A stretch of DNA of 59,456 nt from a virus, in IMG/VR virus record IMGVR_UViG_3300046093_000047, positions 1-59,456 of that record. One strand, written 5' to 3'. Made by a program: the position numbers and the translations under genes. Under the pieces are notes generated by a model. That model was not told the origin of the DNA. It saw only the letters and a program-made list of their open reading frames with translations, and searched no databases. Positions 1 through 59,456 of this stretch are shown here, one piece after another. Within the stretch, counting starts at the first letter, position 1, and each line of letters starts with the position of its first letter.

Positions 1-146
1 CACGTTCAAATAAGCTAACGCTTATATAAGCTTGCACTTATATAATACGCACGTTCAAATAAGCTAACGCTTATATAAGCTTGCACTTATATAATACGCA
101 CGTTCAAATAAGCTAACGCTTATATAATACGCACATTCAAACAAAG
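1..146. repeat. 49-bp tandem direct repeats with internal dyads
   Basis: A 49-bp unit occupies 1-49 and 50-98, a shortened copy covers 99-131, and a degenerate start of a fourth follows at 132. Each full unit holds two short inverted repeats (ATAAGC/GCTTAT and TATAAG/CTTATA) and ends in TATATAATACGC. The array runs off the window edge, so the true copy number is unknown. The layout resembles iterons or operator repeats upstream of the gene at 154; that role is inference. Confidence 0.85.
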
Positions 147-153
147 TCATCAA

Positions 154-924
154 ATGAAAATCAAACCAACAAAACCAGTTTCAAGCGTTATCTACAACGG
201 CCCTTCATTAATTGACGGTTCGCCTATTGTCGTGATCGCCATCATGCACAGTGGTAACGTAAAAACCGGGAACATGATTCAGACGCACATCATCAGGCAA
301 GACATGAGCCCCATGCAAGCTAGCAAAATAGGTGCGGATTACAGTGTATGCGGCGATTGTATGCACAGGGGGACGCCTACAAATGACCCGGCAAAGAAGA
401 CGGCACAGGGTCGGACTTGTTATGTAAACCTAGGGCAAGGACCAAACCAAGTTTTTAAGGCTTTCACGGCAGGTAAATACCCCACGGCAACGACTGAACA
501 AATAACCGCCATTGGGAACGGGCGCATGGTGCGACTGGGAACATATGGGGACCCCGCAGCAGTACCCGATACCGTTTGGGATGCGCTACTACTGAAGGCT
601 GAAGGACATACAGGCTACACGCACCAGCACAACGCCAAGCAAGCGCCCGATTATCGCCGCATGATGTACAGCGCCGACAATGCGCTAGAAGCCAGCAAAG
701 CACACGCCAAGGGTTACAGAACTTTCAGAGTTATCCCGGTGCAGGACTATAAAGAAAGCGGAAAAACGGCGCTTATGTCTAATGAGGTACTCTGCCCAGC
801 AAGTAAAGAAGCAGGTTTTAAAACGACTTGTAACGCTTGCAAACTGTGCACCGGCTCAACGCTCAAAGCTAAATCGGTGGCTATCGTAGCACATGGCACA
901 AGTCGAAACAACGTAAAAGGGTAA
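154..924 (+). CDS. Cys-rich phage protein of unknown function
   Basis: A 256-residue protein. It resembles a conserved phage family without known function, recognised by its N-terminal block with GPSLIDGSPIVVIA near residues 16-30. Cysteine pairs occur around residue 67 (CGDC) and near the C terminus (CPAS, CNAC, CKLC), suggesting metal or Fe-S binding. It starts seven bases after the repeat array. Base composition is clearly more G+C rich than the rest of the window, so the segment may have been acquired separately. It could be a replication or DNA-binding protein tied to the repeats, but nothing in the sequence proves this. Confidence 0.8.
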   Translation: MKIKPTKPVSSVIYNGPSLIDGSPIVVIAIMHSGNVKTGNMIQTHIIRQDMSPMQASKIGADYSVCGDCMHRGTPTNDPAKKTAQGRTCYVNLGQGPNQVFKAFTAGKYPTATTEQITAIGNGRMVRLGTYGDPAAVPDTVWDALLLKAEGHTGYTHQHNAKQAPDYRRMMYSADNALEASKAHAKGYRTFRVIPVQDYKESGKTALMSNEVLCPASKEAGFKTTCNACKLCTGSTLKAKSVAIVAHGTSRNNVKG

Positions 925-927
925 CCA

Positions 928-1035
928 GTGATCAAAATCATCTTATACATTATCGGCGGTCTTTATCTGACATTGTGGGCGGCATGTTTTGCAGTTTACC
1001 TAATGACACGACTAAGGCATAAACTCAGAGGTTAA
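928..1035 (+). CDS. Small single-pass membrane protein
   Basis: A 35-codon ORF with a GTG start three bases after the stop of the upstream gene, implying translational coupling. Residues 3-26 are a continuous hydrophobic helix, followed by a basic tail (RLRHKLRG), as in a one-pass inner-membrane protein with a cytoplasmic C terminus. It is too short for family assignment. A terminator-like hairpin follows 17 bases downstream. The short length and GTG start keep this call moderate. Confidence 0.45.
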   Translation: MIKIILYIIGGLYLTLWAACFAVYLMTRLRHKLRG

Positions 1036-1052
1036 ACGGGTGGATTAAAACG

Positions 1053-1084
1053 GGTGGTATATCGGAAGGTGTGCCGCCTTTTTT
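1053..1084 (+). terminator. Rho-independent terminator
   Basis: GGTGG at 1053-1057 pairs with CCGCC at 1074-1078 (one G-T pair), followed by six Ts. It closes the 154-1035 transcription unit. Confidence 0.55.
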
Positions 1085-1625
1085 ATTTGCGGTTTTATGT
1101 CGGTGGCTTATGCGCTAGGCTCAAAGGTGGCTTAATTTAAACGCCAATGACACTATTCAAGCCGTGAATAATGCACAAATCAATTATATGTTTTATGAAT
1201 ATAAGGGTATAAAAAAAATTCTCCCTGCCCGTACTATCATTGGTGGTTGATCATAGCTCAAAATGAATACAGAATACAATCAAACGATGTAAACATGAGA
1301 TATAACGAAAGGGTATATCAGATATTTTAAAATCGTAGTATTATTATAGAGTAGTAGTTAGGCCCACATCAAGCACCCATGACTTACAGCAATTACAAAA
1401 CCTTGGCCCGATTACCCAACATTTCAACAACAGATAAATCAAAGTTAAATCAAAGCTGTAACAAGTGCTCAAACAACAGCTTAAATTTGCAATCGTAGCG
1501 TTCAGAGCATCAACAAGCAGCTTAAAACCTGCATAGAAGCCCTTAATTTGTATTGTGCATAGTAAGAGCAGGGTACTACTATAAAGCTCTTAAATCGCGT
1601 TTAAAGCATTAGATATTTACCCAAA
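1085..1625. other. Non-coding stretch between the two units
   Basis: About 540 bases with no ORF having a credible start and ribosome binding site on either strand, no tRNA and no strong promoter. It separates the repeat-linked genes from the leftward operon ending at 1665. Confidence 0.5.
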
Positions 1626-1658
1626 GAAAAATCCCCAAGGTTGTTACACCAAGGGGAT
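1626..1658 (-). terminator. Rho-independent terminator of the leftward operon
   Basis: Read on the minus strand, ATCCCC pairs with GGGGAT (1631-1636 with 1653-1658). An inner GG/CC pair lies beyond a small internal loop, and five Ts follow. It lies just past the stop of the ClpP-like gene. Confidence 0.8.
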
Positions 1659-1664
1659 AAAATT

Positions 1665-2342
1665 TTAATTTTTAGTTTTTGTCTTCTTAACTGCAGATGT
1701 ACTTTCTTTCTCTGCAGCTTTCTCGCGTTTTTCTTGTAGTTGTGTTCTGAGTTCCAATCTGCGCACGATCTCCTCAGAATCAAACCACATCTCTTTACCC
1801 ATAATGACTTCTTCAAGCTCCTTATCGGTGAGGAAATCCTTATAGACACTGTGCATTAACGTCCTGACTTGTTTATCTACGAACGAAGCGTGTGAAATAA
1901 CATCAGATTGCTTACCAAAAGCACCAAACGTAGCAGAGTGTACCATCATTGTAGCGTAAGGCGATACACTGATACTTGGTGCAGCTAGAGCAATAAGAGA
2001 AGCTGCCGATGCTGCTACACCTTCAATACTAGCGTGAACATCTGCATCTGTATCTTGAATAGCGTTAATAATGGCAATTGCACCGTCCAATTGACCACCA
2101 TAACTATTAATACTTAGGACTACAACATCACCTTCACTCAAAGACTCAATCCCTTGAAGTACTGTGCGATAATACTTTGGTTCTCGGATATTTTCATCTA
2201 GAAATACTTTAATACAGCGGTCTGTGCGTGTACTTTCAAAGTAAGGTAAATACTGTGAACCTCTTGTACTACCTTCAGATTCATCGTCATCATCATTACG
2301 AGCTAGTGAAGGGATATTTTTAAATTTATTGAGATTTCGCAT
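1665..2342 (-). CDS. ClpP-like serine protease
   Basis: A 225-residue protein with the ClpP/crotonase fold signature. SYGG (80-83) forms part of the oxyanion region, the nucleophile elbow GVAASAAS gives Ser112, and MVHS gives His135. The expected third catalytic Asp/Glu lies further on and cannot be assigned by eye. The C-terminal 30 residues are lysine/glutamate rich and low complexity. Phage ClpP-like proteins can act as prohead proteases, but here the gene is far from the capsid and a separate prohead protease candidate exists at 20050. A regulatory or host-directed role is therefore possible. It is last in the leftward operon with PhoH and an HNH nuclease. Confidence 0.85.
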   Translation of the reverse strand: MRNLNKFKNIPSLARNDDDDESEGSTRGSQYLPYFESTRTDRCIKVFLDENIREPKYYRTVLQGIESLSEGDVVVLSINSYGGQLDGAIAIINAIQDTDADVHASIEGVAASAASLIALAAPSISVSPYATMMVHSATFGAFGKQSDVISHASFVDKQVRTLMHSVYKDFLTDKELEEVIMGKEMWFDSEEIVRRLELRTQLQEKREKAAEKESTSAVKKTKTKN

Positions 2343-2353
2343 TGGTTACTCCT

Positions 2354-2920
2354 TTATTGACCATGATTTTGTGTATAACCTAAACCTTGTAGATTCAGTT
2401 CTTTAATTTTTTGTTGACGATAAAGACAAGCCTTGACTTGCGCTTCAAGAATACCATACTTAGATGCTGAAAAAGACTTAGTTCTCTTTAAACCTTGTGC
2501 GTCATACCATGTAGTCACAAAAGTTACACAGCGATAATTTTTATGATCTAAATGAACTCCTGTAAAATTTGAGCTATTCTTTGAAGATTTTTTCCTATTT
2601 CTACAGTTCATTTCCGAAGGTATAATTCTAAGATTGGTCAAAGAGTTATCACTTGGGTTCCTATTAATATGGTCTACAACATAACCTTTTGGTATATTTC
2701 CAAATGCTAATGTATATACAACATTGTGTAACGAATACTTACAACTTTTAAATTTTACTTTCCAATATTCATCTAGATAACCTGCATTATCACCTTTACT
2801 TGCGTATTTACGACCTATGCCATTTCCCATAAAACGAGCAGTATTCCAAGATACACCACTGGGACTTTTATCATCTAAAGAAAAGAATAACGCTAATTCT
2901 TCAATATTGTATCTAGACAT
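2354..2920 (-). CDS. HNH homing endonuclease with AP2-like C-terminal domain
   Basis: A 188-residue protein. The HNH core lies near residues 75-105 (VVDHINRNPSDNSLTNL, with H, N and N in register). It is followed by a C-terminal repeat beginning with FTGV that resembles the AP2-type DNA-binding module of homing nucleases. The same C-terminal domain recurs in the genes at 23448 and 57721. It sits between PhoH and the ClpP-like gene, and its start abuts the PhoH stop, so it is probably a mobile insertion in the operon. Cleavage specificity is unknown. Confidence 0.88.
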   Translation of the reverse strand: MSRYNIEELALFFSLDDKSPSGVSWNTARFMGNGIGRKYASKGDNAGYLDEYWKVKFKSCKYSLHNVVYTLAFGNIPKGYVVDHINRNPSDNSLTNLRIIPSEMNCRNRKKSSKNSSNFTGVHLDHKNYRCVTFVTTWYDAQGLKRTKSFSASKYGILEAQVKACLYRQQKIKELNLQGLGYTQNHGQ

Positions 2921-3696
2921 TATCGCCCTTTCTTAAATTGTTTATCTTGCTCTGCTTGAGAAATAATAGCAGTACCTTTAGAGTCTTCAATGATTTCTTC
3001 TTCAAAAGCAATTACGAATTCTTTAGTCAAGCCTGAACGTACAATCTCATCCCTTGTAAAACCAACAAACGCTGTATCTGGAATATTATACTTTTTGATA
3101 ATTTTTTCTAGGTACACCAGACCAGTCATTCCATTTCTTACATCTGATTGCATTTCTGCATTATCACCGCAAAAGACAATCTGAGAGTCGTTACCTACAC
3201 GAGTAGTCAATGCTTGAATCTCAGGTACATACAGGTTTTGACTTTCATCTACAATGATGATGCTGTCATTCCAGCTTCTACCTCGGATAGTCTCCAAGCT
3301 ACAAATCTCAATAGTTTTATTCTTCAGATGAATTTCTGTAGTAGCTTTACCTAAGTAGTCTTCAAAGTAGTCAATCATCTGTTGGTAAAACGGCAACAAC
3401 TTCTCTTCTGCTGTACCGGGAAGAAAACCAATGCTTCGACCAGCCAACGGTTGGTATGCACGAATCAGTACAACCTTTTTAATATCACCGTAGTGCAATT
3501 TCTTAGCTGCATGGTGAATAGCTAACAAAGTTTTACCAGTACCTGCACTGCCTCGTGCTACTACCAAAGTATTATACTTTAGGGCTTCCAATAGTTCTTG
3601 CTGTTTGTCATTCATTGCAAACAAAGGTGGAAACTGTACTCTTGCAAACTTCTCTTTTTGTACACGTTGTGATTGTACTTTTTGATTTCTTTTCAT
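2920..3696 (-). CDS. phoH: PhoH-like P-loop ATPase
   Basis: A 258-residue protein with Walker A GSAGTGKT around residues 50-57 and Walker B IIIVDESQN in the middle, followed by TTRVG and FCGDNAEMQSD motifs, as in the PhoH family of helicase-like ATPases. PhoH-like genes are common in phages; the proposed role is RNA or phosphate-stress metabolism but is not settled. The N-terminal 20 residues are basic. It is in a leftward operon with the gene at 3778, read from the promoter at 4083-4111. Confidence 0.92.
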   Translation of the reverse strand: MKRNQKVQSQRVQKEKFARVQFPPLFAMNDKQQELLEALKYNTLVVARGSAGTGKTLLAIHHAAKKLHYGDIKKVVLIRAYQPLAGRSIGFLPGTAEEKLLPFYQQMIDYFEDYLGKATTEIHLKNKTIEICSLETIRGRSWNDSIIIVDESQNLYVPEIQALTTRVGNDSQIVFCGDNAEMQSDVRNGMTGLVYLEKIIKKYNIPDTAFVGFTRDEIVRSGLTKEFVIAFEEEIIEDSKGTAIISQAEQDKQFKKGR

Positions 3697-3777
3697 AAAT
3701 CCCCTTTTACTACTTAGGATATATTAATAATAATACCTCAAGGGTTATCTTAAGGTATTGGATGATAATATCAAATA

Positions 3778-4035
3778 TTATTCTTTAGGTTTACGACCAC
3801 GTTTAACTTCAGTATTAACTACAGGTGTTTCTTCAGTATTATCTTCAGTTACCAATTCGGTTGGACCTTTAATTTTAGGTTGTGCTTTAACCATACCTGT
3901 AACTAGCATTGATCCAAATGCAGTTGGGAACAAATCGTTAGATTCAAAGTCAAATCGCCAGCCTTCAATGATACTTTGCTCTACAGCTTGACAGAACTCA
4001 TATAAGCTATAAGTTTCAATTCTCTTAATTTCCAT
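3778..4035 (-). CDS. Small conserved phage protein with basic tail
   Basis: An 85-residue protein with an N-terminal aromatic/acidic domain (SLYEFCQAVEQSI, GWRFDFES) and a disordered acidic linker ending in KRGRKPKE, which resembles an AT-hook. It is the first gene after the consensus minus-strand promoter at 4083-4111 with a 5' leader of about 40 bases, so it is probably expressed early. The tail suggests nucleic-acid contact; the function is unknown. Confidence 0.7.
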   Translation of the reverse strand: MEIKRIETYSLYEFCQAVEQSIIEGWRFDFESNDLFPTAFGSMLVTGMVKAQPKIKGPTELVTEDNTEETPVVNTEVKRGRKPKE

Positions 4036-4082
4036 AAATACTCCTTATTAAAGTTAAACTCAATGCTTGCTGAGTTAGGTCA

Positions 4083-4111
4083 ATTATAGCACAACCAACT
4101 ATGCAAGTCAA
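4083..4111 (-). promoter_or_regulatory. Sigma70 promoter, leftward operon
   Basis: On the minus strand TTGACT (4106-4111) is followed by a 17-base spacer and TATAAT (4083-4088), with an extended TGC before the -10. It drives the genes 4035 down to 1665. Confidence 0.88.
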
Positions 4112-4133
4112 CACAAATATTTTTAAATAAAGC

Positions 4134-4162
4134 TTGACAAACGCAAAAACGTATGCTACACT
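4134..4162 (+). promoter_or_regulatory. Sigma70 promoter, rightward
   Basis: TTGACA (4134-4139), a 17-base spacer and TACACT (4157-4162) preceded by TGC. It is divergent from the promoter at 4083-4111. The first ORF downstream starts at 4611, leaving a leader of about 440 bases. Confidence 0.75.
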
Positions 4163-4173
4163 AAGAATATACT

Positions 4174-4371
4174 AACGTATATAACTACAGTTATACATCA
4201 GTTAAACCTATGTTATAACGTATATTACTATATCTGTAACCTTTGATGTTATATCTAATAGTACTATAGATAGTAACATTAGATGTTAACGTTATTTAAT
4301 CCTATAATAAAAGAGATATAAATAACTTAAGTATAATATATGTTATAACGTATATAATAACTACAGTTATA
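4174..4371. repeat. AT-rich repeat zone
   Basis: TATGTTATAACGTATAT occurs identically at 4209-4225 and 4339-4355. AACGTATAT followed by AACTACAGTTATA occurs near 4174-4195 and 4347-4371, and further partial and inverted copies lie between. The stretch is very AT rich with no ORF. Placement between divergent promoters suggests an operator array or replication origin; that is inference. Confidence 0.65.
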
Positions 4372-4380
4372 TATTAACTC

Positions 4381-4610
4381 TTTTCTTTTGGCTACGCCCG
4401 ATAGCTTGTCCTCAAGCCGGTTGGCTCTCTTGCAGAGTGCATGTTGAACCTTGCAGCTAACATAGCTCATGCAAAACCTTCAGCAAGGCATCTAAAACGC
4501 TCTACAAGGCTTCAATTTTAAGTTGCCTAGGGATGTGTAGCCTGAAGGTACGAAACGAGCGTATAGGCCGTTTAATCGTAAACATGAACTAACCTTATGA
4601 TGGTGCAAAT
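4381..4610 (+). ncRNA. Structured leader RNA upstream of the HNH-like gene
   Basis: No ORF. Composition changes abruptly from AT rich to balanced at about 4381. Predicted pairings by eye are ACCTTCAG 4476-4483 with CTGAAGGT 4542-4549 (8 bp perfect), and GCATG with CATGC and CCTTGC with GCAAGG in 4438-4495. GCTcTACA/TGTAGC and AGGC/GCCT lie inside the 8-bp stem. It is transcribed from the promoter at 4134 and may control translation of the gene at 4611 or be processed separately. Confidence 0.5.
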
Positions 4611-5102
4611 ATGAACATAATTGAATTGAAAGAAACTATTGATTATGATCTCTTCGCAGGAGCCTTCTATTTACTAAAGAACAACTGCAGATATAGAAGA
4701 ATATTTCCAAACGAAGATGGTTATATCATATTTTATAAAAATAGTAAAAGATTAAAATTTAAAGCTAATAAGTTAGCAATTGAGTTTGTGCAAAATATTG
4801 ATGTGCAAAAAGATAAAGTAGTATTGCACAAAAACTTAGATGATACTGATTATAGATATATTAATTTAAAACTAATATCTAAGAAAGTGCATAACACAAT
4901 TAAAGAAGCACATAGGAATTTATCTGGTGCTTTAAAGCTCCAGCCTCATGCAAAGGATGTCTTCTCTTATGTTTTAACTTGGAAAGAAAACTCCAAAGAT
5001 AAAATCTTAGTTGTGCAAGACATAGTAATAGCCAGAAGGTTATATACAAGGTTGCAACTCAAATATGCTAAGATTTTAAACAAGTTCTGTGTATTTGATT
5101 GA
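4611..5102 (+). CDS. HNH-like protein, degenerate
   Basis: A 163-residue protein. The segment VVLHKNLDDTDYRYINLKLIS near residues 85-105 matches the spacing of the HNH motif (His, Asn, Asn), but the first catalytic Asp-His pair is LH rather than DH. It may be catalytically weak or a decayed homing nuclease. The rest is lysine rich without other recognised domains. It stands alone between two promoters. A structured leader precedes it, as for the double nuclease at 23448. No clear Shine-Dalgarno sequence is visible. Confidence 0.6.
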   Translation: MNIIELKETIDYDLFAGAFYLLKNNCRYRRIFPNEDGYIIFYKNSKRLKFKANKLAIEFVQNIDVQKDKVVLHKNLDDTDYRYINLKLISKKVHNTIKEAHRNLSGALKLQPHAKDVFSYVLTWKENSKDKILVVQDIVIARRLYTRLQLKYAKILNKFCVFD

Positions 5103-5110
5103 TATTTCTC

Positions 5111-5139
5111 TTGAAATTTACGTATTCGTGTGCTATAAT
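5111..5139 (+). promoter_or_regulatory. Sigma70 promoter before a non-coding unit
   Basis: TTGAAA (5111-5116), a 17-base spacer and TATAAT (5134-5139) with extended TGC. The next 230 bases contain no credible ORF, so its direct product appears to be the RNA at 5146-5370. Confidence 0.85.
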
Positions 5140-5145
5140 CAAGGC

Positions 5146-5370
5146 TTCTATGTAAATTAAGTTATAGACTTTACGTAAATTGCACTATTAAGCGGTGCAA
5201 CCCTGCGCAAAGACATTAACAACTTAACCCTACATAGAAGTAAACCTTCATATGTTAGTCTAATTGCCCTTTCACTCCTTTCAGCGTTAGATGCTTCGGT
5301 ATGAGCTGGACTAGTAACCAGCACTAACACACAGTTAGTTCTTGCACTAACATAAATTTGTACACCATAC
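5146..5370 (+). ncRNA. Candidate structured non-coding RNA
   Basis: Transcription from the promoter at 5111 should begin near 5146. Visible stems are the palindrome TTTACGTAAA (5170-5179), TTGCAC 5180-5185 with GTGCAA 5195-5200, and ACAT..AAG with CTTC..ATGT near 5232-5260. A nested hairpin GTTAG[GCTGG/CCAGC]CTAAC lies at about 5285-5330. A second promoter begins at 5371, and no intrinsic terminator separates them, so the RNA may be processed or read into the tRNA operon. I do not recognise a known RNA family. Confidence 0.5.
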
Positions 5371-5400
5371 TTGACAAAAGACATTACTTATGTCTATAAT
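5371..5400 (+). promoter_or_regulatory. Sigma70 promoter of the tRNA operon
   Basis: TTGACA (5371-5376), an 18-base spacer and a perfect TATAAT (5395-5400). It drives the zinc-ribbon gene at 5425 and probably the tRNA array and onward. Confidence 0.85.
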
Positions 5401-5424
5401 GAAGAAACACAATAAGAATACCCT

Positions 5425-5625
5425 ATGAAATGCGTAATTTGTAACCAATACTTCAAACGTTCAGTCTTTAACCAGACTTTTGAATGCGATGCATGTCAAG
5501 CGATTGTATTAGATGAATTTGATTCTGAAATGCAAGTTGAAGTGGAATTGCTAAGGCATCCTTCAGGTAAAACTCAAGCTGTTATCTATGATGATATGAA
5601 CGATGATACCGGGGATTCAATTTAA
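5425..5625 (+). CDS. Small zinc-ribbon protein
   Basis: A 66-residue protein with two CxxC knuckles (CVIC at residues 3-6 and CDAC at 21-24), a classic zinc ribbon, followed by an acidic tail (DDMNDDTGDSI). Such small phage zinc-ribbon proteins are common and usually of unknown role; they may touch RNA polymerase or RNA. It is first in the operon that contains the tRNAs. The leader is only about 18 bases, with no strong Shine-Dalgarno, so initiation may be weak or nearly leaderless. The stop is four bases before the first tRNA. Confidence 0.8.
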   Translation: MKCVICNQYFKRSVFNQTFECDACQAIVLDEFDSEMQVEVELLRHPSGKTQAVIYDDMNDDTGDSI

Positions 5626-5628
5626 TAT

Positions 5629-5702
5629 AGCGGGTAAGGTGGTCACTACTGCAGTCTCATAAGCTCGCAGCATCACTGGTTCGAATCCAGTACCCGCTTC
5701 CA
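5629..5702 (+). tRNA. tRNA with CAT anticodon (Met or Ile2), atypical D-arm
   Basis: Acceptor AGCGGGT/ACCCGCT, T-arm ACTGG-TTCGAAT-CCAGT and encoded CCA are clear. The loop CTCATAA (5656-5662) gives anticodon CAT. The D-arm is short, and the anticodon stem pairs only with a bulge, so the fold is not canonical. CAT could be Met or, if modified, Ile. Confidence 0.65.
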
Positions 5703-5709
5703 AATTTAA

Positions 5710-5784
5710 GCTACTATCGTCTATCGGTTAGGACATCTGGTTTTCATCCAGACAAGCGGAGTTCGATTCTCCGTAGTAGCTCCA
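5710..5784 (+). tRNA. tRNA-Glu (TTC)
   Basis: Acceptor GCTACTA/TAGTAGC, anticodon stem CTGG/CCAG with loop TTTTCAT (anticodon TTC), T-arm CGGAG-TTCGATT-CTCCG and encoded CCA. Confidence 0.93.
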
Positions 5785-5944
5785 GAGCAAAATAATGGAA
5801 CTGGTAGGATCATCCATTCAACGGTTGTTAGTGACGATGGGGGCTATCGGAACTTTCAAATAAACGTGTATTCCGCAACTACGTTAAAAGTTCGGCTGCT
5901 CAATCGCCAACGGAAAGAGCATAAGGTTACAGTTGGATAAATTT
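5785..5944 (+). other. Structured spacer inside the tRNA array
   Basis: 160 bases with no ORF and no canonical tRNA. Local stems are AATGGA 5794-5799/TCCATT 5813-5818, CCAAC 5907-5911/GTTGG 5932-5936, and a two-part stem GAACTTT 5850-5856/AAAGTTC 5887-5893 enclosing AACGT 5863-5867/ACGTT 5881-5885. It could be a processed RNA or a remnant of decayed tRNAs. Confidence 0.5.
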
Positions 5945-6020
5945 TGGCATATAGCTCAGTTGGTAGAGCGTGAAACTGTTAATTTCAATGTCCGTGGTTC
6001 GAGGCCACGTATGCCAGCCA
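5945..6020 (+). tRNA. tRNA-Asn (GTT)
   Basis: Acceptor TGGCATA/TATGCCA, D-stem GCTC/GAGC, anticodon stem TGAAA/TTTCA with loop CTGTTAA (GTT), T-arm CGTGG-TTCGAGG-CCACG and encoded CCA. Confidence 0.94.
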
Positions 6021-6026
6021 AATAGT

Positions 6027-6102
6027 GTATCTGTAGCTCAATTGGCAGAGCATTGGATTCCAAATCCAAGGGTTAGTGGTTCAAGTCCATTCGGGTACGC
6101 CA
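6027..6102 (+). tRNA. tRNA-Trp (CCA)
   Basis: Acceptor GTATCTG/CGGGTAC (with G-T pairs), D-stem GCTC/GAGC, anticodon stem TTGGA/TCCAA with loop TTCCAAA (anticodon CCA), TTCAAGT T-loop and encoded 3' CCA. Confidence 0.92.
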
Positions 6103-6107
6103 AATAT

Positions 6108-6198
6108 AGGTGATTGGTTGAGAGGCCGAAAACAGCGGATTGCTAATCCGTAGGGTAGTAATACTGCCCCGTGCGTTCGAATCGCACATCACCTGCCA
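6108..6198 (+). tRNA. tRNA-Ser (GCT), long variable arm
   Basis: Acceptor AGGTGAT/ATCACCT, anticodon stem CGGAT/ATCCG with loop TGCTA region giving GCT, a long variable arm as expected for Ser, T-arm GTGCG-TTCGAAT-CGCAC and encoded CCA. Confidence 0.93.
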
Positions 6199-6204
6199 AT
6201 AAAA

Positions 6205-6280
6205 CTGAGTGTAGCCTAGATAGTCAGGCACTTGATTTGGGGTCAAGACCACGGGTATGCGAGTTACCCCATTCAGACCA
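6205..6280 (+). tRNA. tRNA-Pro (TGG)
   Basis: Acceptor CTGAGTG/CATTCAG, D-stem GCCT/AGGC, anticodon stem CTTGA/TCAAG with loop TTTGGGG (TGG), T-arm GGGTA/TACCC and encoded CCA. Confidence 0.9.
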
Positions 6281-6337
6281 ATCTTTGTTCTCCATTTGCG
6301 AATGGCGAATGCGCTATATTAGAATAGCAAATAATTA

Positions 6338-6423
6338 GGATACGTATACCGTTAAGGAGACGGTCTGGTCTGTAAAACCAGCGCCACATGGCTCGTATGG
6401 ATCGTTACCATAAGTATCCACCA
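6338..6423 (+). tRNA. tRNA-Tyr (GTA), long variable arm
   Basis: Acceptor GGATAC/GTATCC, anticodon stem CTGGT/ACCAG with loop CTGTAAA (GTA), a long variable arm, T-stem TATGG/CCATA and encoded CCA. The T-loop ATCGTTA departs from TTCGANT. Confidence 0.85.
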
Positions 6424-6690
6424 TAAACCGTTCGAGAGATAGCTTATGCTATTACGGGAAGTAGCAAGGGGTGCGACTTACGCTATAAGTTAAAACGCAC
6501 ACTTACATTAAAGAACTCTACCTTAGGGTCCGAAGTAGCCTCGGTTTTAGGCGTCCCACGAATCTGTTGCGTGGTAACACGGAGTTTAGAAGCTTCGGGT
6601 AAGCACCGCCAAGTGCTTACGCAAAGGATACAGCGTACTCATCTGCGGTAGATACGAAAAGGCTACTCGGGAGTCGTAACCCGAACTAAC
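6424..6690 (+). ncRNA. Hairpin-rich RNA region after the tRNA array
   Basis: 267 bases without an ORF. Stems by eye: ATAGC 6439-6443/GCTAT 6448-6452; GTGCG 6471-6475/CGCAC 6496-6500 with inner ACTTA/TAAGT. A cloverleaf-like unit closes with CCGAAG 6530-6535/CTTCGG 6593-6598 and holds GCC/GGC and CCACG/CGTGG arms. Then a perfect 8-bp hairpin GTAAGCAC 6599-6606/GTGCTTAC 6613-6620, and TCGGG 6667-6671/CCCGA 6680-6684. There is no T tract, so these are not terminators. It may be a processed ncRNA or the terminase leader. Confidence 0.5.
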
Positions 6691-6702
6691 ACAGGAGAAT
6701 AT

Positions 6703-7044
6703 ATGTTCGAAAAAGGTAAATCAGGTAATCCAAACGGTCGTCCTAAACGGTCAGACACTTCGGATAAACCAACTAACCGTGAGCTAAAAGAGCGTGAATT
6801 AGTCATGCTACTACGTAAGATCAAACCTCACGTAGCTGAAGCTATTGTGCAAGCGGCTAACATCATGAAGAACGCAGAAGCCAGTCACCAAAACCAGTTA
6901 AAAGCTGCAACTATCCTTTTGGATAACTATCGCAGATTAACCTTGGACATGTACGATGGCGAAGAGCAAGCCGATGAAGCTGGCGTGGAAGTGCAGCAAA
7001 ATAATGCAGCAATTTTTAGCTTGAAAGTTGTTAACGAAGATTGA
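6703..7044 (+). CDS. terS: Probable terminase small subunit
   Basis: A 113-residue protein. The N terminus carries KGKSGNPNGRPKR, a motif common at the start of DUF5681-type and small-terminase proteins. A helical body (residues 30-90) and an acidic C-terminal tail follow. It lies directly upstream of the large terminase, interrupted only by a homing nuclease, which supports a DNA-recognition role in packaging. A good Shine-Dalgarno (AGGAGA) precedes the ATG. Small terminases diverge strongly, so position carries much of the weight. Confidence 0.7.
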   Translation: MFEKGKSGNPNGRPKRSDTSDKPTNRELKERELVMLLRKIKPHVAEAIVQAANIMKNAEASHQNQLKAATILLDNYRRLTLDMYDGEEQADEAGVEVQQNNAAIFSLKVVNED

Positions 7045-7132
7045 TTTTATACAACAGCTAGGTTGGCCCACCGAAAAGACGATTACTCACCGTCCTGCTG
7101 ATTGTTTATTGTGAGTTTCATTGGAGAATGAA

Positions 7133-7621
7133 ATGAAGAATTGCAAACGTTGTAATCAAGAGAAAGACTTATCTGAATTTTACAAAGCGAAAACATCTAA
7201 AGATGGTCATCAATCGCACTGTAAAGACTGTCATAGTAAAACGAATAGTCAGAGATATTACGAAAAGCATGAAGAAAATCGTGCGCGACTTTCAAAGTAT
7301 TATTTAGATAACCACGAAAAAGAAAAAGCTTCTCGTAGGGAGCACTATCAAAAGAACAAATCAACATATCTATTTAACTTTTATAAAAGAGAGTATAGAT
7401 TAAAAGAGGCTACACCTAACTGGTTAACTGCTGAAATGCTGTCTGAAATAAAAGACATTTACGCAAGAAGGCAGGAAATATCTAATGTAGCGGGTGTAGA
7501 ACATCACGTAGATCACATTGTACCAATTCAAGGCATTGATGTTTGCGGTTTGCACGTTCCTTGGAATCTTCAAATATTGACCGCAGAAGAAAACTTAAGG
7601 AAAAGTAATAAGTATGAGTGA
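7133..7621 (+). CDS. HNH homing endonuclease
   Basis: A 162-residue protein starting at the ATG at 7133 behind GGAG (7123-7126); a TTG at 7121 is in frame but overlaps that site. The N terminus has a zinc-finger pair (CKRCNQ, CKDC), the middle is lysine rich, and the C terminus carries HHVDHIVP and GLHVPWNLQ with the HNH residues. It is a close relative of the gene at 43670 (shared WLTA, HVDHIVP, GLHVPWNLQ, ENL.KSNK). It sits between the two terminase genes and overlaps the terL start by 8 bases. Confidence 0.92.
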   Translation: MKNCKRCNQEKDLSEFYKAKTSKDGHQSHCKDCHSKTNSQRYYEKHEENRARLSKYYLDNHEKEKASRREHYQKNKSTYLFNFYKREYRLKEATPNWLTAEMLSEIKDIYARRQEISNVAGVEHHVDHIVPIQGIDVCGLHVPWNLQILTAEENLRKSNKYE

Positions 7622-9083
7622 ACAAATAATTATCGGACCAGCAAGTAAAAAGCAAGAGTTATTTTTAAACAGCGATGCAACGATTACTTTAGCAGGGGGT
7701 GCTGCAGGTTCTGGTAAAACTTATACTGCTCTTCTTATTGCACTTAAATTTATGCAAAATCCCAGAGCAACTGGAGTTATCTTTCGTAGAACTTCTAAGA
7801 TGCTAACTGCTCCCGGATCAATCTGGCATGAAGCTGTGCATTTGTACACTAGTATTTACCCTAATCTTAGGATTCGATCTAGAGAGCTTGAGTTAATTTT
7901 CCCAAATGGTGCATTACTTAAATTTAGTCACATGCAACATGCAACCAACGCCTTGGATCACAAAGGTGGTCAATACTCGTTGGTAATCTTTGACGAAGCA
8001 ACAGACTTTGAAGAAGAGATGGTCGTTTATTTGCTATCTCGTATGCGTAATGCTTACGTAGATTATAAACCGCAGATGTTTTTAATGACGAACCCCGACT
8101 ACAATTCATTTTTAAGAGCTTGGTTAGAAGATTACTATCTAGACCCAAACACGGGTATTCCACTCCCTGAAAAAACAGGGCATAAACGTTATTTCTTTCG
8201 TCAAGGCAACACTATGCTTTGGTATAACAGTTTAGCCGAAGCTGAAGCAGCACATGGTGCAGGAGATGAGTCCGGTATTTCATCGTTTACATTCATTGGT
8301 GCAACCTGCCGTGATAACCCTCCACTACTTAAAGCACAACCAGATTATATCAGCCGATTGATGTCCCTTCCTCGCGTAGAGAAAGAAAGACTACTTGATG
8401 GCTCATGGTTTGCTCGTCAAGAGTCCGCTGGTCTGTTTAAACGCGAGTGGGTCGGTCTTGTAGATCATGCGAACGGTAGAGCTAGAAAAAGAATTAGAGC
8501 TTGGGACTTTGCGTTTAGTAAACCCTCAGAGCAATATCCTAATCCTGACTGGTCACGAGGTGTTCTAATCTCTAAAGACCCGAACAATCTTTACACAGTA
8601 GAAGATGTAGTATCTTTGCGCGACAGAGTACACGAGGTAGAAAAGCTGGTTTTCGAAACTGCTCTTCGTGACGGTCAAGACGTAACTATCAGTATTCCAT
8701 TGGACCCTGCTGCAGCCGCTGGAGCTTACGCTAAAGATTTACAGCGCAAGTTAGCTGAAATGGGTTTTCACGTAAGACTAACAAAACCTGTTAAGTCTAA
8801 GATTACTCGTTTTGCTCCTTTCTCAAGTATAGCACAAGCTGGATTCGTAAACGTAGTAAAAGCTAACTGGAATAAAGATTTCTTTGATGAACTAGAAGTG
8901 TTCGATGGTGATCCTAAAAAGAAAGATGACCAAGTTGATTGCTGCTCAGATGCAATGCTGTTGTTAAATAAAGATACTCAGCTACCAGTATTTTCACTAC
9001 CAGATTTTACAGGTAGTAACCCTTTCGATGGAAGCATCACAGGCTCCAATATTCCTACATTTCAAAGTTCATTAGTTTCATAA
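7614..9083 (+). CDS. terL: Terminase large subunit
   Basis: A 489-residue DNA-packaging motor. The N-terminal ATPase has Walker A GGAAGSGKT (residues 28-36) and Walker B LVIFDEATD (about 122-130), and MTNP is a likely coupling motif. The C-terminal RNase H-like nuclease begins with AWDFAFSKP and ends with the acidic DDQVDCCSDA segment. Length is normal for the family. It docks on the portal encoded next door and translocates DNA into proheads. The packaging type (cos or headful) cannot be judged by eye. Confidence 0.96.
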   Translation: MSEQIIIGPASKKQELFLNSDATITLAGGAAGSGKTYTALLIALKFMQNPRATGVIFRRTSKMLTAPGSIWHEAVHLYTSIYPNLRIRSRELELIFPNGALLKFSHMQHATNALDHKGGQYSLVIFDEATDFEEEMVVYLLSRMRNAYVDYKPQMFLMTNPDYNSFLRAWLEDYYLDPNTGIPLPEKTGHKRYFFRQGNTMLWYNSLAEAEAAHGAGDESGISSFTFIGATCRDNPPLLKAQPDYISRLMSLPRVEKERLLDGSWFARQESAGLFKREWVGLVDHANGRARKRIRAWDFAFSKPSEQYPNPDWSRGVLISKDPNNLYTVEDVVSLRDRVHEVEKLVFETALRDGQDVTISIPLDPAAAAGAYAKDLQRKLAEMGFHVRLTKPVKSKITRFAPFSSIAQAGFVNVVKANWNKDFFDELEVFDGDPKKKDDQVDCCSDAMLLLNKDTQLPVFSLPDFTGSNPFDGSITGSNIPTFQSSLVS

Positions 9084-9098
9084 TTAAAGGAGCCATTA

Positions 9099-10574
9099 AT
9101 GGCGCGTAAATCACAAAATAACTCAGTACTAAAAGCCGTAGATGATACGCCAGATCGTTTCAAGTTAAGTGAATCAGGTTATCTTGGTTTAAACGTCTTC
9201 AACGGTGTCTCTAACGATGAACTCAAAAGAGAATTAAACTTTCCCAATAACGTAAACACCTACAAGCAAATGTCTTATCACGCTACGATTAACTCTGCGT
9301 TGACACTGTTTGAAAATATCGTTGGTAAGGCAGACTGGAAATTTAAACCCACTAATGACGCTACTCCAGAAGAACTAAAGCAAGCTAAGATCGTTAACGA
9401 AATGATGCAAGACTTGACAGATCAAACTTGGAGTGAATTTATTTGTGATGCAATGTCTGCCAATATGTATGGGTTTTCTGTGCATGAAAAAGTATACCGC
9501 AGACGCTTAAAATCTAATGGTTCTAAATACGATGACGGTATCATCGGTTGGAAAAAGCTACCTATTCGCAATCAAGAGACAATCGAAAAGTTTATCTTCA
9601 GCGAAGACGGTAATGAAGTCAAAGGTGTAAAACAAAACCTTTCAGCTATTTCTGATGTATACAATCGTTACTCAAGTCGAACAAATAACGAAGTAATTTT
9701 ACCTCGTAGCAAGATCATGCTGTTTCGTGCAGGTAAACATAAAGGCGATCCTTTTGGTAAATCCATGCTTCGTGATGCATACCTAGCTTGGCGGTTCCTA
9801 AGTGTTATTGAAGAGATCGAAGCTAACGGTGTAGCCAAAGATTTAGCTGGTTTACCAGTACTGAAGTTGCCACCTCAATATCTCTCTTCAGATGCTTCTC
9901 CAGATCAAAAAGCAATTCGCGCTTACTATGAAAACGTAATGCGTAATTTGCAGTTGAATCAACAGTCTGCTTTGATCCTACCACAAGCACACGATCCTGA
10001 CACAAAGCAACCTCTGTTTGAACTTGAGTTACTATCTCTAAACGGTAGTAAGGCAATGGATACCTCCAAGATTAAAGAATACTACAAGAACTTAATCTTG
10101 ACTGCGCTATTTGCTGATATTCTTGTTCTAGGTCAATCTGGTGGTGGCTCTAACGCTTTAGGTCAAGTTAAAAACTCCTTATCTGCTACTGCTGCAGAAG
10201 CGATGCTTAAAAAGATTCGTGATGTAATTAACGATGATTTGATCAAGCAAACTTACGAGTTAAATGGTTGGGATACCTCTCGCATGGGTCACATGGACTT
10301 TGACAACCTAGAGATCGAAGACCTAGAAGCATTCTCCAAAGCTGTTCAGCGTTTCGCTAGTACGTCAGTTCTTGAAGTTGATCGTGCTGTTCTAAATAGA
10401 GTACGTGATTCTATTGGTGTAGATGCACTACCTGATGATGCAGAGCCTAATAAAGATTATCTACCTGAGATGACCTCTCGAAGTGGCGATGGTTTTAAAA
10501 CTGCAGGTGAAGGTACAGCAACTTCTCCATCTGGTGCAGATACCAGTTCTGGTAACTTAGAGAATGCTGCGTGA
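9099..10574 (+). CDS. Portal protein
   Basis: A 491-residue protein following terL with a 15-base gap and an AAAGGAG ribosome site. The sequence resembles the DUF935/SPP1-like portal group: an N-terminal wing, YGFSVHEKVY, then KIMLFRAGKHKGDPFGKSMLRDAY, and the stem/crown helices with long polar stretches. The C-terminal 40 residues are low-complexity Ser/Gly/Thr. It forms the dodecameric DNA entry vertex. The start of the GIY-YIG gene overlaps its last codons. Confidence 0.9.
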   Translation: MARKSQNNSVLKAVDDTPDRFKLSESGYLGLNVFNGVSNDELKRELNFPNNVNTYKQMSYHATINSALTLFENIVGKADWKFKPTNDATPEELKQAKIVNEMMQDLTDQTWSEFICDAMSANMYGFSVHEKVYRRRLKSNGSKYDDGIIGWKKLPIRNQETIEKFIFSEDGNEVKGVKQNLSAISDVYNRYSSRTNNEVILPRSKIMLFRAGKHKGDPFGKSMLRDAYLAWRFLSVIEEIEANGVAKDLAGLPVLKLPPQYLSSDASPDQKAIRAYYENVMRNLQLNQQSALILPQAHDPDTKQPLFELELLSLNGSKAMDTSKIKEYYKNLILTALFADILVLGQSGGGSNALGQVKNSLSATAAEAMLKKIRDVINDDLIKQTYELNGWDTSRMGHMDFDNLEIEDLEAFSKAVQRFASTSVLEVDRAVLNRVRDSIGVDALPDDAEPNKDYLPEMTSRSGDGFKTAGEGTATSPSGADTSSGNLENAA

Positions 10575-10956
10575 CGAGTTTTGCGAGACAAAGCTCTTGC
10601 AGCGTGAACCTGAAAAAGTAGCTGCAGTTTACTGGTTGCACCTAAAAGATCACACTGACGTTTTCACACAAGGATACGTTGGTGTGACTACTCGATTAAT
10701 CGATATTCGCTTCAAAGAGCACTGTCAGAAATTCAGCAGTTCTTACAATCCTTACAATCCGTTGCATTTAGCTTTTGCACAATACGGGTTAGATGCGATT
10801 GTAAGAACTCGCTTGTGTGTATGTGATGTAAACAAAGCGTATGAGATTGAAAAGATATTTCGTCCGTTTGAATACACGGGATGGAACACTGCAGAAGGTG
10901 GTAAACTATCTAAAGCTGCTTATAATAGTATTCGTTTTAAATCTTACTTGAATTAA
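10564..10956 (+). CDS. GIY-YIG endonuclease
   Basis: A 130-residue protein. VYWLHLKDH followed by GYVGVT fits the GIY-YIG core (here VYW and GYVG), then an Arg-x-x-x-His step (IRFKEHC) and a late Glu (EIEKIFRP) in the usual order. There is no separate DNA-binding domain, so it may be a minimal homing nuclease. It overlaps the portal end by 11 bases, and the promoter at 10948 lies in its last codons. Confidence 0.85.
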   Translation: MLRDEFCETKLLQREPEKVAAVYWLHLKDHTDVFTQGYVGVTTRLIDIRFKEHCQKFSSSYNPYNPLHLAFAQYGLDAIVRTRLCVCDVNKAYEIEKIFRPFEYTGWNTAEGGKLSKAAYNSIRFKSYLN

Positions 10957-10976
10957 TCTTAATTCTATGATATAAT
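10948..10976 (+). promoter_or_regulatory. Sigma70 promoter of the first fibre module
   Basis: TTGAAT (10948-10953), a 17-base spacer ending in TGA, and TATAAT (10971-10976). It overlaps the end of the GIY-YIG gene. Confidence 0.85.
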
Positions 10977-10987
10977 AGTCTACAAAT

Positions 10988-11020
10988 ACCCTGAGTTAAT
11001 CTCAGGGTTATTGTTGTTTT
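10988..11020 (+). terminator. Intrinsic hairpin just after the promoter
   Basis: ACCCTGAG 10988-10995 pairs perfectly with CTCAGGGT 11001-11008 around a 5-base loop, followed by TATTGTTGTTTT. It can end transcripts arriving from terL and portal. For the promoter at 10948 it forms a stem starting about 5 bases into the mRNA. Confidence 0.8.
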
Positions 11021-11033
11021 AAAAGGAGAGAAT

Positions 11034-12431
11034 ATGCAATGGTCTACAGATAACGTGCCAGAATCAATAAAGAGTAAGTCTTTAAAACTAAAGGAGTTAT
11101 TTGTAAAGACAGCCAATGCTTCTCTTGACAAAGGTTTCTCAAAAGAAGAATCAATCTTTGCTGGAACAAACGCAGTAAAAATAGAAGAACGTAAAAATCA
11201 ACCTGCAAAAGTAAAAGCACCTAAGAAGCCTTCGCATGTAGAATCCCTTAGAAGTTACACAAATCCATTTGAGGTTGTATCTAAAGCTGAAATCCCAATT
11301 GAAGTACCTACAGTAAAAGCTGCAGAGTTTGATGCAGAAGGTAGACTTGTTATTCTAATGTCCGATGGTAGACGAGTAGTTACTAAAGGTAAAGCAGTAG
11401 AACAGCACATTGATCAAAGAATTGGTGTAAGTGTAAATCCTGTATTTGATCATATTCAAATGAACACTACTGCAAATTATACCGCAGAAGATTATCTTCC
11501 CGGTATGATGACTTGGAATGAATTTGAAGATTGTTTAGATATTGTACAATCTGATGGTTCTATATTGCAGGTAGGTCTTGAGCAATACATTGAAGTTATC
11601 AACGCAACAGATCAAACCTTGACAAATGGTTCTGTTGTAAGATTCTCAGGTGTCTCCCTAGACGAAATTCCACAAGCAATGCCTTTGGTCGCAGACGGTA
11701 GCACACCACCGTTGTATTTAATTGGTGTTCTTACCAATAGTATTCTTCCCGGTCAACGTGGACGAGCAACAGTCTTTGGTAAAGTGCGCAATATTGATAC
11801 TACAGGTGCTTCTGTAGGAGAATCATGGCAAATTGGTGATTTACTTTATGTACACCCTTTGCAAGCAGGTAAATACACCAAAGTTCAACCCACTGCACCA
11901 AACTTAGTTATTTCAGTAGCTGCAGTATTAAAGGTTGACTCTACACAAGGTAGAATTTTAGTAAGACCTACAATTTTCCCTAGATTGTTTTATGGTACTT
12001 TTTCAAGTTCAGCTACACAAGCACCTGCGCTAATTAATACACCTTATGCTGTGCATTTTGAAACTACAGAAATTTCAAGTGGTGTTATCATAAATAACTC
12101 AAGTAAAGTTACTACACAATATTCAGGTTTATACTCTTTTGATTTCAGATTACAATTAACATCTTCAAATTCCTCTCAAAAGAACATATACATATGGACT
12201 AGGAAAAATGGTGTAGATGTTCCAAAGAGTAATTCTAAGATTACATTGGTGGGTAACGGCATTGAGGTTGTACCTTCTTGGAGTTTTTCTATAAGTATGC
12301 AAGCTGGTGATTATTTTGAGTTAATGTACGCTGCAACAGATATTGCAGTATCAATCAATGCCCCTGCTTCCACCTCCTTTGCACCATCTACACCCTCTGC
12401 TACCTTACGTGTAAGTCAGATTAATCTATAA
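11034..12431 (+). CDS. Virion protein with ChaB-like N terminus
   Basis: A 465-residue protein. Residues 1-50 resemble the ChaB-like domain found on some phage capsid-associated proteins (WSTDNVPESIK, then a helical segment ending near FAGTNAV). A basic linker follows. Residues 150-330 look like a beta-rich domain with repeated SVGESWQIGDLLYVHP-type strands, and the C-terminal 130 residues resemble a jelly-roll or C1q-like fibre tip (SGLYSFDFRLQL, WTRKNGVDV). It is probably a head or vertex fibre. Position after the portal favours a head-attached role; that is inference. Confidence 0.65.
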   Translation: MQWSTDNVPESIKSKSLKLKELFVKTANASLDKGFSKEESIFAGTNAVKIEERKNQPAKVKAPKKPSHVESLRSYTNPFEVVSKAEIPIEVPTVKAAEFDAEGRLVILMSDGRRVVTKGKAVEQHIDQRIGVSVNPVFDHIQMNTTANYTAEDYLPGMMTWNEFEDCLDIVQSDGSILQVGLEQYIEVINATDQTLTNGSVVRFSGVSLDEIPQAMPLVADGSTPPLYLIGVLTNSILPGQRGRATVFGKVRNIDTTGASVGESWQIGDLLYVHPLQAGKYTKVQPTAPNLVISVAAVLKVDSTQGRILVRPTIFPRLFYGTFSSSATQAPALINTPYAVHFETTEISSGVIINNSSKVTTQYSGLYSFDFRLQLTSSNSSQKNIYIWTRKNGVDVPKSNSKITLVGNGIEVVPSWSFSISMQAGDYFELMYAATDIAVSINAPASTSFAPSTPSATLRVSQINL

Positions 12432-12443
12432 TAGGAACAATAA

Positions 12444-12800
12444 ATGCAACCAGCACACATTGATTTGGAAGTCTACAAAGGTTCGACTTTTGTAAAAATT
12501 ATCCAATGGAAAACAGGCATTCCAACAGCAGCGGTTAATCTTACTGGTTGTACTGCTAGAATGCAACTTAGAAAAGCTGTAAATGACACTACCGTATTAG
12601 ATAATCTTAGTACAGAGAATGGTAAAATTGTAATTCATGAACCTCTAAACGGTAAGTTTAAAATTGTCATTCCTGCTGCAGTATCCAGTGCATATACTTT
12701 TACCAGTGCAGTTTATGACTTGGAAGTCATCTTTACTGATCAAACGGTTACTAGAGTTATCGAAGGCTGCTTAACTGCAGCACCAGAGGTGACACGATGA
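12444..12800 (+). CDS. Small beta-rich structural protein
   Basis: A 118-residue protein with alternating hydrophobic strands and a central ARMQLRK motif, resembling BppU-type N-terminal domains of baseplate or fibre proteins that start with YKGSTF. It lies within the fibre module, and its stop overlaps the next gene by four bases (ATGA). Likely a fibre adaptor; the exact role is unknown. Confidence 0.6.
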   Translation: MQPAHIDLEVYKGSTFVKIIQWKTGIPTAAVNLTGCTARMQLRKAVNDTTVLDNLSTENGKIVIHEPLNGKFKIVIPAAVSSAYTFTSAVYDLEVIFTDQTVTRVIEGCLTAAPEVTR

Positions 12801-13084
12801 CAACAGACGTTATTGTAGAAACACAATATGATACAATAATTGTAGACGATTCTCAAGATACTGTTTTAGTTGAAACTCCCGGTGAAGTTACAGTTATTAC
12901 TACAGCCGAGCAAGGTCCACCCGGTGCAGACGGTGCATCTGGTATTCAAAAGATTGATGAAGCTTTGGATGTCAATGTATCAAACAAATCAGATGGTTCG
13001 GTACTGATCTACTCAAGTTTAACTCAAAAATGGGTAGCCACAAAAGAACTAACAAACCAGAACATCGAATCTGGACACTATTAA
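12797..13084 (+). CDS. Collagen-like short fibre protein
   Basis: A 95-residue protein. Residues 1-38 are beta-rich and acidic, then a short collagen-type run GPPGADGASG, then a C-terminal segment SDGSVLIYSSLTQKWVATKEL typical of fibre connectors. ATGA overlap with the preceding gene indicates coupled translation. It may trimerise as a small head or tail fibre. Confidence 0.6.
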   Translation: MTTDVIVETQYDTIIVDDSQDTVLVETPGEVTVITTAEQGPPGADGASGIQKIDEALDVNVSNKSDGSVLIYSSLTQKWVATKELTNQNIESGHY

Positions 13085-13096
13085 TTAAGGAAAATT

Positions 13097-15379
13097 ATGG
13101 CTTCTATCGTAAGAATTAAACGCTCAGATGTAGCAGGTAATCCTTCTACTCTTGGTCAAGGTGAATTAGCCTATTCTGCGTTACCAGATAACGGTAGTAA
13201 CGGTGGTGATCGTCTATACGTAGGTATGGGTACAGAGACTGCAGGTAATGCAGTTAACCACGTTGTTATCGGCGGTAAATACTTTACAGATAAACTCGAT
13301 CATACTCCCGGTACAGTTACACCTTCATCTGCGATCATCGTTGATGCCAACGGTAAGATTGACAACCTCAAAGTAGACAACATTGAAATTGATGCTAACA
13401 CGATTAGCTCAACAAACCTAAACGGTAACGTAAACATTGCACCAAATGGTTCAGGTTCTATTGTTCTAGATGGTCAATCTTGGCCTCAAACGTCCGGTAC
13501 AAACGGACAATATTTAAAGACAGACGGTTCAGGTCAAACCGTGTGGAGTAGTCCACCTTCAGGTGATTTCACTATCCAAGGCGACTCAGGTAGCGATTTA
13601 TTCAGTAATGGCGATACCCTGATCTTTTCAGGTACAGATGCAATTGACACTGTAGTAACCGATAATGAAGTTACAATTTCTGTAAAAGATGCAAGTAATA
13701 CTCAAAAGGGTGTAGCAAGTTTCAATACTACAGATTTCTCTGTAGCAGGTGGTGCTGTCAGTATTAACCACGAACACATTCAAGATGTAGTTGGTACAAT
13801 GGTTAGCTCCAACGTAGAAACTGGTATTTCTGTTACTTACGATGATACGAATGGTAAATTAGATTTTGCAGTTAATAGTCCTGTCATCACCATCTCTGGA
13901 GATGTAGACGGTACTGCTACGATGACCAATTTGGGTAACACAACCATTGCTGTTATACTAGATACAGTGAACTCCAACGTAGGTACATTTGGTTCTTCAA
14001 GTGCAGTTCCTGTTGTAACTGTAAACGAAAAAGGCTTAGTAACTGCTGTAAGTACTGCAGGTATTTCAACTTCATTCACTATTGCTGCTGATACTGGTAC
14101 TCCTGATGTTTTCAACAATGGTGAGACACTATCAATTGTAGGTGGTGAAGGTATTGATACCAGTATCAGCGGTGCAACTAATACAATTACAATTTCTGCT
14201 GAAAACGCTTCAGACACCAATAAAGGTGTAGCTACTTTTAATGCAGCTAACTTCTTGGTAACTTCTGGCGATGTTATCCTCAAAGACGCAGGTGTTACAA
14301 ACGCAAAGTTAGTTAACTCCAGTGTAACCGTAGGTACTTCGAACGTAGCACTAGGTGCAACGATTACTTCTTTAACTGGTCTAACTGAAGTTCAAGTAGA
14401 TAATTTAAACCTTAACGGTAACTCCTTAACCGCAACTGACGTTAACGGCAGTGTCGTATTGGTCCCTAACGGTAACGGTGTAGTTGATGTTTCAGATTCC
14501 CGTATTACTGGTGTAGCCGATCCTGTCAATGCAACAGATGCTGCCAACAAAGTTTACGTAGATAATGCTGTCACTGGTTTGAGTTTTAAGGCTGCTGTTA
14601 ATCTTTTTGCTAATACAAACATCGCATTAACAGGTAGCACTTCAACATTGGTTATTGATGGTCACTCTGCCTTAGATCAAACTGACAACGGTTATCGCAT
14701 TTTACTTACTGCACAGACAACAAACTCTGAAAACGGTATTTATGTTTATGCAGATAACGGTACAACTTACACACTATCCCGTGCTGCTGATACAGATGTT
14801 TACACCGAATTAGATGGTGCTTCAGTCTTCGTTGTAGAAGGCACTACATACGCTCAAACAGGTTGGGTACAAACTAATCATTATTTAACTAGCTTTGCAG
14901 GTCAAACTTGGGTTCAGTTCTCAGGTTCCGGTGCATATGTAGCTGGTGAAGGTTTAACATTAACTGGTACAACTTTCGATGTAGGCGCTGGCGCTGGTAT
15001 TGCAGTAACTGCTAACGCTGTATCTCTTGCAGACTCAGTTGCAGGTAACGGTCTAGCATTTAACGCAGGTGTAGTAAGTGCAGTTGGTACTGCTAATAGA
15101 ATTGCAGTGAGCGCAGACGCAATCGATATTGCTTCTACATACGTAGGTCAAACCAGTATCACCACATTAGGCACTATCTCAAGTGGTACTTGGTCTGCTG
15201 ATACCATTGCTACTACCAAGGGCGGTACAGGCTTGACAACTTACGCAACTGGTGATATACTGTATGCTTCTGGTTCAGATACTCTATCTAAATTAAGTAT
15301 TGGAACTAACGGTAAGGTGCTGCAAGTAAATGGTAGCGGTGTTCCAGTTTGGGCTGACATTGATGGTGGTACATACTAA
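13097..15379 (+). CDS. Large fibre protein with repeated strands
   Basis: A 760-residue protein. The N terminus (MASIVRIKRSD, GQGELAYS) belongs to the same family as the N termini of genes 15445 and 32711, so it is probably the virion-anchoring domain. The body has repeated units with TNKGVATFNA/TQKGVASFNT and NNLNLNGNSLTA-like segments, typical of long beta-helical fibres. It is nearly devoid of Cys and rich in Gly, Thr, Asn and Val. A perfect terminator follows. It may bind the host or decorate the head. Confidence 0.75.
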   Translation: MASIVRIKRSDVAGNPSTLGQGELAYSALPDNGSNGGDRLYVGMGTETAGNAVNHVVIGGKYFTDKLDHTPGTVTPSSAIIVDANGKIDNLKVDNIEIDANTISSTNLNGNVNIAPNGSGSIVLDGQSWPQTSGTNGQYLKTDGSGQTVWSSPPSGDFTIQGDSGSDLFSNGDTLIFSGTDAIDTVVTDNEVTISVKDASNTQKGVASFNTTDFSVAGGAVSINHEHIQDVVGTMVSSNVETGISVTYDDTNGKLDFAVNSPVITISGDVDGTATMTNLGNTTIAVILDTVNSNVGTFGSSSAVPVVTVNEKGLVTAVSTAGISTSFTIAADTGTPDVFNNGETLSIVGGEGIDTSISGATNTITISAENASDTNKGVATFNAANFLVTSGDVILKDAGVTNAKLVNSSVTVGTSNVALGATITSLTGLTEVQVDNLNLNGNSLTATDVNGSVVLVPNGNGVVDVSDSRITGVADPVNATDAANKVYVDNAVTGLSFKAAVNLFANTNIALTGSTSTLVIDGHSALDQTDNGYRILLTAQTTNSENGIYVYADNGTTYTLSRAADTDVYTELDGASVFVVEGTTYAQTGWVQTNHYLTSFAGQTWVQFSGSGAYVAGEGLTLTGTTFDVGAGAGIAVTANAVSLADSVAGNGLAFNAGVVSAVGTANRIAVSADAIDIASTYVGQTSITTLGTISSGTWSADTIATTKGGTGLTTYATGDILYASGSDTLSKLSIGTNGKVLQVNGSGVPVWADIDGGTY

Positions 15380-15397
15380 ATCATGTATTTGATTAAT

Positions 15398-15424
15398 GGG
15401 CGGTTTTTACCGCCCTTTTCTTTT
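15398..15424 (+). terminator. Rho-independent terminator
   Basis: GGGCGGT 15398-15404 pairs with ACCGCCC 15409-15415 around TTTT, followed by TTTTCTTTT. Confidence 0.92.
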
Positions 15425-15444
15425 CCCTTTATTAAGGATTGCAA

Positions 15445-16170
15445 ATGCCAAGTAAGATTATATTAAAGAAGTCTTCAGTAGCTTCTAAAGTACCCGTTGC
15501 AGGTGATTTAGATTTCGGTGAATTAGCTATTAACTATACTGACGGTAAGTTATATTTCAAAAAGGCAGATGGTAATATTGACGCTTTTTCAAAAGGTTCT
15601 GAATCTTCTGCAGGTGTTGCAATCTCTGAGTCTGCACCTCCGAGTCCAAGTCCGGGTACGTTATGGTGGAATTCTGCTACAGGTAATCTTAATATATTTT
15701 TTGATGATGGTAGTTCTTCACAGTGGGTAAGTGCAGCAGGTGTCTCTGAGATAATTAACATAGAGGGATCGGGAAGTGCTACAAGTGTAAGTCCTTACTC
15801 TAATGAATATGTGGTAACAGGAACTACAACTGATGCTAACGAAACAGAAATATTTGTAAACGGTGTTTTAAACTCTAGAATTCCAGTTGCACCTGACACA
15901 GTTTGTGCATATTCTATCGATATTGTAGCCAGAAGAACAAATGCAACAGGAGGCTATGCCTTTTTCCAATTAAAGAGTGCAGCAAGTAACACAGCCAGTA
16001 CGGTTTCAAACGTAGGCAATGTTTACGAAATTGTTGTAACAAGAACAGACCCAACCATTGCAGTAGATGCCCGTGCAGATGACAGCACTAATTCTATTGG
16101 TATTTTTGTTACAGGTGTAGTTGGACAAACATACACTTGGCGAGCAGTAGTTAACACAATAGAGGTTTAA
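15445..16170 (+). CDS. Fibre/virion protein with GEL anchoring domain
   Basis: A 241-residue protein. The start is the ATG at 15445 behind AAGGA; an in-frame TTG at 15439 lies within that site. The N-terminal domain (IILKKSSVAS, FGELAINYTDGKLYFKKADG) matches gene 13097 and 32711 in pattern. A Pro/Ser segment with TLWWN and a beta-rich C-terminal domain follow. Probably a fibre component. Confidence 0.65.
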   Translation: MPSKIILKKSSVASKVPVAGDLDFGELAINYTDGKLYFKKADGNIDAFSKGSESSAGVAISESAPPSPSPGTLWWNSATGNLNIFFDDGSSSQWVSAAGVSEIINIEGSGSATSVSPYSNEYVVTGTTTDANETEIFVNGVLNSRIPVAPDTVCAYSIDIVARRTNATGGYAFFQLKSAASNTASTVSNVGNVYEIVVTRTDPTIAVDARADDSTNSIGIFVTGVVGQTYTWRAVVNTIEV

Positions 16171-16171
16171 T

Positions 16172-16642
16172 ATGACAAGACGAACAAGAGCCTTCCTTGT
16201 TGACAATACACTGGGTAAAATATTCACTGGTGTTAAATCTGTTAGTGAAGCCAGCCCTGACAAGCTGATTGCTGGAACAAAATTATTAGTTAAAAGTTTA
16301 AGTGCAAATGCTAGAGTACAAGTAGTGCCTACTAAAAATTTAGGAACTGGTTTAACGGGTATGTACTTATCACCAAGTGGTGCTCTAGTTACACGCATTG
16401 ACTTATCCGTTTTAACAGTCTGCTCAGGACAAAGTATTATTATCTCTGTACGCAAGGGTCTAACTTACGATCTATCTACCGAGATTTCAACTTACGAGTT
16501 ACCTGTAGGTTTAAATACAAGAGGTTATATTACTACGATGCAAGTAGATGCTAATGAAAGTTTATATTTTAGTGTCATCCAATCTGGAAGCATTAAAAGA
16601 GGTGCTGGTTTATCAGTACGAGTTAGTTATTACGCAGGATAA
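16172..16642 (+). CDS. Beta-rich structural protein, unknown
   Basis: A 156-residue protein, starting two bases after the previous stop behind GAGG. It is dominated by beta strands (RVQVVPTKNLGTG, GQSIIISVRKGL) with no recognised motif. Its place between fibre genes suggests a virion part. Confidence 0.55.
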   Translation: MTRRTRAFLVDNTLGKIFTGVKSVSEASPDKLIAGTKLLVKSLSANARVQVVPTKNLGTGLTGMYLSPSGALVTRIDLSVLTVCSGQSIIISVRKGLTYDLSTEISTYELPVGLNTRGYITTMQVDANESLYFSVIQSGSIKRGAGLSVRVSYYAG

Positions 16643-16647
16643 TATAA

Positions 16648-16854
16648 ATGACAGAAGAACAAATCAGAAACTATTTTGGAAACTATTTAATATACGAATT
16701 TGATGCACAAGCAGAAGAGTTATCATATCTGTTACCTGATAACAGTATAAATTATATTACTTCAGATTATAAAACGTATTTTATTTCTGACAAAATTGTT
16801 CCAGTTAATAGCAGAATTAAGCTATTCGCTGATAATACACAAGGAGTTAAATAA
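16648..16854 (+). CDS. Small protein, unknown
   Basis: A 68-residue acidic protein, aromatic rich (NYFGNYLIYEF). Its stop overlaps the next start by one base (TAATG). Nothing recognisable; coupled translation with the next gene suggests a partner or chaperone role. Confidence 0.55.
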   Translation: MTEEQIRNYFGNYLIYEFDAQAEELSYLLPDNSINYITSDYKTYFISDKIVPVNSRIKLFADNTQGVK

Positions 16855-17909
16855 TGTACGCAAAATTAGTAGTAGGTCCATCAATTATTAGTGCAGTTCG
16901 TGCAATGCGGGATATCGGTAGGTTAATTACATCTGCAAATCCGAGCGTTGATTTACTTACAGCGTTTAATAAAACTTCATCCATAATTATTGACCCGACC
17001 CCGGCAGGTTGGACATATGTAGGTGGTGTAAATGCAGCAGATCAGCCATCCATTGCCGCTGTAGATTCTACGGCAGCTACAACATCCCCTTACGGTTACA
17101 CTAACGATACGCATTACAATCTTGCATTTTCTGCTCCCTGTTTAAATAACCCATCTCGTTTAAAGTATGCACTGCTAAGTCTTGTTTGGAGAGGGACTAC
17201 AACCAGTGGTTATACTTTTGCCTTAACTGCTGCCCAAAGTGTTACACCTCTTGGTATTGCAACAAATGAAGGTCCACGCCCATTCGCAGCCGCTGCTGAA
17301 GGTATTGGTGAAACGAACAGTTTAGCAATTTGTACTGCAGCTAACTTTATCCTGCACGTTATTGCTTCACCACGCCATATCACAATTATCGTTGAAGGGT
17401 CAATTGCAGGTTTGAGTGCAGTTTGGGAAGCAACAAATACTGATGTACATGATTTTTATAATAAAGCTTCATTCATACAGTATTCACACGCACAATCTTC
17501 AGCAACCGCAAGATTTCCCATTATTTCACCTACCGGCTACACTCTCACGCAAAGCCCCGGTTGGATGGCTATCGCCAGTGGTGTTACAAACGTAAACACA
17601 GGTACTTATTACGGAACATACGATATTAGTGAAGCAGGGACTGCTAACTTAGGTAACTTGGCACAAGCAAGTTCTAGTTACCGAAATAACTCTATAAATG
17701 CTGCAGGTTCTCCTAAATATCAAATTGGCCCAGTATATTTCCAAATCGGTGAATTAGGTTATCCTACACAGTTTGTAACAGGTATTGTTCCAATTTACTG
17801 GACACGGGGTAATATCGGCAGTACTGGTGACGAGCTTGAGGTGGGTGGTGATTCTTATATGTTTTTTAACTGTGGTTCTGGCTTCGGTGTAATTATGAAA
17901 ACGGATTAA
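16854..17909 (+). CDS. Structural protein of the fibre module
   Basis: A 351-residue protein, Ala/Ser/Thr/Gly rich with many Tyr and Trp, similar in character to uncharacterised large-phage virion proteins. Mid-protein has IASPRHITIIVEG, and the C terminus is glycine rich (GSTGDELEVGGDSYMFF). No enzyme motif is visible. Likely virion, possibly a surface or fibre protein. Confidence 0.55.
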   Translation: MYAKLVVGPSIISAVRAMRDIGRLITSANPSVDLLTAFNKTSSIIIDPTPAGWTYVGGVNAADQPSIAAVDSTAATTSPYGYTNDTHYNLAFSAPCLNNPSRLKYALLSLVWRGTTTSGYTFALTAAQSVTPLGIATNEGPRPFAAAAEGIGETNSLAICTAANFILHVIASPRHITIIVEGSIAGLSAVWEATNTDVHDFYNKASFIQYSHAQSSATARFPIISPTGYTLTQSPGWMAIASGVTNVNTGTYYGTYDISEAGTANLGNLAQASSSYRNNSINAAGSPKYQIGPVYFQIGELGYPTQFVTGIVPIYWTRGNIGSTGDELEVGGDSYMFFNCGSGFGVIMKTD

Positions 17910-17911
17910 AT

Positions 17912-18079
17912 ATGTTACTAGCATTTCAGGTTTTATCTAAGGATCAAACAAATTGGCAGAATCTTGAGACAATTAAACAACTCTTGAGTGCCGAGACAAT
18001 CAAAAGATTAAAAATTTCTTATGATCCACTTATTGATCCGGGTGTTAATAATCCACAAGAGACTTACTCGTTCAATTAA
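17912..18079 (+). CDS. Small protein, unknown
   Basis: A 55-residue ORF starting two bases after the previous stop and ending 17 bases before the next ATG. It is helical in the middle (LETIKQLLSAETIKRLKIS) with a Pro/Asn-rich end. Continuous packing within the operon supports it being real; the function is unknown. Confidence 0.55.
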   Translation: MLLAFQVLSKDQTNWQNLETIKQLLSAETIKRLKISYDPLIDPGVNNPQETYSFN

Positions 18080-18096
18080 TATAATAGGAGTGTCAA

Positions 18097-18729
18097 ATGA
18101 CAGTACTAAATTTTCCAACATCTCCTACACTTAACCAAATCTACGTTTCATCTGCTGGTCGTAGTTGGAGGTGGGACGGTTTAAGTTGGATTCCTGTAGG
18201 TTCTAATATACCGTGGGATAAAATATCAGATACTCCTACAACCTTAACTGGTTTTGGGATTACAAATGCACAACCTTTGGACGCAGATTTAACCGCGATT
18301 GCAAGTTTGACAGGTACAAACGGACTATTAAGAAAAACAGCAGTAGATACTTGGAGCTTAGATACTAATTCATATGCGACAAGTTCTGGTGCTGTACTTA
18401 CAGTGCCGACCCTTACGGGAACCCGTGAGTCTCGTGTGGCGCTGTCTACTGGCGCGATTGACCTGACATCAGCTAACTACTTCACCCGCACGATCTCAGG
18501 CGCTTTGACGTTCTCGGTATTGAACGTGCCAGCGAACGGTACTGCGATCTCGTTCATCTTAGATTTGACGAACGGTGGTAGCGCAGTGATCACTTGGTGG
18601 TCAGGTGTGAAGTGGGCTGGCGGCACTGCGCCAATCCTCACGGCATCTGGTCGCGATGTGCTTGGGTTCTTTACATACGATGGCGGAGTTACTTGGACTG
18701 GCCTTGTGCTTGGAAAGGACGTGAAATGA
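18097..18729 (+). CDS. Tail/head fibre tip protein, mosaic
   Basis: A 210-residue protein. The first 100 residues (YVSSAGRSWRWDGLSWIPV, ITNAQPLDADLTAIASLTG) are a widespread fibre connector. The C-terminal half is a beta-rich domain of a different origin: from about 18400 the DNA becomes clearly richer in G+C, with CGC, GGC and GCG codons. This is the pattern expected when a receptor-binding tip is swapped by recombination. Confidence 0.75.
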   Translation: MTVLNFPTSPTLNQIYVSSAGRSWRWDGLSWIPVGSNIPWDKISDTPTTLTGFGITNAQPLDADLTAIASLTGTNGLLRKTAVDTWSLDTNSYATSSGAVLTVPTLTGTRESRVALSTGAIDLTSANYFTRTISGALTFSVLNVPANGTAISFILDLTNGGSAVITWWSGVKWAGGTAPILTASGRDVLGFFTYDGGVTWTGLVLGKDVK

Positions 18730-19367
18730 CAGCGCGTGATATTATCATGGCTGCTGCAGGTGCAAGCACGGCAAAGGTGTCGCCAGTGCGCAAGGGTGTT
18801 TATGCAGGTGATCTTGTAAACGGATCACTCAGCTTTGTTGCAAGCGCAGGTGACATCGTTATTGCTTTTGCGACTCCTGACTCAAAGGAAGGTCTACTTA
18901 ACTGGGGCGCTGATGCTGGCTGGACACGTATTTCAAATAACCCGTCTGAGAGCGTGGCGCTTTACCGAGTGCAGCAAGCAGGAGATCAAAGTACCGTGAC
19001 TTTCTATTACGGGTACGGAAATTTCCGTTTGGATTGGGGGAGAGGCGTTGCTGTTGTCTACGGTGGGGCTGCGTATGACACGGCTGCTCAACACGAGTAC
19101 GTCTACTCCACTCCGGTCACAGTCACAGGCCCAACGGCAACAGCGGATAACTCTGTGTTGTTAGGTTTCGTGAGCAGGGGTGATACTAGTGGGGATAGCG
19201 TTACTTTGGGGTCAACTGATCTCACGCAGTTAGCCATCTCGACACTACCAAACTGCGCTCAGTATGCAGGGGAAAAACCAGTGAGTGCAGGGGCAACATC
19301 CGCCACTTTTACAGCCACACAGTCAGACTACGTGTGTGCCATTTTGTTGACTCTTAAACCTGCGTAA
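18726..19367 (+). CDS. Fibre-associated protein, acquired segment
   Basis: A 213-residue protein from the ATG at 18726, which overlaps the previous stop (ATGA). A longer in-frame start at 18594 would run inside the upstream gene and is rejected. It is a beta-rich Ala/Gly/Ser/Val protein (SAGDIVIAFATP, SVLLGFVSRGD, repeated later) resembling fibre-tip proteins. It shares the raised G+C content of its neighbours. Confidence 0.65.
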   Translation: MTARDIIMAAAGASTAKVSPVRKGVYAGDLVNGSLSFVASAGDIVIAFATPDSKEGLLNWGADAGWTRISNNPSESVALYRVQQAGDQSTVTFYYGYGNFRLDWGRGVAVVYGGAAYDTAAQHEYVYSTPVTVTGPTATADNSVLLGFVSRGDTSGDSVTLGSTDLTQLAISTLPNCAQYAGEKPVSAGATSATFTATQSDYVCAILLTLKPA

Positions 19368-19376
19368 GGATTAAAT

Positions 19377-19805
19377 ATGCTCCTGAAACTATCAGACCAA
19401 TCTCGTGTAAGCGAACAAGAATTTCGCCGATCAAACCCTGACTCATCGTTTCCAATGGTGTTAACAGACGGCATCATTGCAGAATACGGGTACGCCATTT
19501 TGTACGAAACAGACAAGCCTGTAGCCCCAACTGGTTATAAGGTTGTAATTGATGGCGTTGAATTTGTTGACTCACAGTGGCGCACTAAATATGTCATTGA
19601 GCCACTCAATGAATATGAGATTGAGAGACTCGCAATTCAAGTCAAGTCAATCAGGAATTCACTTCTACTCGACTGTGATTGGACTCAACTCCCAGATACC
19701 GATGTTGACAAGCATGCGTGGGCGACTTACCGCCAAGCGTTGCGTAACCTGACGAAAAACCCAAATTGGCCTTTCATCGTTTGGCCTGAACAGCCGTCAA
19801 CTTAA
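19377..19805 (+). CDS. Fibre assembly chaperone-like protein
   Basis: A 142-residue protein. The C-terminal half carries the phage signature RNSLLLDCDWTQLPD, then WATYRQALRNL and WPFIVWPEQP, found in XkdW/DUF4376-type fibre assembly proteins, which usually follow the fibre tip they fold. It is the last gene of the module and shares its G+C-rich composition. Confidence 0.8.
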   Translation: MLLKLSDQSRVSEQEFRRSNPDSSFPMVLTDGIIAEYGYAILYETDKPVAPTGYKVVIDGVEFVDSQWRTKYVIEPLNEYEIERLAIQVKSIRNSLLLDCDWTQLPDTDVDKHAWATYRQALRNLTKNPNWPFIVWPEQPST

Positions 19806-19859
19806 TTGGGCAAGTGATTTATAACGCAAACTGTTTGTCGTTACAATTGAAGTTTAATC

Positions 19860-19888
19860 TTGACACATCTCTTTAGAAGTGTTATAAT
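19860..19888 (+). promoter_or_regulatory. Strong sigma70 promoter of a candidate sRNA
   Basis: TTGACA (19860-19865), a 17-base spacer with TG, and TATAAT (19883-19888): a full consensus promoter. No ORF follows before the terminator at 19953-19985. Confidence 0.88.
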
Positions 19889-19893
19889 AAATT

Positions 19894-19985
19894 TGATTGA
19901 CAAATGATACCTTAAGTGCGATCAAAAAGATAAAGTACAAGACTAATATAAGAAAAGGCTACCTCGTGTAGCCCTTTCTGTTTAT
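19894..19985 (+). ncRNA. Candidate small RNA
   Basis: About 90 bases from the predicted start near 19894 to the terminator. TTTGAT 19892-19897 pairs perfectly with ATCAAA 19921-19926, giving a 5' hairpin, then an unstructured A-rich stretch, then the terminator hairpin. The only ATG stops after three codons. The layout (strong promoter, 5' hairpin, single-stranded middle, terminator) is that of a base-pairing sRNA. Confidence 0.6.
19953..19985 (+). terminator. Rho-independent terminator
   Basis: GGCTAC 19957-19962 pairs with GTAGCC 19968-19973 (extended by flanking A/T pairs), followed by CTTTCTGTTTATT. Confidence 0.85.
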
Positions 19986-19990
19986 TATAC

Positions 19991-20019
19991 TTGATTTTCT
20001 AATAAAATTATGATATAAT
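19991..20019 (+). promoter_or_regulatory. Sigma70 promoter of the capsid operon
   Basis: TTGATT (19991-19996), a 17-base spacer ending in TGA, and TATAAT (20014-20019). It drives protease, scaffold, decoration and capsid genes. Confidence 0.85.
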
Positions 20020-20049
20020 AATGTTTATATTGTGCTAAATGGGAAGAAT

Positions 20050-20844
20050 ATGGAAACAATTAATAAAGCTAAAAGTTATGCTCCCACAGAAGCAATGCGA
20101 AATAATGCACGAAGAGGTTTAGCACTACGAGAGAAATATAATCGTGGTGGACTAGACGCTTCGCAAGCTAAATCAGAAGGTGTAGGTTCCGGTGTAGCAA
20201 GAGCAAGAGATATCATTAATGGTAATCTTAGCTTGGCTACAGTCAAACGTATGTACGCTTTCTTTAGCAGACACGAAAAGAATTATAACCCTAAGAAGAA
20301 AATGCCTGATGGTGGACCTACTGCTGGTACTATCGCTTGGTTACTTTGGGGTGGCTCTGCAGGTTTAGCTTTTGCTAGGCGTGTACTGAAACAAGAAGAT
20401 ATTCTTAAAAGTTACATCAAAGAGATTACAGACACTGAAGTTAACTCAGAGGATGTTTTACCTAATGTTAAACTTCCAATTACAAAAGCAGTTGACGAAG
20501 AATTAAAGCAAGCTACTTTTATCGTTATGGTTCCTGAAGAAGTTGATGCTCACGGTGATGTAACCAGTGAAGCTGAAGTTCGTAAAGCCTGTCATAACTT
20601 TAATAAATACTCTATGAAAGCTAATCTATTTCATTTAGTTGAAACAGATACTTTTGAGTTTTGTGAAAGCTACTGCTGTCCTAGCGATTTTGTGCTAGGT
20701 GACAAATTTGTAAAAAAAGGCACTTGGTTAGCAACTATTCAATCCTTAGATGATAATCTTTGGGAATTAATCAAGTCTGGTGAAATCAATGGTTTGAGTA
20801 TCGGTGCGTTAGCATCTGTCGAATCAATCGAAGAGGATGAATAA
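20050..20844 (+). CDS. Prohead serine protease (XkdF-like)
   Basis: A 264-residue protein from the ATG at 20050 behind GGGAAG; an in-frame GTG at 20032 is less likely. The N-terminal 110 residues resemble a DUF with RHEKNY and GGPTAGTIAWLLWGG. The C-terminal domain has VDAHGDVTSEAEVRKACHNFN, typical of XkdF-type phage proteases. Such enzymes mature scaffold and capsid inside the prohead. The scaffold gene begins one base into its stop. Confidence 0.8.
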   Translation: METINKAKSYAPTEAMRNNARRGLALREKYNRGGLDASQAKSEGVGSGVARARDIINGNLSLATVKRMYAFFSRHEKNYNPKKKMPDGGPTAGTIAWLLWGGSAGLAFARRVLKQEDILKSYIKEITDTEVNSEDVLPNVKLPITKAVDEELKQATFIVMVPEEVDAHGDVTSEAEVRKACHNFNKYSMKANLFHLVETDTFEFCESYCCPSDFVLGDKFVKKGTWLATIQSLDDNLWELIKSGEINGLSIGALASVESIEEDE

Positions 20845-21836
20845 TGGCAACACAACGTAAAGCTAAAAGAAAGCTATCCGATATTAGTTTTGAGAAAGAA
20901 GGTGCTCACGTAGCTCTTACATCTAAGTCTCAAGGTGGTCCTGCTAATACACACGATTATGCACTAGTATTAAAATCAAATAAGTTTAGCGAAGAGTTTG
21001 TACAAAAGATGCAACAAGTTCGTGTAACTATGGAACTACCTGATTTTCTACGTAAGTTCTTCTCAGTATATTACGAAGATGCAGAAGTTCTAGCTCGTAT
21101 GATGGGTTATGAGAAACCTGAAGTAGAAGAATCCAAGGTTGAAGAATCTAAAGATTACTACGAAGATTATATCCAATCTAAACTAGAAGCTTTTGAAGTT
21201 TTAAAGTCTGCCAATGATGCAGAGGCTCTATCTGAAGTACTATCTGAATTAGATGAAAACGAATATTTAGCTATGCTCAATGATCAAGCTTTAATTGAAA
21301 AAGCATTTGAAGCTATTGAGAAAGCTACACAAGAATCTGCACCTGCTGCTCTTGCAGACGGTAATGATACCTCAACAAACGCTGGCGTTGAGAATATTGA
21401 AGGGGTGTCTACCTCTGTTAACAAAGAAGAATTGGAGAAATCTAAGATGGAAGACGAAGTAAAAGTCGAAACCGTTGAAAAAGCTCAATTTGAACTTGTG
21501 CAAAAAGCTCTAGACGAGCAAAAGGTACAACTACAAAAAGCTATGGAAACAATCGCTGCATTTGAAGCTGATAAAAAAGAAGCTATCAATAAAGCGAAAA
21601 CTGAAAAAGTTAAAGCTATCGTGAAAGACGAAAGCAAAGTAGAAGCAATCGCTAAGGCTGCTCTATCACTAGAATCCGAAGATGATTTTACTGCATTCCT
21701 CGCTGCTATGGAAGCAATGATGACCACTGTAGAAACATCCGAGATGTTCGTAGAAAAAGGTGCTTCAACTCAAGAAGAAACCGTTGTAAAAGAATCTGCT
21801 GTGGCAAAGCTATTAAAAGCCAAGCAAGTTAAGTAA
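20844..21836 (+). CDS. Capsid scaffold protein
   Basis: A 330-residue protein, highly charged and helical, rich in Glu and Lys with long coiled-coil segments (about residues 190-270). This is typical of internal scaffolds placed between protease and major capsid. The first 100 residues form a compact domain that may be released or retained after cleavage. The start overlaps the protease stop (TAATG). Confidence 0.78.
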   Translation: MATQRKAKRKLSDISFEKEGAHVALTSKSQGGPANTHDYALVLKSNKFSEEFVQKMQQVRVTMELPDFLRKFFSVYYEDAEVLARMMGYEKPEVEESKVEESKDYYEDYIQSKLEAFEVLKSANDAEALSEVLSELDENEYLAMLNDQALIEKAFEAIEKATQESAPAALADGNDTSTNAGVENIEGVSTSVNKEELEKSKMEDEVKVETVEKAQFELVQKALDEQKVQLQKAMETIAAFEADKKEAINKAKTEKVKAIVKDESKVEAIAKAALSLESEDDFTAFLAAMEAMMTTVETSEMFVEKGASTQEETVVKESAVAKLLKAKQVK

Positions 21837-21854
21837 TCTTAAAAGGAAAATAAA

Positions 21855-22169
21855 ATGACTCTAATTGCCACTGAAGCAAAACGTCTTTCTAACGTTGTTA
21901 AACAAGAACTCTTCCCTGAATCTGGCTACTGCCGTGATGTTCTAACCGCTACTGGTACTTTCGTTCCCGGTACTGTTATTGCTGATGCAGAAGACAACGT
22001 GCTAGGTGTTGCTATGGAAGAAAAATCAGGTACTGGTGCTAAAGTATTAGCTCTAGTTCGTGGTCCTGCTATCGTATCTAAAGATGGTCTATTCGTAGGC
22101 ACTCTAGTTGCTGCTGATGTATACGCTGCCCTAGAAGCTAAAGGTATTCTCTGCAACGATGCAGTTTAA
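21855..22169 (+). CDS. Head decoration protein
   Basis: A 104-residue protein resembling lambda gpD-type decoration proteins: GTFVPGTVIADAEDNVLGVAM, then VLALVRGPAIVSKDGL. It sits directly before the capsid gene, as in lambda-like heads. Trimers would cap the capsid threefold sites. Confidence 0.82.
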   Translation: MTLIATEAKRLSNVVKQELFPESGYCRDVLTATGTFVPGTVIADAEDNVLGVAMEEKSGTGAKVLALVRGPAIVSKDGLFVGTLVAADVYAALEAKGILCNDAV

Positions 22170-22206
22170 TATCTAAATTACCGAACAATAAAATAAGGAA
22201 ATTATA

Positions 22207-23220
22207 ATGCAAACTCGTAGTTTTGAAAAACCATTTGAGCTAGTCGATTACACTGAAGAACTACTCTTAGTTCCTAATAAGTGGGGTCTAATTAACGAAT
22301 TAGGTCTTTTCGGCGAAGAAGGCGTTGCTCAACACAGCGTTACCGTTGAATCCAGCGAAGGTACTCTCGGTCTAGTTACCGACCAAGTACGTGGCGCTCG
22401 TAACACCGTAGGTAAGAGTGATACTCGTGCTCTACGTTCATTCGCTATTCCGCACTTCCCAATGGACGATGCTGTTAAGCCAGAAGACGTTCAAGGTAAA
22501 CGCGCTTACGGTTCCGCTGATCAAGCTGAAACTGAAGCTGCCGTTATCGCTCGTAAGCTAGAGCGTATCCGCATGAACCACTCCGTAACTCTAGAAGCTG
22601 CTCGTGCTTACGCTATTACTGCTGGTGCTATCTACGCTCCTAACGGTACTGTAGCTGGTAACTTCTACACTGACTTTGGCGTAACCCGCAAGTCAATCGA
22701 CTTCGTACTCGGTACTTCAACTACCGACCTAAACGCTAAGTCTGAAGAAGGTATCGCTCACATTCAAGACAACATCCTAAGCGGTGAAGTCGTTAGCAAC
22801 ATTATCGTACTATGCTCACCTGCTTTCTTCGGCAAGTTGATCAACCACGCTACTGTTAAAGAAGCTTACAAGTACTACACAAGCACTCAAGAGCCACTAC
22901 GTAACCGTCTAGGTTCTGGTGTCTATCGCCGTTTCGTACACGGTGGTGTTGAGTACATTGAATACCGTGGTGCTTACAATGGTACTGCTCTAATCCCTGC
23001 TGGTGAAGCTTACATGCTACCACAAGGTACTGCTGACATGTTCAAAACCTACTTTAGCCCTGCTAACAAGTTCTCACACGTTAACACCATTGGTGAGCAA
23101 GCGTATGTCTTTACCTACAAAGACCCTAAAGACAGCGAAATCCAAATTCAATCCGAAGCTAACTTCTTGAACTTGATTCGCCGCCCACAAGCTGTTATTA
23201 AGTTAACAACTTCTAACTGA
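22207..23220 (+). CDS. Major capsid protein, gpE type
   Basis: A 337-residue protein matching the lambda gpE-like HK97-fold family: early FELVDYTEELLLVPN, a central PHFPMDDAVKPEDVQG loop, and LNLIRRPQAVIKL at the end. Codon use is distinct from neighbours, with many C-ending AAC, TAC, GAC and TTC and frequent CGT, as expected for the most expressed virion protein. A TTCG hairpin follows. Confidence 0.95.
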   Translation: MQTRSFEKPFELVDYTEELLLVPNKWGLINELGLFGEEGVAQHSVTVESSEGTLGLVTDQVRGARNTVGKSDTRALRSFAIPHFPMDDAVKPEDVQGKRAYGSADQAETEAAVIARKLERIRMNHSVTLEAARAYAITAGAIYAPNGTVAGNFYTDFGVTRKSIDFVLGTSTTDLNAKSEEGIAHIQDNILSGEVVSNIIVLCSPAFFGKLINHATVKEAYKYYTSTQEPLRNRLGSGVYRRFVHGGVEYIEYRGAYNGTALIPAGEAYMLPQGTADMFKTYFSPANKFSHVNTIGEQAYVFTYKDPKDSEIQIQSEANFLNLIRRPQAVIKLTTSN

Positions 23221-23225
23221 TGATT

Positions 23226-23278
23226 GCCCTTCGGGGCTTTCTGATGTAAACTTAGATTGCCTCTTCGCGGAGGCATCT
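23226..23278 (+). terminator. Tandem TTCG hairpins after the capsid gene
   Basis: GCCC-TTCG-GGGC at 23226-23237 followed by TTTCT, then a longer stem (23254-23263 with 23270-23278, one bulge) around TTCGCG without a T tract. Together they probably end or stabilise the capsid mRNA. Confidence 0.6.
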
Positions 23279-23288
23279 AACATTAGTC

Positions 23289-23317
23289 TTGCGTTGTAAC
23301 AAATCTTATGTTATAAT
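23289..23317 (+). promoter_or_regulatory. Sigma70 promoter of the double-nuclease gene
   Basis: TTGCGT (23289-23294), a 17-base spacer ending TGT, and TATAAT (23312-23317). It may also feed the head-tail genes downstream. Confidence 0.8.
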
Positions 23318-23323
23318 TCAAGA

Positions 23324-23447
23324 TTAATGTTAGATAAAACTTGCAGTCGCATTGCAGTGCGATACTTACATTCCGAAAAGAGTCTGCAAGCTCTGTTATG
23401 CCGGTTCATAACTAGGAATACCTATTCAAATCCAACCGAGGGATTAA
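23324..23447 (+). ncRNA. Structured 5' leader of the nuclease gene
   Basis: No ORF with a start and ribosome site. CTTGCAG (23340-23346) pairs perfectly with CTGCAAG (23383-23389) and encloses TCGCA/TGCGA. A second hairpin GTTATG/CATAAC follows at 23395-23412, then TAGG/CCTA. It may control translation, as hairpins do for some T4 homing nucleases. Confidence 0.5.
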
Positions 23448-24248
23448 ATGTACAACAATTATTGTGTATACGTATACAAAGACTCACAAAATATCATAAG
23501 ATATGTAGGTCAAGGTAGACCTGACCGTGTAAAAAGTAAATCAGGTAGATCACCTGAATTTTTAGAGTTTATTAATAGTCAAGATTTTACTATTGAAATA
23601 TTGTATGAAAACTTAACGAAAGACCAAGCTCTTTCTATAGAATCTAAGTTAATACAAAACTCAGATAATTTACTGAATAAAAACTCAACAGCTTATGTTA
23701 ACGATCTGACATATGATTTTTGTAGAGAGTATTTTTATTTTGACATAAGTTCTCCCACTTTATTAAGATGGAATAAAACAATATATTCAGGTGAACATAG
23801 AAATATTCAATCAACGATTAAAGATTCACCTGCTGGTAACTTAATGTCAAAAGGTTATAACAGGGTAAATTTAAATCGTAAAACATTTTATGTTCATAGG
23901 ATATTATGGGTTCTTTATTACGGTAAGGATATACCAAATGATAAAGTAATAAATCATATCGATGGTGATAGACTTAACAATAGTATTGAAAATTTAGAAC
24001 TTTGTACACAGCAACAAAATTGTGCTCGTACAATAAGAAAACCCACTGGTATTTCTGGTATAGTTGGTGTATCAATTAAAACATCAATTTTAGGTATTAA
24101 AAGTTCCTATGCTACTATAAGATTTCATGGTAAACTCTATGAAAAAGGTTTCAGCCAAAAGAAATATGGTGAAGAAATTGCACTATTAAATGCGATAAAA
24201 TGGCGTGAAGATAAAATTAAAGAATTGAACAATATAGGTGAAAAATGA
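23448..24248 (+). CDS. GIY-YIG/HNH fusion homing endonuclease
   Basis: A 266-residue protein. Residues 1-75 look like a GIY-YIG domain (VYVYKDSQNIIRYVGQG, then a Glu in LSIESKLIQ). Residues 95-190 are an HNH nuclease domain with YVHRILW and NHIDGDRLNNSIENLEL. The C terminus (GIVGVSIKTS to FSQKKYG) is the AP2-like module shared with genes 2354 and 57721. Two nuclease types in one chain is unusual. It lies right after the capsid gene and overlaps the next start by four bases (ATGA). Confidence 0.8.
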   Translation: MYNNYCVYVYKDSQNIIRYVGQGRPDRVKSKSGRSPEFLEFINSQDFTIEILYENLTKDQALSIESKLIQNSDNLLNKNSTAYVNDLTYDFCREYFYFDISSPTLLRWNKTIYSGEHRNIQSTIKDSPAGNLMSKGYNRVNLNRKTFYVHRILWVLYYGKDIPNDKVINHIDGDRLNNSIENLELCTQQQNCARTIRKPTGISGIVGVSIKTSILGIKSSYATIRFHGKLYEKGFSQKKYGEEIALLNAIKWREDKIKELNNIGEK

Positions 24249-24646
24249 CAATACATGCCGTTAGAATTGAATTAGGTGATACGTCAGAGTTACCTGTGAT
24301 GAGTGATGAAGAGATTAATTATTTCTTGTCCAAGAATGATTGGAACATTAGGCGCACTTGTCTAGATGTAGCCAAATCAATGTTGTTAAAACTATCAATG
24401 GCTACAGACAGCACAGTCGATATTTTTTCCATCAAGGGTTCTTCTGCTGCAAAACAGTATATGCAAGCTTTGAAAATGTATATTTCAGACCCTAATCTTA
24501 ACCAAACATTACAGACTTTACAAGGTTATGCAGGAGGGGTATCTAGAAGTGATATGCAAGCCAACGATGCTAACTTAGATAATAACATCGTTAAGCAACC
24601 TAACGCTGAAACATTTACTTATCGTCCAAGTTCATTTGGTATTTAA
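24245..24646 (+). CDS. Head-tail connector (adaptor) protein
   Basis: A 133-residue helical protein with the start pattern of gp6-type adaptors (ELGDTSELPVMSDEEINYFL, CLDVAKSMLLKLS). It is first in the neck gene block and overlaps the nuclease stop. It should bind the portal and lengthen the connector. Confidence 0.7.
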   Translation: MTIHAVRIELGDTSELPVMSDEEINYFLSKNDWNIRRTCLDVAKSMLLKLSMATDSTVDIFSIKGSSAAKQYMQALKMYISDPNLNQTLQTLQGYAGGVSRSDMQANDANLDNNIVKQPNAETFTYRPSSFGI

Positions 24647-24659
24647 CTGAAGGAATAAT

Positions 24660-25016
24660 ATGGACAGACATCTTGCTATAACACTAAAAGCAATTAATCA
24701 GCACGGCAAAAACTGCACATATTCTATCGTTACTGAAGGTGAATATGATGTTGAAACAGGTGCTACAACTAACACTGAAACTGTTTATTCAGTAAAGATG
24801 TATAAAAAGCATATTCGTGCTAGTCAGTATAACTTTCCAAATATGATCGGCAGAGATTCTGCACTGTTTTATTTAGCCAATAACAAACTGAGTTTTATTC
24901 CTGCACCTAAAGATAAGATTACAATTGACACTACTACATATACAGTAGACTCTGTAACTGAACATGCTGCAGATGGTCTTGTTATTTTATACAAGATATT
25001 AACTGTAAAGGGTTAA
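24660..25016 (+). CDS. Head closure/stopper protein
   Basis: A 118-residue beta-rich protein, placed second in the neck block where lambda FII-like stoppers occur. It has DTTTYTVDSVTEHAADGLVILYKI near the end, a common signature of these proteins (split here by position: residues 85-115). Assignment is from size, fold pattern and order. Confidence 0.62.
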   Translation: MDRHLAITLKAINQHGKNCTYSIVTEGEYDVETGATTNTETVYSVKMYKKHIRASQYNFPNMIGRDSALFYLANNKLSFIPAPKDKITIDTTTYTVDSVTEHAADGLVILYKILTVKG

Positions 25017-25018
25017 TC

Positions 25019-25564
25019 ATGCAGATTACATGCGATACTTCAAAACTAGAACAAAGCCTTAAGAAGTTCCATGAAGAAGCTGTGCGTAAGATGGAAGGTA
25101 TGGTTCAAATCTTTTCTTATAAGACAACTTTTGAAGCTATTGAAAATACACCATATGGTGATGATAAAGAATACGCTGCGCTTTATAATAACAATATTCG
25201 TAAGCGGGTTCTAAAAAATGCAAAAGCGGGTATGGCTAAAGGCGGTTGGATTATTGAGATGAACAAACCTTACACAAGTTGGTGGTTCATGCAAGCTGAC
25301 AATGAAGCTGCACTTAATGTAAAACAATCTGCAGACTATCGCTCTGAGAATTATAAACTTGGTGACACCGTTTACATTACTAACAATGTACCTTATGTAT
25401 CAGGTGATGGTTGGCCTTACGATACTTATAAAAATGGTTCTCCTGTTAGATCACTTGAAGGTGGTGCATCTTCACAAGCACCTTACGGCATTATGGAACC
25501 AACATTACATGCTATCTATGGTATTTATAGAGCAGAATTAAAATCATACTATGAGGCAAGCTAA
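25019..25564 (+). CDS. Neck/tail completion protein, gp10-like
   Basis: A 181-residue protein in the HK97 gp10 position: an N-terminal helix with LEQSLKKFHEEAVRKM, TPYGDDKEYAALYNNN, and late NNVPYVSGDGWPY. These conserved features (TPYG, N-x-x-PY) mark the family. It joins the tail to the neck. Its stop overlaps the next start (TAATG). Confidence 0.75.
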   Translation: MQITCDTSKLEQSLKKFHEEAVRKMEGMVQIFSYKTTFEAIENTPYGDDKEYAALYNNNIRKRVLKNAKAGMAKGGWIIEMNKPYTSWWFMQADNEAALNVKQSADYRSENYKLGDTVYITNNVPYVSGDGWPYDTYKNGSPVRSLEGGASSQAPYGIMEPTLHAIYGIYRAELKSYYEAS

Positions 25565-25971
25565 TGGCAATTATAGAAATTAAAAGAGCAGCCGAACGTA
25601 AACTAAACGCATTAACTCCTACTATTCCAACAGCTTGGGAAGGTATAAGTTTTGAACCTCCAAATGGTTTATACCAACGAGTTCAATTTACGATTCAAAC
25701 TCCCGATGATCCTGTGCTTGGTACAGGTTTTCACAGAGAGCGCATGACACTGCAAGTATTTGTTGTTGGTGCTGCAAACAAAGGAACTTCTGAAGTAATT
25801 AACCGTGCAGAATTAATCAGAGCGCATTTCGCCAAAGGTTTAGTACTGCAAGAAGGTAACGTAAAGATTCATGTGTTAAGAACACCACAAATTGCTGGTA
25901 ACACTGTTGTATCTGAAAGAGTAATCTGTCCAGTTCTAATTGAATTAGTAGCTGAAGTTTATTCTTATTGA
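25564..25971 (+). CDS. Tail terminator protein (DUF4128-like)
   Basis: A 135-residue protein with ALTPTIPTAWEGISFEPPNG and GFHRERMTLQVFVV, matching the DUF4128 or gpU-like tail terminator group. It caps the tail tube to stop polymerisation. It comes directly before the tail tube gene, as in lambda-like phages. Confidence 0.82.
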   Translation: MAIIEIKRAAERKLNALTPTIPTAWEGISFEPPNGLYQRVQFTIQTPDDPVLGTGFHRERMTLQVFVVGAANKGTSEVINRAELIRAHFAKGLVLQEGNVKIHVLRTPQIAGNTVVSERVICPVLIELVAEVYSY

Positions 25972-26036
25972 ATCATGGTTGCTGAACCTAAATCAGTACA
26001 TTTGCAAATGTGATAATTTAAATTAAGGAAAATAAT

Positions 26037-27242
26037 ATGACAATTTCTAAAGGTACAGCTAAACAAGTTGCTTACAAAAAAGAATCTACCTTTGGTACTT
26101 TAGCAGGTAATACATCTGGTAAACTACTCCGCCGAGTTACAGCTAACTTTAACCTAATGAAAGAATCTTACGAGTCTAATGAAATTCGTGTAGATCGTCA
26201 AGTAGCTGACTTTCGCCACGGTGTTCGCTCTGCTGAAGGTTCATTAAACGGTGAACTATCTGCTGCATCATATGCTGATTTCATGGGTTCTATCGTTGGT
26301 AAAGATTTCGCATCTGTTACTCTAGGCGCTGCTGCACAAGTTACCGTAACTATTACTGGTTCTACTTACACTCTAGTTCGTGCAACTGGATCATGGTTAA
26401 CTGATGGTGTTAAAGTTGGTATGGTTGTACGAGCCTCTGGTTTGACTGCTACTGCTGATAATGCAAAGAACCTACTCGTTGCTTCACTAAGCGCAACAAA
26501 CGCTGTTGTAGTGCCTTTAAACGGTTCTACAATGATTGCTCAAGCTGTTGCTTCAAGCGTAACTTTGACAGCTCCCGGTAAGCAATCATTTGTTCCTGCA
26601 ACTGGTCACACCGATGATTCCTACACTGTAGAAGAGTTTTATTCTGACATTGCGCAGTCTGAAGTTTACACAGGTATGAAGGTCAACAGTGTAGCTGTGC
26701 AATTACCTGCAACTGGTTTAACTACCGTAGATGTTGGTTTTGCTGGTAAAGACCTAACACAAACTGGCACTACTCAGTATTTCACTTCCCCTGCTGCTCA
26801 AGGTACTACTGGTATTTTCGCTGCTGTTAACGGTGTAATGCTTGTAGGTGGCGCTCCTGTCGCTCTAGTGACTTCCGCTGACTTTTCAGTTGAACGTGCT
26901 ACCGAAAACGCTACAGTTGTTGGTTCTAACTCTATTGCCGATATTTTCACTGGTCGTATCCGTGTAACTGGTAACTTGAGTGTTTACTTCCAAGATGCAG
27001 CTTTCCGTGATTACTTTGACGATGAAACACCTGTATCAATTGTACTAACTGTAAATGCAGACAGTACCGCAACTTCTGATTTCGTAGCTTTTGCACTACC
27101 AAAAGTAAAACTAGGTAGCTTCACCAAAGATGATGGTGAACTTGGTTTGATTGCTTCTGCAAGTTTCCAAGCCCTATTGAACTCAGATACATCTGCTGGT
27201 CTACCAGCTACTACAATTCAAATTCAAGACTCTGCTGCTTAA
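26037..27242 (+). CDS. Major tail tube protein
   Basis: A 401-residue protein. The N-terminal two thirds resemble the siphovirus tail tube family that begins with KGTAKQVAYKKESTFGT and contains ESNEIRVDRQVADFRHG. An internal segment (about 95-180) looks like an inserted domain on the tube surface. The C terminus has the usual small-residue-rich strands. Terminator and promoter follow. Confidence 0.9.
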   Translation: MTISKGTAKQVAYKKESTFGTLAGNTSGKLLRRVTANFNLMKESYESNEIRVDRQVADFRHGVRSAEGSLNGELSAASYADFMGSIVGKDFASVTLGAAAQVTVTITGSTYTLVRATGSWLTDGVKVGMVVRASGLTATADNAKNLLVASLSATNAVVVPLNGSTMIAQAVASSVTLTAPGKQSFVPATGHTDDSYTVEEFYSDIAQSEVYTGMKVNSVAVQLPATGLTTVDVGFAGKDLTQTGTTQYFTSPAAQGTTGIFAAVNGVMLVGGAPVALVTSADFSVERATENATVVGSNSIADIFTGRIRVTGNLSVYFQDAAFRDYFDDETPVSIVLTVNADSTATSDFVAFALPKVKLGSFTKDDGELGLIASASFQALLNSDTSAGLPATTIQIQDSAA

Positions 27243-27270
27243 TTAGTTAACCCTTAGTGGATATTGTGAT

Positions 27271-27305
27271 AAACCCCTTGGTCAAAAGCCGAGGGGTTTT
27301 TCTTT
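27271..27305 (+). terminator. Rho-independent terminator
   Basis: AAACCCCTTGG 27271-27281 pairs with CCGAGGGGTTT 27289-27299 (one G-T pair), followed by TTTCTTTATTT. Confidence 0.93.
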
Positions 27306-27341
27306 ATTTGTACCTACCCTTATTTCATTTGCTTACACCTC

Positions 27342-27370
27342 TTGATTTATCTTGAATTTTATGTTATAAT
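27342..27370 (+). promoter_or_regulatory. Sigma70 promoter of the tail operon
   Basis: TTGATT (27342-27347), a 17-base spacer ending in TGT, and TATAAT (27365-27370). It drives the chaperone and tape measure. Confidence 0.85.
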
Positions 27371-27405
27371 CAGTACTTCATTAACAATAACAGAAAGGAA
27401 CTATT

Positions 27406-27813
27406 ATGATTTTTGATCTAGCAAAACATAATTACACAGAGATTGCTGAAGTAGGCTACAAGTTTGAGCTAAAACTTCCCGGTACTGGTGAAGGTACTGG
27501 AGTATTTATTACAGTACGTGGCGATCAATCTAAAACAGTAAAAGCTTTCGCTCGTAAAAAATATAGCGAATTCAAACTCCGTGAGCAACAAGCTAAACGT
27601 AGAGGTAAAGATGTTGAAGACATGACACTGGAAGAAGCAGAAGAGCTAGGTATTGAGTCTGCTGTTGTTCGTGTTATCTCTTGGGAAAACATTACAGAGG
27701 GTGGTAAGGAAATCCCGTTCACAAAAGAAAACGCAGAGCGTATCTTTAAAGAGTATTCTTGGATTAAAGAGGCAGTGATGGAGGAAGCGGGTCAACTGCT
27801 CAATTTTCGATAA
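27406..27813 (+). CDS. Tail assembly chaperone, gpG-like
   Basis: A 135-residue protein placed between tail tube and tape measure, as lambda gpG. The N terminus is beta-rich (YKFELKLPGTGEGTGVFITVRG) and the rest helical and charged. It binds the tape measure during tail assembly. Translation usually ends at TAA 27811, but a fraction should shift frame into the T region (27406-28198). Confidence 0.85.
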   Translation: MIFDLAKHNYTEIAEVGYKFELKLPGTGEGTGVFITVRGDQSKTVKAFARKKYSEFKLREQQAKRRGKDVEDMTLEEAEELGIESAVVRVISWENITEGGKEIPFTKENAERIFKEYSWIKEAVMEEAGQLLNFR

Positions 27814-28198
27814 TCAAGAAATCGAACAAACTGTAGCTTTTGCAAAGCAAGAATTTGGTTTAGGTAGGAAGTCAAAAGACGGTTCTACCTTACGAGATCA
27901 GCTAAACTCTGTATGGAGACAAACAGGTAAAAAACCTAAAGAACTTGATGAACTACTTGAGTTACCTCAAGATTGTCTGTCAGTTTGGAAGTGGTTTATT
28001 GACCTTCACAATGCAAGAGGTTCTAATGGTTTTGGAATCAACCCGATCACATATACTGAGATTAAATCATACTTTGATTTGATTGATTTGCAACCCGAAG
28101 AATGGGAAGTGACGTTGATTAAACTGCTGGACAATGAAGCATTAACAGCGTATGCAAAAGAAGCAGAACTAGAGCGAAAGAAAGCCTCTAAGAAATAA
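27406..28198 (+). CDS. Frameshifted G-T tail chaperone
   Basis: Downstream of the G stop an open frame runs to TAA at 28196-28198, in the +1 (equally -2) frame. It has no ATG and holds the family signature LHNARGSNGFGINPITYTEI and DLIDLQPEEW. The last stop in that frame upstream is TGA 27776, so the shift must occur in 27779-27813. The candidate site is TTT CGA TAA at 27805-27813: tRNA-Phe can slip from TTT to TTC, with a slow CGA codon next and a stop after. A -2 shift elsewhere in this window is the alternative. Confidence 0.85.
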
Positions 28199-28203
28199 TA
28201 GTT

Positions 28204-28229
28204 GCCCTCTAACGAGGGCTTCTATATTT
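28204..28229 (+). terminator. Weak intrinsic terminator
   Basis: GCCCTC 28204-28209, loop TAAC, GAGGGC 28214-28219, tail TTCTATATTT. It lies between the chaperone and tape measure and may reduce read-through. Confidence 0.6.
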
Positions 28230-28283
28230 GTATATCTGCATGGTATATAAATATAGAATTCCGTTATAACAGGAGAAAGTGCT

Positions 28284-31200
28284 ATGGATTTAGCCGAACT
28301 TAAATTTGTCGTTTTAACTGACGACTTAGAAAAAGCAGCAACAAGAATTAAAGAGTTAGGAACAGAGGTTTCCAAACTAAACAAACCAATGCAGGACTTG
28401 ACAAAAGAATCTGCAAAGAGTAATAAAGAATTATCCAAAGCTGAAGAAGCCGCTGCTAAAGCTGCACTTGCTCAACTCAAGTTAGAACAGGCTCAAACAA
28501 AGAGTGCAGATTCTACAGGTAAATCTACAAGTGTACTAGAGCGTCAGACAATGATTCTCGGCTACATGGCAACTGGTCTATCAAAAGGTCAAGCATCCTA
28601 CATGGCTACAGCTAAGGCTGCTGGTGCATTAGATGAAGAACTCGGGCAGTTAGAGACAACATTAAAAACTCAACGAAGTTTAATTGGTGGTGATGCGTTT
28701 GATAAAAGCATTGGTTTGATGCAAAAGCTTAGTAACGAAACTAAGGTTACTTCAGAAGTAAATAAACTATTCAATCAAAGTCTCGGTTTAACTGAAAAAC
28801 AAATGATCGAACTTGCTCGTGAAAAAGAGCGATTAATTGCTTTATATAACCACGAGAAAAGAAGCTTAGATGGGTTAGATGCTGAGTACCAACAGATCAT
28901 TAACAAGAGCGTAGAACTTAATCGTTTAAACGATGCTCGTACTAATAGTATGCGTCAGCAAGTTAAAGCGCAGAATGATGCCACTAAAGCTAATAATTAT
29001 ATTTCATCCGAAATGGAACGACTCAATCGTTTAACAGAATCTAATGGTACAATTACTAGTGCAACAAATAATAAGCAAATCAAATTTGAACAGGCTTTAA
29101 AAGCATCCGGTAAAACTGCAAAAGAACAAGCCGATTTATTAAAATTATTTAATGAACAGATGTTATCTACGCAAAAAGCCGCTGGTAATCGTCAAGTTGA
29201 CTATCTATCTCGGGCATTAGGTCCACAGATTACTGATATCGGTGTTGGTTTAGCTACTGGTCAAGCACCGTTAACTATCCTACTCCAACAAGGTGGTCAG
29301 TTACGAGATCAATTTGCTCTGGCTGGTGTAGCTGGTGCAGACATGGGTAAAATGCTGGTTCAAGCTAGTAAGGCAATGGTTGTTAGTGTTAAAGATATTG
29401 GACTTGCTGTTGGTCAACTAGTTACTGGTGCGATTACTGGAACAGGTAAAGCTATTGCCGATAGTATTATCGCCCCATTTACCAGAATGTCGGAAGCTAA
29501 GGCTGCGTTAAAACAGTTAGATGATGGTTTAATTTCAAGCTTACGTTATGCAAGATTAATGGAAGTTGCTAATGGTAGAATGATTCAATCTTTCATTTCA
29601 CTTAGTAAGGTTGCAGGTACGGTTGCTGTAGTAGGTCTTGTAATGCTCAGTAAAGGTTTATCCGATGTAATCAAAGAACAAGACGCATTGGCTACACAAT
29701 TAGTACTAACTGGTGCTTCATTAGGTGTTAATACAACTGCAGCAATCTCCTACGCAAATTCTTTAAATTCTGTAGGTGTCACAACAGCTTCAGCCTTAAA
29801 GGTCATTCAAGCAATGGCAAAAGAAGGTGGCTTCTTAGCTGGTGAGATTAACACGATTGTTGTTGCAGCTAATAACTTGAAATTTGCTGGCGTTGCAATT
29901 GAAGACACCGTTAAGCAATTTGCTAAATTAAAAGAGAAACCAGTTGAAGCACTACTTGAGATTGCAAGAGCAACTGGAATGGTAGCTCCTGAGATTACAA
30001 AATTAGTTTACGAACTTACACAACAAGGTAAAACAAGTGAAGCGGCTGCTGTTGCAATGAAAGCTTATGCTGATGTAACTATCCAACAAAAAGATAGGTT
30101 AAAATCTGAACTTAGTGGTTTTGCAGTTTTTATTAAAAGTTTATCATCTAATGTTGGTGAATTCTTTGATGATGTTTTTAGAAGCCTGTGGAGAAAAGCG
30201 TCCCCAACTGAAGCTATTAAAAAAGAAATAGCAGATGTTGAAAATACCATTAAAATGGGTACTGGTGCTTCAGATACAACTAAAGCTTCAAATAATGCTA
30301 AACTACTCGCACTTAAAGAGCAATTAAAGTTGACACAACAAGCTAGTGATGCAGATCAAACCAGACTTTCAGATCAAGCTAGAAGTGCAAAAGCTTACGA
30401 AGGTTTTATTAAAGATTCAGAGCAGTTTGCTTCGAACGAAATGAAACGTAAGAAAGAACTCGCAGAAGCTGAAACTAAGTATCAAGGTCTAGTTAAGAGT
30501 GGTCAAATTTCACAAGTTCAATATGAGCAGTTAATTGCAAATATTCAAGATAAATATAAAACACCTAAAACAGATAGTCAGAAAGAATCTGATAAACTTT
30601 TCAAATCTTATCTTACAGATTTAGCGAAAATTTCTAACTTAACTAATGGTGCTATTAAAGAACAAGAGAATTATACTAAAGCTCAGAAGTTAGCTTTAGA
30701 TATTTTCGCTAGTCCTGCGTTTAAAAAGTATCCTGAACAACAGCGAATTGAAATTGCAAATGCTATTGAACGTGCTCACGCTGAAGAACTAATCGCTAAT
30801 GAATTAGAACGTCAACAGAAAATCAACGAACAAGTGGTCAAAACCAGAAACGAGTTGGTTGAAGCTGGTGCTAAACAATTGGACGCTTCTAAACAAACAA
30901 CTCAAGCTTTAATCGATGAATCTGCTCTATACGACTATAAGTTAACATTAGTAGGTAAAGAAGAAAAGGAAGCTGAGAAGTTACTTGCACTAAAGAAGAT
31001 TCAAATTGAATACGAAAAAGAGATTGCTCGTATCAAATCTTTGAACTTACTTTCAGGTACAAAAGAAGATTTAGAATTAGAAGCGTATAAGCAGTTCATC
31101 TTAAAGCGTGAAAACCTAGATAAAGATGCTAACCTTAAAGCTGCACTAGATTTTCAGAAACAATTTGATAATCTCAAAACAGGTATCTCTGATAGTATTG

Positions 31201-32714
31201 TAACTGCTTTATTTGAAGGTGGTAAATCAGGTAGTAAAAAACTTCGTGATGTCTTAGTTGCTGAGTTGAAGAAACCTGTCACTGTTATCGTAAATGCCCT
31301 TGTCAACGCTGCACTAGGTGGTTCATCTGGTGGAGGTGGTTCAGGTTCTTCACTGGTTGGTAATTTCATCAGTAATGCAGCAAGTAAATCCTTGGGTAAC
31401 ATTACAATTGGTGGTAGTACACTAGCAGCAGCAGGAGAATCTTTTGCTACAGGTTTTATGACTACCGTTGGTGGTGGTTCTGTCGAAGCAGCCTCTGCCG
31501 CCTACAGTGCAGCAGGAATGCAAGGTGTAAGTACAGGTTTATCTGCAGGTGCTGCTGTAGCCAGTGCTATCCCTTATGTAGCTGGTGCTTTACTGGTGGC
31601 AAATGCTCTTGGTCTATTTAAAACTACAAAACAAGTTGGTAGTGGTATTGAAGGTACGTTAGGTTCGGGTGACATTAACAGTTACACTACAATGCGTAAA
31701 TCTGGTAGTCTCTTCAGTGGACCAAAATACTGGAGAGAAAACCGTGGTGAGTTCTCTGGTTCTGATGCACTACAAGCTACTTTTGCTGATCTAAAGAATT
31801 CAACTAGTATGATGGCAGAAGCCATTGGTAAATCTTCAGATGACATTGCAGGTTACACTAAGAAAATTGAAATTAGTTTTGATGGTTTAACTAACGAACA
31901 GATTCAAGATAAGATTGCTACGACTTTTAAAGATGTAGGTAATGAACTTGCTGCATTGGTACTAGGTGCTGGTGCTACTGCTGAACAGTTGAGTTCTTTA
32001 TACAATAACGTAATGCAACAACGTTATGATCTAGAGGCTCAACTACTTGAGTTACAAGGTGATACTGTTGCACTCCGTGAAAGAGAACGCGCTAAAATCT
32101 ATGATACCAATAAAGCGTTGTACGATCAGATCAATGCATTAAAAGACAAGCAAGAAGCTGATGCTGCTGCTGCTGAATCATTGCAGAAACTAACTGCTGC
32201 GACTACTACAATCGTTGATGAAATTAACCGTCTACGTGGTGTTAATACATCTAGTACTGCATTGGAATCTCAATTTGCTATTCTAACTGCACAAGCTCGG
32301 TCTGGTGACTTAACTGCATTAGCTCAACTACCTGAAGTTACTAAAGGTCTTGAACAAATTGCAGCTTCTAGTGCAGTTAATGCAACTGATATTATCGTTG
32401 CCCGTGCAAGACTAGCGCAATCGTTGCAAGACACATTAGGTTATGTCGGTGCTAACGGTCTGTTAAGTTCTTCAGCTACAACCTCTGTTCCTACGGTATC
32501 TTCTGTATCAGCAACTGGTGCGCCAACTTCTGTAAATTCATCCTCTAGTAATCAAGAGTTATTATCTGCGTTGGTAACTGAAGTTCAAGGTCTACGTGCT
32601 GAAGTTAGAGCCGATGTTTCACACAACGCTAAAACAGCTAAGATTCTAGAACGTGCTAACCAAGATGGTGAAACACTTAGTGTATCAGCTACTATTGATG
32701 GAGGTGTCGTTTGA
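28284..32714 (+). CDS. Tape measure protein
   Basis: A 1476-residue protein. The N-terminal half includes LSRALGPQITDIGVGLATGQ and LLQQGGQLRDQF, the core of the prophage tail length tape measure family (TMP_2). Several hydrophobic stretches lie near residues 440-470 and 1010-1110, with long helical coiled coils elsewhere. Using the usual proportionality, it would set a tail of roughly 200 nm; that is an estimate. Its stop overlaps a TTG start of the next gene. No lysozyme domain is evident. Confidence 0.95.
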   Translation: MDLAELKFVVLTDDLEKAATRIKELGTEVSKLNKPMQDLTKESAKSNKELSKAEEAAAKAALAQLKLEQAQTKSADSTGKSTSVLERQTMILGYMATGLSKGQASYMATAKAAGALDEELGQLETTLKTQRSLIGGDAFDKSIGLMQKLSNETKVTSEVNKLFNQSLGLTEKQMIELAREKERLIALYNHEKRSLDGLDAEYQQIINKSVELNRLNDARTNSMRQQVKAQNDATKANNYISSEMERLNRLTESNGTITSATNNKQIKFEQALKASGKTAKEQADLLKLFNEQMLSTQKAAGNRQVDYLSRALGPQITDIGVGLATGQAPLTILLQQGGQLRDQFALAGVAGADMGKMLVQASKAMVVSVKDIGLAVGQLVTGAITGTGKAIADSIIAPFTRMSEAKAALKQLDDGLISSLRYARLMEVANGRMIQSFISLSKVAGTVAVVGLVMLSKGLSDVIKEQDALATQLVLTGASLGVNTTAAISYANSLNSVGVTTASALKVIQAMAKEGGFLAGEINTIVVAANNLKFAGVAIEDTVKQFAKLKEKPVEALLEIARATGMVAPEITKLVYELTQQGKTSEAAAVAMKAYADVTIQQKDRLKSELSGFAVFIKSLSSNVGEFFDDVFRSLWRKASPTEAIKKEIADVENTIKMGTGASDTTKASNNAKLLALKEQLKLTQQASDADQTRLSDQARSAKAYEGFIKDSEQFASNEMKRKKELAEAETKYQGLVKSGQISQVQYEQLIANIQDKYKTPKTDSQKESDKLFKSYLTDLAKISNLTNGAIKEQENYTKAQKLALDIFASPAFKKYPEQQRIEIANAIERAHAEELIANELERQQKINEQVVKTRNELVEAGAKQLDASKQTTQALIDESALYDYKLTLVGKEEKEAEKLLALKKIQIEYEKEIARIKSLNLLSGTKEDLELEAYKQFILKRENLDKDANLKAALDFQKQFDNLKTGISDSIVTALFEGGKSGSKKLRDVLVAELKKPVTVIVNALVNAALGGSSGGGGSGSSLVGNFISNAASKSLGNITIGGSTLAAAGESFATGFMTTVGGGSVEAASAAYSAAGMQGVSTGLSAGAAVASAIPYVAGALLVANALGLFKTTKQVGSGIEGTLGSGDINSYTTMRKSGSLFSGPKYWRENRGEFSGSDALQATFADLKNSTSMMAEAIGKSSDDIAGYTKKIEISFDGLTNEQIQDKIATTFKDVGNELAALVLGAGATAEQLSSLYNNVMQQRYDLEAQLLELQGDTVALRERERAKIYDTNKALYDQINALKDKQEADAAAAESLQKLTAATTTIVDEINRLRGVNTSSTALESQFAILTAQARSGDLTALAQLPEVTKGLEQIAASSAVNATDIIVARARLAQSLQDTLGYVGANGLLSSSATTSVPTVSSVSATGAPTSVNSSSSNQELLSALVTEVQGLRAEVRADVSHNAKTAKILERANQDGETLSVSATIDGGVV

Positions 32715-33280
32715 CAACAACGATTCAATTAAAACGAGGTACTAGAGCTAAGATAGATGCTCTAGCTTCTACAGGGGGTTTGCTAGAAGGTGAACCCCTT
32801 TTTATTACCGATGAAAATAGATTCGCTGTAGCCACTTCTACGACTGCTTACAGAGCTAAAACTCTAGGTGGTGAATGGGCTGCTAAGATCGGTCAAACTA
32901 GTTGGATATCTGATTATAAATTTAGATATAATAGTGGAAAAGGAAATGGTTCGAGTTTAGATTGGGTATCATCTACCGATGGTATTTATGTTCTAAAGTC
33001 TGGATTATATTTATGCAGAGCTACTGCTCGTTCTATTGGTACTGATATGTATATTGGTATAGGTATAAACGGATCAAGAGATGCTTTGGAGAATAGAACA
33101 ACTGGTGCATGGGAACATGATCATTCTGGTTATAATAATAAATTTAGCGAATCGTCTTACTGGGGTTATCTAAATGCTGGAGAATTAATCACTGCTGGTA
33201 CTCCTTCTCCTCTGCAATCTTATGTACTTTATTCGGCTGCTGGTTACGCAGGTTGTCTACGTATCATGAGGATCGACTGA
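32711..33280 (+). CDS. Virion protein with GEL anchoring domain
   Basis: A 189-residue protein from TTG 32711 with GGAGGTG at 32700-32706, overlapping the tape measure stop. The N terminus (IQLKRGTRAKI, GLLEGEPLFITDENRFAV) is the same domain type as in 13097 and 15445. The C-terminal half is a beta-rich C1q-like fold (DGIYVLKSGLYLCRATAR). Likely a distal tail component. Confidence 0.65.
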   Translation: MTTTIQLKRGTRAKIDALASTGGLLEGEPLFITDENRFAVATSTTAYRAKTLGGEWAAKIGQTSWISDYKFRYNSGKGNGSSLDWVSSTDGIYVLKSGLYLCRATARSIGTDMYIGIGINGSRDALENRTTGAWEHDHSGYNNKFSESSYWGYLNAGELITAGTPSPLQSYVLYSAAGYAGCLRIMRID

Positions 33281-33612
33281 TGCCTAAATATTATTTAAAA
33301 GATAAAGAGCGTTTTGCTATTCCTAATGTAGATATATTAGATAATTTCATTGCTATTTCAGATATTGAATATTCTGCACTAATTAAAGGTGTTGAACAAG
33401 GTAATAGAGTCGAGTGCATTGATGATGTACTAGTTCTTATACCAAATGAAATTCCAGATAATTCAGCAATTGAATATCAATCGTTACGTGCTCAAGAATA
33501 TCCTCCTATTACTGAATACATAGATGGTGTAGTAAAAGGCGATCAAAATCAAATTGATGAATACATCAGAAAATGCTCAGAAATAAAAGCTAAGTATCCG
33601 AAACCAGTATAA
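33280..33612 (+). CDS. Fibre assembly-like protein
   Basis: A 110-residue protein from the ATG at 33280, which overlaps the previous stop. The C-terminal QEYPPITEYIDGVVKGD and IRKCSEIKAKYPKP fit the XkdW-like pattern seen next to phage fibre genes. The preceding gene is its probable client. Confidence 0.65.
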   Translation: MPKYYLKDKERFAIPNVDILDNFIAISDIEYSALIKGVEQGNRVECIDDVLVLIPNEIPDNSAIEYQSLRAQEYPPITEYIDGVVKGDQNQIDEYIRKCSEIKAKYPKPV

Positions 33613-33624
33613 GAAAGATAAATT

Positions 33625-34977
33625 ATGAATTTAGTAAAACCAGAAACAATTAATAGCACTGGTTCTATTACTAGGAGTACGATAGGTACTTATTTCGATA
33701 GTACAGGCACAATGCAAACTGCAGCAATTAATGCTGTTCGTATTGACTATGAACCCATCACAAGGGAGTTTAGAGGTGTATTAGTTGAAGCAGCTAGTAC
33801 AAACATTCTCTTAAATTCAACTACTCTTGTTACGCAAAGTGCTACCGTAACAGCATCACAATATACTTTATCTTTCTATGGTACAGGTACTGTGGTTTTA
33901 TCTGGTGTTCACTCTACTACCGTTATTGGTACAGGTACTTATCCGGTAAGAACAAGCTATACGTTTACACCAACAGCAGGAAGTTTAACGTTAACCGTAA
34001 CAGGCACTGTTCAAAAAGCACAATTAGAGTTAGGTTCTAATGCTACAAGCTGGATTTCAACCAACGGCTCTCCTGCAACTAGAGCAGCAGACGTTATTAC
34101 AGGCTCTGGTTTAGTTTACACTACGCTAACTGAAAGTAATCCAACATGGTCTAGTGCAACTACTTATGCATTAGGTGCAAAAGTTGTATATGGTGCTTAT
34201 GGAACTTACGAAAGTCTACAAGCTGGTAACTTAAATCATACACCACCGATTGTATCGCCATACACTGACGCTTATTGGGTCCGTACAGGGCCAACAAATA
34301 AGATGGCAATGTTTGATGAACAAATCAGTAGCGTATCATCTGCTAACTCAGATATCATATTTGCAATTACATCTAGTTCAGTGGATACTGTATCACTTCT
34401 AAATATAGTTGCAGATAGAACTTCTATTTCAGTTACAGACGTTAGCACACATCAGCCCGTATATCACAACTCACAGCAATTATCTGGTGAGGAATCATTA
34501 GATTGGTTTAGTTACTTCTTCTACGATGAAGACACTCTACGAACTAGTAGTTTATACCTAGATGTTCCGAAGGTATCTAATGGTTTGATTTCTATTAAAG
34601 TCTCTGGTCTAGGTACACTATCAGTTGGTACATTTATTTCAGGACAGTTAAAATATTTAGGTACTACACAGTATGGCGTGAACTCAGGGATTATTGATTA
34701 CTCTAGAAAAGACGTAGATGAGTTTGGTAATACCAGCTTTGTAAAAAGAAACTTCAGCAAACGCATGAATGCTACGATATCTCTAACAAATGCTAACTTA
34801 AATAAAGTTCAACGTATTTTATATCAGTTTAGGGCTACACCTGTTCTTTGGCTTGCAAGTACCGATGTTCAATTTGAAGAGCCGCTAATCATCTACGGGT
34901 TTTATAAGGATTTCTCAACAGAGATTTCCTATCCAATGCACTCTATCTGTAATTTGCAGATCGAAGGTTTAATTTAA
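33625..34977 (+). CDS. Tail fibre/baseplate hub-associated protein
   Basis: A 450-residue protein. The first 140 residues match a common phage fibre head with STGTYFDSTGT, NAVRIDYEP and RGVLVEAASTNILLN. The middle holds ALGAKVVYGAYGTYESLQAGN, a carbohydrate-binding-like unit. The last 150 residues (DEFGNTSFVKRNFSKRMNATI, PVLWLASTD) match a domain seen in distal tail proteins of siphoviruses. It probably sits at the tail tip. Confidence 0.7.
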   Translation: MNLVKPETINSTGSITRSTIGTYFDSTGTMQTAAINAVRIDYEPITREFRGVLVEAASTNILLNSTTLVTQSATVTASQYTLSFYGTGTVVLSGVHSTTVIGTGTYPVRTSYTFTPTAGSLTLTVTGTVQKAQLELGSNATSWISTNGSPATRAADVITGSGLVYTTLTESNPTWSSATTYALGAKVVYGAYGTYESLQAGNLNHTPPIVSPYTDAYWVRTGPTNKMAMFDEQISSVSSANSDIIFAITSSSVDTVSLLNIVADRTSISVTDVSTHQPVYHNSQQLSGEESLDWFSYFFYDEDTLRTSSLYLDVPKVSNGLISIKVSGLGTLSVGTFISGQLKYLGTTQYGVNSGIIDYSRKDVDEFGNTSFVKRNFSKRMNATISLTNANLNKVQRILYQFRATPVLWLASTDVQFEEPLIIYGFYKDFSTEISYPMHSICNLQIEGLI

Positions 34978-34989
34978 TAAGGAATAAGA

Positions 34990-35889
34990 ATGTCTATTAC
35001 AGCATTACCAACCCCACCAAGTAGGCAAGACCCTACAAATTTCAACGACAGGGCAGACACTTTCTTAAGTGCTTTACCTTTATTTCAAACCGAAGCAAAT
35101 GCACTACAAGAGAACGTAAACCAAAAAGAAGAAAGTGCTGTTGCTGCTTCTGCCTCTGCACTGTCTGTTGTTAACATTGTCAAATGGGTTAGCGGTACAA
35201 CATATGAAAATGGTGCTGCGGTTTGGAGCCCCATTAACGGTTTAGCTTATCGTAGAATTGCGGCAAGTGGTTCTGGTACTACAGACCCAAGCTCAGATAC
35301 AACAAATTACAAACAAATCTCAGGAACAGGTGATGTTTCAACCTCTGGTAATCAAACTATTACAGGAACTAAAACTTTTACAAGTACGATTAGTGGTAAT
35401 ATCTCTGGTAATGCAGCTACAGCTACCAATGCAACTAATGCAACTAATGCATCGGTATCTTCTCAAGTTGTTGTAAATTATAACAACGATTCAAATGGCA
35501 CTTATGCACTGCTTTGGGGCTCTGGAAATAGTATATATGCTACAGGAGGTATTTTTTGTAATCCCGGTTTAGATACTATTTATGCATCTGAAGTTCAAGC
35601 AACATCTGATGAACGTTTAAAGACAAATTGGAGAGAGTTACCTGTTGACTTCGTAGAAAAACTATCTAAAGTAAAATCAGGTATTTACGATAGAACAGAT
35701 ATTCCGATGACTCAAGCAGGGTCATCTGCCCAAGACTGGCAGAAGTTACTTCCTGAAGTTGTCTCTGAAAATGAAAATGGAATGTTATCTCTTGCATATG
35801 CTAATGCAGCATTAGTTTCTGCAATTGCGTTGGCAAAGGAAGTTGAAATGTTAAAAGAAAAAATTAAACAATTGGAGAATCAATTATGA
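34990..35889 (+). CDS. Tail fibre with S74 intramolecular chaperone
   Basis: A 299-residue protein. The N-terminal part includes a carbohydrate-binding-like WVSGTTYENGAAVWSPINGLAYR. The C terminus from about residue 205 carries SDERLKTNWRELP and ends in a helix with EMLKEKIKQLENQL: the Peptidase_S74 chaperone domain that trimerises the fibre and cleaves itself off. The next gene overlaps its stop by four bases. Confidence 0.9.
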   Translation: MSITALPTPPSRQDPTNFNDRADTFLSALPLFQTEANALQENVNQKEESAVAASASALSVVNIVKWVSGTTYENGAAVWSPINGLAYRRIAASGSGTTDPSSDTTNYKQISGTGDVSTSGNQTITGTKTFTSTISGNISGNAATATNATNATNASVSSQVVVNYNNDSNGTYALLWGSGNSIYATGGIFCNPGLDTIYASEVQATSDERLKTNWRELPVDFVEKLSKVKSGIYDRTDIPMTQAGSSAQDWQKLLPEVVSENENGMLSLAYANAALVSAIALAKEVEMLKEKIKQLENQL

Positions 35890-36254
35890 CAGTAAGAGTT
35901 AGAGGTGGTGATATTGTATTCAATGATGGTAGTACGCAGAGTACTGCTGCAGCAACCCCTAGCACAGACTTTGGTGTCGTTGGTACTTACGCAATTTTAA
36001 TGCATGCAGTCAATTCAGATTTGGCCCAAGGTGCCACAATAGCGGGATCAAGTTTGCGGCATTCATTAACTGGTATTACTCCTTTTGGCGCTGTTACTAG
36101 AAACATCTACGGCACCTACCCCGGAGGCGGTATAGCACCATCTGGAACTTGGAGAAAGATGTCATACGGATTTAGTTATCAGACTTCACCATATGACTCC
36201 TATGGTAATTTAATATACTATTGGCTCCCAAGTTTGTTCGTAAGAATTTCTTAA
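35886..36254 (+). CDS. Fibre tip protein
   Basis: A 122-residue protein beginning with VRGGDIVFNDGSTQSTAA, a motif frequent in short fibre proteins, then a glycine- and aromatic-rich C terminus (YPGGGIAPSGTWRKMSYG). It overlaps the S74 fibre gene (ATGA) and may be a separate adhesin. Confidence 0.65.
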   Translation: MTVRVRGGDIVFNDGSTQSTAAATPSTDFGVVGTYAILMHAVNSDLAQGATIAGSSLRHSLTGITPFGAVTRNIYGTYPGGGIAPSGTWRKMSYGFSYQTSPYDSYGNLIYYWLPSLFVRIS

Positions 36255-36270
36255 TAAAAGGATTTGCAAA

Positions 36271-36543
36271 ATGAAAATTGAATACGCAAAAGACCTGCGA
36301 TGGTCAAACGAGTCCCAAGACACAATTGATTTAATTGTAAAATGGGAGCATTTTAGTGAAGAGCACCCGTTTACAGCTTCTTTAAGCGACCCGGAAAACC
36401 ACGGTAAAAAACTTTTTCAGGACGCAGTCGCAGGTAAATACGGGGAAATCAAAGAGTTTATCTTGGTAACTGAAAATCCCGTTACTACTTCACCATTCCC
36501 AACACCCCCTTCTGCTGAAATTCCTGTGGTGAACATCCTATGA
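36271..36543 (+). CDS. Small conserved phage protein
   Basis: A 90-residue protein with EEHPFTASLSDPENHGKKLF and AGKYGEIKEF, a pattern seen in small phage tail-region proteins. The C terminus is Pro/Thr rich. It overlaps the cupin gene by four bases. Function unknown. Confidence 0.6.
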   Translation: MKIEYAKDLRWSNESQDTIDLIVKWEHFSEEHPFTASLSDPENHGKKLFQDAVAGKYGEIKEFILVTENPVTTSPFPTPPSAEIPVVNIL

Positions 36544-36893
36544 GTACCCCTAATGTATCCATTGGTTGTGTAGCTAATTTATTCTCCCGCATGATGCACT
36601 TTGTAAAAGCGGGAGATATCGAGCACGGGCACACGCACCAGTTCGACCATTTGACCTTATTAGCCAAAGGTAAACTTAAAGTTACCGTAGATGGCGTATC
36701 ATCTGAGTTCACAGCCCCACACATGATCTATATCCACAAAGATAAAGTGCATGAGTTAGAGGCTTTGACAGATGAAACAGTAGCTTACTGTATTCATGCT
36801 TTACGTGATAAAGATAATAATGAAATTTTAGACCCAACAATGATACCCGAAGGTGTTAAACCTCTGTCATTAGCTGGTCCTATTTGTTCATAA
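36540..36893 (+). CDS. Cupin-fold protein
   Basis: A 117-residue single-domain cupin: GDIEHGHTHQFDH (motif 1 with HxH), LKVTVDG, then FTAPHMIYIHKDKVHELEAL (motif 2 with His). The spacing suggests a metal site. In phages such small cupins occur near fibre genes and may be virion proteins or sugar-modifying helpers. The chemistry is unknown. Confidence 0.82.
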   Translation: MSTPNVSIGCVANLFSRMMHFVKAGDIEHGHTHQFDHLTLLAKGKLKVTVDGVSSEFTAPHMIYIHKDKVHELEALTDETVAYCIHALRDKDNNEILDPTMIPEGVKPLSLAGPICS

Positions 36894-36899
36894 TCACCC

Positions 36900-36928
36900 T
36901 TGATTTAACCAACTAGTTATGATATAAT
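36900..36928 (+). promoter_or_regulatory. Sigma70 promoter of the lysis operon
   Basis: TTGATT (36900-36905), a 17-base spacer ending in TGA, and TATAAT (36923-36928). Confidence 0.87.
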
Positions 36929-36941
36929 AGTCTTAACTTTC

Positions 36942-36991
36942 GCCTGAAAGCTTTCTGTTAATTCAGACGGTTTTCAGGCTTTATTTTTATT
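36942..36991 (+). terminator. Hairpin with T-rich tail before the lysis genes
   Basis: GCCTGAAA 36942-36949 pairs with TTTCAGGC 36972-36979, with inner TCTG/CAGA, followed by TTTATTTTTATTA. It lies just after the promoter, as at 10988, and would also stop transcripts from the fibre genes. Confidence 0.8.
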
Positions 36992-37041
36992 ACAGATCAT
37001 AACTAACGTTATACAGCAAACTAGCAGTCAAAGGTATTACT

Positions 37042-37269
37042 ATGTCAGAACAAATTGAACACCGTGTTATTAAACTAGAGTTAAAAGTAGAAGATCACGC
37101 AGAAGAACTAAAGAAACTGCAAGATATCTCTACAGATTTACGCAATTCTTTATCTGGTATTGAAAAGACGTTAAATCAGATTAAATACTTGGCAATCGGT
37201 GCAGTGTTAGTTGTACTAACTCAATCAATGGGTATTACTAACGTACTCAAATTAATAGTAGGATTATAA
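37042..37269 (+). CDS. XhlA-like haemolysin/holin partner
   Basis: A 75-residue protein: residues 1-50 form a charged coiled coil (VIKLELKVEDHAEELKKLQ), then one TM helix (YLAIGAVLVVLTQS) at the C terminus. This is the architecture of XhlA-type proteins that accompany holins. It is first in the lysis cassette, two bases before the holin. Confidence 0.72.
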   Translation: MSEQIEHRVIKLELKVEDHAEELKKLQDISTDLRNSLSGIEKTLNQIKYLAIGAVLVVLTQSMGITNVLKLIVGL

Positions 37270-37270
37270 C

Positions 37271-37762
37271 ATGTTACCATTAATATCGGGAATAGTAAGT
37301 TCATTAATCTCTGCGGGATTACCAAAGCTTGCACAAGTTGTAGTTGACAAGGGTTTAGATTATGTGGAAGAGAAAACAGGTATAAAGCTGGAACCTGAAA
37401 TGTCTGCTGAAAAGATCGCAGAATTAAAACTAGCAGCTTCTAAGCACGAAGAATTCCAAGAAGAACAGCACAATAAAAATACTGCAAGTGCTCGTGATAT
37501 GAATGCTCGTGTGCAAGAATCCAGCGTTGCTTCTACACTAGCTAAAAACGCAGCTTATATCCTAGATTTCATTATCGTCAGTGCTGCAGTGATTGTATCT
37601 TGGCTTGCATTCTTTAAAGGTGTGCCTGTTGAGAATAAAGAAATTGTTTATATGGCATTAGGTTCCTTGTGGACACTTACAGGTACTATCATTAACTTTC
37701 ATCGTGGGTCTTCTCGCAATTCTCAATTAAAAGATGACACCATAAGTAAATTAACCAAGTAA
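37271..37762 (+). CDS. Holin, three-TM superfamily
   Basis: A 163-residue protein with an N-terminal amphipathic/hydrophobic helix, a charged middle (residues 35-85) and hydrophobic helices at about 95-115 and 125-145, ending GTIINFHRGSSRNSQ. That C-terminal motif marks the holin_3TMs family. It forms lesions that trigger lysis. Confidence 0.85.
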   Translation: MLPLISGIVSSLISAGLPKLAQVVVDKGLDYVEEKTGIKLEPEMSAEKIAELKLAASKHEEFQEEQHNKNTASARDMNARVQESSVASTLAKNAAYILDFIIVSAAVIVSWLAFFKGVPVENKEIVYMALGSLWTLTGTIINFHRGSSRNSQLKDDTISKLTK

Positions 37763-37770
37763 GGTGTAAC

Positions 37771-38217
37771 ATGAAATTATCTCAAAATTTTACATTGGAT
37801 GAATTCACACAATCAGCGTCTGCTAAAAGACTTGGTATCTCTAACGAACCAACACCAGAAGTCATTGCTAATCTACAACTACTTGTAACAAACGTCCTGC
37901 AACCGCTTAGAACAGCCCTAGGGCGCTCAATTAAGGTTACTAGCGGCTACCGTAGCCTTGCAGTGAATAAAGCCGTTGGTGGTGTTAAAACAAGCCAGCA
38001 CAGCGAAGGTATGGCAGTGGATATTGTTGTAGACGGTATGACACCTTACGATGTTGTGCAGTTCTTACTTGATATGAACATTGAGTTTGATCAAGTTATT
38101 AACGAGTTTAACGAATGGACACATCTTAGTTTTAACCAAGGTAGTAACCGCAAGCAAGTATTAACCGCTAAAAAGACAGATGGCAAGACTAGATTTATTT
38201 CTGGTCTTTTCAAATAA
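37771..38217 (+). CDS. Endolysin, M15 peptidase
   Basis: A 148-residue peptidoglycan peptidase. SGYRS (58-62), SQHSEGMAVD with His77 and Asp84, and EWTHLSF with His118 form the zinc site of M15 D-Ala-D-Ala carboxypeptidase-like endopeptidases. No signal peptide, so export depends on the holin. It ends the rightward half; the terminator at 38221 follows. Confidence 0.92.
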   Translation: MKLSQNFTLDEFTQSASAKRLGISNEPTPEVIANLQLLVTNVLQPLRTALGRSIKVTSGYRSLAVNKAVGGVKTSQHSEGMAVDIVVDGMTPYDVVQFLLDMNIEFDQVINEFNEWTHLSFNQGSNRKQVLTAKKTDGKTRFISGLFK

Positions 38218-38220
38218 AAG

Positions 38221-38262
38221 AAACCCCTAGAGGAAACCTTACGGAATCTTCTAGGGGTTTTT
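38221..38262. terminator. Bidirectional intrinsic terminator
   Basis: AAACCCCTAGA (38221-38231) pairs with TCTAGGGGTTT (38249-38259), T tract on the plus side and an A-rich side for the other strand. It separates the converging halves. Confidence 0.92.
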
Positions 38263-38274
38263 CTACGTCTGTAG

Positions 38275-38517
38275 TTATCCTACAAACTCTTCTAGTTGTT
38301 TAGCTGTCATTGAACCTGTGTGACGTTTAACTACTTGTGTTCCTTCCATTAGCAATACCGTAGGTACTCCACGAATATTGAATTCAGTTGTAGCTGTAGG
38401 GTCAGCGTCAATATCAATTATATTGATCGGAACGCCGAGGTCAATATCTTGAAGTTTTTTCTTCAGTTGTTGACAAGGGCCGCACCAGTGGGCGCTAAAT
38501 ACTACTAGATTTTTCAT
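38275..38517 (-). CDS. Thioredoxin
   Basis: An 80-residue minimal thioredoxin with CGPC at residues 12-15, the cis-Pro in GVPTV near 52 and no extra domains. It likely reduces the phage ribonucleotide reductase encoded upstream, or a phage-specific partner. It lies downstream of nrdB, separated by an endonuclease VII-like gene that overlaps its start by 23 bases. Confidence 0.92.
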   Translation of the reverse strand: MKNLVVFSAHWCGPCQQLKKKLQDIDLGVPINIIDIDADPTATTEFNIRGVPTVLLMEGTQVVKRHTGSMTAKQLEEFVG

Positions 38518-38956
38518 TTGTTTCCTTTAAATAGTTGATAGCGTTTTCTAAAATAACAGGATTATCTTTAGCCATACCGAGCATTGAATTGCACGAGCGA
38601 TATAATAACCCTCTTACTACGCCAGTTGAATGACAGTGGTCAACGTAGAGATATTTATGCGTGTTATTATCTTGATGTGTTCCGCATATTTTGCAGTTGT
38701 AATTCTGTTTTTCTAATAACTCCAAGTATTGTTCTTTTGTCAGATTGTATTTATTTTCGATCATCCACCAACGATTAGAATCTGCTTTCTTATCTCGATT
38801 TTTCTCAAACCATTTGTCATTGTAAACTTTTTGACAAGATTTACAAGCAGCTTTCTTACCGTCTTTAGAGTGTTTGTAATTTGAGAACTCACTGTAGAGT
38901 TTTAATTCTCCACAGCGAGAACAGACCTTATTTAGCCCACACATCTTGCCAATCAC
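38495..38956 (-). CDS. Endonuclease VII-like recombination nuclease
   Basis: A 153-residue protein resembling T4 gp49: two N-terminal zinc knuckles (CSRCGE, CKSCQK), CKICG, then VDHCHSTGVVRGLLYRSCNSMLG. The usual GLLCxxCN has Tyr in place of the first Cys, so a zinc ligand is missing there. An internal Met at 38944 may be the real start; the current start overlaps the nrdB end by 29 bases. It may resolve branched DNA or be a homing-type nuclease. Confidence 0.82.
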   Translation of the reverse strand: MIGKMCGLNKVCSRCGELKLYSEFSNYKHSKDGKKAACKSCQKVYNDKWFEKNRDKKADSNRWWMIENKYNLTKEQYLELLEKQNYNCKICGTHQDNNTHKYLYVDHCHSTGVVRGLLYRSCNSMLGMAKDNPVILENAINYLKETNEKSSSI

Positions 38957-39899
38957 CTGTTAAAGCACCTTTGGCATAATCAGTTACTCGTTGCTCAAAG
39001 AAGTTGCTATGTGTAGTACCAAGCATACCATCAACCCAAGGTAAAGGATTCTTTTTGATTTTAAAGATACCTTTCAAACCAAGAGCAATCAACCTGCGAT
39101 CTGCAATGTAACGAATATAAAGTTTAACTTCTTCTTTAGTCAGCCCTTGCATTTCATTTACACCAAAAGCTAAGTCAATGAATTTATCTTCAAGATCAAC
39201 CATTTTTTGTGCAATGGTATACAACTGAGATTTTAGTTCATCAGTCCAAATATGTTTATTTTCTTTAACAAATTCTCTGAATAATTTGATCATGCTTTCA
39301 GTGTGTAGAGATTCATCAACTTGTGACCAAGCAATGATTTGACCCATCCCTTTCATCTTACCGAAACGAGCAAAGTTTAAAAGCATTACGAAAGAACTGA
39401 ATAGTTGCATACCTTCTGTGAATGCACTAAATACAGCAACTTGTTGTGCCACTGAATTTTCATCTTGATTAATAAAAGATTCAATGTAATCGTGCTTGTC
39501 CTTCATCTCTTCATACTGTAGAAATTCATTGTATGTAGTCTCTGGCATACCCAATGTTTCAATCAGGTGTGAATAAGCTGCAACGTGAATTGCTTCTCGT
39601 GCTGCAAAGCTTGATAACATCATTCGTACTTCAGGTGCAGGAAAGTTTGGAAGGTAATTTGTTACATATGCACCAGCTACATCAATATCACCTTGTGTGA
39701 AGAATCGAAAGATGTGTGTAAGAAACTGCTTTTCACTTTCTGTGAGCTTGTTCTTCCAATCATTAACATCTTCAATCATTGGTACTTCAGTATGCAACCA
39801 ATGCATCTTTTCAGACATTAAGAAAGCATCGTATGCCCAAGGGTAGCTAAAGGGTTTAAAGTAACTGCGTTTATCTGTAAGTTTCAATTTTGTTTTCAT
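38928..39899 (-). CDS. nrdB: Ribonucleotide reductase, small subunit
   Basis: A 323-residue class Ia beta subunit. The metal ligands appear as QGDIDV (Asp), REAIHVAAY (Glu and His, with the radical Tyr four residues after His, as Tyr122 in E. coli) and DESLHTES. It works with NrdA (39949) to make deoxynucleotides. A TTCG hairpin separates the two genes. Confidence 0.95.
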   Translation of the reverse strand: MKTKLKLTDKRSYFKPFSYPWAYDAFLMSEKMHWLHTEVPMIEDVNDWKNKLTESEKQFLTHIFRFFTQGDIDVAGAYVTNYLPNFPAPEVRMMLSSFAAREAIHVAAYSHLIETLGMPETTYNEFLQYEEMKDKHDYIESFINQDENSVAQQVAVFSAFTEGMQLFSSFVMLLNFARFGKMKGMGQIIAWSQVDESLHTESMIKLFREFVKENKHIWTDELKSQLYTIAQKMVDLEDKFIDLAFGVNEMQGLTKEEVKLYIRYIADRRLIALGLKGIFKIKKNPLPWVDGMLGTTHSNFFEQRVTDYAKGALTGDWQDVWAK

Positions 39900-39910
39900 T
39901 TATATCCTTA

Positions 39911-39937
39911 AAATAGAAAGAGACTGCCGAAGCAGCC
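39911..39937 (-). terminator. Intrinsic terminator between nrdA and nrdB
   Basis: On the minus strand GGCTGC-TTCG-GCAGTC followed by TCTTTCTATTTT. Partial read-through would set the nrdA/nrdB ratio. Confidence 0.7.
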
Positions 39938-39948
39938 CCTATTATACA

Positions 39949-41739
39949 TCAACCTTCACAAGCTAGACAAGTGTCGTTGTTTACTAATGATGACATGTCG
40001 ATTTCATCCTCAATTCTTCTTCGTTCAACCTTCTGACCAACCTTATCAGCTTTACGCAATTTAGAACTACGAACATAGTATAAAGATTTTAACCCTTGCT
40101 TCCAAGCTTGAAAGTGAACAGCGTGTAAGTATTTTACACTAACATCAGGTCTAAAGAACAGATTTGTACTGATTGCTTGATCAACAAACTGTTGTCTATC
40201 AGATGTTTGCTCAACAATCCAACGTTGATCAATTTCGGCAGCAGTTTTAAACACATCTCTGGTGTACTGATCCATCCATTCTAGATTCTGTACTGAACCA
40301 TCATCTGCAATAATACTCGCCCACGTATCATCATACCAAGAATCTTCATGTTTCAAAGCTTCTTCTTTAATGATCTTATCTAAAAACCTGTTCTTATTCA
40401 AGAATGCACCAGAAGTAGTATCTTGACGATATGCATTTGCTGAGTAGGGCTCAATACTTGGTGAAGTGTTTCCCATGATAATTGAACTAGACGCATTCGG
40501 TGCAACAGCCATAACATGACTACACCGCTTCATCACATTCATAGTTGCTGCATCTGGACAAGGACCACGTAAGATTGCTAACTTTTCATTTGCAGCATCA
40601 AGTTGTGTTCTAATGTGTTTAAACATTCGCATGTTAGTACTCTTAGCCAATGCGCCCTCAAATACAATATTATTCTTTTGCAGATAAGCATGATAACCTA
40701 ATGCACCAACTCCTACGCTTCTCTCTTGAATTGCACTGAATCTTGCTCTTGCAATCTCATTAGGAGCATTCTGAATAAAATACTCAATAACGTTATCAAG
40801 CATTTCTAATATATCAGGAATGAACTGAGAATCGTTTTTCCAAGTATCAAAGTATTCCAAATTGACTGAACTCAAGCAACAAACTGCAGTACGCTCTGCT
40901 GACGTAGCTAGTGAAATTTCACTGCACAAATTAGAACCATGATTTTTTAATCCTAGTTTCTTTTGGTATTCAGGTAGTCCTTCATTTGCACGATCAATAA
41001 ACCAAAGGTATGGTTCACCAGTTTGCATACGTAATTCTAGCAGTTTCATCCAAAGAGCTTTAGCAGAAACAACTTCAGTTACTTTACCGCTGTGTGGTTG
41101 CACCAATTCCCACGAATCATCTGCTGTTGGGTCAATCATGCATTTTTCAATAATCTGCATAAATTTGTCACTGATATTTACACCGTGATTCAAATTCAGT
41201 GTACGCATGTTTTGATCACCAGTTGGTTTACGCATTTCCAAGAACTGCGTAATATCTGGATGACTAATGTCCAAGTAAGCAGCATAAGAGCCTCTGCGAG
41301 TTGTACCTTGCTTGTATGCCAAACTAGATGCATCGTATACTTTTAAATGCGGCATTACACCTGCAGATTTTTCATCACAACCACGGATACCTACGTGTAT
41401 TCCTACGCCACCACCCATCATAGATAACCAGTTTGTTTCAGATAGGTTATTAACCAAACCTTCAGAAGTATCGTCCAAGAAATTTAAGTAGCAGCTAATT
41501 GGTAAACCACGTTTATTCCGTCCAAAAGATAGAATTGGGGTAGAGTAAGATAACCAGTGCTTTGATGCGTAGTCATAAAGACGTTGAGCATGTGCTTCAT
41601 CTGTAGCGAAAGATTGTGATACGAAAGCAAATCTATCTTGAGGTGACTGTTCATCATCTCGCATGTACGACTCTTTTAATCGTTTTAAACCAAGTTCATC
41701 AAACAATGAATCTCGGGTGTAATCTTTCTTAATTTGCAT
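39949..41739 (-). CDS. nrdA: Ribonucleotide reductase, large subunit
   Basis: A 596-residue class Ia alpha subunit. Visible residues: the active-site Cys in PISCYLNF, radical Cys in NLCSEI, second redox Cys in AVCCLSS, radical-path Tyr pair in LYYVRS and the C-terminal CLAC swinging arm. It is far shorter than E. coli NrdA (761 residues) and begins directly in the barrel domain, so the N-terminal ATP-cone that gives dATP feedback is absent. It starts one base after the preceding stop. Confidence 0.95.
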   Translation of the reverse strand: MQIKKDYTRDSLFDELGLKRLKESYMRDDEQSPQDRFAFVSQSFATDEAHAQRLYDYASKHWLSYSTPILSFGRNKRGLPISCYLNFLDDTSEGLVNNLSETNWLSMMGGGVGIHVGIRGCDEKSAGVMPHLKVYDASSLAYKQGTTRRGSYAAYLDISHPDITQFLEMRKPTGDQNMRTLNLNHGVNISDKFMQIIEKCMIDPTADDSWELVQPHSGKVTEVVSAKALWMKLLELRMQTGEPYLWFIDRANEGLPEYQKKLGLKNHGSNLCSEISLATSAERTAVCCLSSVNLEYFDTWKNDSQFIPDILEMLDNVIEYFIQNAPNEIARARFSAIQERSVGVGALGYHAYLQKNNIVFEGALAKSTNMRMFKHIRTQLDAANEKLAILRGPCPDAATMNVMKRCSHVMAVAPNASSSIIMGNTSPSIEPYSANAYRQDTTSGAFLNKNRFLDKIIKEEALKHEDSWYDDTWASIIADDGSVQNLEWMDQYTRDVFKTAAEIDQRWIVEQTSDRQQFVDQAISTNLFFRPDVSVKYLHAVHFQAWKQGLKSLYYVRSSKLRKADKVGQKVERRRIEDEIDMSSLVNNDTCLACEG

Positions 41740-42159
41740 TTATTCATCCTCTGTGATTGTTGTATATTTATCTCGTGCTTCAAGCATAGCTTGCGCATCT
41801 TCTGTCTCATATCTTGAACGGTAAACATCTTCTGTTAACTTGCTTCCACTCGCTTTGTCAATGGCTGGTTTACTAGCGTAACCACTGTAAATCCAAGCTT
41901 CATCTGTGCGCTCTGCACCAACCCACCTACTACACATTACAATTTCATTGAATCTATTGCGATGTGTCAACCCATCTTGACGCTCAAAAGGTTTATCAAC
42001 ATCCATACCTAACGAATGCAGAAAACTTTTGAACTTAATCTCTTCATTTTCAAACTCTGCTGAGTAATTGGGCATTACTTTTACAATCTCAGATTCTGAA
42101 ACAATGCACAATGCTACGATTGCATTTGGACGAGGAGGAAATGTTAATTTTTTATTCAT
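41740..42159 (-). CDS. Conserved hypothetical protein
   Basis: A 139-residue protein with CSRWVGAERTDEAWIY in the middle and a charged, Asp/Glu-rich end. It abuts nrdA without a gap, so the two are co-transcribed from the promoter at 42190-42218. No motif I recognise. Confidence 0.7.
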   Translation of the reverse strand: MNKKLTFPPRPNAIVALCIVSESEIVKVMPNYSAEFENEEIKFKSFLHSLGMDVDKPFERQDGLTHRNRFNEIVMCSRWVGAERTDEAWIYSGYASKPAIDKASGSKLTEDVYRSRYETEDAQAMLEARDKYTTITEDE

Positions 42160-42189
42160 GTACTACCTTTAAAAATTAAGAGAATAGTG

Positions 42190-42218
42190 ATTATATCACA
42201 GGGATTTGGGTAAAGCAA
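42190..42218 (-). promoter_or_regulatory. Sigma70-like promoter of the nrd operon
   Basis: On the minus strand TTGCTT (42213-42218), a 17-base spacer and TATAAT (42190-42195) with TGA before it. It lies inside the end of the small ORF at 42196. Confidence 0.75.
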
Positions 42219-42342
42219 GGTCTTCATCCGTATCTACAGAATGTAGTTCCTTGTGGTCTTGAATTAGCTTATGCGTAGCAGCATAAAGTACTACTACGAT
42301 TGCTACCGTAATGATAGCACATAAAATCAACAGAAAGTTCAT
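42196..42342 (-). CDS. Small membrane protein
   Basis: A 48-residue ORF whose ATG overlaps the upstream stop (ATGA). Residues 2-22 are one hydrophobic helix (FLLILCAIITVAIVVVLY), followed by a polar acidic tail. It is too short for family assignment but well placed in the operon with a GAAAGG ribosome site. Its 3' end overlaps the nrd promoter. Confidence 0.6.
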   Translation of the reverse strand: MNFLLILCAIITVAIVVVLYAATHKLIQDHKELHSVDTDEDLALPKSL

Positions 42343-42893
42343 TGTTTACCTTTCAATTCAGGATTGTACATAAATTCAAGCAAGAACATTGCATTAACGG
42401 CTACAGCAGACATATGACTGATAGTTGGGTCACTACTATCTACATCATAGATTTCACCCCTCCTAATAGCCTCAAAATGCCTCATAAGAGCATCCATGTA
42501 GCGTTGTTCAGCACCTTCTACCTTCTGCCAGTTATTACGCTCTTTATACTTCTTTAAACCTTCAGTTAAATTACGTGCAACTTCCTGTAATGCATACGGA
42601 GGTACTAATGTATATTGAAACTTACCTTGATCGTACTTAGTACCGGGAGTTTGCGGTTTATGGTTAGCTTCAAAGCCTTTCCAATCTTGCATTTGATGTG
42701 TATTAGACCGTAAATCTACTGTTGAAACTGGTACAAAATACACATCATCTCTGGCACAATCTACAAACTTATTTGCAGATGTACACTCGTTACTACCGTT
42801 ACGGAATGCACATAGATTACACCCCTTACTGCTCTCTCTGTCAAAGATAGGTGTATAAACCTCACCGTTAACCGTAATATTGTCCAAACTCAT
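42339..42893 (-). CDS. DUF5664-like nucleotide hydrolase with Cys-rich N terminus
   Basis: A 184-residue protein. Residues 20-50 hold a Cys cluster (CNLC, CTS, VDC). The C-terminal domain has KYDQGKFQYTLVPPYALQEVA, RYMDALMRHFEAIRRGE and HMSAVAVNAMFLLEF, matching the DUF5664 or dATP/dGTP diphosphohydrolase N-terminal family of all-alpha NTP pyrophosphohydrolases. It neighbours a MazG-like enzyme and NrdAB, consistent with nucleotide pool control. Confidence 0.8.
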   Translation of the reverse strand: MSLDNITVNGEVYTPIFDRESSKGCNLCAFRNGSNECTSANKFVDCARDDVYFVPVSTVDLRSNTHQMQDWKGFEANHKPQTPGTKYDQGKFQYTLVPPYALQEVARNLTEGLKKYKERNNWQKVEGAEQRYMDALMRHFEAIRRGEIYDVDSSDPTISHMSAVAVNAMFLLEFMYNPELKGKQ

Positions 42894-42895
42894 AA

Positions 42896-43399
42896 TTAAT
42901 CCCCCTTAAAACCATTCAATAACAAACTTGCAGGAATGCAGCTAGATAGGTCGTTTGATTCAAAATCAATTGGCTTCATAACTTTGTCATTCCAGTTTTT
43001 AATAACAAACAGTTCATACTCAGAGTTAAACTCTACTTGAACCGGGATACCATCTTCTTCATACTTTTGTGCAGTTTGAATTACAATTAGTTCTTTTGAA
43101 GGATACTTTGTTAAGTTATTATATGCTGTATCTCTCATGGCTTTATTTACGTCTACGCCTAGATACTCCAACTTCTGTAATAGACCTAGTGCAGTAACCA
43201 TTACATCGATTACACCGTCAAGTGTTTCTTTCACGTTGTTCTGGTCAATACCTTTTTCTTTAATCTCTTTGGTTTCTTCAGCAATAAGTTTGTATTGAAA
43301 CTCAATGTCTTTGAGTGTAGTGAGATTGTGCTTACCTGCGATTTCATTGAATGTCCAACAGTCTACTTGGAAATCTGAAATGTTGTATGTATCTTGCAT
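42896..43399 (-). CDS. MazG-like nucleotide pyrophosphohydrolase
   Basis: A 167-residue protein with an EETKEIKE...KETLDGVIDVMV pattern, the ExxE...ExxD metal-binding arrangement of the MazG/PRA-PH superfamily, in residues 40-80. The C-terminal 60 residues are unrelated and beta-rich. It would hydrolyse (d)NTPs or alarmone-like nucleotides; substrate unknown. It starts two bases after the small ORF at 43402. Confidence 0.8.
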   Translation of the reverse strand: MQDTYNISDFQVDCWTFNEIAGKHNLTTLKDIEFQYKLIAEETKEIKEKGIDQNNVKETLDGVIDVMVTALGLLQKLEYLGVDVNKAMRDTAYNNLTKYPSKELIVIQTAQKYEEDGIPVQVEFNSEYELFVIKNWNDKVMKPIDFESNDLSSCIPASLLLNGFKGD

Positions 43400-43401
43400 G
43401 T

Positions 43402-43563
43402 TTATACCTTTTTAAAATTGTGAATAGCCTTTAAAGCTACGTGTGCATCTTCCATTGCGTCTTCAATATAGCCCAATAGAAATAACGGAAGGATCAGCAA
43501 CCATACGATATAAACAATAAACTTCATGTTGTGGTTTGTTAACCAAATTACCCAAGGTTGCAT
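43402..43563 (-). CDS. Small membrane protein
   Basis: A 53-residue ORF behind AAAGGATAT. Residues 13-33 are hydrophobic (KFIVYIVWLLILPLFLLGY), followed by an amphipathic basic C terminus. Two bases before the MazG-like gene. Unknown role, plausible because of its ribosome site and spacing. Confidence 0.55.
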   Translation of the reverse strand: MQPWVIWLTNHNMKFIVYIVWLLILPLFLLGYIEDAMEDAHVALKAIHNFKKV

Positions 43564-43634
43564 TTTAATATCCTTTCAAAGTTGTTTAAGTCTCAATTGT
43601 ACCATAATTCTTGGCTACTGCGACAAATTAGATG

Positions 43635-43663
43635 AAAAAATACCCTAGGAGTTAACCTAGGGT
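43635..43663 (-). terminator. Rho-independent terminator
   Basis: ACCCTAGG/CCTAGGGT (43642-43649 with 43656-43663), then ATTTTTTC on the minus strand. Ends the HNH gene above it. Confidence 0.88.
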
Positions 43664-43669
43664 TTGTAC

Positions 43670-44197
43670 TTAGTTTTCTAACAGCTTATTTGATTTACTT
43701 AGATTTTCTTTTGCAAGAATAACTTGTAGATTCCACGGTACATGAAGACCACGAACATTTTTACCTCGAAGCGGTACTATGTGGTCTACATGATAATCTT
43801 GCCCTGTATAGAGCCTAAACATCTGGGCACAAGTGTAAAGTTCTCTCATTTGTTCAAGTTCTCCAGCAGTTAACCAAGTAGGTGTAGCCTGAAGTTTAGC
43901 TGCCCTGCGTTTGGAATGTTTAGCATTAATCTTATCCCTGTTTATTACACCATACTTTGCATCATACGCTGCAATCTTCTTTTTGTTATCTCGACGGTAT
44001 TCCGCTTTCCGTGTTAAAATTTGATCTTTATTTTCTGCTCTATATCTGAAATTTCGATCTGAAATTTTATTTTTGTTGTCTTCGTAATAGCTCTTAATAC
44101 AAGTTTTACATTTTCCATGATAACCATCTTTTTGATTCTTATGTTTATAAAACTCAGTGAATAATTTAACCTCTTTGCACTTAATGCATGTTTTCAT
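43670..44197 (-). CDS. HNH homing endonuclease
   Basis: A 175-residue paralogue of the gene at 7133: N-terminal zinc pair (CIKCKE, CKTC), a lysine/arginine-rich middle, then WLTA, YHVDHIVPLRG, GLHVPWNLQ and ENLSKSNK. It has its own promoter (44300-44328) and terminator, so it forms a free-standing unit inserted in the replication region. Confidence 0.92.
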   Translation of the reverse strand: MKTCIKCKEVKLFTEFYKHKNQKDGYHGKCKTCIKSYYEDNKNKISDRNFRYRAENKDQILTRKAEYRRDNKKKIAAYDAKYGVINRDKINAKHSKRRAAKLQATPTWLTAGELEQMRELYTCAQMFRLYTGQDYHVDHIVPLRGKNVRGLHVPWNLQVILAKENLSKSNKLLEN

Positions 44198-44299
44198 AAT
44201 TGATCCCCGTCAAACATCCGTAAAATATAGAGCAAAAAGTAGTTACGGGAAACTACTCTTATCATTAAAGATCATGACTTCTTTAACTATTGCTTTATA

Positions 44300-44328
44300 A
44301 CTATAACAGATACTATTTAGGAAATCAA
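44300..44328 (-). promoter_or_regulatory. Sigma70 promoter of the HNH gene
   Basis: On the minus strand TTGATT (44323-44328), a 17-base spacer ending in TGT, and TATAGT (44300-44305). Confidence 0.78.
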
Positions 44329-44351
44329 GTTAAATTATGGCATAAATTGCG

Positions 44352-45302
44352 TTAAACAATCAAGCTTTTTCGTTTTTCTTTTGAAGCTGTTGTTGTCCGT
44401 GTACGATGCACAGCACCACAATCATTGCAACGAACCTCTTCAAAGATGCTAACAGAAGTTGTTACGTTACGACCTGTAGGATCAACATTTTCACTGCCGC
44501 ATACACGGCAACGAGTTTTATCGTCATCGTAATACAAAGCTGCATTGAAGTCTGAACCTGCACGACCTAACTGCCGAGTACGCAAGTAGATATCATACAG
44601 CAAATCTACGTCCTGTTCGCAGTATGTCACCATATCTTTCATAGCTTGCACGTCACCTTCTTGTACCTTACGCCACAGTGAGATACCACCAGTGCTAACT
44701 TTGCGACCTAATCCAAAGAACTCACCAATTGCATCCAACCGATTACTTGGTAGCTTTAGATACTTACGTGCTAACTGCAGTGTATCTAGCACTTTAACTT
44801 GTGGTAGCGGTGGAAAGTTATTAAAGATCGCTCTTGCTTGTACGACTTTGTGATCGAAACCTAATGAATTGTGCGCCAGTACAGCGTCAGCTTCTTCGTA
44901 TAGTTCAAACAACTTTGCAACAATACGGCTATCATCTTTAGCTAGAACTTCTTTTGGTGTAAGGTAGATACTTTGTGTTTCACTCTGACCTAACCAGCGC
45001 CAGCTAGAGCACAAAATCCAACCGCCGTTATCTAAGATATTATCCTGCGATAAGTTAACTTTGAAACGTCCAAATGTAAGCGCAGTAGCTGCTGCAGTTT
45101 CAGTATCAAAGATTAGAATCTTAGGGCCATCATTGCGCTTAAATGCAACATCACGAGGGTCATATTGCAAAGGTACTCCACGTTGAAACAAGTCGTTTAC
45201 ACCGGACTTACTGATACCTAAAGATTGTGCAATTGTTCGTGAAGAGTAACCTGCGAGTTTCATATTGCAGATTTTCTCAATTGTTTCATGTGTATATTTC
45301 AT
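44352..45302 (-). CDS. HTH-DEDD exonuclease-zinc ribbon fusion
   Basis: A 316-residue protein. Residues 1-42 form a helix-turn-helix (AGYSSRTIAQSLGISKSGVND). Residues 60-240 are a DEDD 3'-5' exonuclease with IFDTET, LAHNSLGFD and YCEQDVDLLYDIY. The last 50 residues are a zinc ribbon (CRVCG, CNDCG). It overlaps the gene at 45299. The domain order suggests sequence-directed trimming of DNA or RNA; substrate unknown. Confidence 0.87.
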   Translation of the reverse strand: MKYTHETIEKICNMKLAGYSSRTIAQSLGISKSGVNDLFQRGVPLQYDPRDVAFKRNDGPKILIFDTETAAATALTFGRFKVNLSQDNILDNGGWILCSSWRWLGQSETQSIYLTPKEVLAKDDSRIVAKLFELYEEADAVLAHNSLGFDHKVVQARAIFNNFPPLPQVKVLDTLQLARKYLKLPSNRLDAIGEFFGLGRKVSTGGISLWRKVQEGDVQAMKDMVTYCEQDVDLLYDIYLRTRQLGRAGSDFNAALYYDDDKTRCRVCGSENVDPTGRNVTTSVSIFEEVRCNDCGAVHRTRTTTASKEKRKSLIV

Positions 45303-45481
45303 TCTACATTACCTTCCGTAATTGTTGCATCTTCTTTTTTAATCCAATTCAGTGCATTGAATTGTCCACCTTCTCTTGCCCAATACGCTTTGTCTTCGAT
45401 GAACTCTACTTTGAATTCTTCGCCGATTCTTTTAGCATACCAAAGCAAACCATCGTTGCAGTCGATTACTTTAATTTTCAT
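45299..45481 (-). CDS. Small conserved protein
   Basis: A 60-residue protein with VIDCNDGLLWYAKRIGEEF and EDKAYWARE, a compact beta-rich domain found in phages. It overlaps the exonuclease start (ATGA) and the end of the gene at 45471, indicating coupled translation. Confidence 0.7.
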   Translation of the reverse strand: MKIKVIDCNDGLLWYAKRIGEEFKVEFIEDKAYWAREGGQFNALNWIKKEDATITEGNVE

Positions 45482-45869
45482 ACTTATCGTAAGCTAGACT
45501 TACGCTCTCTGAGTAATAACCGTTTGATGAACCGTACCAGCGAATGTCAACCCAACCTTTGACTGTAGCTAACTTATAGAAAGTCCACGTACCAGATTCA
45601 GATGTATTTTCATCGTTGTTTGAAGATTCCTCTGCAAATAAGATAGGTGAACCAACCAAATCAGTCAAGTCACCTGTGATATCTTCAATTGATACACTCT
45701 CACAACAGTCTTGTTCATGATAAAACTTAAAATATTCTTTATCGTTTTTAAGGATAAGTTGGTCACCAGTTTCGATTACTTCTGTAAACACTCGTCCAAT
45801 TAAATCAGACATTTTTGGATAATAAGAATCACCCCAACCACTTTTTTGTACTTCGGTTACTTCCATCAC
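45471..45869 (-). CDS. DUF7448-like phage protein
   Basis: A 132-residue protein with FYHEQDCCESVSIEDITGDLTDLVGSP and GTWTFYKLAT, then IRWYGSSNGYYSE. These motifs recur together in a phage protein family of unknown function (double Cys and a WYGxSNGYYSE end). Overlaps both neighbours. Confidence 0.75.
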   Translation of the reverse strand: MMEVTEVQKSGWGDSYYPKMSDLIGRVFTEVIETGDQLILKNDKEYFKFYHEQDCCESVSIEDITGDLTDLVGSPILFAEESSNNDENTSESGTWTFYKLATVKGWVDIRWYGSSNGYYSESVSLAYDKYEN

Positions 45870-46387
45870 ACATCCTTCTCTTTGTTGATAATGTCTCGCA
45901 GTGTATCATAGCTGAACTGCTTTGTCAACACTGCAGATTGAAATAATTTCTTGCGTTCAACAGCATTCTTACCTGCAGTTTTACCTAAAGCAACTAACAC
46001 TGAATCTTTTTGTGCTTCTTTTAGCTTATTAAATGCAGTGTTAATCTTCTTTATCCACATGTTATGTCTGTAGCGTGTGTCAGGTTCTTTCTCAAGATAG
46101 TCTGCACACTCTCTGAGCAAAGTGGGTAGATCATTAGGATACCACCAAGCGATCAAACGTGTAAAAGCATTTTCACTTTTACCTAAGAAAGCATTAACCT
46201 GACGATGTAATACACCACGAACTAACTGAGTTTCATCGTGAACGTGATCTAAAACATGTTGCTTAACCGGAATATCTAAGCCAGTTACTGCACATGTGTT
46301 GAATTGCTCTTTTGTAAGCAGTTCTCGTACTTTCTTAACGTCTGCTGTGTTATAAAGATCAGTTGTGCTATTTGATTTAGTTGACAT
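45866..46387 (-). CDS. Endonuclease VII-like protein without zinc cysteines
   Basis: A 173-residue protein from the ATG at 46387 behind AGAGGTG; the longer frame to 46438 runs inside the exonuclease gene. CAVTGLDIP and LDHVHDETQLVRGVLHRQVNAFLGK give the nuclease His/Asn pattern of recombination endonuclease VII, but the paired zinc cysteines are absent. Placed directly after the 5'-3' exonuclease, it may cut Holliday or replication junctions. Confidence 0.78.
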   Translation of the reverse strand: MSTKSNSTTDLYNTADVKKVRELLTKEQFNTCAVTGLDIPVKQHVLDHVHDETQLVRGVLHRQVNAFLGKSENAFTRLIAWWYPNDLPTLLRECADYLEKEPDTRYRHNMWIKKINTAFNKLKEAQKDSVLVALGKTAGKNAVERKKLFQSAVLTKQFSYDTLRDIINKEKDV

Positions 46388-47354
46388 ACACACCTCTTTC
46401 CGCTGCAAACTGAATAAAACTACTATCATCATCTGCACTGCGCTTCATGTAAGCTAACGTCCAGTACATCTGAAGCATGTCAAACCAAGTAACTTCTGTG
46501 TGATCTTCACCATGACAGTCTGTGTAATCAAAAGGTTCTGGATATAAGTGTTTAAACTCGCTGATAACAACTTCAAGAATTTCTTTTTCAGTGTTTGCTT
46601 TCTCCAGTGCTTTCATAGCTTTAGCTGGACCGTAAGCTACATTAGACAACTGATAACCTTTGTAAGTATCTGCACTATCTCCTGAAAGTACTTGCAATGC
46701 TAGAAACTTTAGACCTTCACCTTTGTAACTTGTCTTTTCTTTCCACAGTGCCCCTACATCGGGAATAACCTTGCCTTGCCACTCTTCTTGTCCAAAGTTT
46801 AGCACCTCTACGCCTTGAGACTGTTGTGCGTCTTTATCTGCAGAAGCAATGATAGGATAATTACCTTTAGCTAACTCTTCGTAGGCTCTAATTGTAATCA
46901 TGTCGTCAGTTTCAATACCTTTGATCAACTGCGCTTTGTGCTTAACTTGTAAGTATCTTCGTACATCTACAAGTTGCAAAGGTTTGATTAGGTCATCACG
47001 ATTGTTCTTATACGGTGTAGGAAGGGCTAGAGCGTGTCTAAACGTCTTACCAGTACCAAGGTATAGCTCTACGCGATCAGCCCACGTATGGTCCGTTAAA
47101 CGCTGAATAACGCTCTTTACGTTACGTAGAGCAAATCGAATAGAAGCTGCTGTTTGTACATCTTCAATTTCATAGTCTTCAGGTTTAAACTCCATGTTCT
47201 TTTCTTTGAGTAACGTCTTTAGCTCTGTGCGAGTTTTAAAGATTTTTTCTCTGCCTGATTTTAGGTGCTTTGCTACAATACTGCGCTTTTCATTCGCTGC
47301 AGCGTACTGATATGCAATCAGGTCAGCATCAATGATAAGTACTCTTTCTGTCAT
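46377..47354 (-). CDS. 5'-3' exonuclease/flap nuclease, T7 gp6-like
   Basis: A 325-residue PIN-fold nuclease: VLIIDADLIAY at the start, YKNNRDD, KGIETDDMITI, SADKDAQQ and LSGDSADTYKG supply the acidic metal sites. It would remove primers and degrade host DNA. A terminator (47374-47401) lies upstream, so its promoter must be within the intervening bases or read-through. It overlaps the next gene by 11 bases. Confidence 0.9.
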   Translation of the reverse strand: MTERVLIIDADLIAYQYAAANEKRSIVAKHLKSGREKIFKTRTELKTLLKEKNMEFKPEDYEIEDVQTAASIRFALRNVKSVIQRLTDHTWADRVELYLGTGKTFRHALALPTPYKNNRDDLIKPLQLVDVRRYLQVKHKAQLIKGIETDDMITIRAYEELAKGNYPIIASADKDAQQSQGVEVLNFGQEEWQGKVIPDVGALWKEKTSYKGEGLKFLALQVLSGDSADTYKGYQLSNVAYGPAKAMKALEKANTEKEILEVVISEFKHLYPEPFDYTDCHGEDHTEVTWFDMLQMYWTLAYMKRSADDDSSFIQFAAERGVYVN

Positions 47355-47373
47355 CTACAGATTCTCCTTAAAG

Positions 47374-47401
47374 AAAAACCCCAAGGGATTAACCTCGGGG
47401 T
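47374..47401 (-). terminator. Rho-independent terminator
   Basis: On the minus strand ACCCCGAGG/CCCTTGGGGT followed by TTTTTC. Confidence 0.85.
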
Positions 47402-47408
47402 CTTATTA

Positions 47409-47627
47409 TCAGCTACGAGCAGCTTGGATGGCTTCTAGTGTTAGCTCTGATTTTTCTACTAGCTTTTGGACACCATCTTTTACGATAGCTTTAGCTACAT
47501 TGCACAATACTGAAGGGTCAAGACCTGCCGCTTTAGCTTCATCTTTAATCTCTTTGATTTCTTCGCCAAGAGACTGTTCTTGTGTGTATAGTCGTACTAG
47601 TTTAGCGATTGCTTCTTTACTTTGCAT
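47409..47627 (-). CDS. Small helical protein, GapR/DUF2312-like pattern
   Basis: A 72-residue all-helical protein with LVRLYTQEQSLGEEIKEIKDEAKAAGLD, reminiscent of DUF2312/GapR nucleoid proteins (E-x-x-I-K-D-I-x-x-E-A-K-x-x-G). Resemblance is by pattern only. It lies between the exonuclease and the membrane protein. Confidence 0.65.
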   Translation of the reverse strand: MQSKEAIAKLVRLYTQEQSLGEEIKEIKDEAKAAGLDPSVLCNVAKAIVKDGVQKLVEKSELTLEAIQAARS

Positions 47628-47628
47628 A

Positions 47629-47835
47629 TTAGGCCTTTTTAAGATTTGGTTTGTACATCCATGTGAAATTCATTACAACTACAGCTAACCAGCTATAGAA
47701 TGTATATGGAATACTCAGGATTGGAAACAACGTATTGAGCGACCAGATTGTAGCCAACGGCACAAAAATGATAGCTAAAATAGCCAATGTAAGAACAGAT
47801 ACAATCGTTAGAATGTCTTTAGTTTGCTTTGTCAT
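47629..47835 (-). CDS. Two-helix membrane protein
   Basis: A 68-residue protein with hydrophobic helices at about 10-32 and 38-60, ending in a basic tail (YKPNLKKA). One base separates it from the next gene. Possibly an inner-membrane protein; role unknown. Confidence 0.65.
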   Translation of the reverse strand: MTKQTKDILTIVSVLTLAILAIIFVPLATIWSLNTLFPILSIPYTFYSWLAVVVMNFTWMYKPNLKKA

Positions 47836-47854
47836 AATTCTCCTTGTGTTATTG

Positions 47855-47884
47855 AATATTAAAGGTAGGGACCGAAGCCCCTAC
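47855..47884 (-). terminator. Rho-independent terminator with TTCG loop
   Basis: On the minus strand GTAGGGGC-TTCG-GTCCCTAC, then CTTTAATATT. It ends the ssDNA-binding protein gene. Confidence 0.82.
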
Positions 47885-47891
47885 TATATGA

Positions 47892-48533
47892 TTAGAACGG
47901 AATATCGTCATCCGTGTCATCAACCGCTGGTTTAGCTTTAGCTTTTGCAGCAGGTTTAGCGGCAGGTTTCTCTGCTTTTGGTGCAGGAGTATCATCACCG
48001 AATTCATCACCGGGATTGTAATCACTTGCTGAACCTTCTTCTGGCACATATTCGATCATTTCGGTAACAAGAATGTTCTTTAGGTAAAGAGAACTTGTAC
48101 CGTTGTTGCGAGTAAACACATCAATACTGATTGAACCAATAGAACCATTACCGGGTAGCTTAGTGTTGGTTACATCAACTAGTGTATTCTTAACCTTCTC
48201 AAAGACTTTCGGCTTATATAGATCAGGTACAGGCTTACCAGTTTTACCTAGCTCTGTAGATTTACGGAAAGTGACAACCCAAATATTCTTACCTGCGCCT
48301 TCTGGTGGTGCGGTTTTATATACGGCTTCAAACTCTGCAGTTTTGACTTTCTTGACTGATACTTTTGCGTCAATGCTTTTAGCATAATCTTCAAATTCAT
48401 CGATAGTGTCTTCATCTACAATAGCTACAGATGCTTTCCATTCGTCAGCTTTAGGTGCATCGCCAGCTTTGACATAAGCTTTAACAGGCTTGTTGAGTTG
48501 GACGTAGAGTAGAGTTCCAGTTAATTTATTCAT
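47892..48533 (-). CDS. ssb: Single-stranded DNA-binding protein, T7 gp2.5-like
   Basis: A 213-residue protein. The first 150 residues fit an OB-fold with IWVVTFRKST and SISIDVFTRNNGTS. The C terminus is Pro/Ala/Lys rich and ends DDTDDDIPF, the acidic tip used to recruit replication proteins. It has its own promoter at 48620 and a terminator below, so it can be made in bulk. Confidence 0.85.
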   Translation of the reverse strand: MNKLTGTLLYVQLNKPVKAYVKAGDAPKADEWKASVAIVDEDTIDEFEDYAKSIDAKVSVKKVKTAEFEAVYKTAPPEGAGKNIWVVTFRKSTELGKTGKPVPDLYKPKVFEKVKNTLVDVTNTKLPGNGSIGSISIDVFTRNNGTSSLYLKNILVTEMIEYVPEEGSASDYNPGDEFGDDTPAPKAEKPAAKPAAKAKAKPAVDDTDDDIPF

Positions 48534-48619
48534 ATATTTCCTTTCGAGGACTAATTATGTTACAGACTAAAATGTGCAGGACTAAATGCACGACTAATGC
48601 AGCTTTTGCCACAAACCAG

Positions 48620-48648
48620 ATTATAACAAAGCTTGTTAGTCAAGTCAA
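48620..48648 (-). promoter_or_regulatory. Sigma70 promoter of ssb
   Basis: On the minus strand TTGACT (48643-48648), a 17-base spacer ending in TGT, and TATAAT (48620-48625). Confidence 0.87.
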
Positions 48649-48662
48649 GCTTTATTTTTTTG

Positions 48663-48977
48663 TTATTCGTAGACAATGACAGTCTTTTGTTTAGGTGTTA
48701 CAAACTTGTAACCTTGGTAATCTGTACCGTAGTGTGATGCGTAATAACCGTAGACTTTAACAAAGCACTCTTCACCGTCTTTGCTAAACTTCCATACGCA
48801 CCAGTAGTGAGAACCTTGGTCTTCACCGCCGTAACTATCTACCGATTCATAAGCGATTGATTGATTGTCAAGTGCAGTAGCAATTTCACCGTAACAGTTA
48901 TCTTCATTCATCATATCTTCTAGTGAACTATCAGTTACACTACTAAACATACTTTTTAAAGTTTCTTTAAGACTCAT
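48663..48977 (-). CDS. Conserved phage protein, tandem paralogue
   Basis: A 104-residue protein from the ATG at 48977 behind AAGGAGT. The core YGGEDQGSHYWCVWKF and VYGYYASHYGTD matches the upstream gene 48988. Family members occur singly or in tandem in phages; function unknown. The start of the longer frame (49001) lies within the upstream gene. Confidence 0.75.
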   Translation of the reverse strand: MSLKETLKSMFSSVTDSSLEDMMNEDNCYGEIATALDNQSIAYESVDSYGGEDQGSHYWCVWKFSKDGEECFVKVYGYYASHYGTDYQGYKFVTPKQKTVIVYE

Positions 48978-48987
48978 ATTAAACTCC

Positions 48988-49344
48988 TTATTTCTTTTCA
49001 AACACAGTAATAGTTTTCTCTACAGCTTGCACTTCGTAGAATTCTTCGTAGGTTGAATCATCATATGATGCATAGTAGCCATCAAACTTAATGAATACAA
49101 CTTGCATTCCATCTGAGAATGAATACACACTCCAGTAGTCCGATCCTTGGTCTTCACCGCCGTAGCGATCTACAAGTTCAAAGTTGATGTTAGCTTCAGT
49201 AAGCTGTTTTCTAAAGTCTTTTACACTTGGGTAATCCCAATTATCTTCTTTAGATGAAAACACACCATTATGCAATTCATATTTAACTTCATTAGCAGTT
49301 TCCGCAAGTAGTGTACTAATTCTGTCAATTAAACGCTCAGTCAT
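48988..49344 (-). CDS. Conserved phage protein, tandem paralogue
   Basis: A 118-residue protein with an N-terminal helical domain and the core RYGGEDQGSDYWSVYSF and FDGYYASYDDS, clearly related to gene 48663. The pair likely arose by duplication and now differs in the N terminus. Confidence 0.75.
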   Translation of the reverse strand: MTERLIDRISTLLAETANEVKYELHNGVFSSKEDNWDYPSVKDFRKQLTEANINFELVDRYGGEDQGSDYWSVYSFSDGMQVVFIKFDGYYASYDDSTYEEFYEVQAVEKTITVFEKK

Positions 49345-49345
49345 A

Positions 49346-50158
49346 TTACTCCTTTAGTAAAATTTGTTTAACATTCTCAAACTTAGCAGCATCAAACATA
49401 TCCAAGATATCTGTATAGTTATCAATTGCATAGTTTCTAAACCAGCCTGAACACAGTGTAGTACAAATCTTGTTGACTGATTTGTAAAACGCTAGTTTAG
49501 CTGGTGTATTCCAATCGCTAGGCACTAAGAACCTTTCAGTTGAAATAACATAAGCTTCTTCTGCAATGCATCTAAGTTTGTCTGCATGACTTAGATTGTA
49601 CCACAAATTTTTATCGCACCACGCTAACTTTGAATCTTTTTGTAATTTTTTATACAAAGGTTGATCGTAATAGGCAAACAACTCGTGCAAGTAATCGTGA
49701 TTGTACTTCTTAGTTACAGCATCATCAAAGAAATCTTCTACTGTTTGCATCAAGTTTGGATTACCTTGTGGGTATGCTGACATTGTAAGTTTGGTGCGTT
49801 TGTTTAGTACATCTTCATCTTTGTCAGTAAAGAAAGGACGAAATACTTTTAAGTACAGATTGTAGTGCGTCATATGTTTTTCAAACTTCCGATCACGCCA
49901 CAAGTGACTGCGCTTTACAATAGCAAGGCCAACAGGATTAACTACGTAAACTCTTTGACCTGCAATCTCAATGTAGTGCGTACTTGCATAGTTTAGTAGA
50001 TCGTAATTACCGACTTGATCAAATGTATGCCATTCAATGCGCTTATTGTCATCTTGAATTTTATGTTCGCTGATAACATCCCAATCTGAATCTGGCTTTG
50101 CTTTAAACGTAGCACTCCAGTATTGCAATGCTTGTGAACCGATCAGAAGATTTTTCAT
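49346..50158 (-). CDS. Nucleotidyltransferase-like protein
   Basis: A 270-residue protein from the ATG at 50158. A longer frame to 50290 crosses the tRNA genes and is rejected. It begins LLIGSQALQYW and has KPDSDWDVIS: the GS and DxD pattern of the Pol beta-type nucleotidyltransferase fold. Related proteins occur in large phages. With tRNA genes immediately upstream it may act on RNA ends or be an antibiotic-NTase-like enzyme; substrate unknown. Confidence 0.75.
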   Translation of the reverse strand: MKNLLIGSQALQYWSATFKAKPDSDWDVISEHKIQDDNKRIEWHTFDQVGNYDLLNYASTHYIEIAGQRVYVVNPVGLAIVKRSHLWRDRKFEKHMTHYNLYLKVFRPFFTDKDEDVLNKRTKLTMSAYPQGNPNLMQTVEDFFDDAVTKKYNHDYLHELFAYYDQPLYKKLQKDSKLAWCDKNLWYNLSHADKLRCIAEEAYVISTERFLVPSDWNTPAKLAFYKSVNKICTTLCSGWFRNYAIDNYTDILDMFDAAKFENVKQILLKE

Positions 50159-50173
50159 GTTAACTCCTTTATT

Positions 50174-50251
50174 TGGTGGACAGTGGCAGAGTCGAACTGC
50201 CGCCATGCTTGAGTTACAAACACCTGTTAGCCGTTTACACAGTAACTGCCC
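50174..50251 (-). tRNA. tRNA, anticodon read as AAC (Val?)
   Basis: Acceptor GGGCAGT/ACTGTCC, D-stem CTGT/ACAG, anticodon stem TGTTT/AAGCA with loop GTAACTC, T-arm GGCAG-TTCGACT-CTGCC and encoded CCA. The loop gives AAC with an unusual T at position 37, so the isotype is uncertain. Confidence 0.65.
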
Positions 50252-50256
50252 ATGTT

Positions 50257-50331
50257 TGGTGTGAGCGACAGGTAACGCTCCTGCTTCCAACGACTTATGA
50301 GGTCGCTGCCTGACTTCTCGGCTTCACTCAC
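50257..50331 (-). tRNA. tRNA with CAT anticodon (Met or Ile2)
   Basis: Acceptor GTGAGTG/CGCTCAC, anticodon stem GCGAC/GTCGT with loop CTCATAA, T-stem GCAGG/CCTGT with loop AGCGTTA, and encoded CCA. The D-loop lacks the usual GG, and the T-loop is atypical. Confidence 0.7.
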
Positions 50332-50713
50332 GGTTATAGTAAAATATACATAAATACACTTTACTATAAACTCTGGTCCCTAAACCAGTATTATAGTGTC
50401 TTTCGCTCCCGTAGAAGATTTCTCTCCTATTATTCGTTACACTATTGGACGACAATCCGCATGCTGGAAATCCTGCAGTACAGCGCAACTTGTACTTGCA
50501 TTTTTAATGACGGGACTTACACCCGCCTCGCTGGAAGTTTGCCGCTAACTCTAGGGATTTGAGCAACAGGCATCAGCGGGACTATTTATGAATTTAAACT
50601 TACGAATCCTTTGATTTCCGACTATCGCAGCTTAGATATATCTAGAATCATCTACGAGTAAGTACAAAGGCATCGAGGCTGGCAACCTTTCGGTTCATTC
50701 GTAAGTTTAAAAC
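50332..50713 (-). ncRNA. Structured RNA region between tRNAs
   Basis: About 380 bases without a credible ORF. Perfect stems: TTTAAACTTACGAAT 50593-50607 with its complement 50697-50711 (15 bp, loop of 89), TTATAGTAAA 50334-50343 with TTTACTATAA 50360-50369 (10 bp). Other hairpins: CTGGT/ACCAG near 50373, GTACA/TGTAC near 50480, CGGG/CCCG near 50510, CCGCT/AGCGG near 50540-50578, AACC/GGTT near 50685. It is probably transcribed with the tRNAs from the promoter at 50908. Confidence 0.55.
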
Positions 50714-50815
50714 TGGTGTAACTGGATGGATTCGAACCATCGGCTTGGTTTACCCTCTGGCATTTGGTCCTTCACCGTGAAGAGGTTCCTGCTCTACCAA
50801 CTGAGCTACAGTTAC
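50714..50815 (-). tRNA. tRNA-like gene with extended anticodon region
   Basis: Acceptor GTAACTG/CAGTTAC, D-arm GCTC/GAGC, T-arm GATGG-TTCGAAT-CCATC and encoded CCA are all canonical. But 49 bases lie between D- and T-arms, about 26 more than a normal short-variable tRNA. Within it CTTCA/TGAAG and CCTCT/AGAGG pair, and no clear 7-base anticodon loop with T33 stands out. Confidence 0.6.
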
Positions 50816-50821
50816 ATTGTT

Positions 50822-50898
50822 TGGTGCGAGTGGAGGGATTCGAACCCACGACCAATGGTGTAGAAGACCAGTGCTCTATCCAACTGAGCTACACTCGC
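50822..50898 (-). tRNA. tRNA-Arg (TCT)
   Basis: Acceptor GCGAGTG/CACTCGC, D-stem GCTC/GAGC, loop CTTCTAC giving TCT, T-arm GTGGG-TTCGAAT-CCCTC (one weak pair) and encoded CCA. The anticodon stem has four of five pairs. Confidence 0.88.
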
Positions 50899-50907
50899 TT
50901 AATCTCA

Positions 50908-50937
50908 ATTATACATCAGTTTTTAACTTTGTGTCAA
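50908..50937 (-). promoter_or_regulatory. Sigma70 promoter of the leftward tRNA cluster
   Basis: On the minus strand TTGACA (50932-50937), an 18-base spacer, and TATAAT (50908-50913). It lies in the last codons of the small ORF at 50909. Confidence 0.82.
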
Positions 50938-51085
50938 CAACTCGTAAAATATTTACTCTAATATTCAGCCTAGTCAATTCGTTAAGATCAGATTGTGGCA
51001 TTGACATACAAGCTCGTAGTATACCGTTTTTATCATACTGCTCCAACGTTTGATACTCTTTATTGTACTTATACGTGTAACTCAT
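50909..51085 (-). CDS. Small protein, unknown
   Basis: A 58-residue ORF whose ATG overlaps the upstream stop (ATGA). Aromatic N terminus (SYTYKYNKEYQTLEQYDKNG) and a basic, Leu-rich C terminus. Coupling and coding potential support it; function unknown. It overlaps the tRNA promoter. Confidence 0.6.
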   Translation of the reverse strand: MSYTYKYNKEYQTLEQYDKNGILRACMSMPQSDLNELTRLNIRVNILRVVDTKLKTDV

Positions 51086-51228
51086 AGTATAACCTTTATG
51101 ATATAATCGTGTTTAATACCTGAAGATAAAAATGCAAGTTTAGCTTCATGTTTGTTTTGTGCAGTAATTATAAAGTGCCCAAGCTTAGGTTGCTTGTATT
51201 CTTTATAAACCACATAGTACTCTTTCAT
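51082..51228 (-). CDS. Small protein, unknown
   Basis: A 48-residue ORF from the ATG at 51228, behind GGAGG. MKEYYVVYKEYKQPK and a helical middle with AQNKHEAKLAFL, a pattern seen in small phage proteins. It overlaps the neighbour at 51203 by 26 bases and ends at ATGA of the next. Confidence 0.6.
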   Translation of the reverse strand: MKEYYVVYKEYKQPKLGHFIITAQNKHEAKLAFLSSGIKHDYIIKVIL

Positions 51229-51406
51229 GATTCCATCCTCCAACAGCGTGTGTTTTAAACGTAGCTTTTGATATGCTGATTACATGCTCAGGTAACTGCT
51301 TATGTGTACCAGCAAACCATTCATCTTCAAAACAGCATTGCATCTTAGCAAGGTCATGTTCGTATGCTACTTCCCACACCCAAAACGGTAAAGCACCCCA
51401 ACTCAT
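51203..51406 (-). CDS. Small aromatic-rich protein
   Basis: A 67-residue ORF from the ATG at 51406, which overlaps the previous stop (ATGA). Rich in Trp, His and Cys (MSWGALPFWVWEVAYEHD, CCFEDEW). Unknown role. Confidence 0.55.
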   Translation of the reverse strand: MSWGALPFWVWEVAYEHDLAKMQCCFEDEWFAGTHKQLPEHVISISKATFKTHAVGGWNHERVLCGL

Positions 51407-51669
51407 GTGTTCTCCTTCAACCATTTTTCACGTTCACTTTCGTGTTTTAAATCAATATATGCTGAGTCCAGTAGTAATTGATATGCTAACTTTTCTAGAT
51501 TTGAAGGAGGATCACCTACGTGTGCCCGTAATGTAATGTTTTCTAGATCGTCAATGCATTTTGAAACAAAGTTGCTATCAAAAATTCCACAACCTGCTAT
51601 ACGTAATTGAACAACAGGGGCAGTCCCTCTCGGTTGTAAATTATTTCTCAATCGTTCAATGATATCCAT
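51403..51669 (-). CDS. Hypothetical protein
   Basis: An 88-residue protein with IIERLRNN and LENITLRAHVGDPP. Helical, charged C terminus. No motif recognised. It follows the DNA polymerase by 13 bases and is probably co-transcribed. Confidence 0.65.
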   Translation of the reverse strand: MDIIERLRNNLQPRGTAPVVQLRIAGCGIFDSNFVSKCIDDLENITLRAHVGDPPSNLEKLAYQLLLDSAYIDLKHESEREKWLKENT

Positions 51670-51682
51670 AATCTTCCTTTCA

Positions 51683-53980
51683 TTAATGGCACTGACCCCA
51701 ATTCATACCGGGAATGTACTCAAAGCCTAAGTCTACACGAAGTTTCAACTCTTGGCAAGCTTTTTTGATACCTTCTTCGATGCATTCTACAGGTACAGTC
51801 TTCATACCAACATACGCACCCTTCGAACCGTGACCAATAGCACTACAACCGGGATTAGCTTGAACGAATTCTTTTGCTTCTTCTTCAGTTGCAAACGATT
51901 TAATCTGCAGCAAACTAGGATGACAAGCCATCTGTTGTTCATCATGCATGTGAATCAACCACCAGACTTTAACATCTTTCTTGGTATCTTTGAAAGGATC
52001 GCCAAGGATTCCACGCTCTTCCATAGCCTGAGCTAAACGAACAGCAGACCACTTAGCAGCAATAGCACCACCAGACTGGAATAGAACGTTAATAAGGCTG
52101 TGTTTACTACGAGTTGATAGCAACCTACCATCAAGGCCCGGAATGCTCTTCTTGCCGCTTGCTTCCCATCGTTGCTCTACACGTTCTTTTAATTCTTTAA
52201 GTGCAGGTACAGCGTCCCAATATTCGTTAAACAAGCGTTGACCTTCAGCTTCACTAATGCCAAGCATCTTAGATAGCTTTTTAGGTTGTGCACCATAAAT
52301 CGCAGCATAGGAAAAGGACTTTGCAGAGCTACGGTCAATTCCAAGTTTACGTGCGTTAATACTGTGAATGTCATTAGGCTTTTCTGCAACCAACGCTGCA
52401 GCTAAGTTTACACCGTCAGTATAAGGCAGCACATAGTGACCCATTACTCGTGCCTCCAGTGAAGCAAAGTCGTAACCCAACTGCCATAGTCCCTTTCCGC
52501 TACCAAACAGTGTACGCATTTGTTCACCGTACAGCGAAGTTACGCGAGGTACGTTACACACAATCTTATGGCGATAGCGTCCAGTGTTAGCACCTAAAGT
52601 ATCTGCAGGAGTAGGCACACGACCATCTTCACGTACAGCACTTAGAAAACCTGTCATTGGTTCACCATCTTCATCCAAAGCACCACCAGCAATAGAATTC
52701 TTTCGGTGACGATATGTGTAGTAATGCACAACATCTTTTACGAACTCTGCTTTTTGACCTAGTGAGATAAGGTTAGGACAGATTTCTTTTTCTACACCTA
52801 CAGTAAGCTTAGGAGTAGTAGGCAGGTAAATAGGTTTTGTACCGTTGATTTTCTTAATCAAGAATGCACGTAAGTTTTCCATACGAACATCCAGCAATTC
52901 TAAACGCAAGTCACGAAACACTGAAGTTTCAGTTTGCTTGACATAGCGGTCAATAGCTTCAATGATGCCATCGTAATCTCTTACGCTCTTATCGGTCTTC
53001 TTAACGATATCGCGCTCTTTAACTTCAGATGGAACCCAACCCAAGGAAATCAGATAGCCTTTGACAACATCGATATCTTCAATGTCTGCCTCCTCTTCAT
53101 TCTTTAGAGGCTCGTCTGTAGTAATAGGAAATACCTTACCTTCAAAGGTAATTGTCTTTTGGTCTTCTGAGATAACTGCAGAAGTTTTCTCGCAGAACTT
53201 CAGAAGGTTAGCTGACACTTCGCCGTTCTTTTTAAAACGAATCTTTGGCAACTGATAGAAACTTGCATTGGCTTGTGTCATGCGCTTTTTAGGCAGCAGT
53301 GGGTCTACAGTCTTCGCAATGTCTTGCATCAATGTAGTTAGTTCTGCAATGTTCTTATGTGCAAGCTCTACGTTAAAATCAAAACCGAATAGTTCTTGAC
53401 GTAAGGTAAGATCAGTCAGCTTAACTTCCATGCTGTAAGGTGTATTCCAATCGTGCTTACCTTGCTCTTTGATAAGCTCGCTTAGAACTGAAGCATTAAC
53501 GCTTGTATCTTGAATACAGTAGTCTAGCATTTCTTGTGAGAAACGGTCCCACTCTGCAAAGTGAATCTTGTTGTTGCCCAAACGCTTACCCCAAGCATCA
53601 AGGCTGTGACCACCAAGACGATCAGCATTCAGTAGTTTAGACCACAAAAGTGTATCTGTAATTTGAACAGGTTTACCAAACAGTGTACTAGGTTGACCGG
53701 GATAGCCTACAGTGTAGTCCAAGGCATCATACAGCATCAGTACAGGTAAGTCGAAAGCTACAATGTTATGTCCAATCAGTTCGGTGCAATCACTCAAAAT
53801 ACGACTGAGATTCTTCTTTGTGATCTCTTCTTTGACTAGTGATACTACAGCTTTGGTGTCTAGGTTACGCACGACCACGCACCAGACTTTGTAGTCAGGC
53901 TTTAACTGAAAAGGCATAGAGGTGTAATCCAAACCGTTTTGCAGCAAGTTCGTAGATTCGATGTCGATGATGTAACGCAT
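51683..53980 (-). CDS. DNA polymerase, family A, T7-like
   Basis: A 765-residue replicative polymerase. The N-terminal 3'-5' exonuclease has YIIDIEST, LIGHNIVAFD and YCIQDTSVNA. Polymerase motif A is GYDFASLEARVMG, the O-helix RKLGIDRSSAKSFSYAAIYG, and motif C HMHDEQQM at about 675-680. It works with the primase-helicase encoded upstream; thioredoxin binding as in T7 is possible but not shown. A promoter with TAGACT -10 lies at 54008. Confidence 0.96.
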   Translation of the reverse strand: MRYIIDIESTNLLQNGLDYTSMPFQLKPDYKVWCVVVRNLDTKAVVSLVKEEITKKNLSRILSDCTELIGHNIVAFDLPVLMLYDALDYTVGYPGQPSTLFGKPVQITDTLLWSKLLNADRLGGHSLDAWGKRLGNNKIHFAEWDRFSQEMLDYCIQDTSVNASVLSELIKEQGKHDWNTPYSMEVKLTDLTLRQELFGFDFNVELAHKNIAELTTLMQDIAKTVDPLLPKKRMTQANASFYQLPKIRFKKNGEVSANLLKFCEKTSAVISEDQKTITFEGKVFPITTDEPLKNEEEADIEDIDVVKGYLISLGWVPSEVKERDIVKKTDKSVRDYDGIIEAIDRYVKQTETSVFRDLRLELLDVRMENLRAFLIKKINGTKPIYLPTTPKLTVGVEKEICPNLISLGQKAEFVKDVVHYYTYRHRKNSIAGGALDEDGEPMTGFLSAVREDGRVPTPADTLGANTGRYRHKIVCNVPRVTSLYGEQMRTLFGSGKGLWQLGYDFASLEARVMGHYVLPYTDGVNLAAALVAEKPNDIHSINARKLGIDRSSAKSFSYAAIYGAQPKKLSKMLGISEAEGQRLFNEYWDAVPALKELKERVEQRWEASGKKSIPGLDGRLLSTRSKHSLINVLFQSGGAIAAKWSAVRLAQAMEERGILGDPFKDTKKDVKVWWLIHMHDEQQMACHPSLLQIKSFATEEEAKEFVQANPGCSAIGHGSKGAYVGMKTVPVECIEEGIKKACQELKLRVDLGFEYIPGMNWGQCH

Positions 53981-54007
53981 GTCTTCCTTCCAAATAAATA
54001 AGCCCCA

Positions 54008-54036
54008 AGTCTATCACAACTTGAGGCCCATGTCAA
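54008..54036 (-). promoter_or_regulatory. Sigma70-like promoter of the polymerase gene
   Basis: On the minus strand TTGACA (54031-54036), a 17-base spacer ending in TGA, and TAGACT (54008-54013). Confidence 0.65.
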
Positions 54037-54039
54037 CTA

Positions 54040-55758
54040 TCAATGATTGTTTAACCAGTCATCCAAGCTATGCAGTGTATGAGTGGCATTGTCGTAGTAG
54101 ATAGAACCAGCAGGTCCAGTCAAACCGCATACACGATTCTTAGTTACGCTGATTTCAGTACTGTTACGTGTGATCTCACTTTCAGCCATCTTATCACGTT
54201 TTAGCAAGATATTAGCAGAAGCAGATTTGATAATCGTACTAGAACCCATGATGTTCTGTTCGCTATCAGCACCGTTTTGACCTGCAGGTGTCTTACGCAT
54301 GTGGTTAATAAAGATGAAAGTAATGCCGTGACTCTTAATAAAGCCTTTAGCCCACTTCATAAATTCCGCTTGCTCTTCGTTAGATAGACCATCCAAAATA
54401 TCTTGCAGTGGGTCCAGTACGATTACTTTCGCACCACAAGCAGAAACTAACTCTTCAACAGTGTCTTGAATTTCTTCAATTGAACCATCGCGGTTATCTA
54501 GCAGATAGAAACGAGAATCACCATCTTCTTTAATGGTAAGTTCTTTTGCTTTTTCTACTACACGGTCTGTACTCAAGTAAGCCATCTTCTCGTCTTGGCT
54601 TTCGATTAGTGCAAGCTTCTTTTCAAGGTGTCGTGACAATAGCACTTCACCATATTGACCTGCATCTAATTCCATTGACACAATACCTACAGTGTGTGGA
54701 GAGTTAAAAATCCAGTAGTAAATCAATTCGTTTACCAGTGTAGTTTTACCAATGCCTGTATCTGCAGCAATGTTTACAATGTGACCTAGTGGCATACCAC
54801 CAACGAACAACTCGTTAAGCTTTTGCATGAAAGGTGGAAACGGAATCTTGGCAACCGCAGTTTGACCCATGATTCGGTCATACAGTTTACTAGAAGCTAA
54901 TACACCTACAGGAACTTGCTTTTTAGCATCATAAAAATCATGAATGAACTCCTTTGCTTTGTCTTTTTCAAGATATTCGTTTGCGTCTTTATAACGCATT
55001 GGCATAATCTTGACCTTACCTTTTGGTAGTACTTTAAGTAGTTGCTCTGTAGCAGTTTGACCAGCCTTATCATTGTCATATGAAATAACAATATTCTCAA
55101 ACGAATCAAAGAACCTGAATTGTCCTGCAATTTGTTTGTGCGAGTTAGCACCTGTAGTTGGAGACACTACAGCAGTTTCAAATACACCGCCTTTGGCTTC
55201 AGCATACTCAGACAGCATTTGATATGCAGATAGTGCGTCAATTTCACCTTCGGTAATGATCACATATTTACCACCACGGTTAAATCGAAACTGCATGAAC
55301 AACTCGCAGTCAGCCCCTGTTCGACCTTTGGAATAGAAATTCTTAGGTACTTCACGGACCTTGTAGCCTACCAATTGACCTTCTTGTGTGCAAGGGTAGT
55401 ACTGCTCAATAACTTCGCCTGTATCCTCTGCAAAAGCATGTCGTACACCAAACTTAGTGTAAACAGCATCATCAATACCACGAAAGCCTTTAGCCTTAAC
55501 AGAAGTTTCAGATTTAATCTCTGAATTCTCTTCTGGTGTAAGTGCAGGTTTTGTACTTGGTTTAACTTCCATGTTCTCTACTTCCTTTTTAACGCTAGAG
55601 CGAACTCTAGATGGTTTCTTTTGATTTGCTTCTTTGAACTCTTCAGATGGTATTGTATGCTCACAAACAAAACAGTGACTTGATTCGTCTTGATACACTG
55701 CTCTACCATCTGAACTGCCGCATTTATCACAACTTGTATGCCTGATAAAATTCGCCAT
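54040..55758 (-). CDS. Primase-helicase, T7 gp4-like
   Basis: A 572-residue bifunctional protein. The N-terminal zinc finger has C10, C13, C29 and C32. The TOPRIM primase has VIITEGEIDALSAYQ and VISYDNDKAGQ. The C-terminal RecA-fold helicase has Walker A AADTGIGKTT and Walker B VIVLDPLQD. It unwinds the fork and makes primers for the polymerase. Confidence 0.95.
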   Translation of the reverse strand: MANFIRHTSCDKCGSSDGRAVYQDESSHCFVCEHTIPSEEFKEANQKKPSRVRSSVKKEVENMEVKPSTKPALTPEENSEIKSETSVKAKGFRGIDDAVYTKFGVRHAFAEDTGEVIEQYYPCTQEGQLVGYKVREVPKNFYSKGRTGADCELFMQFRFNRGGKYVIITEGEIDALSAYQMLSEYAEAKGGVFETAVVSPTTGANSHKQIAGQFRFFDSFENIVISYDNDKAGQTATEQLLKVLPKGKVKIMPMRYKDANEYLEKDKAKEFIHDFYDAKKQVPVGVLASSKLYDRIMGQTAVAKIPFPPFMQKLNELFVGGMPLGHIVNIAADTGIGKTTLVNELIYYWIFNSPHTVGIVSMELDAGQYGEVLLSRHLEKKLALIESQDEKMAYLSTDRVVEKAKELTIKEDGDSRFYLLDNRDGSIEEIQDTVEELVSACGAKVIVLDPLQDILDGLSNEEQAEFMKWAKGFIKSHGITFIFINHMRKTPAGQNGADSEQNIMGSSTIIKSASANILLKRDKMAESEITRNSTEISVTKNRVCGLTGPAGSIYYDNATHTLHSLDDWLNNH

Positions 55759-55766
55759 TTTACTCC

Positions 55767-56798
55767 TTATTCGTTTTTAAGTAACCATTTGTTGTTAATT
55801 GCCTTAAAGCTGCAATCATGCACAGTGTTACTCTTAAACACCAAACCTTCACGTTCACTGCCATTTAACAAAGACTTACCTTCAGCATGTTCTAATAGAA
55901 TCTGAATAGTACAGTCTTTAATATTGGCAGTTTCTCTGATGATAGGCACATGCTTTAACCCAAGCTTTTCACACGCCGCTTTAAGCTGTACAGGTAAGAT
56001 ATATTGTCCTGTGTGGGTATTGTACATGTCGTAAACGTAGAAGTCAAGCTGTACTTTGTACTGATTTCCTTGGATACCTTCACCGATCATTTCACCTTGA
56101 ATTGCCATACCCTTCATAAAATTACGGCGCATGATATCTTCAATATTAAACTTACGTGCTACTTTCCAGAATGAATTTGCTTCGTCTTCTTTCAAGTCTA
56201 AGTTACGTGAGCATACATGGAATACACCTTCATCATCAAGATAGAATGTGGAAGAGGAGCCATCAAGCTTTTCCGTGATTGACCAAGTATCTTTTTGGTA
56301 CTCTTCAAACTGTCGTGTCAAGTTTTGAATACGCTCTTGATCAGTCTTTGGTACTAGCGCAGGGAAATTACCTCGTGCCATACCAGCAAGTTGAGCGTTC
56401 ATGGGGCGTTCCCATTTGATAATACCAAGAATATCACTTACATCTGATCCTTCGAATTCATCAGGAGTTAGCCAATCTTCTTTTTGTACTTTCGTTAGTA
56501 CATTTAATGGTAGCAACAAACCTTGTGAAATTTGACCACGTAGTTTTACTGTACGTAGGCGCTCACCCTTTACACCTTCAAATTCACGAGGCTCTTTACC
56601 TTTAGATAGGAATGGTGCAATATCGTGACCTACCCACGAGTCAATTTCGATATACACGGCAAGTGAATCAACTGCAAATTCACCCTTCTTTACTACAACT
56701 TTCCAACCATCGACTACAGCGACTTCAATAGCATCTGCACCTTCGATGGGTTCAATTGCTGCAATCTTACGAATAGTTGCTAATTTACGTTCTGTCAT
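55767..56798 (-). CDS. RNA ligase, Rnl5/DRB0094-like
   Basis: A 343-residue ligase. The N-terminal OB-fold region (residues 1-110) precedes the nucleotidyl domain, where TEKLDGSS gives the adenylated Lys177. It likely joins 3'-OH and 5'-P RNA ends; with the phage tRNAs this suggests repair of tRNAs cut by host nucleases. Overlaps no gene; 12 bases before DNA ligase. Confidence 0.87.
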   Translation of the reverse strand: MTERKLATIRKIAAIEPIEGADAIEVAVVDGWKVVVKKGEFAVDSLAVYIEIDSWVGHDIAPFLSKGKEPREFEGVKGERLRTVKLRGQISQGLLLPLNVLTKVQKEDWLTPDEFEGSDVSDILGIIKWERPMNAQLAGMARGNFPALVPKTDQERIQNLTRQFEEYQKDTWSITEKLDGSSSTFYLDDEGVFHVCSRNLDLKEDEANSFWKVARKFNIEDIMRRNFMKGMAIQGEMIGEGIQGNQYKVQLDFYVYDMYNTHTGQYILPVQLKAACEKLGLKHVPIIRETANIKDCTIQILLEHAEGKSLLNGSEREGLVFKSNTVHDCSFKAINNKWLLKNE

Positions 56799-56809
56799 TT
56801 GTTTCTCCT

Positions 56810-57724
56810 TTACATGTCATCTTTATGTCGAATACCAACTAAAACCGGAAATCTAGGTACGGAGTATCCTGTGCCAACGTCAAAGTACTTAACCTTTGCA
56901 AGTTGACCCATCAGTGATTCTCTGCGTTCCCACAAGTCTTCTCGGATAGCATCAGTCATACCACTGCCACAACTGAATGTATCGCCTTTAGAGGTACGTA
57001 GAAGCAACGATCCCATTGTATCTAAGGCTACCATACCGTCTTTAGCTGTAGAGCGTTCTGTGCGGCCTAATTCATTGGTCTTTGCTTCATTGGTGTTGGT
57101 GTACTTAGGCTCCCAACCGATGATTTCAAATTCATTGTCTACAAAGCGTTTGACTTTCTGCAATTCTGGATTCTTAGTTCCAGATCGACCGCACTTATAT
57201 TTAGCATCGGTATCACGAATCATAACACCTTCTGCACCTTGAGCCAGCATTTCAGCTTCAAATTCATCAAGCTGTTCATCGCATGATATGGAATAGTGCG
57301 GCAATACTTCTACTCGCAATGGTAAACGATCATCACGATCTATCTTAACCAAATGAGCGTAACGCTCTAACCAAGTAGATGTAGGATGAAAGCGGTCAAA
57401 TACCCAAAAAGTAAAATCTGGTTCACCCTCAATACGCATAACTCCAGAAGTACTTTGGTTAAATACATCAGGTGCATTCTTATCACCAATGATTAGTTCA
57501 CCATCTAGACCCTCCAGTAACCCACCTGTCCACTGGTTCTTAAAATAAGCTTGAATAAACTTATTTGGAATCGATTTAAGACTACGTGAATAAGCTACAC
57601 CACCAAATACAATGCAGCGAATACCGTCAAGCTTTTCAGACATATATCGGTTTGCTGGTTGTGTCTTAACCTTGGTTTGCTCGATTGCAAGTTGTGGCTT
57701 AAAGCCCTCTGGAATTGTCATCAT
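56810..57724 (-). CDS. ATP-dependent DNA ligase
   Basis: A 304-residue ligase with motif I SEKLDGIRC (Lys near 31), DGELIIGD (motif III), EGVMIRD (motif IV), and a C-terminal OB domain. It seals Okazaki fragments after primer removal. The start overlaps the HNH gene stop by four bases. Confidence 0.94.
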   Translation of the reverse strand: MMTIPEGFKPQLAIEQTKVKTQPANRYMSEKLDGIRCIVFGGVAYSRSLKSIPNKFIQAYFKNQWTGGLLEGLDGELIIGDKNAPDVFNQSTSGVMRIEGEPDFTFWVFDRFHPTSTWLERYAHLVKIDRDDRLPLRVEVLPHYSISCDEQLDEFEAEMLAQGAEGVMIRDTDAKYKCGRSGTKNPELQKVKRFVDNEFEIIGWEPKYTNTNEAKTNELGRTERSTAKDGMVALDTMGSLLLRTSKGDTFSCGSGMTDAIREDLWERRESLMGQLAKVKYFDVGTGYSVPRFPVLVGIRHKDDM

Positions 57725-58296
57725 CGTTCTCCATGTTGATCTGTATATTTTTGAAAATAGTCTCGATTTAAAATTTCAATAGCTGTTTTTCGAGCCTCAT
57801 ATGCTTTATTAAAAGCAACAGCATCTCCGTATTTTACTGCAGAAAACGAAAGGTTCATCTGTTCACCATTAATATTTTTCCAAGTTGCTCTCCAACTTTT
57901 ATTTTTGGAGTCATACGAAACACCTGTAATTCCTGAGCTATTGTTAGAATTTTTACTTCTATTTTGTAAATTTTCTCTGAAAGATTTTACACAAAGATTT
58001 TTTAAATTGTTATTGTGTGCATTTCTGTCCATATGATCAATAACACAAGATTTATCAAAAATATCAAAATCAGGGTTAAACAGTTTCCAAATAATTCGAT
58101 GTACAGCATAAGATTTATTATCAAATGTAACTCGCCAACTCTGCGGTTTACCTGTTTTTCTAAATATTCTGTGTCCGGCAATATCATTAAAATGAGCAAC
58201 TGTTTGTCTACCTTTTTGAGTAAGTTTGTTACATTTCCAACGTAGGCAACTTTCACTTGTCTCATCGTAATAAAAATAATCTTCAAATCTGATCAA
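57721..58296 (-). CDS. HNH homing endonuclease with AP2-like C terminus
   Basis: A 191-residue protein with a TTG start at 58296 behind GGGAGAG. YAVHRIIWKLF, then VIDHMDRNAHNNNLKNL form the HNH core; the C terminus SSGITGVSYDSKN to FSAVKYGD is the AP2-like module shared with 2354 and 23448. It is inserted before DNA ligase. Confidence 0.88.
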   Translation of the reverse strand: MIRFEDYFYYDETSESCLRWKCNKLTQKGRQTVAHFNDIAGHRIFRKTGKPQSWRVTFDNKSYAVHRIIWKLFNPDFDIFDKSCVIDHMDRNAHNNNLKNLCVKSFRENLQNRSKNSNNSSGITGVSYDSKNKSWRATWKNINGEQMNLSFSAVKYGDAVAFNKAYEARKTAIEILNRDYFQKYTDQHGER

Positions 58297-58298
58297 AA

Positions 58299-58409
58299 CT
58301 AATCTCTCCCAGCTTTAAAAATGCGATACCGTTTGTTACCAATCTTCAAGTATAGACCAGCATGGTAGAAAATCTTAGGTGATTGCCAAATAAATTTAGG
58401 AAAATTCAT
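58299..58409 (-). CDS. Very small protein
   Basis: A 36-residue ORF whose ATG overlaps the upstream stop (ATGA). Aromatic and basic (NFPKFIWQSPKIFYHAGLYL, KRYRIFKAG). Coupled translation supports it, though the function is unknown. Confidence 0.5.
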   Translation of the reverse strand: MNFPKFIWQSPKIFYHAGLYLKIGNKRYRIFKAGRD

Positions 58410-58627
58410 GCTTCGATCTCCTTAACTATTTTTCCGTTCGGTTTGTTCTTATGAACACTAGCTATTCTTAATTTACGTTCAAGCAACTTCTCTGCACTTC
58501 TGGCATCAGTAAGTCCGGTGTAAACGTTCTTCCAGAAAAACCAAACCTTTTGTTGTACGGAAAATGTCATTTCGTACTCACCACTCCAATTTTCAAAACG
58601 AGGTACTTCAATAATACGAAATTTCAT
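58406..58627 (-). CDS. Small basic protein
   Basis: A 73-residue protein with KVWFFWKNVYTGLTDARSAEKLL and a lysine-rich end. It overlaps both neighbours (ATGA). Small phage protein of unknown role. Confidence 0.65.
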   Translation of the reverse strand: MKFRIIEVPRFENWSGEYEMTFSVQQKVWFFWKNVYTGLTDARSAEKLLERKLRIASVHKNKPNGKIVKEIEA

Positions 58628-58989
58628 TTAGTTTTCTCCTTGACTTTACTTTTGATAGCATCAAGCTCTTCTGCAAGCTTAAATTCAATAAGCTCTAATG
58701 TCTGCTTACCGATTGTGCTTTCCATTACTTTTTCACCTGTGTACGCACCAGCCATCATCCACATTGTGCGTTCGCTTGGCAGAAATGCTCCGATTGTACC
58801 ACAAGCTAGAATTACAGCAATAGGCCATGAATAAAATTTACCTCTTTTATGCCAGTAGTCCGCATTGGCTAGTAAATAACCAACGACATATGCAGCGTAA
58901 AAAACAATCGTTGAGCCAACGATAAAACTTAGAAATTTTACAATGCTGGTAATAACACCAGCCAAATAAATTAGAAATACTAAACTCAT
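58624..58989 (-). CDS. Membrane protein, three-helix
   Basis: A 121-residue protein. Hydrophobic segments at about 3-20, 22-42 and 52-70 suggest two or three TM helices, followed by a charged C-terminal coiled coil (TLELIEFKLAEELDAIKSK). Found in an early-gene region; may be a holin-like or superinfection-exclusion protein, but nothing proves it. Confidence 0.65.
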   Translation of the reverse strand: MSLVFLIYLAGVITSIVKFLSFIVGSTIVFYAAYVVGYLLANADYWHKRGKFYSWPIAVILACGTIGAFLPSERTMWMMAGAYTGEKVMESTIGKQTLELIEFKLAEELDAIKSKVKEKTK

Positions 58990-59132
58990 TGTGCCACCAC
59001 CTGTAAAATCATGTTAATACCTTGGATGATCATCTGTTGCTCCATTGGGTTCAACTGATGCCATGTACGTTTGTCGCCAAACTTTGTAGCTACTGTAGAC
59101 CAAAACTGCTCTACATCTGATTGATTACTCAT
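58986..59132 (-). CDS. Small protein, unknown
   Basis: A 48-residue ORF from the ATG at 59132, with FWSTVATKFGDKRTWHQLNP and QQMIIQGINMILQ. Its stop overlaps the next start (ATGA). Helical; unknown role. Confidence 0.6.
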   Translation of the reverse strand: MSNQSDVEQFWSTVATKFGDKRTWHQLNPMEQQMIIQGINMILQVVAQ

Positions 59133-59456
59133 TATTTTCCCCTAAAGTTACAGTTCCTGTTCTATACACAAGTTCTTTCTTGAATAGCATCTCAACGTAA
59201 GTACCTCTGATCTGCGTTTGAGTCTCAAGTATAGCACGAATATGGTCAATAGCCATCTCGCACAAGTAAATATAAACACCGTGTGGGATATGCTCACCGT
59301 TCTTACCATAAGACTTCCACACAAAGTTCCTACGAATAGTCTCAAAAGGATCACTCAGGTACACATCCATTGCTGTAGCAGGTGTTGTATTTACGCTACG
59401 GCGCAAGTAATCATTGCCACCGTCTACAATGTAGACTTCACCAGATACTTTATCTA
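59125..59456 (-). CDS. Conserved phage protein, 5' end beyond window
   Basis: The open frame continues past 59456 with coding-like sequence (KVSGEVYIVDGGNDYLRR), so the TTG at 59406 is not the true start. Visible part: 109 codons, with LSDPFETIRRNFVWKSYG and RGTYVEMLFKKELVYR. No recognised domain; the missing N terminus may hold it. Overlaps the next ORF by eight bases. Confidence 0.7.
   Translation of the reverse strand, partial: DKVSGEVYIVDGGNDYLRRSVNTTPATAMDVYLSDPFETIRRNFVWKSYGKNGEHIPHGVYIYLCEMAIDHIRAILETQTQIRGTYVEMLFKKELVYRTGTVTLGENNE

Follow-up and report, generated by a model that had tools for sequence, protein, structure and literature searches.

A new structured RNA upstream of the terminase genes of freshwater phages, with a loop that may mask ribosome-binding sites

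What does a strong phage promoter transcribe when no gene follows it? This question is raised by the window analysed here, the whole 59,456-base stretch of a virus record, whose closest cultured relative is the Limnohabitans phage DC31 (TerL identity 93.3%). The region is flanked by an HNH-like ORF (4611-5102) on one side and by a 66-aa four-cysteine ORF on the other; a PHROG search gave no match for the latter, and behind it follow in order a tRNA array, a terS-like ORF, terL (7614-9083) and the portal gene. The initial annotation had read here a consensus promoter with an extended -10, about 225 bases of structured DNA with hairpins but no ORF, and a second strong promoter at 5371, and had argued from the tandem promoters that the first one serves the RNA itself. 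Our analysis indicates that the locus almost certainly encodes a genuine structured RNA, which we call RNA1, of about 180 nt, with homologues in dozens of freshwater phages and viral contigs, upstream of their terminase genes (Table 1).

Table 1. Features of the RNA1 locus and its surroundings in the window
Feature	Position	Strand	Remarks
RNA1 promoter: TTGAAA, 17-nt spacer, TGC-TATAAT (extended -10)	5111..5139	+	11/12 match; kept in 48/48 members
Conserved core of RNA1, made up of hairpin units D1 (P1-P4), D2 (P5-P6) and P7	5145..5322	+	covariance model match 5144-5325, 179.5 bits
P1, 5' strand	5145..5154	+	pairs with 5231-5240; both-side changes in 10/10 pairs (fitted A5), 8/10 (unfitted A1)
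Internal loop GUAAAU / (A)CCCU(GC), between P1 and P2		+	in D1
P2, 5' strand	5157..5163	+	pairs with 5221-5227; covariation on A1 and A5
P3	5169..5212	+	5169-5177 with 5204-5212; covariation on A1 and A5
Second internal loop GUAAAU/ACCCUGC, between P3 and P4	within 5169..5212	+	
P4	5180-5186 with 5194-5200	+	apical loop AUUAAGC 5187-5193; covariation on A1 and A5
D2 hairpin, large apical loop	5248..5304	+	P5 5248-5253 with 5299-5304; P6 5259-5264 with 5286-5291
CUCCUUUC in D2 apical loop, anti-Shine-Dalgarno-like	5275..5282	+	8 nt identical to 16S 3' tail
P7 terminal hairpin, 5 bp, loop A-NNN-GU-N-A, then ACUAA	5305..5322	+	100% of cells paired, 5/5 pairs two-sided (A5)
Variable tail with ACUAA..UUAGU hairpins, outside the conserved RNA	5323..5370	+	no intrinsic terminator found
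Second promoter TTGACA-18-TATAAT, ahead of four-cysteine ORF	5371..5400	+	12/12 match; in 3/19 clusters
Four-cysteine ORF, 66 aa, zinc-ribbon-like	5425..5625	+	usual 3' neighbour of RNA1
Second P7-type hairpin, TCGGG-AGTCGTAA-CCCGA then ACTAA	6667..6684	+	ahead of terS-like ORF
terS-like ORF	6703-7044		preceded by P7-type hairpin

The 226 bases from 5145 to 5370 fold with an energy of -53.9 kcal/mol (z -3.56), and none of 200 shuffled sequences folded as well. On the minus strand the fold is good too (z -4.62), which is what inverted repeats would give; we chose the plus strand on account of the direction of the conserved promoters. No plus-strand ORF of at least 30 aa starts in this stretch, as annotated, and the ORF list holds one on the minus strand. 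This 75-aa frame (5157-5384) was rejected as a gene because stop-free runs across the RNA1 members are short, with medians of 33 codons on the plus and 40 on the minus strand.

The fold is also supported by covariation. In alignment A1, made with MAFFT from 31 sequences and not fitted to the structure (L029, L046, L051, L062 and fragments, the partial or more divergent members known at that stage, were left aside), 37 of the 49 proposed pairs change on both sides, compared with a shuffled mean of 25.5, and none of 500 shuffles reached 37. Paired cells amount to 90.2%, against 74.4% after shuffling and 32-39% with the partners slid; since the proposed structure derives in the main from the fold of the window itself, the slid control favours the proposed pairs somewhat, whereas the two-sided changes are independent of this. 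RNAalifold on its own predicted 40 pairs, of which 29 are compensated. In A5, a structure-fitted alignment of 48 distinct members that by its making leans to the structure, 47 of 48 pairs are two-sided and 91.6% of the cells are paired. The D2 helices P5 and P6 vary on both sides at all six of their respective pairs in both alignments. Thus the hairpins noticed initially, for which missing covariation had been named as a refutation, are confirmed by fold energy and covariation alike, and the stretch is structured as described, but its conserved part ends at about 5322-5327 and not at 5370. Between P7 and the second promoter, the number of ACUAAU..AUUAGU hairpins in the tail differs between close relatives (e.g. 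L020, L011). Two further pairings were discarded: an outer helix between ATGTTAGT and ACTAACAT, which occurs in the window but whose sequence is not kept in relatives, and a pseudoknot between the P7 loop and the D2 internal loop (AAGUA/UACUU), considered by eye and broken in several members.

Homologues were collected by a TerL search, which brought 80 related contigs, and by a covariance model built from 31 sequences. The model finds RNA1 (E<0.01) in 45 of the 80, many of the others being too short to reach the site; where the contig holds the full 6 kb upstream of terL, RNA1 is present in 29 of 32 (the misses are L052, L053 and L078), and its end lies about 0.9 to 5.8 kb upstream of terL. 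Locus counts include some near-identical contigs, while member counts refer to distinct sequences. Loop and ORF counts are based on 49 members, namely the window, five found by pattern (L110, L115, L122, L124, L126), two by similarity (L002, L313), one by its small ORF (L091) and the remainder via TerL, some loci having been chosen for conserved motifs; promoter and pair counts are based on 48, with L313 left out. Outside these counts stand matches at E<=4.9e-7 in L348, L337, L338, L342, L334 and L320, as well as L326 and L336 (E 0.0078), which lack the RNA1 promoter; weaker matches (E 0.26-0.96) were discarded as probable chance. Clustering at 70% identity with single linkage groups the members into 19 clusters.

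Two members come from cultured phages, DC31 on Limnohabitans and P26059A on Curvibacter, which makes RNA1 directly testable. RNA1 lies in DC31 at record positions 13656-13837 on the minus strand (L002 7657-7838), between the annotated CDS 13353-13562 and 13908-14420, and in P26059A at 82888-83066 (L313 12889-13067, 90.9 bits), between CDS 82653-82847 and 83129-83350 and preceded by TTGACT-17-TATAAT with TG. In P26059A a TGC-TATAAT promoter stands ahead of non-coding DNA at L313 7225 as well. RNA1 is unannotated in both genomes; the portions of the two genome papers available to us (PMC12195039, PMC5964084) do not contain the words 'non-coding' or 'intergenic', and in the open-licence literature on structured phage RNAs, anti-Shine-Dalgarno RNAs, P26059A and Limnohabitans phages we found no description of it. 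Pseudomonas phage PHB09, which has a similar nearby gene order, gave no RNA1 match, and a TerL scan of genome contigs gave no host or prophage relatives.

Both annotated promoters hold good and rank among the best of 11 promoter-like sites in 3000-8000. Since sites of this general class are not enriched there (11 found, 15.9 expected), it is their conservation that counts as real promoter evidence. All 48 RNA1 homologues have an exact TATAAT upstream, with a spacer of 17 nt, and 46 of them also the TG, while any TATAAT occurs in 16%, and the score reached by all 48 members in 8%, of shuffled upstream sequences. The -10 box lies 3-5 nt before the start of the RNA1 model in 40 of the 48 members and 14-33 nt in the other eight, and transcription is therefore predicted to start within the P1 5' strand in most members. 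For the window, promoter geometry predicts transcription with a 5' end at about 5146 (5145-5147). Further upstream, the stretch 4083-4610 carries a divergent promoter-like pair (4111-4083 on the minus and 4134-4162 on the plus strand), behind which come AT-rich repeats and a non-coding stretch of higher GC content (4385-4560).

The second promoter has a different distribution. At a threshold of at least 10/12 it is found in 24 of the 49 loci, where shuffling would give 1.2, and these are confined to three of the 19 clusters, those of the window, of L030 (in this member only, out of five) and of L029/L051; in the other 16 none was found before the four-cysteine ORF. It carries a palindrome, possibly an operator (AGACAT..ATGTCT in the window, GTAGA..TCTAC in relatives). 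The argument from tandem promoters thus applies to the window's cluster but not generally: the RNA1 promoter does not serve the RNA alone, because elsewhere no other promoter was found ahead of the four-cysteine ORF, and by position RNA1 is therefore also the leader of this ORF. Promoter, RNA1 and small ORF without a second promoter is the common layout, which we infer to be older than the two-promoter one.

Rfam 15, searched at gathering thresholds, contains no match for RNA1 in the window region, GOLLD, ROOL, packaging RNA, 6S and tmRNA included. At E<=10 the only hit was mir-4003 (14.5 bits, gathering 70), a chance match to a microRNA; ten related loci gave nothing except tRNA, and neither ARAGORN nor Rfam matches RNA1 to a tRNA-like RNA or tmRNA. 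The initial annotation, which recognised no known family, is borne out, and as judged by these comparisons RNA1 is a new phage RNA family. There is hardly any probability left for the view that the stretch is ordinary intergenic DNA which folds by chance between two chance promoters: general promoter-like sites are indeed not enriched around RNA1, but the covariation and a promoter conserved in 48 of 48 members refute it, provided that the alignments are correct. This group of freshwater phages gains an RNA family that is strongly supported and, by these searches, not contained in Rfam 15.

As to its function, the loops of RNA1 provide the main clue. The eight bases of the CUCCUUUC motif recur in the 16S 3' tail of Lampropedia, Herbaspirillum and Paraburkholderia, three Burkholderiales whose tail ends GGATCACCTCCTTTCT; because this tail is common to many bacteria, the match is that of a general anti-Shine-Dalgarno and is not host-specific. 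Taking CUCCUU, AUCCUUU or UUCCUUU as the motif, and assigning it to D1 or D2 by position and by computed folds, an exposed CUCCUU-type hairpin loop is present in 14 of the 19 clusters (D2 in 11 and D1 in 4, with both in L044). The motif therefore persists although the hairpin that carries it changes. It is absent from five clusters (L062, L045/L046, L054, L132 and L133), four of which keep the AUUAAG loop in D1. Complements of the loop of at least 7 nt occur at 14 of the 71 ORF starts of the window, about as often as those of the 16S tail (13 of 71); generic Shine-Dalgarno complementarity, and no specific or conserved target, was found among them. Pairing of the loop with the start of the member's own four-cysteine ORF reaches p<=0.05 in just 6 of 41 members (window, p 0.34), four of the six being the close pairs L075/L072 and L029/L051, and masking of this neighbour's Shine-Dalgarno was rejected as exceeding chance in these six only. 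A pairing, seen by eye, of the CUCCUUU loop with AAAGGA in the terS-side RNA described below was dropped, two relatives having AAAGAA there.

We propose, tentatively and with the mechanism as a whole standing somewhat short of an even chance, that RNA1 is a phage small RNA whose exposed CUCCUU loop masks ribosome-binding sites in trans. The conserved sigma-70-type promoter would start transcription at the first helix, the 5' end would be protected inside P1, P7 and ACUAA would mark or protect the 3' end, and a stable RNA would be cut out of a read-through transcript near P7; since no terminator was found in the window, the independent 3' end is something we infer. The CUCCUU(U)C loop would be the working part, pairing in trans with the Shine-Dalgarno sequences of mRNAs and blocking their translation, which is the least certain step. 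Two observations make us favour pairing in trans: the motif is conserved although the stems and its hairpin change, and RNA1 persists at a distance from its neighbour, being intact where the four-cysteine ORF is displaced to +645 (L110), +694 (L023) or +905 nt (L132) and where it lies at +243 (L045) or +258 nt (L046). The second promoter between RNA1 and the ORF in three clusters also speaks for an independent RNA. Against the mechanism count the five clusters without a CUCCUU-type loop, the generic kind of complementarity and the leader-like layout, with the ORF usually lacking another promoter outside the window's cluster. If the loop works as proposed, the target of this phage RNA would be the initiation of translation.

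The leader-like layout is the core of an alternative that we consider possible though rather unlikely, in which RNA1 is a cis-acting 5' leader that controls the four-cysteine ORF together with the untranslated tRNA array downstream, by way of translation or stability or, as with the put RNAs of phage HK022, of antitermination. RNA1 follows a promoter in 48 of 48 members, and a script placed a four-cysteine ORF within 1.2 kb of it in all 49 loci. This ORF is at most 130 nt away in 44 of the 49 (the script gave 46, of which L110 and L023 are false matches, an HNH-like ORF having been inserted there downstream of RNA1 and ahead of the small ORF); moreover, 16 of 19 clusters show no second promoter, scanning the window revealed no terminator between P7 and the ORF, and a P7-type hairpin stands close before terS too. 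Yet pairing of the loop with its own ORF start is not beyond chance in most members, tail length and content are free to vary, the second promoter bypasses RNA1 in the window's cluster, and RNA1 is kept in the five loci with a displaced ORF. A conserved expression platform at the downstream start, through Shine-Dalgarno masking or a terminator, was not found, the terminator scan having covered the window. Less probable again, and in our view unlikely, is a protein-binding or scaffold RNA that would sequester a host translation or RNA-decay factor or help packaging, with AUUAAG, CUCCUUU and A-NNN-GU-N-A as candidate protein sites. Three conserved loops, the repeated GUAAAU/ACCCUGC internal loop, the place upstream of the terminase in the TerL-found members and the AUUAAG loop of four clusters without CUCCUU are consistent with it, but its partner is hypothetical, the distance to terL is variable, and Rfam, packaging RNA included, yields no match. 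Quite improbable, finally, is that RNA1 imitates the 3' tail of 16S rRNA as a viral decoy, transcribed from the infecting genome by the host polymerase; if true, it would compete with ribosomes for Shine-Dalgarno sequences cell-wide and help shift translation from host to phage.

RNA1 may not be the only conserved RNA of its locus. Between a tRNA-Tyr-like gene and terS, at 6420-6690 of the window, lies another non-coding stretch of high conservation (mean column identity 85% over 11 sequences) and unexceptional fold energy (z -1.22), and it ends in a P7-type hairpin, which is found at the equivalent place in many related loci. Over the examined loci, twice-fetched contigs included, 188 P7-like hairpins lie on the terL strand and a single one on the opposite strand. 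It is possible that P7 is a 3'-end or processing element of wider use, and the terminal hairpin in common suggests that a second conserved RNA lies ahead of terS. In L012, L014, L015 and L079 the BLAST match to this stretch is interrupted by about 0.8-1.7 kb, which looks like an insertion. Two probable tRNAs were missed by ARAGORN, at 5629-5699 (with CAT where the anticodon would be, and a sub-gathering Rfam tRNA score of 25.8 bits) and at 6342-6424, the latter resembling the tRNA-Tyr annotated in DC31.

How does RNA1 compare with known systems? The put RNAs of HK022 are structured RNAs that lie directly after a phage promoter and act in cis in antitermination; RNA1 resembles them in its place right behind a promoter, but put is shorter. 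The packaging RNA of phi29 is a small phage RNA with a dedicated promoter, a feature that RNA1 shares; however, the Rfam search did not match the two, and the distance of RNA1 to the packaging genes varies. GOLLD and ROOL are described, in the available part of PMC12286853, as structured RNAs of phages or prophages whose function is unknown and which often lie near tRNA islands; as far as that text goes RNA1 is far smaller at about 180 nt, and Rfam matches it to neither. As outlined in the accessible text of PMC5362039, NmsRA and NmsRB of Neisseria meningitidis have three stem-loops with UC-rich anti-Shine-Dalgarno regions and are reported to down-regulate mRNAs by Shine-Dalgarno pairing. On that outline, RNA1 likewise has an anti-Shine-Dalgarno region in a stem-loop RNA, a likeness by description, whereas these are bacterial small RNAs whose anti-Shine-Dalgarno lies partly between the stem-loops. 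Similar in design are the alpha-r14/cuckoo small RNAs of Rhizobiales (NfeR1), which, according to the part of PMC10746234 at hand, are reported to block translation by Shine-Dalgarno pairing and expose a conserved anti-Shine-Dalgarno motif, CCUCCUCCC, unpaired in all three of their variable-stemmed hairpins. Within the limits of that text, RNA1 too exposes a conserved anti-Shine-Dalgarno motif on hairpins with variable stems, but it is a phage RNA with other helices, and in place of CCUCCUCCC in three hairpins it carries a CUCCUUUC-like motif, usually in one.
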